Source of the DNA: a bacterium
Lineage (GTDB): Bacteria > CAIWAD01
Assembly (NCBI GenBank): GCA_030685015.1
Contig: JAUXWS010000003.1
Coordinates: forward strand, 1 to 28,255
Direction: 5' to 3'
DNA: 28,255 nucleotides
In this document: positions 1 through 28,255 of the stretch, piece after piece
How positions within the stretch are numbered: position 1 is the first letter of the stretch
Layout of the letters: each line of letters opens with the position of its first letter
The notes under the pieces: model-generated
Database searches by the model: none
Told to the model about the DNA's origin: nothing
What the model saw: the letters and a program-made list of their open reading frames with translations, nothing else
Position numbers and translations under genes: made by a program

Positions 1-318
1 GGCGGCCAGCTCCTCCAGGCGGCGCAGCAGGGGCAGCCGGCCGGCCGGCCGGGCGCCCGGCTCGAGCAGGGCGCTCCAGCGGAACCAGGCGGCCAGCGAG
101 ACGACAAGCAGGCGGCGCAGCCCGGCCTCCGGCTTCTCCCGCCGCAGCAGGTGCGAGAGGGCGAGGTCCGGGCGCTGGCCGGGACCCGTGGCCTGGGCCA
201 GCTCCTCCACCCAGGCGGCCAGCCGCTCCTCCGTCCGGCCGGCCGGGGCGGCGGACCGGGTTCTCCCCCGCGAAGCGGTGGAGCGGCCCGGGGAGGGTCG
301 CGGACCCCGGCTCCTCAT
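1..318 (-). CDS. Unrecognised protein, N-terminal part, runs off left edge
   Basis: An open frame of 106 codons without a stop runs from an ATG at 318 to the window edge on the minus strand. The start overlaps the stop of the upstream dehydrogenase gene as ATGA (315-318), a typical sign of translational coupling, and no clear Shine-Dalgarno precedes it. The first 25 or so residues are rich in Arg, Ser and Pro and look disordered. After that come helical, Leu/Ala/Glu-rich segments and a Trp-containing stretch (VVSLAAWFRWSALLE, about residues 75-89). I recognise no family. Open frames occur easily by chance in DNA this GC-rich, so the coupling is the main support. If real, it is likely co-expressed with the dehydrogenase. 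Confidence 0.5.
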   Translation of the reverse strand, partial: MRSRGPRPSPGRSTASRGRTRSAAPAGRTEERLAAWVEELAQATGPGQRPDLALSHLLRREKPEAGLRRLLVVSLAAWFRWSALLEPGARPAGRLPLLRRLEELAA

Positions 319-1079
319 GCCGGGTAGGGTCCGCGGTGGACGTGCCAGGCGCTGGCCTGGCAGGTGGGGAGCAGGACCATCTCGCTCACCTGGACGTGGG
401 GCGGACGCGCGGCGGCCCAGGCGACCGCCTCCGCCACGTCGCGCGGGCCCAGGGGCTGGATGTCCTGGTAGACGGCTCTGGCGCGCACCTCGTCGCCCCG
501 GAAGCGGACCAGCGAGAACTCCGTCTCCACCAGGCCCGGATCGATCGTGGTGACGCGCAGGGGCGTGCCCACCAGGTCCATGGCCAGGGCGCGGCTGATG
601 GCCAGCTCCGCCGCCTTGCTGGCGCAGTAGACGGCGCCGCCGGGATAGGCCTGGCGGCCGGCCACGCTGCCGATGTTGACGATGTGGCCGCGGCGCCGCT
701 CCAGCATGCCCGGCAGGAGCAGGCGGGTTAGGACGAGCAGGGCGCGCACGTTGGTGTCCAGAACGCGGTCCCACTCGTCGGGATTGCCCTTGGCCAGCGG
801 CTCGACGCCCAGGGCGAGGCCGGCGTTGTTGACCAGCAGGTCGATCTCCCGCCAGTCGGCCGGCAGCCGGGCGGGCAGCTGGTCGAGGGCGGCGCGGTCC
901 TGCAGGTCGCAGGGCAGGGCCAGGGCCCGCCGCCCCCGGGCGCGGATCTCCGTCGACAGGCCCTCCAGCCTTTCCTGGCGCCGTGCCAGGGCGATGATGT
1001 CCCAGCCTTGCTCGGCCAGGACCAGGCAGCATTCCCGCCCGATGCCGGCCGTGGCGCCCGTGACCCATGCGATGGACAT
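315..1079 (-). CDS. ydfG: Short-chain dehydrogenase/reductase, YdfG-like
   Basis: This is a 254-residue classical SDR of the usual family length. The Rossmann glycine motif TGATAGIG is at residues 7-14, NNAG at 84-87, the catalytic Ser near 138, and the YxxxK pair at Y151 and K155. The whole chain resembles E. coli YdfG, an NADP-dependent 3-hydroxy acid (serine/malonic semialdehyde) dehydrogenase, including VNNAGLALG, the PGLVETEFS segment and a C-terminal VHR. NADP(H) preference is suggested by ARRQERL after the second strand. An upstream in-frame ATG exists, but the start at 1079 is preferred because AGGAGG lies 5 nt before it and the glycine motif then sits at the usual distance. It diverges from the M32 peptidase gene. 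The exact substrate cannot be read from sequence. Confidence 0.9.
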   Translation of the reverse strand: MSIAWVTGATAGIGRECCLVLAEQGWDIIALARRQERLEGLSTEIRARGRRALALPCDLQDRAALDQLPARLPADWREIDLLVNNAGLALGVEPLAKGNPDEWDRVLDTNVRALLVLTRLLLPGMLERRRGHIVNIGSVAGRQAYPGGAVYCASKAAELAISRALAMDLVGTPLRVTTIDPGLVETEFSLVRFRGDEVRARAVYQDIQPLGPRDVAEAVAWAAARPPHVQVSEMVLLPTCQASAWHVHRGPYPA

Positions 1080-1203
1080 GAGACCTCCTGATTGGGGCGG
1101 GTCAATGAGGCAAATTCCGCCCGCCCACCGGCCGCCGGCGGGGGTGGACCTGCGCAAGAAAGCGGGAGTCCCTACCTTCCCGCCCATCAACCGGAGCCCC
1201 GTC

Positions 1204-2700
1204 ATGGATCATCTCGCCCGCCTCAAGGACCGCCTGGCCACCATCGCCGACCTGGAGGCCGCCACCGCCGTGCTGGGCTGGGACCAGCACACCTACATGC
1301 CGCGCGGATCGGTGGAGGCGCGGGTGCGCCAGCTGACCACCCTGCAGTCCATGTCCCACCAATTGCTGGCGGCGGACGAGACGGAGGACCTGGTGGCGGC
1401 CCTGGAGGCGCGGCGCGGGGAGCTTGAGCCCCTGGCGGCCCGACTGCTGACGGTGGTCCGTCGCGACCTGGACCAGGCGCGCCGCCTGCCCGCCGAACTG
1501 GTGCGCCGCAAGTCGGAGGCGACGGGCCGCGCCCTCGACGCCTGGATGAGCTGCCGGCCGAACAACGATTTCGCCTCCTACCGCCCCCACCTCGAAGGCA
1601 TCTTCGCCATCGTGCGGGAGGAGGCGGAGGCCCTGGGCTACCCGGACCAGCCCTACGACGCCCTGCTCAACCGCTTCGAGCCGGGCATGCCCACCCGGCG
1701 CCTGGCCGCCGTCTTCCAGGAATTGAAGGAGGGGCTCCTTCCGCTGCTGCGGCAGGTTTTGGAGCGGGTGGACCAGGTGGAGGACGCCTTCCTCCACCGC
1801 TCCTACGACGTGGACCTCCAGTGGCAGCTGGGCCTGCGCATCCTGCAGGAGATGGGCTACGATTTCAATCGGGGCCGCCAGGACAAAAGTCCCCATCCCT
1901 TCACCACCAGCTTCGGCATCCCCGACGTGCGCATCACGACGCGCGTCAACGAGCACGATTTCCGGACCGCCCTCTTCGGCACCATCCATGAGGGGGGCCA
2001 CGCCCTTTACGAGCAGAACTTCGACCCGCGCTTCGACCGGGGACCGCTGGCCCAGGGGAGCAGCCTGGGCATCCACGAGAGCCAGAGCCGCCTCTGGGAG
2101 AACCTGGTGGGGCGCTCCCGCCCCTTCTGGAACCGCTGGTTCGGCGAGGTGAAGGCCATGTTCCCGGCGGCCCTGGAGGGCGTGGGCTTCCAGCAGTTCT
2201 ACGCGGCCATCAACCGGGTGCGGCCCAGCCTCATCCGCGTGGAGGCCGACGAACTCAGCTACAACCTGCACATCTTCATCCGCTTCGAGCTGGAGCTGGA
2301 GCTGCTCTCCGGCCGCCTGGCCGTGGCCGACCTGCCCGCCGCCTGGAACGCCAAAATGAAGGAGAACCTGGGCGTGGAGCCCCCCAGCGACGCCGACGGC
2401 TGTCTGCAGGACATGCACTGGGCGGACGCCGCGGTGGGCTACTTCCCCACCTACGCCCTGGGCAACCTCTACGGAGTGCAGATCTTCCGCCAGGCCCGGC
2501 ACGACCTGCCCGACCTGGACGGGCAGATCTCCAGCGGACGCCTGGCCCCGCTCAAGGACTGGCTGGTGGAGCGCGTCTACCGCCCCGCCCGCGGCCTGGA
2601 CCCGGGGGATCTCCTGCGCCAGGTGACCGGCGCCGAGCTTTCCCCCCAGCCCTGGCTGGACTACGTCCGGGAGAAGTACGGCGAGATCTACGGCCTGTAG
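1204..2700 (+). CDS. M32 family (Taq-type) metallocarboxypeptidase
   Basis: This is a 498-residue cytoplasmic zinc carboxypeptidase that removes C-terminal amino acids from peptides; the family is normally about 500 residues. All family signatures are visible in order: HPF followed by DVRITTR, the zinc-binding HEGGH, HESQSRLWEN, IRVEADE and GCLQDMHW. The open frame extends far upstream, antisense to the dehydrogenase gene, but homology begins at MDHLARLKDRL. GGAG lies 7 nt before the ATG at 1204, so this start is chosen. It stands alone between a divergent dehydrogenase and the aminotransferase gene. Its likely role is peptide turnover. Nothing is missing from the active site. Confidence 0.95.
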   Translation: MDHLARLKDRLATIADLEAATAVLGWDQHTYMPRGSVEARVRQLTTLQSMSHQLLAADETEDLVAALEARRGELEPLAARLLTVVRRDLDQARRLPAELVRRKSEATGRALDAWMSCRPNNDFASYRPHLEGIFAIVREEAEALGYPDQPYDALLNRFEPGMPTRRLAAVFQELKEGLLPLLRQVLERVDQVEDAFLHRSYDVDLQWQLGLRILQEMGYDFNRGRQDKSPHPFTTSFGIPDVRITTRVNEHDFRTALFGTIHEGGHALYEQNFDPRFDRGPLAQGSSLGIHESQSRLWENLVGRSRPFWNRWFGEVKAMFPAALEGVGFQQFYAAINRVRPSLIRVEADELSYNLHIFIRFELELELLSGRLAVADLPAAWNAKMKENLGVEPPSDADGCLQDMHWADAAVGYFPTYALGNLYGVQIFRQARHDLPDLDGQISSGRLAPLKDWLVERVYRPARGLDPGDLLRQVTGAELSPQPWLDYVREKYGEIYGL

Positions 2701-2706
2701 CCGCTG

Positions 2707-2753
2707 GTCGGACTTGGCCGCTTCGCGCTCTTCATCGCCCTTATCGGCCCGGA
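2707..2753 (+). repeat. Dispersed 47-bp repeat, copy 1
   Basis: This 47-bp stretch, just after the M32 stop codon, matches 11613-11659 in the same orientation with 4 mismatches. The longest identical run is the first 21 bases, starting GTCGGACTTGGCCGCTTCGC. Read on the minus strand, both copies have an open frame with the pattern RAD-x-GDE-x-REAAKSD. It has no obvious stem-loop. Its nature (mobile remnant, short coding remnant or regulatory element) is unknown. Confidence 0.75.
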
Positions 2754-2846
2754 AACTTTTAACACATTCATCCGTCGCGGCGGCGGCCGGCGTGTCAGCC
2801 CCCTGCCGCGGCCAGCCGCCCACATTCATCATATGAGGAGACGACC

Positions 2847-3917
2847 ATGGGAAGCTTCCCCGTCACCCGCGTCGCCAGCAGCCGCCGCAGCAGCATCAAT
2901 TACGACGACTTGCGCTTCGGCTTGTACTTCACGGACCACATCTTCGTGATGGATTATTCCAAGGGCAGCTGGCACAGCCCGCGCATCGATCCCAACGAAC
3001 CCATGGCCATCTCCCCGGCCAACATGACCCTGCATTACGGCCAGGCCGTCTTCGAGGGCCTCAAGGCCTTCCGGCGCAAGGACGGAGGCGTCGTCCTCTT
3101 CCGCCCGGAGTCCCATGTGGCGAGGCTCAACCGCAGCTGCCGGGCCCTGTGCATTCCGGAGCTGCCCGAGGACACGGTGCTGCAGGGCCTCAAGGAGCTG
3201 ATCGAGCTGGAACGGGATTTCGTGCCATCCACCCGCGGCCACAGCCTCTACATCCGGCCCTTCGTCATCGCCATGGACAACCTGCTGGGCGTCCAGTCCA
3301 GCCAGAGCTTCCGCCTCATCATCCTCCTCAGTCCGGTGGCGACCTATTACCCGGAGGGGCTGAAGCCCGTCCGCCTGCACGTCGCCCAGCACCACAGCCG
3401 GGCCGCCAAGGGCGGCCTGGGCATGGCCAAGACGCCGGCCAATTACGCCGCCAGCCTTTTGCCGGCGAAGAAGGCCAAGGAGAAGGGCTACACCCAGGTC
3501 CTCTGGCTGGACGCCGCCGAGCACACATACATCGAGGAGGTGGGCACCATGAACATCTTCTTCAAGGTGAACGGCGAACTCTTCACCCCGCCCCTCGATG
3601 GCGACACCATCCTGGCCGGCATCACCCGGCTCAGCGTGATCGAGCTGTGCCGGCATTGGGGCCTGCCCGTCCACGAGCAGCGGGTCACCATCCAGCGCCT
3701 CTTCGAGTACCACCATGCGCGGGAGCTGAAGGAGGTCTTCGGCACGGGCACGGCGGCGGTGATCAGCCCCGTGGGCGAGATCCACTACAACAACGAGTCC
3801 ATGCTGATGAACGGCGAAGCGGCCGGCCCCATGGCCCAGCGCCTCTATGACGCCATCACGGGCATCCAATACGGGGAGCAGAACGATCCTTTCGGCTGGG
3901 TCGTGCCCGTCTGCTGA
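2847..3917 (+). CDS. ilvE: Branched-chain amino acid aminotransferase
   Basis: This is a 356-residue fold-type IV PLP enzyme that interconverts Leu/Ile/Val and their 2-oxo acids with 2-oxoglutarate/Glu. The signatures are HYGQAVFEGLKAF (residues 63-75), LYIRPF, the PLP-lysine region AKTPANYAASL with K195, and QVLWLDAAE followed by the EEVGTMNIFF segment (230-239). The length and the NYAASL/EVGTMN pattern match the longer BCAT subgroup (human and Bacillus type) rather than the roughly 310-residue E. coli type. The ATG at 2847 follows a good GAGGAG Shine-Dalgarno. The gene appears monocistronic, with about 145 bp in front and behind. It acts in the cytoplasm. Confidence 0.95.
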   Translation: MGSFPVTRVASSRRSSINYDDLRFGLYFTDHIFVMDYSKGSWHSPRIDPNEPMAISPANMTLHYGQAVFEGLKAFRRKDGGVVLFRPESHVARLNRSCRALCIPELPEDTVLQGLKELIELERDFVPSTRGHSLYIRPFVIAMDNLLGVQSSQSFRLIILLSPVATYYPEGLKPVRLHVAQHHSRAAKGGLGMAKTPANYAASLLPAKKAKEKGYTQVLWLDAAEHTYIEEVGTMNIFFKVNGELFTPPLDGDTILAGITRLSVIELCRHWGLPVHEQRVTIQRLFEYHHARELKEVFGTGTAAVISPVGEIHYNNESMLMNGEAAGPMAQRLYDAITGIQYGEQNDPFGWVVPVC

Positions 3918-4060
3918 GCGTCCCCGCACGGGCGGAGGCCGCTTCGCCCGCCACCCCGCCGTCCGGCCAGCGCCCGGGATATGATCCGCATGTGCCCGAG
4001 TAAATCTGCTTGCCGTGCAGGCCGATAAGGCCTTCAACTGGAATAGCGTCGGGGGTGCCC

Positions 4061-4555
4061 ATGCGGCGGCTTGGCATCGTACTCGTGGCCTGTCTGTCCA
4101 TCCACCTTGCGTGGGCCGCGCTGGATGTTCCCATCGATCGCCAGGTGACCGTGTTCAAGAAGGTGCTCAAGTTCGATCAGAGCTTGCCGACGGACGGCGG
4201 GACCCGCATCCTGATCGTGCATGAGGGAAACGCCCGGCTGGCCGGCGCCATGGCTGACGCCTTCACGGGCGCGGGCTTCGCCTGCGATGTGGTCGTGGCC
4301 GCCGCGGCGGCGGGAGCCCTGGAAAAGGCCCAAGTGGCCTACTTCTGCCCGGGGACCGAGGACAGCGCCGCCGACTTTCCCGCCGGCCTGCTGACTCTCT
4401 GCGGAAGCAGCGGTCCGGTGGAACGCAACAACGTGGCCATGGGGCTGGAACTGGTTGAAGGAAAACCGAAGCTGGTTGTCAGCCTGGCTGCGTACAACCG
4501 CTGCGGCCATGTCATCGACAGTCAGGTCCTGGCCCTGGCCAAGATCATCCGCTGA
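4061..4555 (+). CDS. YfiR-like (DUF4154-like) periplasmic protein
   Basis: This encodes a 164-residue protein with a signal peptide (MRRLGIVLVACLSIHLAWA, cleavage near residue 19). The mature part has VFKKVLKFD, an alternating ILIVHEG and VAYF strand pattern, and a C-terminal KLVVSLAAYNRCGHVI segment followed by VLALAKIIR. This matches the ending of YfiR-type proteins (N-x-x-x-A-x-x-x-G-x-x-F/I-x-S-x-x-L-x-L-A). YfiR proteins are periplasmic repressors of membrane signalling enzymes such as the diguanylate cyclase YfiN. Here the gene sits 36 bp upstream of a chemotaxis transducer with a membrane-anchored sensor region, so a periplasmic partnership is plausible. A longer frame starts at 4010, but the signal peptide and a GGGGGTG sequence before 4061 favour this start. 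The family call is by eye and moderate. Confidence 0.7.
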   Translation: MRRLGIVLVACLSIHLAWAALDVPIDRQVTVFKKVLKFDQSLPTDGGTRILIVHEGNARLAGAMADAFTGAGFACDVVVAAAAAGALEKAQVAYFCPGTEDSAADFPAGLLTLCGSSGPVERNNVAMGLELVEGKPKLVVSLAAYNRCGHVIDSQVLALAKIIR

Positions 4556-4591
4556 CCCGGCCACCCGGACCCCTGCAAGGCGAGGTGCCGC

Positions 4592-6313
4592 ATGGCGAAA
4601 GCCCTGGATAAGTTCAAGGACTGGTTCGACCACTTGAGGATCGGCCGGAAGTTGCATCTGGTCAACGTCTTCCTCTTGGGATTGACGGCATTATTCATTG
4701 TCCTGTTCTTCCCCTTATTCCTGCAGACGATGCTTGACAAGCGCCTGGAGGACCACGTCCAGGTCATGGCGCGCATGACCTGTCACGGGTTGGAGGCGGG
4801 ACTCATTTTCGAGGACAGCATCGCCGTGGCCGACCGTCTGGCCGGCTTGCAGACGGTCGCCGAAGTGGATCGCGGCAGTATCCTGGACGCGAAAGGCCGG
4901 CCCATGGCCGTCTACGTGCGACCCGGAGCGGCGGTGTCGTCCAATTTCCTGTCCGACGCAGCGACCCTGATCCTGACGCCCGACGATCCCATCCGCATCG
5001 TCAACAGGCCGGGGCACAAGGTGGCGGTGATGGGGTTGTTCAGCGAAGGGCAGGCGCTGGGCCGGCTAGTGCTGGATCTATCCATGGCTTCCCGGGACCG
5101 GGACATCCGGCTCATCCGCCTGCTGTCCCTGGCGGTGGCCATGGGCGGCCTCGCCGTGGGCACCTTCATGTTCGGTCTGATCGTGCGCCGGGTGGTGCGG
5201 CCCCTGCGCGGATTGGAGCAGGCCGCGCGCCGCGTGGCCGAGGGTGATCTGGAGACGGAGGCGCCCACCCAATCCCACGATGAGATCGGGCAGCTGGCGG
5301 TGACCTTCAACGGCATGCTGGAGCGCCTGCGGGAATCCACCCACCAAGCCATCGACCGCCAAGCCTATCTCACCCATGCCGTGGAGAATTTGTTGGCGGG
5401 CATGGATCGTTTCGCCGCCGGGGATCTCACCGTGCACCTGGAAGCCGGGCATGAGGACGAGGTGGGCCGCCTCGTCGCCGGTTTCAACCACTCGCTCACC
5501 CGGCTGCGGGAACTCATCTCCTCCGTCGCCGCCAACGGCGCCCTGCTCGACGAGGCGGCCGACACTCTGTCCCAGGTGGCCGGCGTGATGCTGGGCACCG
5601 CCCGGGAAAGCGACCAGCGTTCGGGTGAGATGGCGCTTCAGACGCGCGAGGTCAACCTGCACATCCAGAGCGTGGTGACCGCCACCATGGAAATGAGCGC
5701 CACCATCAACGAAATCGCGCGCAGCTCGGCGGAAGCCGCCGGCATGGCCACCCAGGCCGTGGGCACGGCGGAGGAAGCGGTTTCCACCATTGACAAGCTG
5801 GACCTGAGCAGCCGCAAGATCGGCGAGGTGGTGCGGTTCATCACCGGTATCGCGGAGCAGACCAATTTGCTGGCCCTCAACGCCACCATCGAGGCGGCCC
5901 GCGCCGGGGATGCCGGTCGGGGCTTCGCCGTGGTGGCGAATGAAGTGAAGGAGTTGGCGCGGGAGACGGCGCGCGCCACGGAAGAGATCGGCACACGCGT
6001 GGCCGCCATCCAGACGGATTCGACCCAGGCCATGCAGGCCATCACACGCATCAACGACGCCATCACCCGGGTGAGCGACATCCAGACGGCCATTGCCAGT
6101 TCCGTGGAGGAGCAGGCCGCCGCATCGCATGAGATCGGGCAGAGCCTGGGCCGGGCCGCCAAGGGTTCCACCTCCATCACCGACAGCGCCGAGTTGACCG
6201 TCCAGGCCGCGCGCGAAACGGCGGCAGAGGCGCAAAAGGTCCAGGAATCCGCCGGGCGGCTTTCCGTGGTGGCCGGCAATCTGACAGAGGCGGTACGCCG
6301 CTTCCAGGCCTGA
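4592..6313 (+). CDS. Methyl-accepting chemotaxis protein
   Basis: This 573-residue membrane transducer has TM1 at about 22-46, a roughly 130-residue periplasmic region resembling CHASE8-type sensors, and TM2 at about 176-199. A HAMP domain follows at about 200-250, a second HAMP-like segment ([25 protein letters not shown]) at about 262-310, and a long signalling coiled coil. The hairpin tip that contacts CheA/CheW is intact ([18 protein letters not shown] at 422-439, then [11 protein letters not shown]). There is no C-terminal CheR-docking pentapeptide. The ATG at 4592 follows GAGGTG. It lies 36 bp after the YfiR-like gene and likely shares its transcript. No other che genes are in the window, so the kinase partner is elsewhere. 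It meets ltaE convergently, with 31 bp between. Confidence 0.93.
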
Positions 6314-6344
6314 ACCGCCCCAGCACAGGTGAGGCGGGACGCGG

Positions 6345-7364
6345 TCAGCCTAGCCGCTCGCGCACCTGTTCCGGGGCGTCGGCGGGCAGGTCGTGGTGGG
6401 TGACGAGACGGATGGTGGCCTCGTCCAGGGCCAGGGCGCGGATGCCGCGGACCTCCCAGCGTGCCAGCAACAAGGTGGTCAGGCCGGGTTCCAGCGTGCG
6501 CACCAGGACGATGTTGCTCTCCGGTTCCTGCACCTGGCAGGATTCGTCCAGCACCAGGCGCAGCGCGTGGGCCAGGCGGCGGGCCGCTTGGTGGTCCTCC
6601 GCCAGGCGGGGCAGGAAGACATCGAGGGCATGGAGACCAGCCGCGGCCAGCACCCCCGCCTGCCGCATGGCGCCACCCAGCATCTTGCGCAGGCGACGCG
6701 CCTCGCCGATGTGGGCGCGGTCCCCCACCAGCAGGGAGCCGGCCGGACAACCCAGGCCCTTGGACAGGCAGCAGGCCAGCGTGTCCACCACCGCGCCGTA
6801 GTCCGCCAGAGGGGTGCCCGAGGCGGCCGCGGCATTCCAGATGCGCGCTCCGTCACAGTGGAGGGCCAGGCCGCGCGCCCGGCAGAGGCCGGCCAGGGCG
6901 CTCAAGTGGGCCAGCGGGACGACCAGGCCGCCGGCCAGGTTGGCCGTGTTCTCCACCACGGCCAAGCGGGTGCGGGGGTGGTGGATGTCTTCCTCGTGGA
7001 TGGCCGCGGCCAGGGCCTCCAGGCCGAGCCAGCCCTCCGCGCAGTCCACGACCGAGGGCATGACACCCAGCAGGCCGGCGATGCCCCCCGTCTCATGGCC
7101 GAAGGTGTGGGTGCGCCGCTCGAGGATCGCCTCGTCCCCGCGCCGGCAGTGCAGGCCCACGGCGATCAGGTTGGCCATGGTGCCGCTCGGCACGAGGAGG
7201 GCCGCCTCGCGGCCGAAGAGGGCCGCCACGCGCTCCTCCAGCCGCGCCACGGTTGGATCCTCCCCGAACACATCGTCGCCCACCTCGGCGGCGGCCATGG
7301 CGCGGCGCATGCCTTCGTCGGGCCGGGTGACGGTGTCGGAACGGAAATCAAGCAGGGTGGCCAT
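6345..7364 (-). CDS. ltaE: Low-specificity L-threonine aldolase
   Basis: This 339-residue fold-type I PLP enzyme cleaves L-threonine or allo-threonine to glycine and acetaldehyde. Landmarks are FRSDTVTRP near the N-terminus, VGDDVFGEDPT, VPSGTMANL, the cofactor-stacking His in the RTHTF segment, HCDGARIWNA with the PLP aspartate, and CLSKGLGCPAGS with the PLP lysine K202. The family length is about 335-345. A longer frame continues into the mutM gene in another frame, but the ATG at 7364 has AGGAGC 6 nt upstream and begins the conserved domain. It is the last gene of a minus-strand operon bcp-mutM-ltaE, 17 bp after mutM. It acts in the cytoplasm. Confidence 0.93.
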   Translation of the reverse strand: MATLLDFRSDTVTRPDEGMRRAMAAAEVGDDVFGEDPTVARLEERVAALFGREAALLVPSGTMANLIAVGLHCRRGDEAILERRTHTFGHETGGIAGLLGVMPSVVDCAEGWLGLEALAAAIHEEDIHHPRTRLAVVENTANLAGGLVVPLAHLSALAGLCRARGLALHCDGARIWNAAAASGTPLADYGAVVDTLACCLSKGLGCPAGSLLVGDRAHIGEARRLRKMLGGAMRQAGVLAAAGLHALDVFLPRLAEDHQAARRLAHALRLVLDESCQVQEPESNIVLVRTLEPGLTTLLLARWEVRGIRALALDEATIRLVTHHDLPADAPEQVRERLG

Positions 7365-7381
7365 GGATGCTCCTATGCTCG

Positions 7382-8194
7382 TCAATGTTGGCAGCCGGGG
7401 CACCAGAAGGTGCCGCGCCCGGCGACAACCTCCCGCCACAGCTCTCCGCCGCAGCGGGGACAAGCCCCGCCCTGGCGCCGGTAGACCTTGAGCAGCCGGC
7501 CGAAGGAGCCCTCCAGCCCGCGGCTGTCCTGGAAATCCGAGAACGTGGTGCCGCAGAGGGCGATGGCCCGCGTCAGGATGGCCCGCATGTGGCGCCGCAG
7601 GCTGGTCCATTCGCCGCGGGTCAGGGAGGAGGCGGGCCGGTGCGGCGACAGGCCGGCGGCGTGCAGGATCTCGCAGGCGTAGATGTTGCCCAGGCCGCAG
7701 ATCCGGCGCTGGTCCAGGAGCCAACCCTTGAGCGGACCCGGGCAGGGGCGGGCCATCTCCGCCAGCCGGGCCGCCGTGCAGGCCGGGTCGAAGGGATCGA
7801 GACCGGGCGGCGCCAGCTCCTCCTCCCGCTCCAGCCACTCCACCGTGCCGAAACGCCGGCTGTCCGCGAAGCAGAGACGCCCCTGGTCCAGCTCAAGCAC
7901 AAGCCGGAGGTGGGGCGGATCGGGCGCGTCGGCCTCCGTGGCGAGCAGGCGGCCGGTCATGCGCAGATGGACGGCCAGCCAGCCGTCGGGCGCCTGGGCG
8001 CAGCCCATCAGCGGCAGGATGACGCGCTTGCCCGAACGACGGACGGGTCCCCAGCGCCCGCCCCGCAGGCGCGGGGCCAGCGATGACAGGGCAGCCAGTT
8101 TGGGGTCCAGCACGCGCAGGGCGCGCAGGCGACGGCCCGGCAGGACCAAGTCCAGCTGGCGCGCGACGGTCTCGACCTCGGGCAGCTCGGGCAT
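7382..8194 (-). CDS. mutM: Formamidopyrimidine-DNA glycosylase
   Basis: This 270-residue bifunctional glycosylase/AP lyase excises 8-oxoguanine and formamidopyrimidines. The N-terminal PELPEVET carries the catalytic proline (P2) and glutamate (E3). The catalytic lysine is in SGKRVIL (K56). LRMTGRL, FADSRRFGT, GLGNIYACEI (helix-two-turn-helix) and a C-terminal zinc finger (C245, C248, C265, C268) are all present. Length and all key residues are normal. It lies 7 bp after the bcp-type peroxiredoxin gene and 17 bp before ltaE. Pairing with a peroxide-removing enzyme makes a sensible oxidative-damage unit. The 3-aa tail after the last Cys is short (QH ends the protein). Confidence 0.96.
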   Translation of the reverse strand: MPELPEVETVARQLDLVLPGRRLRALRVLDPKLAALSSLAPRLRGGRWGPVRRSGKRVILPLMGCAQAPDGWLAVHLRMTGRLLATEADAPDPPHLRLVLELDQGRLCFADSRRFGTVEWLEREEELAPPGLDPFDPACTAARLAEMARPCPGPLKGWLLDQRRICGLGNIYACEILHAAGLSPHRPASSLTRGEWTSLRRHMRAILTRAIALCGTTFSDFQDSRGLEGSFGRLLKVYRRQGGACPRCGGELWREVVAGRGTFWCPGCQH

Positions 8195-8201
8195 GGCCGC
8201 C

Positions 8202-8681
8202 TCAGTCCCGCGCGCCGCTCAGGCGGGCCAGGGTCTCCCGCACTTCGCGGGCGTGGTCCTTGACCTTGACGGCGGACCAGACGGCGGCCAGCCGGCCGGC
8301 GGGATCCACCAGCCATGTGGAGCGGATGACGCCCATGTACTCGCGGCCCATCATCCTCTTCAATCCCCAGGCCTGATAGTCCTCCAGCATCCGGTGGTCC
8401 GGGTCGCTGAGCAGGAGCAGATCCAGGCCCTGTTGATCCATGAAGCGCCGGTGGCTGGCGGTCTTGTCCGGGCTGACCCCCGCGATGCGGGCGCCCAGGC
8501 GGCTGAACTCCCCGCTAAGGCAGCTGAAGTCCTTCGCCTCCTGGGTGCAGCCGGGCGTGTTGTCCTTGGGGTAGGCGTAGAGGACAAGCCAGCCGCCGGC
8601 GAAGTCGGCCAGGCGGACCAGCCGCCCATCCTGGTCCGGCAGGTTGAAGTCGGGCGCGGGCGCGCCTGCGCTCAAGACCAT
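8202..8681 (-). CDS. bcp: Bcp/PrxQ-type thiol peroxidase
   Basis: This 159-residue peroxiredoxin reduces H2O2 and organic hydroperoxides in the cytoplasm. APDFNLPDQDG, the LYAYPKDNTPGCT active-site loop with the peroxidatic C45, GVSPD, LLSDPDH and the RSTWLVDPAG segment identify the Bcp/PrxQ group. The resolving cysteine five residues after the peroxidatic one (C50 in E. coli Bcp) is lysine here (GCTQEAKDFSC). Another cysteine, C54, lies four residues later, so resolution may use C54 or an external thiol. The start at 8681 follows AAGGGA. It is the first gene of the minus-strand operon with mutM and ltaE and diverges from the PAS gene. Confidence 0.93.
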   Translation of the reverse strand: MVLSAGAPAPDFNLPDQDGRLVRLADFAGGWLVLYAYPKDNTPGCTQEAKDFSCLSGEFSRLGARIAGVSPDKTASHRRFMDQQGLDLLLLSDPDHRMLEDYQAWGLKRMMGREYMGVIRSTWLVDPAGRLAAVWSAVKVKDHAREVRETLARLSGARD

Positions 8682-8768
8682 CTCAGTCCCTTTCAGGCTG
8701 GATTCTCATCTTCCGGATGACGGGCACGATCGACCGTGCCATATTGGCGGCGTCAGGGAGGAAGATCC

Positions 8769-9131
8769 ATGTTGGATTACATGCAGTTCCACCGCGCCAT
8801 TCTCGACCATCTGAACGAGGGTGTGCTCGCCACCGACGCGGCGGGCTTGGTGCAGTACATGAACCCCGTGGCGGAGCGGATGACGGGCTGGCCCCTTTGG
8901 GAAGCGGTCAACCGACCCCTGGCCGACATCCTGGACCAGCAGGGCGGGTGGCAGGGGCCGCCCCTGCCCGAGCTGCTCGATTCCGGCGATTGCATCCTGC
9001 AGCACCCCTGCCGCTACCAGGCCCGCTGGGGCGAGATCCTTGAACGGCGGGTGAGCGCCTCCCCCCTTTATCAAGGCTCCTTCCGCTGCGGCACCGTCCT
9101 CGTGTTCCATGAGGCGAGTCCCTCCGCCTGA
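8769..9131 (+). CDS. Free-standing PAS domain protein
   Basis: This 120-residue protein consists of essentially one PAS fold. FHRAILDHLNEGVLATDAAG and VQYMNPVAERMTGW are the classic first half (strands and N-cap with NPVAERMTGW). GTVLVFHEAS is the last strand, ending as in PAS domains that continue into D-I-T/S (here the chain stops). No output domain follows, so it may act as a small ligand- or redox-responsive partner of another regulator. The start at 8769 is chosen for the strong AGGGAGG 8 nt upstream; an ATG at 8736 is in frame but has no such site. Its last 61 bp overlap the 3' end of the convergent IMPase-ARH gene. Its partner cannot be deduced. Confidence 0.8.
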   Translation: MLDYMQFHRAILDHLNEGVLATDAAGLVQYMNPVAERMTGWPLWEAVNRPLADILDQQGGWQGPPLPELLDSGDCILQHPCRYQARWGEILERRVSASPLYQGSFRCGTVLVFHEASPSA

Positions 9132-10996
9132 ACTCCGGCTGCGAAGGATCGCTCCGAGCCCGCCCCCTCCGCCACCAGCAGCTGCTCCGCCAGGACCAGG
9201 GCGTCCACCGGCCAGCAGGCCGGCGGCCTGGGCCGGTCGACGCCGGATAGGCCGGCCAGTGGGCGGCAGGCCAGGATGGCCAAGCGCCAGCGCACCGGCA
9301 CGGCGCTGACACCATGGACGGCCCCCAGCAGGGCTCCGGCGATGGCGGCGTTGGTGTCCGTGTCCCCGCCGCGGCCCACCGTGTCCACCAGCCCCTCTTC
9401 CAGCCCGGAGGCGTGAAGCAGCTGCCACCAGGCGTTCTGCCAGGCCAGCAGCACCCACCCTCGGCGGCCGCGCGCGTCCAGCACCACGGGCTCGCCGCCC
9501 GCCGCGGCGGCCAGGCTGGTCAGCAGCTCGGGCCGCAGGCCCTCCTTCTCCGCCCAGGCCTGGACCTGCCGGTGCAGGTCGGCGGGCGCCGGCCCCTCCC
9601 GCACCGCCAGGGCCAAGGCGCGGACAAAGAGCGAGGATACCTGGCGGCAGAGGGGATGGGGATGGGTGAGGGCGGCCTCCGCCTCGGCACAGGTGGCCAG
9701 CGACGTGTCGTCCCGCAAGGCGCCGAAGATGCCAAGGGGACTGATGCGCATGAGGGCGCCGTTGGCCTGGCTGTCCGCGTCGGGGCGTCCGGCCAGGCCG
9801 TTGGCCACGGTGCGACCCATGTCAAAGGGCCTACTGCCGGCCCACTCCTCATAGGCGCGGCGCACGGCCGCGGCCTCGAAGCGGCCCTCCCGCACCAGGC
9901 AGCGGGCCAAGTGGAGGGCCATCTCCGAATCGTCGGTGGGCTGGCCGGCCAGGGTGCCCCACGCGCCGCCATCGGCCATCTCCCGCACACCGGCCGGGTG
10001 GCGGGCGGCGATCTCGGCCCTGCCCAGGAACTCCACCTGGCTGCCCAGGGCGTCGCCGGCCAATTGCCCCAGCAGACAGCCCTGGGCCCGCGCCAAGCGG
10101 CCGCGCTCCGGCCGTGGCCGGCGGGGCTGGGGAAAGACCAGACCCGGTGACAGGGGCTTTGGCTCGAGCACGCGGCCCCAGTCGCGGCGGGCGAAATCCA
10201 GCACCAGGGCGGGGGCGCCGGCGAAGATGCCGCCACCGGCCCGGCACTGGCCGCGCTCGTCGTAGCGGAGGGGCCGGCCGGCCCGGTCGAGCAGGACGCC
10301 GCCCGCTCCCAGGATCAGGGCGTGTCCCGCCGCCAGGTCCCACGACACGGGTCCACCAAGGGAGACGGCCACCTCGCCTTCGCCGGCCGCGACCAGCGCC
10401 ATGCGCCAAGCGATGCTGGGCAGGGCCAGGAAACGCAAGGGCGCCACCGTCTCGGCGTTGGCCAGGGAGTTCTTGCGGTCGGCCTCGTGGGAGATGAGGG
10501 CGAACTGGCCGCGGGCCGGGGCCTCCGGCCAAGTACGTTGCACGACGCGCCCGTTGCGCCGCAGGCTTCCGCCCTGGTGCCAGCTGAAGAGGTCGCCGGC
10601 GGGGGTGGGGCCGTCCCAGGCGTGGACCACGCCCAGCACGGGCAGCCCCTCCTCCACCAGCGCGATGGCCACGGCGGAGCCGCGGAAGCCCTTGAGGAAA
10701 GGCGAGGTGCCGTCGTTGGGGTCGACGATCCAGACGCGGCCGCGCGGCCCGCGCCGGGGCGGACCGCCCAGGATGAGGTCGTGCAGCTCCTCCCCCAGGT
10801 AAGCCTCGCCGGGAAAATGGGTGCCCAGCAAACGGACGATGACCGCCTCGGCCTCGTCGTCCACCTCGGCGTGGCTGCCCCCTCCCCGCGGTCCGCCGGG
10901 ACGATGGAACTCCGACTGCAACAGCGCGGCGGCCGCCCCCGCCGCCGCCACGGCCACCTCCAGCCGTTGCTCGAGTTCCTCGCGGCTAAGGGACAT
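9071..10996 (-). CDS. Fusion: inositol monophosphatase family + ADP-ribosylglycohydrolase
   Basis: This 641-residue two-enzyme fusion has no export signal. Residues 1-270 or so are an IMPase/CysQ-type Mg-dependent phosphatase: GEEL (68-71), WIVDPNDGT (89-97; the second metal site) and WDLAAG (219-224) with the substrate-binding aspartate. Residues 300-610 or so are an ARH/DraG-type ADP-ribosylglycohydrolase: GDALGS (314-319), QPTDDSEMA (352-360) and GGDTDTNAAIAGALLGA (543-559), the binuclear Mg site residues. Between them is a Pro/Arg-rich linker (288-300). Both active sites look intact. The start at 10996 has GGAGG upstream. The last 35 residues lie beyond the ARH fold and are coded antisense to the PAS gene. 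Substrate is unknown; an ADP-ribosyl or nucleotide phosphate compound is a reasonable guess. Confidence 0.9.
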   Translation of the reverse strand: MSLSREELEQRLEVAVAAAGAAAALLQSEFHRPGGPRGGGSHAEVDDEAEAVIVRLLGTHFPGEAYLGEELHDLILGGPPRRGPRGRVWIVDPNDGTSPFLKGFRGSAVAIALVEEGLPVLGVVHAWDGPTPAGDLFSWHQGGSLRRNGRVVQRTWPEAPARGQFALISHEADRKNSLANAETVAPLRFLALPSIAWRMALVAAGEGEVAVSLGGPVSWDLAAGHALILGAGGVLLDRAGRPLRYDERGQCRAGGGIFAGAPALVLDFARRDWGRVLEPKPLSPGLVFPQPRRPRPERGRLARAQGCLLGQLAGDALGSQVEFLGRAEIAARHPAGVREMADGGAWGTLAGQPTDDSEMALHLARCLVREGRFEAAAVRRAYEEWAGSRPFDMGRTVANGLAGRPDADSQANGALMRISPLGIFGALRDDTSLATCAEAEAALTHPHPLCRQVSSLFVRALALAVREGPAPADLHRQVQAWAEKEGLRPELLTSLAAAAGGEPVVLDARGRRGWVLLAWQNAWWQLLHASGLEEGLVDTVGRGGDTDTNAAIAGALLGAVHGVSAVPVRWRLAILACRPLAGLSGVDRPRPPACWPVDALVLAEQLLVAEGAGSERSFAAGVQAEGLASWNTRTVPQRKEP

Positions 10997-11072
10997 CAAC
11001 CCTCCAGGTGCCGGTTCAAGGCGGTGCGACGTCCACGGGCCGGTGACCCGGGGCGGTGGGATGGATGTCGAG

Positions 11073-11098
11073 AAAAGGCCGGCCCGCGGGCCGGCCTT
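11073..11098 (-). terminator. Rho-independent terminator of ssrA
   Basis: A perfect 24-bp inverted repeat (11075-11098, AAGGCCGGCCCG and its complement) lies 12 bp beyond the tmRNA 3' end. Read on the minus strand it is a very stable GC hairpin followed by TTTT, as expected for an intrinsic terminator of the tmRNA gene. It also separates that gene from the IMPase-ARH gene downstream. Confidence 0.85.
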
Positions 11099-11110
11099 CA
11101 TCCGGGTTCA

Positions 11111-11463
11111 TGGAGACGGAGGGAGTTGAACCCTCGTCCGAAAAAGCACGTCCCTGGGCGTCTACATGCATAGGCCGTCATTTGATCTTGACGCGCCGAC
11201 GCGGGCGGTCACGCTGCGTCGCGTCCAGGCTGAAGGATCTCGCCCCTCCGGTTCAGCCGGGCCTTCGGGGCCAGCCCGCTGGATGACGAAGACTCCACAG
11301 GTGGCGGGCGCGCCCATGGGCTTCGGCTGCCTAAGTTTTAGGCAGCGAGAGCGTAATCGTTGCCGATTATGGTGTTGCCGAAACTTTTAACGTGGGGCTC
11401 CGGCACGTCCACGGCATGCAGCCCGGGGTTGTCACGATTCCGTCGAATCCCACGAACGTCCCC
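11111..11463 (-). ncRNA. ssrA: tmRNA (SsrA), one-piece
   Basis: This RNA tags and rescues stalled ribosomes. The 5' end GGGGACGUUCGUGGGAUUCG and the 3' end with the T-arm GGUUCAACUCCC and acceptor strand GUCUCCA form the tRNA-like domain; the acceptor stem pairs GGGGAC with GUCUCC. The tag reading frame (GGC resume codon, then NTIIGNDYALAA and TAA) lies at about 11338-11380 and gives the tag AGNTIIGNDYALAA, ending in the protease signal ALAA. The length is 353 nt. The CCA end is not encoded (the genome continues TGA after the discriminator A), so it must be added by tRNA nucleotidyltransferase. A terminator follows directly. The 5' end lies about 340 bp from the divergent exported-protein gene. 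Confidence 0.96.
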
Positions 11464-11803
11464 GAATGCAGCTGGAAGGTAGGATTAAGCGCGCGCCGAT
11501 GCCAGACACCAGGCAGCCCATTCCATTCTTGCAACAACCGCCCCATGGGCTGATCTTGTGGCGCAATCCGCACAGCCAAAGGGCCGGACCATGCTCAAGC
11601 GGTTGGCAGCCAGTCGGACTTGGCCGCTTCGCGGTCTTCATCGCCCCCGTCGGCCCGGATTTTTCGCATCTTTCTTGCACATACCACCAGTATGCGCCGC
11701 GAAAGCTCCGAAAAACCGGTCTCGACAGGGGCGCGAATCCCATCAAAGGTCCAAGCCCGACAGACTGCTTGGTTATCCTTCCCGGCATCCTGCTCGCTCA
11801 CTA
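11464..11803. other. Intergenic region between ssrA and the exported-protein gene
   Basis: This stretch is 340 bp without a convincing gene. It must contain the ssrA promoter (minus strand) and probably that of the divergent gene. A TAATCC/TACCTT stretch about 15-25 nt before the tmRNA 5' end is a weak -10 candidate. It holds copy 2 of the dispersed repeat (11613-11659). Open frames cross it on both strands but show no Shine-Dalgarno or known domain. Confidence 0.6.
11613..11659 (+). repeat. Dispersed 47-bp repeat, copy 2
   Basis: This copy matches 2707-2753 at 43 of 47 positions without gaps. One mismatch falls after 21 identical bases and a block of three after 12 more. The minus-strand frame RAD-x-GDE-x-REAAKSD is kept in both copies. 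Flanking sequence on either side is unrelated between the copies. Confidence 0.75.
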
Positions 11804-14227
11804 GTGGTCCCCGCCATCCAGGGAGCCGGCTTGGGCGCTGTCCTCCTGGCCCTCTGTCTGCTGGCGCCACCCGGTCGGGCAGGCCTCCTGGACGATTTCG
11901 ACCAAGCCGTCCGGGCCATGAGGCGGTCGCGGGGAGCGCGCCAGGCGGAATCCGCAAGCCTCGAGCTGACGCTGCCGCTGGGCCGGCTGACCTGGGAGGA
12001 GGGCCGCATCCGCGTCCTGGCCCTGCCCCTGGCCGGCGACACGCTCCTGCTGGTGGAACTGGGGGGAGCGGGCCGCCTGGAGCTGGACCTGGCCGACAGC
12101 CTGGAGCAAGTGGCGCTCCGCGCCAGCCTGGGTCGGCATGCCGCCGGCCGCCGCTTGAAGCGCGCCACGCTGGTCCTTGATCGCCTGCCGCCTTCCTGGG
12201 AGGATCTGGACTGGCGACCCCTCCGTCCCGCCCTTCCCTGGTTGCCCTTGCCCGGCTTCGCGGATCGCCGCCGTCTGGACCGCCCGCACCCGGACAATCC
12301 GCTGTTGCAGCCCGCCGCGGCGGGCGGACGTCTTTGGCTGCACACCGATCCCGGCGGCCTGGAGCTGGCGCAGCATGACGGGCAGGCCTGGCTCCAGCGT
12401 CAGCTGCGACCGGGCAGCAGCCTGGATCTCCCCATCACCTGCGTCCACGTCCCTGGCCGGGAGGGAGCGCCCTGGCGTCCCGGGCCGGATCCGTCCTGGC
12501 TGCCTCCCTGCCTGCATGAACCGGCGCCACTGGTGGACAGCCTCTGGCTGGATCTGGAGGCCGATGGTTCGCGCCTGGGCTGGACGCTGACCCTGGACCT
12601 GGCCGAGGGCGGCACGCCGCTCTGGCTGCTGCTGGATGCACGAGCCCGGCTGGAGCGCGCGGAGTGGCTGTCCGGCTCCGGGTCGGCGCGGTCCGCCGTC
12701 CACAGCCGGGGCAGGTCCATCTGGACGGGCAGTCCCTGGTTGCTGGTGGAAAGAGAGGAAGGAAGACCGGCCGGCGCCCGCCTTCTCTTGTCGGGCAGCA
12801 GTCCACGCGGCGCCATCCTGCAGGAGAGCCCGGGCCAGCGACGCGCCACGCGGGCCAACTGGTTTCCCCGCCTGCCCTGGCCAGCGGCGGACGAGCCCGT
12901 CCTGCGCTCAACCGGCGCCGACCTGCCCGTCCTGTCGGTGGAGGCGGGAGCGGACCTCGGGCTGAATCCCCAGCGGCTGATCATCGAGGAGCGGCCCCGG
13001 GAGGATCTGGGACCTGAGCTCGCGCTCTGCTGGACGCCCCTGCGCCAGCGGGCGGCCCGCCATCAGCCGGCTTCCGTCCAGGCTCCCCACCAGGCGGGGG
13101 ACATCGGGAACCTGGAGCTGCCACGGGAGAGGCAGGTGCGCCCCCCCTCGCACGAGGAGCCCGCCGAGCCGGTGGACCTGGTGCAGGGCCGGGACACCCT
13201 CGCCCTGGCCATCCTGGGCGAGCGCCCGCTGCTGGAGGAGCTTAGCAAGGCGGCGGCGCGCCTGCATGCCTGGCTGGGTCCGCTGCCCCAGCCCGTGCAC
13301 GTGCTGGAGCGGGTGGGGACGAGACCGGGGCGCCGCGAGGAGGAGGAGCGTCTGGCGGCGCATGGGCTGCCGCCCCACCTGCCCCTGGAGGTAAACGCCC
13401 AGGACCTGCGCAGTCCGCTGCCCGAGGCGCGGCTGGCCCGTCTGGAAGCGCTTTGCCGGGCCTGGTGGCTGCCCGCCACGGCGGAGGATGAAGCCGCCCC
13501 GCGCTGGATCCGGTGGGGCGCGGCCCGGGCCTGCGCCCTGCTGCTGATCGAAGAGCAACAGGGCAGCGGGCAGGCCCGCGACCTGCGGCAGGGAGCGCTC
13601 GCCAGCGAGCTGGCCGCCTTCCGATCCAAGGTCGCGGCCAGCCTGCCCGCGCTGGGGGAGCGGGCCGAAGGAGGCTGGCAATCGGCCGAAGTCCAGGAGC
13701 GGCACGCCTGGCGTTTCGCCCTGCTGCTGGAGCACCTGCGGTGGCGCATGCGCGATCCCGAGACACTGGATGATGCGGCCTATCGCGCCTTTCTCCGTGA
13801 CTTGATGGACCGATTGCGGGAACCGTTGGACCGGCGGCGGCCGCTCCACGAGCTGAAGAGCGCCATGGCCGACTTCCTCGTCGCCAACGGTCTGCTCGAG
13901 CGGTCCGGCTTCGGGGACGCGCCCACGGTCTGGGCCTGGCTGGACGGGGAGTTGTCCCGCTCCCGCGTGCCCGTCCTGCGTGTGACGCCGGGCCGGGTGG
14001 ACAGCCCGGAAGGTCCGCGCGTGGCCCTGCGAGCGGTTTGGGATCAGACGCCGCCCCCCCACACCGTGCTGCCGGTCCTGCTGCGGACAGTCGGTGGCTG
14101 GTCGGCCTGGTCCCTCAAGGCCGCCGCCAGGGAGGAACACTTCGTCCTGCCGGTGGATCCCGCGGAGCTGAGAGGGCTGGAGGTGGCGCCGGGAGGCTCT
14201 CTGCGGGCCCGCATCAAGGTGGACTGA
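11804..14227 (+). CDS. Large exported protein, possibly decayed M1-type peptidase
   Basis: From a GTG at 11804 this encodes about 807 residues. A hydrophobic N-terminal stretch (GAVLLALCLLAPPGRAG) suggests export. The frame is open further upstream (to 11558), but that part covers the dispersed repeat and looks non-coding. A TTG at 11831 with AGGGAG in front is an equally good start. No intact domain is recognisable. The last 300 residues resemble the layout of M1/gluzincin peptidases: a LEALCRAWWLP segment where HExxH-x-WWG would be, WIRWGAARACALLL where W-x-x-EG-A-x-Y would be, then a helical part and a final beta region (PPPHTVLPVLLRTVGG). The zinc-binding histidines are absent, so it would be inactive. 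It lies 18 bp before the propeller gene and is likely co-transcribed. Confidence 0.7.
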   Translation: MVPAIQGAGLGAVLLALCLLAPPGRAGLLDDFDQAVRAMRRSRGARQAESASLELTLPLGRLTWEEGRIRVLALPLAGDTLLLVELGGAGRLELDLADSLEQVALRASLGRHAAGRRLKRATLVLDRLPPSWEDLDWRPLRPALPWLPLPGFADRRRLDRPHPDNPLLQPAAAGGRLWLHTDPGGLELAQHDGQAWLQRQLRPGSSLDLPITCVHVPGREGAPWRPGPDPSWLPPCLHEPAPLVDSLWLDLEADGSRLGWTLTLDLAEGGTPLWLLLDARARLERAEWLSGSGSARSAVHSRGRSIWTGSPWLLVEREEGRPAGARLLLSGSSPRGAILQESPGQRRATRANWFPRLPWPAADEPVLRSTGADLPVLSVEAGADLGLNPQRLIIEERPREDLGPELALCWTPLRQRAARHQPASVQAPHQAGDIGNLELPRERQVRPPSHEEPAEPVDLVQGRDTLALAILGERPLLEELSKAAARLHAWLGPLPQPVHVLERVGTRPGRREEEERLAAHGLPPHLPLEVNAQDLRSPLPEARLARLEALCRAWWLPATAEDEAAPRWIRWGAARACALLLIEEQQGSGQARDLRQGALASELAAFRSKVAASLPALGERAEGGWQSAEVQERHAWRFALLLEHLRWRMRDPETLDDAAYRAFLRDLMDRLREPLDRRRPLHELKSAMADFLVANGLLERSGFGDAPTVWAWLDGELSRSRVPVLRVTPGRVDSPEGPRVALRAVWDQTPPPHTVLPVLLRTVGGWSAWSLKAAAREEHFVLPVDPAELRGLEVAPGGSLRARIKVD

Positions 14228-14245
14228 CAGGAGGGGAGGATCACC

Positions 14246-16420
14246 ATGCGTCCAGTCAACTCATGGAAGGATGGCGCCCTACCGCGCGCGGCCCTGCTGG
14301 CGGCCCTCGCCGGCTGTTTCGCCGCGTCCGCCCCCGCCCTGGAGATCCTCCACACACTGCCCGGCGTGGACGCCCGCGGTGCGGGTTGGAACGCCCAGGG
14401 TCCCTGGGTCATCTCGCCCATGGATCTCCGTCGCCTGCGCTTGGACCCAGGCCCGGGCGGCCTGCTCCTGCAGGAGCGGATCGAACAACCCCTGGCCGCG
14501 GTCGAGTCCTTGATCGGTGAGCGCCTGGCCGCCTGGCGCCAGGCCAACGGAGAGCTGACCCTGCTGGATTTGGAGACGGGGGTTCCGTCAACGGTGCTTG
14601 TTGGAATCTCGGCCCTGGGCCAGGGCGGGCAGACCATCCTCGCCGCCGGCGCGGCTGGTCTGTGGCAGGCTCGGCTCGACCAGGCCGACCCGGTCTCCAT
14701 CCAGCACCTCGGGCCCTTCCCCGCGGCGCCCACCGCCCTCTGCGGCCGCGAGGGCCTGGCCTGGCTGGTGGCGGCGGACACCCTGCAGGGCTACGGGCTG
14801 GGCGACCCACCCCTGCCTTTGGGCCGCACCTACACGCCTGGCATCCTGCGCCTCGCCGAGCACGAGGATCGCCTGCTGGCTTGCCGCGGCGAGAGTGGCG
14901 TCACCGTCTTCGACCTGGCCAGTCCCTTCGTCCCAGTCGCCTGGCCCTGGCAGCCCGGCTTCCCCGTGCTGGACGCCCTCTGGTGGCGGGAGCAGGTCTT
15001 CGTCCTGGCCGCCGGGGACAGCGGGCTTGTCCTGGTGGACACGGCGGACCCGGGCACGCCGCGGCTGCTGGGGCGCTGGCGCACGACGAAGCGCGCGGAG
15101 CGCCTTTCCCTCAAGGGGGACAGCCTGCTGGTGGCGGAGGGCGCCGACGGCCTGAGTCTGCACCTGCTGCGCCTCGAGGCGGGCAGTCCGCGCGCCGACC
15201 TTCTGGCTCGCCACGCCACACGGCCATGGGTCTCGGCCATCCAGAGCAGCCACGGGAGCCAGGAAAGGGCCTGGATGCTGGACCGGGGCCAGGGTTTCCG
15301 CCGCTTCTCCTGGCCGGATGCATGGCCCTTCGGCCAGGATCCCGTGGAGACGGACGGCGCGGCCCTGCCCTTGCCCGTGGACGGCGGCGATTGGCGCGAC
15401 GGCCTCATCGCCGGATGCCGCTACGGGGCAGGCCTTCGCTTCTACCAGGAGACGGCGGAGGGGATCGTCCTGAGGGGCATCCACCCCACCGATCCCGTCA
15501 AGCTCCTCGCCTGGGGACCCGACGACCTCATCGCCTACGTGACCCCCCAGGCCTTCGTCGCCGTCAAGCAGGCCAACCGCAGCCCCTGGTTCCTCCTGCA
15601 CCATGGCACTATCAACCTGCTGGCGGATCCCCTCTGCGCGGCCTGGACGGGGGACCAGCGGCTCTTCGTCGGGTGCGCCGATGGCCGCCTCTTCCAGCTG
15701 AACGCCGAAAACCCCGGCACGCTGGCGCTGGAGCAGGTGCTGACCCTGGCCGGGCCGGTGCGGAGCCTGTCCGTCCTGCACGAAGACGACACGTGGAATG
15801 GTTCCCGCCTGGCCGTGGCCGCCACGAAGCTCTACCAGCTCCGCCGGGAGGCGGGCAGCTGGGTCCTGACGGATTCCCTGGCCGCCGGGGAGGGCCGCTT
15901 CAGCTGCGTCGCCATCAACGAGCTCTGGGGCCTGGCCGGTCTGGAGGATCCTCCCCGCCTCCTGGAGCTGCTTCTGGATCAAGGCCTGCAGGCGTGGGGC
16001 GAAGCGGGCATCCTGCCCGCGGCGCCCACGGCCGTGGGGCGCCGGGTGTCGGATGGCAGTCCGTGGGGTGCGTGTTGGGCAGCCCTGGACAACGGCGACC
16101 TGCTTCATCTGGCCGGCCAGGACGAGGTGGCGATCGACCCTGCGCCGGCGCGGCCGGGCGGCCTGACGCTGCGGGCCTGGCCCAACCCCTTCAACCCGGA
16201 GACGCGCCTGGCCTTCACGCTGGCGACGCCGGTGGAGGACGCGCGGTTGGAGGTCTTCGATCTGTCAGGACGCGCCATGGCGCGTCCCTACCGGGGTCCG
16301 CTGGCGGCCGGGGACCACGAGATCGCGCTGGACGCCTCCGGCTGGCCCAGCGGCCTCTATTTCGCCACACTGGCGGCCGGACCTCACAGGGCAACGACCA
16401 AACTGCTGCTGATCCGTTGA
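14246..16420 (+). CDS. Secreted beta-propeller protein with T9SS/FlgD-like C-terminal tail
   Basis: This 724-residue secreted or surface protein has a signal peptide at residues 1-32 or so, with an Ala-rich core and cleavage near APA. The body holds repeated blade-like units (for example VTVFDLASPFVPV, and LVLVDTADPGTPRLLG, an LVIVD-type repeat), indicating one or two beta-propellers. From P646 the chain carries PNPFNPETRLAFTL, LEVFDLSGRAM, and SGLYFATL with a KLLLIR ending, the FlgD-Ig-like/type A sorting domain common in FCB-group secreted proteins. The start at 14246 follows AGGAGGGGAGG. It lies 18 bp after the peptidase-like gene. Function is unknown; probable roles are binding or scaffolding at the surface, with the tail as the export or anchoring signal. 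Confidence 0.85.
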   Translation: MRPVNSWKDGALPRAALLAALAGCFAASAPALEILHTLPGVDARGAGWNAQGPWVISPMDLRRLRLDPGPGGLLLQERIEQPLAAVESLIGERLAAWRQANGELTLLDLETGVPSTVLVGISALGQGGQTILAAGAAGLWQARLDQADPVSIQHLGPFPAAPTALCGREGLAWLVAADTLQGYGLGDPPLPLGRTYTPGILRLAEHEDRLLACRGESGVTVFDLASPFVPVAWPWQPGFPVLDALWWREQVFVLAAGDSGLVLVDTADPGTPRLLGRWRTTKRAERLSLKGDSLLVAEGADGLSLHLLRLEAGSPRADLLARHATRPWVSAIQSSHGSQERAWMLDRGQGFRRFSWPDAWPFGQDPVETDGAALPLPVDGGDWRDGLIAGCRYGAGLRFYQETAEGIVLRGIHPTDPVKLLAWGPDDLIAYVTPQAFVAVKQANRSPWFLLHHGTINLLADPLCAAWTGDQRLFVGCADGRLFQLNAENPGTLALEQVLTLAGPVRSLSVLHEDDTWNGSRLAVAATKLYQLRREAGSWVLTDSLAAGEGRFSCVAINELWGLAGLEDPPRLLELLLDQGLQAWGEAGILPAAPTAVGRRVSDGSPWGACWAALDNGDLLHLAGQDEVAIDPAPARPGGLTLRAWPNPFNPETRLAFTLATPVEDARLEVFDLSGRAMARPYRGPLAAGDHEIALDASGWPSGLYFATLAAGPHRATTKLLLIR

Positions 16421-16455
16421 CCAATGCGTGCGGGCCGGGCCCGCGGAAAGGACCC

Positions 16456-16962
16456 ATGAATCCCACCGCCATGATGCTGGCCGAGTTCGACCAGGAGATG
16501 AAGAGCACGCGACGTGTGCTGGAGCGCCTGCCGGAGGACCGGCTGGACTGGCGTCCGCACCCGAGGTCCTGGACCGTGGCCGAGCTGGCCGGCCACGTCA
16601 TCAACATCCCGCGCTGGGGGGCGATCACCTTCCAGTCGGAATTCTACGACGTGGCGCCCGCGGGCGGGCCGCCGCCCACGGCGCAGCAGATCACGTCCGT
16701 CAAGGAAGGTCTGGAGCGCTTTGACAGCTTGACCGCGGAGGTGCGCAAGATCCTGGAAGGCTGCAGCGAGGAATCCCTCGCGGTCTCCTGGAGCCTGCTG
16801 ATGAACGGGGCGACGCGCTTCACCCTGCCGCGCGCGGCCGTCTGGCGCAGCATGGTGATGAACCACCTGATCCACCACCGTGCCGAGCTCTGCGTGTATC
16901 TGCGGCTGCTGGACCAGCCACTGCCAGCCATCTACGGACCCAGTGCGGATGAGAAGATGTGA
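16456..16962 (+). CDS. DinB/YfiT-like metalloprotein
   Basis: This 168-residue cytoplasmic four-helix bundle belongs to the DinB family. The three metal ligands are visible: H47 (ELAGHVINIPRW) and H137 and H141 (MNHLIHHRAEL). The SWTVAELAGH and HHRAELCVYLRLL blocks are typical. Such proteins bind Zn or Ni, and several are thiol-transferases for low-molecular-weight thiols; the name does not imply a role in DNA damage here. The start at 16456 follows AAAGGA. It is 35 bp after the propeller gene with a different apparent role, so co-transcription is uncertain. A palindrome follows it. Confidence 0.9.
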   Translation: MNPTAMMLAEFDQEMKSTRRVLERLPEDRLDWRPHPRSWTVAELAGHVINIPRWGAITFQSEFYDVAPAGGPPPTAQQITSVKEGLERFDSLTAEVRKILEGCSEESLAVSWSLLMNGATRFTLPRAAVWRSMVMNHLIHHRAELCVYLRLLDQPLPAIYGPSADEKM

Positions 16963-16970
16963 CCTAGCCC

Positions 16971-17000
16971 CGTAGGGACGCGACGCGTCGCGTCCCTACG
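16971..17000. repeat. Perfect 30-bp palindrome, REP-like
   Basis: The half-site CGTAGGGACGCGACG is followed at once by its exact reverse complement, giving 15+15 bp without a spacer between the DinB and SnoaL-like genes. It could fold as a hairpin in RNA of either strand. It lacks a T-tract, so it is not a standard terminator. The form is like REP/BIME-type dispersed palindromes, but only one copy is present in this window. Confidence 0.8.
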
Positions 17001-17019
17001 CCCCAACCGGGAGAGTCCC

Positions 17020-17463
17020 ATGCCCCTGCCCTGGACCCCGCTGGCCCTCGCCGCCTGCTGCGTGGCCACGACAACCGCCGTCGCCGAGGATCCGACCGCC
17101 CAGGTGCGCGCCGCCGAGACGGCCTTCGCCGCCACCATGGCCGCGCGCGACGCCGCCGCCTTCGCCGCCTTCGTCTCGGAGGAGGCGGTCTTCCTCGGCC
17201 GGGACGTCCTGCGCGGCCGCGCGGCCGTCCGCGAAGGCTGGGCGCGCTTCTTCACGGATCCCCAGCCGCCTTTCTCCTGGGAGTCGCAGCAGGTCGAGGT
17301 GCTGGATTCCGGCACCCTCGCCCTCAGCAGCGGGCCCGTGAAGGATCCGGACGGGATCATGGTCGCCACCTTCACCAGCATCTGGCGCCTGGAGGCCGAC
17401 GGCTGCTGGCGCGTCATCTTCGACCGGGGCTGTCCCGTCGCGGCGCCGGATCCGGCGCCGTGA
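17020..17463 (+). CDS. Exported SnoaL-like (DUF4440-type) protein
   Basis: This encodes 147 residues with a signal peptide (residues 1-22, cleavage near TAVA-ED). The mature part is a NTF2-like cone fold of the SnoaL/DUF4440 type: VRAAETAFAATMAARDAAAFAAF, then EAVFLG, then LRGRAAVREGWARFF, then a C-terminal strand set ending TSIWRLEADGCWRVIFDRG. Members often serve as small ligand-binding or isomerase-like proteins; the activity here is unknown. The start at 17020 follows GGGAGAG. Its stop overlaps the start of the beta-lactamase gene as GTGA, so the two are translationally coupled and probably both periplasmic. Confidence 0.85.
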   Translation: MPLPWTPLALAACCVATTTAVAEDPTAQVRAAETAFAATMAARDAAAFAAFVSEEAVFLGRDVLRGRAAVREGWARFFTDPQPPFSWESQQVEVLDSGTLALSSGPVKDPDGIMVATFTSIWRLEADGCWRVIFDRGCPVAAPDPAP

Positions 17464-18272
17464 AAGGGCTCCGACATCTCCTCCTCCCGGTCCTGCTGCT
17501 TGCCGTGTGCAGGCTGGCGGCCGAGCAGCGGAGGCGGCCCGACTGGCAGGCCTGGTTCGACGAGGCGGGCACGACCGGCGTCCTCGTCCTCTACGACCTG
17601 GAGCGCGACCTCTGGCAGATCAGCGACACGGCCCGCGCCCGGAAGCGCTTCATCCCCGCCTCCACCTTCAAGATCCCCAACACGCTGATCGCGCTGGAGA
17701 CCGGCGTGCTGGGGGACGAGCGCGCGGAGCTGCCCTGGGACGGCGTCACGCGGGAGATCGCCGACTGGAACCGGCCTCATCAGCTGCGTGGCGCCCTGCG
17801 CGTCTCCTGCGTGCCCGTCTTCCAGGAACTCGCGCGCAGGATCGGCCCGTCGCGCATGAAGTCCGGCCTGGAGGCGCTCGGCTACGGCAACGCCGACCTC
17901 GGCGGCGGCGTCGACCGCTTCTGGCTGGACGGCGCCCTGCGCATCTCCGCCCTCGAGCAGGTGGAATTCCTGAAGCGCTTCCAGCAGGGCACGCTGCCGC
18001 TGGCGGAGCGCAGCCTGCGCATCGCCCGGGAGGCACTCATCTGCGAGGCCGGCCCGGACTGGATCCTGCGCGCCAAGACCGGCTGGGGGGCGCGGCTGGA
18101 TCCCCAGGTCGGCTGGTGGGTGGGCTGGGTGGAGGGTGAGACGCGCACTGTCATCTTCGCCTGCAACCTGGACATCCGTGAACCCTCCCACCTGTCCCTG
18201 CGCCAGGCCTTGACGCGCCGAGCCCTGGTCGGGGTAGGCGCGCTGCCAACCAACAAGGAGATCCGCCCATGA
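17460..18272 (+). CDS. Class D (OXA-type) beta-lactamase
   Basis: This 270-residue periplasmic serine beta-lactamase carries every class D motif: STFK at 68-71 (nucleophile S68, carboxylated K71), SCV at 116-118, YGN at 142-144, and KTG at 206-208 followed by WG. FWLDGALRISALEQVEFL and GWWVGWVE also match the class. A signal peptide (MKGLRHLLLPVLLLAVCRLA) precedes. The GTG start overlaps the SnoaL-like stop by 4 bp. Its own stop overlaps the next start as ATGA, so three genes are coupled. There is no integron, transposase or attC-like sequence nearby and base composition is like the neighbours, so it looks like a resident chromosomal gene. Its spectrum cannot be read from sequence. Confidence 0.95.
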   Translation: MKGLRHLLLPVLLLAVCRLAAEQRRRPDWQAWFDEAGTTGVLVLYDLERDLWQISDTARARKRFIPASTFKIPNTLIALETGVLGDERAELPWDGVTREIADWNRPHQLRGALRVSCVPVFQELARRIGPSRMKSGLEALGYGNADLGGGVDRFWLDGALRISALEQVEFLKRFQQGTLPLAERSLRIAREALICEAGPDWILRAKTGWGARLDPQVGWWVGWVEGETRTVIFACNLDIREPSHLSLRQALTRRALVGVGALPTNKEIRP

Positions 18273-18463
18273 ACGGCGAGAAGATCGAAGTCGAGGTCAC
18301 CCACCGCCACCGCCTGGCCGGGGGAGCCGCCAAGGCCGGGGTCGGCCTGGGCACGGCCCTGGCCGTCGCCATCTCCTGGAGCGTCAATCAATCGATCCTC
18401 TGGGCCATCCTCCATGGCATCCTCTCCTGGATCTATGTGGTCTACTACGCCCTGACCCGCTGA
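18269..18463 (+). CDS. Small conserved-looking membrane protein
   Basis: This encodes 64 residues: a polar N-terminus (EKIEVEVTHRHR) then one long or two short membrane segments (AGVGLGTALAVAISWSV and ILWAILHGILSWIYVVYYAL), ending TR. The start at 18269 overlaps the beta-lactamase stop (ATGA) and AAGGAG lies about 8 nt upstream, so translation is well supported. The SILWAILHG...WIYVVYYAL pattern looks like small membrane proteins found in many bacteria without known function. It could sit next to the exported beta-lactamase and SnoaL-like proteins by chance of operon structure; no role can be assigned. Confidence 0.8.
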   Translation: MNGEKIEVEVTHRHRLAGGAAKAGVGLGTALAVAISWSVNQSILWAILHGILSWIYVVYYALTR

Positions 18464-18693
18464 GGGGCCCCGGCCGCGGCAGCTTCGTTGCTTCTGAACG
18501 TGAAATGCGATTTCTTGGGGCGTCGTCGCGCCAATCCGAAATGATCCGAAGACCAATGGAGCCCGGCCGCTGGTTTCCCGGCAACCGACCGCGGGCGCCG
18601 GCCGCCAGCCGGTCGTCCTCGATGTGACCGCGGCGGGCGCGGCCAGCATGGATCGCCACTTACCGTCCCGACAGTTGACAGAAGAGGAGAAAC
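18464..18693. other. Intergenic region before hppA
   Basis: This is 230 bp with no supported gene. The first part contains a less GC-rich stretch (about 18490-18560). The sequence before the hppA start carries TTGACAG followed directly by the Shine-Dalgarno, which is too close to serve as a -35 element for hppA. I see no terminator or riboswitch fold by eye. Confidence 0.5.
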
Positions 18694-20772
<2,079 letters not shown>

Positions 20773-20793
20773 CGCACGGTCGGCCAGACTGCG

Positions 20794-20826
20794 ACAGGGG
20801 CTTGCCGCGGCAGGCCCCTGTTGTTT
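20794..20826 (+). terminator. Intrinsic terminator after hppA
   Basis: CAGGGGC and GCCCCTG pair around an inner GCC/GGC (20795-20820), followed by TTGTTT. It sits 22 bp after the hppA stop on the same strand and separates it from the symporter operon. An AT-rich island (20838-20868, with TAAAAT at 20855) follows and probably carries the next promoter; no good -35 match is visible. Confidence 0.8.
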
Positions 20827-20945
20827 ATGACTCGCTATTCACTTTTAATCCTGTTAAAATTTTCTTGAAGAACCATTCCTCAGCCGGTACATTGTCCGCC
20901 ATTCGCCTGTCGCAATCCTGAGACCCACCCATCGCGGAGGACCTG

Positions 20946-21230
20946 ATGCTGCACGAACCCGCCGCCTCGAGCGGCCCGGATCCCGGCTCCTCGTACAAGG
21001 CCCGTCTGGGCATCTGGATGTTCTTCTTCTACGCCGCCATCTATGCGGGCTTCGTCGCCATCAACCTGGCCAGCCCCGGCGCCATGGAGACGACGGTGCT
21101 GGCCGGCATGAACCTGGCCACCGTCTATGGCATCGGCTTGATTGTCTTCGCCCTTCTCCTGGCCCTGGTCTACGACCGGCTCTGCTCCGTGCGGGAGCGG
21201 CTGTTGGCCGACAAGGAGGGCGCCCGCTGA
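20946..21230 (+). CDS. DUF485 family membrane protein (YjcH-like)
   Basis: This 94-residue inner-membrane protein has two transmembrane segments (about 23-43 and 58-78). RLGIWMFFFYAAIYAGFVAIN and MNLATVYGIGLIVFALLLAL match the DUF485/YjcH pattern. In E. coli yjcH is cotranscribed with the acetate permease actP; the family is thought to be a small companion of such symporters. Here its TGA overlaps the symporter ATG by 1 bp, confirming the pairing. The start at 20946 follows GGAGG. Confidence 0.88.
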   Translation: MLHEPAASSGPDPGSSYKARLGIWMFFFYAAIYAGFVAINLASPGAMETTVLAGMNLATVYGIGLIVFALLLALVYDRLCSVRERLLADKEGAR

Positions 21231-23134
21231 TGGCCATCACCGTCTTCATCATCTTCGTCGCCGCCGTGCTGGGACTCTCCTTCTGGCTGGCGCGGCGCAC
21301 CACCTCGGCCAACGCCTATTACGCGGCGGGAGGCACCATCCACTGGTCGGTGAACGGCATCGCCTTCGCCGGCGACTACCTGAGCGCCGCCTCCTTCCTC
21401 GGCATTTGCGGCATGATCGCCACAGCCGGCTACGACGGATTCCTCTATTCCATCGGCTTCCTGGCCGGCTGGATCGTCGCCCTCTTCATCGTGGCCGAAC
21501 CCATGAAGCGGCTGGGCAAGTACACCTTCACCGACGCCCTGGACGCCAAGTTCAATTCGCGGGGCATCAAGCTGGCAGCGGCGATCAGCACCCTGGTGGT
21601 GTCCATCTTCTACCTGATTCCGCAGATGGTGGGCGCCGGCGTGCTGGTGGAGCCCCTGCTCGGCATCCCCCACGCCTGGGGCGTGATCATGGTGGGGGCG
21701 ATCGTCATCACCATCGTCGCCACCGCCGGCATGACCTCCACCACCTACGTGCAGTTCATCAAGGGCGCCATGCTCGTGATCTTCTCCACCGTGCTGGTGG
21801 TCTCCCTGCTGGTGCGCGGCCTCACCACCACTCCCGACCAGGGCGGCACCGTGCCCTTCGTGGAGCCGCGCGTGCTGATGGCGGGCGAACTGGACGGCAT
21901 CCTGCAACCGGCCGACAGCAGCTTCACGCTGCTGGAGCGCGCCGAGGCCAAAGGCAAGCGCTTCGCCCGCCTGGCCGGTCCCGGGGGCGAGAGCTGGTGG
22001 CTGGCGGGAAGCCCCGACGAACAGGGTCTCATCGCCCTGACCGAGGTGCAATGGGAGGCGAAGTCCGCCGAGGGGCACCTGGTCAACGGCCGGCCGGCCG
22101 GCGTGGACAACCCGTTGCGCCAGGTGGGCAACCTGACGCGCGTGGCCGGCAAGACCGGCGACGAGGCAGTGACGGGATCCCTGGGGCCCTTCGAGTTCCT
22201 CTCGCTCTTGTCCGACGAGCAGACCAGCGTGCGCCGCTGGATGAGCGCGGGCTTCACCTCGGCCAACGGCGCCGCCGTCAAGGTGATCTACCCCGTCGAG
22301 ACACCGGGCAACCGCGTCATGCGTCCCGGTCTCAAGTTCAAGGTCGAGGGGACGCCCCTGGAGCGCCTCGATTTCGTCAGCCTGATGCTGGCCCTCTTCT
22401 TCGGGACGGCCGCCCTGCCCCACATCCTCATCCGCTACTACACGGTGCCCAGCCCCACCTCGGCGCGCAAGTCGACCATCGTCGCCATCGCGGCCATCGG
22501 CGCCTTCTACGTGCTGACCCTCTACATGGGCCTGGGCGCCATGACCAGCGGCGTGATCAACCCACTGGACGACAACATGTCGGCGCCGCTGCTGGCGCGC
22601 TCCTTCGGGGAGCTGCTTTTCGCCGTCATCTCGGCCATCGCCTTCTCCACCGTGCTGGGGACGGTGAGCGGCCTCATCATCGCCGCCTCGGGAGCCGTCG
22701 CCCACGACCTGATGGACCGCTATGCCGGCCGCCGCATGACCGAGCACCAGAAAGTGCGCGCCGGCAAGATCTCCGCCTTCGCCGTGGGCCTGCTCGCCAT
22801 CATCCTGGGCATCCTCTTCAAGGGCATGAACGTCTCCTTCCTGGTGGGTCTTGCCTTCGCCGTGGCGGCCAGCGCCAACCTGCCGGCCATCCTCATGATG
22901 CTCTTCTGGAAGGGCACCACGGCCAAGGGGATCACGGCGGCGGTGACGGTGGGCATCCTCAGCTCCGTCGGCCTGATCATCTTCTCGCCCACCATGTGGG
23001 AGCGCTACGGGCTGGATCCCGCCCTGGCGCCCATCCCCCTCAACAACCCGGGCATCATCTCCATCCCCTTGAGTTTCCTGGTCCTTTATCTGGTGTCCCT
23101 GGCCACGGCCGGATCGAAAAGGACCACCATGTAG
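21230..23134 (+). CDS. Sodium/solute symporter, ActP-like, with enlarged periplasmic loop
   Basis: This 634-residue secondary transporter of the SSS family is closest by eye to acetate/short-chain carboxylate permeases (ActP, MctP and the related VC_2705 group). Landmarks are AGDYLSAASFLGI (TM2), PMKRLGKYTFTDAL, FGTAALPHILIRYYTVP, a conserved Ser/Thr-rich Na+-site helix (FSTVLGTVSGLIIAASGAVAHDL), and FLVGLAFAVAASANLPAIL. ActP has about 550 residues; here a loop at residues 198-380 or so, between TM6 and the FGTA helix, carries about 130 extra residues. It holds hydrophilic, beta-rich text (ADSSFTLLERAEAKGKRFAR) that may form a small external domain. Preceded by DUF485, followed after 18 bp by the sensor fusion gene. 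Substrate is inferred. Confidence 0.9.
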   Translation: MAITVFIIFVAAVLGLSFWLARRTTSANAYYAAGGTIHWSVNGIAFAGDYLSAASFLGICGMIATAGYDGFLYSIGFLAGWIVALFIVAEPMKRLGKYTFTDALDAKFNSRGIKLAAAISTLVVSIFYLIPQMVGAGVLVEPLLGIPHAWGVIMVGAIVITIVATAGMTSTTYVQFIKGAMLVIFSTVLVVSLLVRGLTTTPDQGGTVPFVEPRVLMAGELDGILQPADSSFTLLERAEAKGKRFARLAGPGGESWWLAGSPDEQGLIALTEVQWEAKSAEGHLVNGRPAGVDNPLRQVGNLTRVAGKTGDEAVTGSLGPFEFLSLLSDEQTSVRRWMSAGFTSANGAAVKVIYPVETPGNRVMRPGLKFKVEGTPLERLDFVSLMLALFFGTAALPHILIRYYTVPSPTSARKSTIVAIAAIGAFYVLTLYMGLGAMTSGVINPLDDNMSAPLLARSFGELLFAVISAIAFSTVLGTVSGLIIAASGAVAHDLMDRYAGRRMTEHQKVRAGKISAFAVGLLAIILGILFKGMNVSFLVGLAFAVAASANLPAILMMLFWKGTTAKGITAAVTVGILSSVGLIIFSPTMWERYGLDPALAPIPLNNPGIISIPLSFLVLYLVSLATAGSKRTTM

Positions 23135-23152
23135 CAGCCATCGGAGCCGCGC

Positions 23153-26100
23153 GTGAGCCAGCTGAGCGCCGTCCGCGTCGACCTGCACGTCCACAGCTCC
23201 TGCAGCGACGGGAGCCTCAGCCCCGAGCAGCTGGCCGACGAGCTGGCGGCGGCGGGTGCGGGCTTTGCCGCCCTGGCCGACCACAACACGGTGGAGGGTC
23301 TGGAGCGCTTCCGCGAAGCCCTGGAGCGCCGTGGCGTGCGGGTGATCAGCGGCCTGGAGCTGGACGTCCAGGCTGCCTGCGGTCCGCTTCACCTCCTGGC
23401 TTACGGCTTCGACGAGCATGCGCCGCGCCTGCGCCGGGCGTTGCGCGCCGTGCGACATCCCCACTGGGATCGCCTCCTGCGCGCCTGGTGGCCCCCCTCG
23501 CTTCGCCGGGCCCACGCCCCGCAGGCCCTGGCCCTGGGTCCGGGGCGGGGGGCGCTGGCGGCGGACGAGGCGATCCGCCTCATCCACGAGGCGGGGGGAC
23601 TCGTCTTCCTGGCCCATCCCCTTGCCGCCATGGCGGGACCGGACGAGCTGGAGCGGTGCCTGGACGAGCTGCAGGGGCTGGGGCTGGACGGGATCGAGGC
23701 GCACTACAAACCCTACGACAGCGCCACCCGCCTACACCTGGAGGAGGTGGCCCGGCGGCGCGGCCTGCTGGCCTCGGGCGGCAGCGACTACCATGGACCG
23801 GGTGTGGAGCTGGGCGCCGCCACGCCCGGCATGGACCTGTCCGAGGATTCCTGGCGCCGTCTGTCGCGGGCGCTGGGCTGGACGGGCGAGGGCTTCCTCC
23901 TCTCCCGGGCGGCGGCAGGCGCGCCGGCACGCCCGGGCTGGCGCCGGGGCTTCCTGCTCAACATCGGCCTGCCGGCCGCCCTCACCGGCCTGCTCTTCGT
24001 GCTGGCCATCTTCCGTTTCCTGCTTCCCGCGATGGAGGACCAGCTCCTCGAGCGCAAGAAGGAGATGATCCGCGAACTCACCCGCGCCGCCGTCAGCATC
24101 CTTCAGGAGTACGAGGACGAGGCCCGGGCCGGACGGCTGGAACCGGCGGCCGCCCGCGCCGAGGCGGCGGAGCGCCTGCGCCGCCTGCGCTACGGCGCCG
24201 AGGGCAAGGACTACTTTTGGGTGACGGACATGACGCCGCGCATGGTCATGCATCCCTGGCGCCCCGACCTGGAGGGCCGCGACCTGCGCGAGTTCCAGGA
24301 TCCCACCGGGCGGCGCGTCTTCGTCGCCTTCGTGGATGCGGTCCGACGGCGGGACTCCGGCTATGTGGACTACTACTGGCAGTGGAAGGACGACGCCGGG
24401 CAGATCGCCCCCAAGCTTTCCCACGTGCAGGCCTTCCGACCCTGGGGCTGGGTGATCGGCACAGGCATCTACAGCGAGGACGTGCAGGCGGAGATCGTCC
24501 GGGTCCGCGGCCGCCTCGTCTACGCCTCCCTGCTCATCCTGGGCGTGGCCGGCCTGCTCCTGGCCACCATCATGCGGCAGAGCCTGGCCCTCGAGCGCCG
24601 GCGGGCACGGGCGGAGCAGGAGCTGCGCGAAACCAGCGGCAAGTACCGGGCCCTGGTCGAGGCGTCGACGGAGGGGACCCTCATGGTGCTGGACGGCCGC
24701 TGCGCCTACGCCAACGGCATCATGGAGCGCATGCTGGGCGAGGAGAGGGGCGGCCTGGCGGGACGCGGCATCCTGGACCTGCTCGCCACCGACAGCCCCG
24801 GTGATCGGCGTGGCCGCGAGACGATGGAATGCCTGTTGCGCGGCGAGGCGGTGCCGGGCAGCTTCGAAGCCAGGATGCGGCGCGCCGCGGGCGGGCACGC
24901 CGAGCTGCTCCTCTCGGCCACGTCCATTGCCGCGGACGGGCGCGAGGGCCACATCCTGGTGGCGCGCGACATCAGCCGCTCCAAGCAACTGGCCGCCACC
25001 ATCCAGCGCAGCCGCGTCCACTACCGCAAGCTGACGCGCTCCATCCACATGGGCGTCTTCCGCAGCGCCTGGGGCGACGGCGCCCTCCTGATCGAGGCCA
25101 ATCCGGCCATGCGTGTCCTGCTTGGCATGCCGGCGGAGGGCGAGCCGGCGGGCGTCGACTGGTTGGAGCGCGTCGTCGACGCCGAGCAGCGCCGTTCGCT
25201 GAAGGAGCGGCTGCAGCGGGAGGAGAGCGCCGAGCAGCCGCGCCTGGCCCTGCGCCGCCTGGATGGGGGACTGGTGGAGGTCCGCCTCTTCGCCGTGCTG
25301 GTGCGCGAGGACGAGCACGTGCTGTGCGACGGCGTCCTGGAGGACATCACGGCGCGGGCCCGCGGCGAAGCGGAGCGCGAGGAGCTGATCGCCCAGCTGC
25401 AGACCTCGCTCTTCTTCCTGCAGGAGCCGGTCGCCCCCGCCGTGCGGCCGGTCCCCGTGCTCGAGGCGGAGCGGCCCATCAGCGAGGCGGCGGTCCGCAT
25501 GGGCGGCTCGGAGGCCAGCGCGCTGGTGGTGGTGGGGGCCGGCGGCGAGCCGCTCGGTCTGGTGACCGACCATGATTTCCGCGCCCGCGTCACGGCGGTG
25601 GGCCTGGATCCGGCCCGGCCCCTGCGCGTGATCATGAGCGCGCCCCTGGCCTCCGTCTCGGTGCATGCCCTGGTCCACGAGGCGATCCTCGTCATGCAGG
25701 AGCGGGGCATCGGCCACCTGGCCGTGCTGGACGAGGCGGGCCGCCTGGTGGGCGTGCTGCGCGACCGCCACCTCATCCACTTCCGCCACTACAGCACGGT
25801 CATCCTCACCCAGTCCATCCGCCGCGCCGAAAGCGCCGCCGAGATCGGCCGGGCGCGCGAGCGCCTGCCGCGCCTGGTCCACGCCCTGCTCGCCTCCGGC
25901 GCCCGCGTGCGGGCCGTCAACCGCCTCATCACCGGCGTGGCGGACGCCGCCGCCGAACGCCTGCTCGCCCTGGCCACGGCGGAGCTGGGTCCGCCGCCGG
26001 GCGCTTTCGCCCTGCTCGCCATGGGCAGCCAGGGCCGCCTGGAGCAGACCCTGGTCACCGACCAGGACAACGCCATCGTCTACGAGGAGCCGCCCCCCGG

Positions 26101-26833
26101 CCGTGAGGCGGAGTGGCAGGCTTGGTTCCTGGAGCTGGGGCGGCTCGTCACTGTCGGTCTGGCCGAGGCCGGCTACCGCGAATGCGCGGGCGGCGTGATG
26201 GCCCGCCACCCCAAATGGACCCTGTCGCTCGAGGCCTGGACGGCGCAGTTCCGGCACTGGATCCGCACGGCCGATCCGCAGCAGCTGCTGGATCTCAACA
26301 TCGCCTTCGATTTCCGCTGCGTGGGCGGCGAGCCGGCCCTGGCCCGGGAGCTGCGGCGCCGCGTCTTCAGCGAGATCCGGATCCATCCGCCCTTCCTGCT
26401 CCACCTGGCCCAGAACGCGCTGCTCGGCCGGCCGCCGCTCAGCCTGGGCGGCCGCATTGTGACCCAGGCCGCCGGCGACGGCCACAAGGCGCTCGACCTG
26501 AAGGAGGCTCTCCTTCCCGTCATCAACCACGGGCGGCTCTACGCCCTGCGCCATCAGGTCGAGGACACCCACACCCTGGACCGCCTGGGACGTCTGCACG
26601 AGCTGGGCCGCCTCAGCCAGGAGACCTGGGAGGAGCTGCTCCCCGACTACGAGGCGGCCATGCGCATGCGCCTCGAGCACCAGGCCCGCGCCGTGCTGGA
26701 AGGCCGCGAGGCCGACAACCTGCTTTCGCCCAGCGGCTGGACCGCCCTGGACGAGGCCATGCTCAAGCGGCTCTTCACCGTGGTGCAGGATCTGCGGCGC
26801 AAGATCAGCTACGATTTCCAGGGGATGGCGTGA
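23153..26833 (+). CDS. PHP-Cache-PAS-PAS-CBS-DUF294 nucleotidyltransferase membrane sensor
   Basis: One uninterrupted 1226-residue frame holds these domains in order. (1) PHP phosphoesterase, 8-225 or so: DLHVHSSCSDGS with H12, H14, D19; ADHN at 42-45; E69; AHP with H155; SDYH at 211-214. (2) TM1, 266-290. (3) Periplasmic sCache-type domain, 291-452: KDYFWVTDMTPRMVMHPW and PWGWVIGTGIYSEDV. (4) TM2, 453-475. (5) PAS, about 490-610, and a second PAS, 622-737. (6) A CBS pair, 765-880. (7) DUF294 nucleotidyltransferase, 900-1040, with MGSQGRLEQTLVTDQDNAIV (GS and DxD intact). (8) DUF294_C to the end. The GTG start has GGAG upstream. Both catalytic domains would be cytoplasmic and the Cache domain outside. 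It stands 18 bp after the symporter gene and overlaps mtgA by 4 bp. Confidence 0.9.
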   Translation: MSQLSAVRVDLHVHSSCSDGSLSPEQLADELAAAGAGFAALADHNTVEGLERFREALERRGVRVISGLELDVQAACGPLHLLAYGFDEHAPRLRRALRAVRHPHWDRLLRAWWPPSLRRAHAPQALALGPGRGALAADEAIRLIHEAGGLVFLAHPLAAMAGPDELERCLDELQGLGLDGIEAHYKPYDSATRLHLEEVARRRGLLASGGSDYHGPGVELGAATPGMDLSEDSWRRLSRALGWTGEGFLLSRAAAGAPARPGWRRGFLLNIGLPAALTGLLFVLAIFRFLLPAMEDQLLERKKEMIRELTRAAVSILQEYEDEARAGRLEPAAARAEAAERLRRLRYGAEGKDYFWVTDMTPRMVMHPWRPDLEGRDLREFQDPTGRRVFVAFVDAVRRRDSGYVDYYWQWKDDAGQIAPKLSHVQAFRPWGWVIGTGIYSEDVQAEIVRVRGRLVYASLLILGVAGLLLATIMRQSLALERRRARAEQELRETSGKYRALVEASTEGTLMVLDGRCAYANGIMERMLGEERGGLAGRGILDLLATDSPGDRRGRETMECLLRGEAVPGSFEARMRRAAGGHAELLLSATSIAADGREGHILVARDISRSKQLAATIQRSRVHYRKLTRSIHMGVFRSAWGDGALLIEANPAMRVLLGMPAEGEPAGVDWLERVVDAEQRRSLKERLQREESAEQPRLALRRLDGGLVEVRLFAVLVREDEHVLCDGVLEDITARARGEAEREELIAQLQTSLFFLQEPVAPAVRPVPVLEAERPISEAAVRMGGSEASALVVVGAGGEPLGLVTDHDFRARVTAVGLDPARPLRVIMSAPLASVSVHALVHEAILVMQERGIGHLAVLDEAGRLVGVLRDRHLIHFRHYSTVILTQSIRRAESAAEIGRARERLPRLVHALLASGARVRAVNRLITGVADAAAERLLALATAELGPPPGAFALLAMGSQGRLEQTLVTDQDNAIVYEEPPPGREAEWQAWFLELGRLVTVGLAEAGYRECAGGVMARHPKWTLSLEAWTAQFRHWIRTADPQQLLDLNIAFDFRCVGGEPALARELRRRVFSEIRIHPPFLLHLAQNALLGRPPLSLGGRIVTQAAGDGHKALDLKEALLPVINHGRLYALRHQVEDTHTLDRLGRLHELGRLSQETWEELLPDYEAAMRMRLEHQARAVLEGREADNLLSPSGWTALDEAMLKRLFTVVQDLRRKISYDFQGMA

Positions 26834-27558
26834 AGGCGCCCGGGCGGGCGGGGCGCTCCCGCCTGCGCCGGCTGGCCGGAGCGCTTCTGCGCCTGGCGGC
26901 GGCCGGCCTGGCGCTCACCCTGCTCGTCATCCTTGCCTTGCGCTGGGTGCCGCCCCCCACCAGCGCCATGATGCTGCAGCGTCGGGTGGCCGGGTTCTTC
27001 CAAGAGGGGGCGCCGCCTGTATGTTACGAATGGCGGCCGCTGGAGCGCATCTCCCCCCACGCCGCGCTGGCGGTGGTGGCGGCGGAGGACCAGCTCTTCC
27101 TCGAACACGGCGGTTTCGACCTGGAGGCGATCGGCAAGGCGCTGGACCACAACCGCCGCGGCCGCGGGGTGAGGGGCGCCAGCACCATCACCCAGCAGGT
27201 GGCGAAGAACCTCTTCCTCTGGCCGCGCCGCAGCTGGCTGCGCAAAGGCCTCGAGGCGGGCCTGACCGTGCTGCTGGAGGCGCTCTGGCCCAAGCGCCGC
27301 ATCCTCGAGGTCTACCTCAACATCGCCCAGTTCGGGGACGGCGTCTACGGGGTGCCCGCCGCCGCCCGCCACCTGCTGCACACCCGGGCGGACCGCCTCA
27401 CCCCCGAACAGGCGGCGCGGCTGGCCGCCGTCCTGCCCAATCCCCGCCAGTTCAAGGCCGATCGGCCCTCGCCCTACCTGCGGCGCCGGACGGATTGGAT
27501 CCAAGGCCAGATGAGGCAACTGGGCGGTCCGGCCTGGTTGCGGCAACTGGATCCTTGA
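26830..27558 (+). CDS. mtgA: Monofunctional peptidoglycan glycosyltransferase
   Basis: This 242-residue GT51 enzyme polymerises lipid II into glycan strands; E. coli MtgA is also 242 residues. One N-terminal membrane anchor (about 17-40) is followed by the GT51 motifs: AAEDQLFLEHGGFD with the catalytic E86, GASTITQQVAKNLFL, SWLRKGLEA with the second conserved Glu (E142), and RRILEVYLNIAQFGDGVYG. The last motif has Gln where proteobacterial MtgA has Glu (NIAEWG), which is not the catalytic position. The GTG start overlaps the sensor gene stop as GTGA, so it is translationally coupled to it. Translation from an internal Met is unlikely because the anchor would be lost. Confidence 0.94.
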   Translation: MKAPGRAGRSRLRRLAGALLRLAAAGLALTLLVILALRWVPPPTSAMMLQRRVAGFFQEGAPPVCYEWRPLERISPHAALAVVAAEDQLFLEHGGFDLEAIGKALDHNRRGRGVRGASTITQQVAKNLFLWPRRSWLRKGLEAGLTVLLEALWPKRRILEVYLNIAQFGDGVYGVPAAARHLLHTRADRLTPEQAARLAAVLPNPRQFKADRPSPYLRRRTDWIQGQMRQLGGPAWLRQLDP

Positions 27559-28011
27559 GGGTCAGGTCATCGCTTAGGGGATCGAAATCGCTTTGGGGAT
27601 CGATATCGATATCGATATCGATATCGAAATGGAGCCAGCTCGCAGGGACTTGTGCCCTAGGCGCCGCGCAACTCGACCAGGCGGTCCACCAGCTGGGCGA
27701 AGCCTCCGCCGCCCGGAGCCCCGGTGAGATCCGACATCTCTCGCCATCGGGATCGGGATCGCTATCGGGATCGGGATCGGAGTCGGAGTCGATAGCGACA
27801 GCGATAGCGATTCTGAGCCGCCCCGGTGAGATCCGACATCACTCGCATCTCTTTCGATATCGGGATTGGGATCGGGATCGCTATCGGGATCGGGATCGGG
27901 TTCGGGATCGGGATCGGCATCGGGATCGGCTTCGATAGCGATAGCGAATGTGATATCGGGATCGATAGCGATAGCGATAGCGAATCTAAGCCACTTCGCG
28001 GAAAACCTGCC
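27559..28011. repeat. Hexamer tandem-repeat region with nested duplications
   Basis: This is 450 bp without a gene, between mtgA and the convergent HAD phosphatase gene. It holds a GATATC/ATCGAT array (about 27598-27627) and longer imperfect arrays of 6-bp units of the types GGGATC and GATAGC (about 27745-27810 and 27856-27986). A 30-bp block occurs identically at 27751-27780 and 27870-27899. CCCCGGTGAGATCCGACATC occurs at 27719-27738 and 27821-27840. The frames crossing it on the minus strand (Ser-Leu, Pro-Ile and Arg-Tyr runs) are by-products of the repeats. No terminator is seen. Confidence 0.85.
27653..27730 (-). pseudogene. Duplicated 3' end of the adjacent HAD phosphatase gene
   Basis: These 78 bp match 28008-28085 at 76 positions and contain the last 23 codons and the stop of the HAD phosphatase gene (one codon changed, Gln to Glu). 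It has no start or upstream part, so it is a gene-end fragment lying 355 bp downstream of the real end, separated from it by the hexamer repeats. The similarity stops abruptly at GGTGAGAT. Confidence 0.85.
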
Positions 28012-28255
28012 CTAAGCGCCGCGCAACTGGACCAGGCGGTCCACCAGCTGGGCGAAGCCTCCGCCGCCCGGAGCCCCGGTGAGATAGGCGGGGTGATGCT
28101 CGACGAGAGGAAGGAAGCGGCTGAGATTGGCCACCCCCACGCTCGTCTCCTCCAGCCAGGCGAACATGGGTTCGTCGTTGGGGCTGTCTCCGCAGAAGGC
28201 GCAGCGCCCGATCGCCTCGTCGGCGTCCAAGCCAACCGTCTGGGCGGCGTAGGCG
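28012..28255 (-). CDS. HAD-IIB family phosphatase, C-terminal part
   Basis: The last 81 codons of a minus-strand gene run in from the right edge. The visible part has the HAD motif IV (FCGDSPNDEPMF, the Mg-binding aspartates), then SVGVANLSRFLPLVEHHPAYLT and GGGGFAQLVDRL, the ending of HAD-IIB (Cof/mannosyl-3-phosphoglycerate phosphatase-like) enzymes. The nucleophile and cap domain are outside the window, so the substrate is open; the PAYLT...GGGGF ending is most like the MPGP/YedP branch. Its final 23 codons are duplicated downstream at 27653-27730. Confidence 0.85.
   Translation of the reverse strand, partial: AYAAQTVGLDADEAIGRCAFCGDSPNDEPMFAWLEETSVGVANLSRFLPLVEHHPAYLTGAPGGGGFAQLVDRLVQLRGA

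Follow-up and report, generated by a model that had tools for sequence, protein, structure and literature searches.

GlnE and DrrA are known protein AMPylators, and GlnD joins a nucleotidyltransferase to a metal hydrolase (an HD domain), together with small-molecule sensing domains, including ACT. Reversible nucleotidylation is already known. Known deAMPylases have mutually unrelated folds, of which three are listed in a 2025 review, and the gene for the deAMPylase SidD adjoins that for its AMPylase (PMC12409994). RNase AM is a PHP phosphoesterase in which a cap domain and Arg201 bind the 5′ phosphate and adenine of RNA (PMC9410882). Almost nothing on DUF294 was found in the papers searched, and most matches to "DUF294" were, to judge from their titles, probably to DUF2946; a DUF294-dnaQ operon is mentioned in a footnote from 2012 (PMC3412718). 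No paper was found that combines the names of the domains discussed here, and no description of their order was found in the papers searched.

The window, meaning the whole stretch of 28,255 nucleotides analysed, contains a gene that is one open reading frame of 1226 codons, with a GTG start and zero internal stops. The gene, its domains and its two upstream neighbours are as follows.

20946 to 21230, + strand: DUF485/DUF4212-type small subunit, whose stop overlaps the symporter start (TGATG, 21228 to 21232)
21230 to 23134, + strand: MctC/ActP-like sodium:solute symporter, upstream of the gene and separated from it by 18 bases; a conserved neighbour of Cache-type DUF294 genes
23153 to 26833, + strand: whole gene, PHP-TM-sCache_2-TM-PAS-PAS-CBS pair-DUF294-DUF294_C (from the reading frame, Pfam/NCBIfam and full-length orthologues)
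23174 to 23872, + strand: PHP phosphoesterase domain, residues 8 to 240, a cap-less relative of RNase AM and nucleoside 3′,5′-bisphosphate phosphatase
23948 to 24037, + strand: first membrane segment, residues 266 to 295, from hydrophobicity, preceded by an Arg-rich side
24050 to 24499, + strand: sCache_2 periplasmic sensor, residues 300 to 449 (Pfam), resembling the MctS and CtpM sensors
24503 to 24592, + strand: second membrane segment, residues 451 to 480, from hydrophobicity
24641 to 24973, + strand: PAS domain 1, residues 497 to 607 (Pfam)
25079 to 25354, + strand: PAS domain 2 (PAS_9), residues 643 to 734 (Pfam), absent from the Spirochaetota homologue L027
25460 to 25783, + strand: CBS pair, about residues 770 to 877 (two Pfam matches)
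25862 to 26281, + strand: DUF294 nucleotidyltransferase domain, residues 904 to 1043 (Pfam), with G958-S959 and D970-Q-D972
26309 to 26311, + strand: D1053, probable third catalytic carboxylate, in an FDFR motif; conserved as Asp in 119 of 120 homologues
26390 to 26818, + strand: DUF294_C helical substrate-binding domain, residues 1080 to 1222 (Pfam), HEPN/KNTase_C clan

Every domain scores above its curated Pfam cut-off, with E-values of 7.7e-11 for PHP (residues 10 to 80), 1.7e-37 for sCache_2, 9.5e-45 for DUF294 and 8.4e-33 for DUF294_C. For the second half of the PHP fold there is a match to NCBIfam NF041577 (2.4e-32), split into two stretches. The initial annotation had described a single chain with intact PHP metal residues, a membrane pair around an sCache-like sensor, two PAS domains, a CBS pair and a nucleotidyltransferase keeping GS and DxD, and all of this is borne out. 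The hydrophobic segments flank the Cache domain, and the PHP domain is expected to be cytoplasmic, because an Arg-rich stretch precedes the first of them.

The nucleotidyltransferase has all the features of the DUF294 family, namely matches to PF03445 and PF10335 above cut-off and the GS and DxD motifs. Its model (pLDDT 92; this model and that of the PHP domain rest on shallow alignments, of 8 and 4 sequences) matches best the N-terminal half of GlnE (1v4a, Z 27.0 over 312 residues), followed by the C-terminal half (3k7d, Z 25.2) and DrrA (6yx5, Z 24.4). The next full-length nucleotidyltransferase, which is the best of those acting on small molecules, is an ANT(4'')/kanamycin-nucleotidyltransferase entry at Z 9.3, so that the fold is of the GlnE/DrrA type. 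The DUF294 domain probably marks proteins with a nucleotide, and the PHP domain probably takes the mark off again.

The PHP domain has the PHP fold and all nine metal ligands of PHP phosphoesterases (H12, H14, D19, H44, E69, H80, H155, D212 and H214), and the nine are retained in every intact DUF294-linked PHP. These linked PHPs form one clade (96/96). The model (pLDDT 79, likewise from a shallow alignment, and good except in the shortened cap region) is closest to 7ug9 and 2yb1 (RNase AM/YciV and the nucleoside 3′,5′-bisphosphate phosphatase CV1693), at Z 25 to 26. In contrast to these enzymes, the domain is fused to a sensor and a nucleotidyltransferase and it has no cap: the spacing from H80 to H155 is 48 to 75 residues in DUF294-linked PHPs, against 114 in full-length stand-alone PHPs. 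The position equivalent to Arg201 of RNase AM reads HPL-x. Scores fall short of the equivalog cut-offs for both NF041577 (112 of 400 bits) and NF047791 (82 of 375 bits). An ordinary RNase AM identity was rejected on the basis of the cap loss and these scores, and PolX, histidinol-phosphate and PolIII types were rejected as weaker matches. PHP marks on DUF294 proteins that lack the domain (E 1e-5 to 1e-12) were discarded as profile drift.

A metal-dependent phosphoesterase is fused to or adjoins 96 of the 120 DUF294 genes sampled. Its fold, confirmed by Pfam, is one of four unrelated types: DnaQ-like exonuclease (76), PHP (9), calcineurin-like (6) and AP_endonuc_2 barrel (5). Three of these (PHP, AP_endonuc_2 and RNase_T/DnaQ) occur as N-terminal fusions. 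A calcineurin-like or AP_endonuc_2 gene would be expected by chance as one of two neighbours in about 0.5% of cases each, and the linkage of hydrolase to writer exceeds chance. This recurrent pairing with phosphoesterases of four folds is what is new here. No phosphoesterase was seen nearby in the other 24 of the 120 genes, including 6 of the 26 in the Cache clade, and therefore linkage of the eraser is not universal. The AP_endonuc_2 neighbours are convergent and not co-transcribed, and the Pfam family includes sugar isomerases. In Cache-type loci no DnaQ partner was found adjacent.

A closely comparable arrangement is that of soluble cNMP-CBS-DUF294 proteins paired with DnaQ beside acetate-type symporters, for example P. 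aeruginosa PA3232-PA3235. They share with the present protein a nucleotidyltransferase, a CBS pair, a phosphoesterase partner and a symporter neighbour, and differ in having a CRP-like sensor and DnaQ where it has Cache/PAS and PHP. Where a Cache-type locus has enough flanking sequence to judge, a symporter almost always lies no more than 2.3 kb away. The adjoining symporter and the MctS/CtpM-like sCache_2 domain would fit a carboxylate signal. A sigma-70 promoter scan gave no match.

On the reading that we favour, at about even odds, the protein is a membrane-bound regulator with two heads, a GlnE-like writer and a PHP eraser, that governs how carboxylates are taken up or used. The periplasmic sCache_2 domain would sense an external short carboxylate, while PAS and CBS would feed in the state inside the cell (of redox, ligand or adenine nucleotides), and together these would set the balance between the C-terminal nucleotidyltransferase and the N-terminal PHP. 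DUF294 and DUF294_C would transfer a nucleotide, most likely AMP, to a side-chain hydroxyl of a partner protein, and the cap-less PHP would cut the same phosphodiester, releasing NMP. The likeliest candidates for this partner are the neighbouring symporter (or the small subunit that goes with it) and an acyl-CoA-forming enzyme. The writer/eraser idea is plausible because of the fold kinship, the recurrent pairing with a changing phosphoesterase fold, and a PHP that lacks its cap and bears its metals. For the same reasons, the earlier comparison with GlnD and GlnE, with PHP in the place of HD, is better founded than the initial annotation could show, and its interpretation as a whole is partly supported. 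The fast divergence of PHP, the 24 DUF294 genes with no phosphoesterase nearby, and the separate transcription of AP_endonuc_2 neighbours count against a two-headed regulator.

The resemblance to GlnE extends over about 310 residues (Z 25 to 27) and includes three motifs (GS, DxD, D-x-R), and in both a writer and a remover (here a proposed one) are within one chain. GlnE removes AMP by a second nucleotidyltransferase, which is phosphorolytic, and not by a hydrolase, which also counts against the two-headed reading; the present protein has one nucleotidyltransferase, adds a membrane sensor, PAS and CBS, and gives no indication of glutamine synthetase as target. Like GlnD it joins a nucleotidyltransferase to a metal hydrolase and to small-molecule sensing domains, but the hydrolase is an N-terminal PHP and input is via Cache, PAS and CBS; HD and ACT had no Pfam match in it at E 0.01. 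It shares with DrrA/SidM and SidD the writer fold and an unrelated, metal-dependent eraser fold encoded nearby (PMC12409994). Those proteins are effectors that are secreted and have a host GTPase as their target, whereas this would be a membrane-bound metabolic sensor with another eraser fold.

Alternatively, DUF294 could modify or make a nucleic-acid or small-molecule product, such as RNA-end nucleotides or a second messenger, which the PHP, DnaQ, AP_endonuc_2 or calcineurin-like enzyme trims or degrades. Each of the four partner folds has nucleases or nucleotide phosphodiesterases among its members, the nearest relatives of this PHP are RNase AM and a pAp phosphatase, CRP-like domains for cNMP binding are present in short DUF294 proteins, and DUF294_C belongs to the HEPN/KNTase_C clan. 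We nevertheless consider this unlikely, given a DUF294 fold far nearer to protein AMPylators than to small-molecule nucleotidyltransferases, and a PHP lacking the cap with which RNase AM holds 5′ ends of RNA. It is rather improbable that the two heads act on different bonds, with PHP a separate output (on a metabolite or regulatory phosphoester) joined through a shared carboxylate signal. PHP enzymes do have many substrates, loosely coupled outputs would be expected to vary widely in fold, and a fifth of the DUF294 genes sampled (24/120) have no linked phosphoesterase; set against this, one and the same place is repeatedly occupied by unrelated folds with nothing but phosphoester hydrolysis in common, three of them fused at the same N-terminal position. 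Very improbable is that one or both heads are regulatory relics in a ligand-responsive scaffold or symporter inhibitor: PHP is the least conserved domain within the genus (54 to 56% identity, against 58 to 71% for the others) and its frame is damaged in the distant homologue L105, yet the nine metal ligands and GS/DxD/D are retained across phyla. A chimeric assembly or frameshift can be dismissed, despite a draft genome in 105 contigs and separate genes for the two halves at locus L029, since the same continuous frame occurs in five independently assembled genomes (G001, G002, G006, G008 and G323).

The fusion is not an assembly accident, because it is kept along its whole length in two sister species of the genus (61 to 63% identity) and recurs in other phyla, with a full-length colinear homologue in an Acidobacteriota genome (41% identity) and further fusions in Spirochaetota. 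In a small group labelled Gemmatimonadetes the two halves are separate genes that overlap by ATGA, as at L029. The full domain order is found in at least three phyla, but rarely: of the genomes searched, 2 of the 297 from Acidobacteriota and 2 of the 198 from Spirochaetota have it. Many described proteins of this order were not encountered. The initial annotation had held that CBS-DUF294 proteins usually lack PHP, Cache or PAS. This is correct for PHP, which is the uncommon element; Cache-PAS-CBS-DUF294 is a whole clade, accounting for 26 of the 120 proteins sampled.

That relatives keep the nucleotidyltransferase and swap the phosphoesterase hints at a widespread switch that would turn the uptake of acetate-like food on and off. 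It is conceivable, though we lean slightly against it, that DUF294 proteins at large are widespread, undescribed switches for carboxylate metabolism acting by reversible protein nucleotidylation, with a constant GlnE-fold writer and an eraser repeatedly replaced (DnaQ, PHP, TIM-barrel AP_endonuc_2, calcineurin-like), and that the present protein combines sensor, writer and eraser. If so, a deAMPylase of any of these four types would be a new fold beyond the three in the review (PMC12409994). If the pairing means what the pattern suggests, a large uncharacterised family gains an assayable hypothesis, of a GlnE-like writer whose eraser and neighbouring transporter can both be named, and in the single-chain form both halves can be assayed in one protein. 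DUF294 is common: among the genomes searched, DUF294_C is present in 77 of the 200 from Pseudomonadota and in 75 of the 247 from Bacteroidota.

The gene under study and its upstream neighbours are arranged as follows.

20946-21230, DUF485/DUF4212-type small subunit, overlapping the symporter gene by TGATG
21230-23134, MctC/ActP-like sodium:solute symporter, ending 18 bases before the PHP-DUF294 gene
23153-26833, + strand, PHP-DUF294 gene, GTG start, 1226 codons without internal stop

The initial annotation had read 23153-26833 as a single 1226-codon frame, and this is borne out. Pfam searches with the window protein give the order PHP, sCache_2, two PAS, two CBS, DUF294 and DUF294_C, each above its curated cut-off. 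The Cache domain is enclosed by two hydrophobic stretches (residues 266-295 and 451-480), and because both carry basic residues on the inner side, the PHP and nucleotidyltransferase (NTase) heads are predicted to be cytoplasmic. The symporter and small-subunit pair adjoins almost every fetched Cache-type homologue, meaning DUF294 proteins with a Cache sensor domain. A GC-rich hairpin followed by T-rich DNA, seen by eye at 20790-20830, lies 3' of an H+-pyrophosphatase gene and likely separates it from the DUF485-symporter-PHP/DUF294 operon. A monofunctional peptidoglycan transglycosylase (Transgly, 4e-47) is encoded at 26830-27558, and may be translationally coupled to the PHP-DUF294 gene, since its GTG start overlaps the stop of that gene (GTGA). 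At 27569-27983, 3' of the operon, a degenerate hexanucleotide of ATCGGG/ATCGAT type is repeated in runs that are open in several frames.

The misassembly or frameshift for which the initial annotation had allowed is ruled out as the origin of the PHP-DUF294 gene. The whole chain is found at 61-63% identity in two further genomes of the genus, and so in 3/3 (the phylum was sampled with five genomes, including these three). Outside the genus, the complete order is present at the Acidobacteriota loci L024 (41%) and L102, the latter with its frame broken by a run of N beyond the first PAS domain, and at the Spirochaetota loci L103 and, without the second PAS, L027. It is uncommon in these two phyla, in 2/297 and 2/198 genomes searched, respectively. 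At L029, from a genome labelled Gemmatimonadetes, PHP and Cache-PAS-CBS-DUF294 are two genes with a stop/start overlap (ATGA, 6720-6723). At L105:8129-8809 the HxH part of a PHP gene is lost from the open frame and a TAA interrupts the Cache-encoding part of the following gene, reflecting either sequencing error or a decaying copy.

Among 120 sampled DUF294 domains, the NTase residues are retained as follows: GS in 118, the first and the second Asp of DxD in 115 each, and a third acidic residue (D1053, FDFR) in 119. Residues 889-1226 were modelled with AlphaFold2 (pLDDT 92). A Foldseek search with the model gave just four matches below 0.001, to E. coli GlnE (both halves) and the AMPylase DrrA. 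VIA-align 2 gave Z of 27.0 (1v4a), 25.2 (3k7d) and 24.4 (6yx5), and 9.3 for the top full-length small-molecule NTase. DUF294_C was already grouped with the GlnD and GlnE C-terminal domains by Aravind and colleagues (PMC3710099). The predicted fold argues for a protein as the acceptor, although it does not prove it. We would place the system with reversible nucleotidylation of the GlnE/GlnD sort.

The solved structures nearest to the PHP head are CV1693 (2yb1) and RNase AM (7ug9, 9etk), with Z about 25. All nine metal ligands are present in every intact DUF294-linked PHP. The H80-H155 stretch, an insertion or cap domain, is shortened to 48-75 residues in these proteins; every complete stand-alone PHP from these or related genomes has 114 residues there. 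The RNase AM cap provides Arg107, Arg110, Arg141 and Phe161, the residues that stack the adenine and bury the 5' phosphate of the RNA (PMC9410882). RNase AM Arg201, which contacts sulfate, also has no equivalent in DUF294-linked PHPs, where the HPGR/HPGK motif becomes HPLx. Retention of the metals with loss of the RNA clamp would be expected after a shift in substrate to a large nucleotide carried on a protein. DUF294-linked PHPs group together in a single clade, apart from the stand-alone PHPs (support 96/96).

Partners were surveyed at 120 DUF294 loci, comprising first-scan matches and those obtained with P0001 or PF10335 as query in four phyla, Acidobacteriota, Spirochaetota, Bacteroidota and Pseudomonadota. 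At 96/120, a phosphoesterase is either fused to the DUF294 protein or encoded no more than 1 kb away: a DnaQ-like exonuclease in 76, PHP in 9, a calcineurin-like metallophosphoesterase in 6 and an AP_endonuc_2 TIM barrel in 5, each fold being confirmed by Pfam on example proteins. Adjacent co-directional DnaQ genes are downstream of DUF294 in 70/73 cases, most within 60 bases; calcineurin-like genes are co-directional and within 34 bases or overlapping, and separate AP_endonuc_2 genes are convergent. Chance would place a calcineurin-like gene as one of two neighbours at about 0.6% of loci and AP_endonuc_2 at about 0.5%. Counting just three tree-forced origins among 17 loci, P is near 1e-4 for each. 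The survey as a whole is limited by profiles seeded from linked examples and by mutual non-independence of the 120 loci. N-terminal fusion to DUF294 proteins is seen for three folds, PHP, AP_endonuc_2 (4.4e-21) and RNase_T (5.8e-30), the last two in one genome each.

The DUF294-dnaQ pairing was already in a 2012 footnote (PMC3412718). Our search of the open literature yielded nothing on partners of the PHP, AP_endonuc_2 or calcineurin-like kinds, on phosphoesterase fusions, or on an activity for DUF294; this is weak evidence, as subscription papers and preprints were outside the search.

The Cache-type proteins all fall in one clade of 26 in the DUF294 tree (97, starred), and no member is linked to a DnaQ gene. 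A sub-clade of 12 (96, starred) contains the PHP set together with two calcineurin-like cases and one AP_endonuc_2 case; within the PHP set, fusion alternates with adjacency. A single gain may account for PHP, and the tree suggests at least three gains each for AP_endonuc_2 and calcineurin-like partners; the writer would thus have stayed constant while its partner was exchanged.

Alongside the observed anatomy, residues, folds, context and phosphoesterase pairing, a mechanism can be proposed in which DUF294 would mark a protein, probably with AMP, and PHP would remove the mark. Some enzymes of the DnaQ, PHP and AP_endonuc_2 folds cut R-O-P(O)-O-5'-nucleoside to R-OH and 5'-NMP. AMPylated tyrosine holds the same bond. 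AMP is removed from glutamine synthetase by a nuclease, snake-venom phosphodiesterase (PMC12409994). The signal would be a carboxylate, and the target the symporter or a partner. In P. aeruginosa, the PA3232-PA3235 cluster encodes ActP together with a DUF294 protein and a DnaQ-like nuclease. On propionate the cluster is upregulated about 16-fold, and growth on this substrate shows no defect when actP is deleted (PMC9765439). This response ties the family to short carboxylates, not to a mechanism.

Several loci show further arrangements. L131:118-2259 (+), in Acidobacteriota sample G251, encodes RNase_T (DnaQ-like)-CBS-DUF294-DUF294_C in one chain, paralleling the PHP fusion. At L104:6938-10231 (-), in Spirochaetota sample G459, the AP_endonuc_2 barrel precedes Cache-PAS-DUF294, in the position of PHP in the window. 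At L110:5024-12708 (Spirochaetota sample G335), a GPR1/FUN34/YaaH acetate permease lies between two Cache-type DUF294 genes, the second adjoined by an ARMT1-like (DUF89) metal phosphatase (2.3e-57), possibly a fifth partner fold. In the Cache-type proteins at L111:7230-9830 and L113:1757-4177, an N-terminal domain weakly resembling DUF6915 (2.1e-4, below cut-off) replaces the phosphoesterase. The Pseudomonadota DnaQ partner is often fused to its own N-terminal membrane part (470-709 aa), as at L186:2604-4013 and L201:1936-4047, the latter also matching PAS and, weakly, HisKA.
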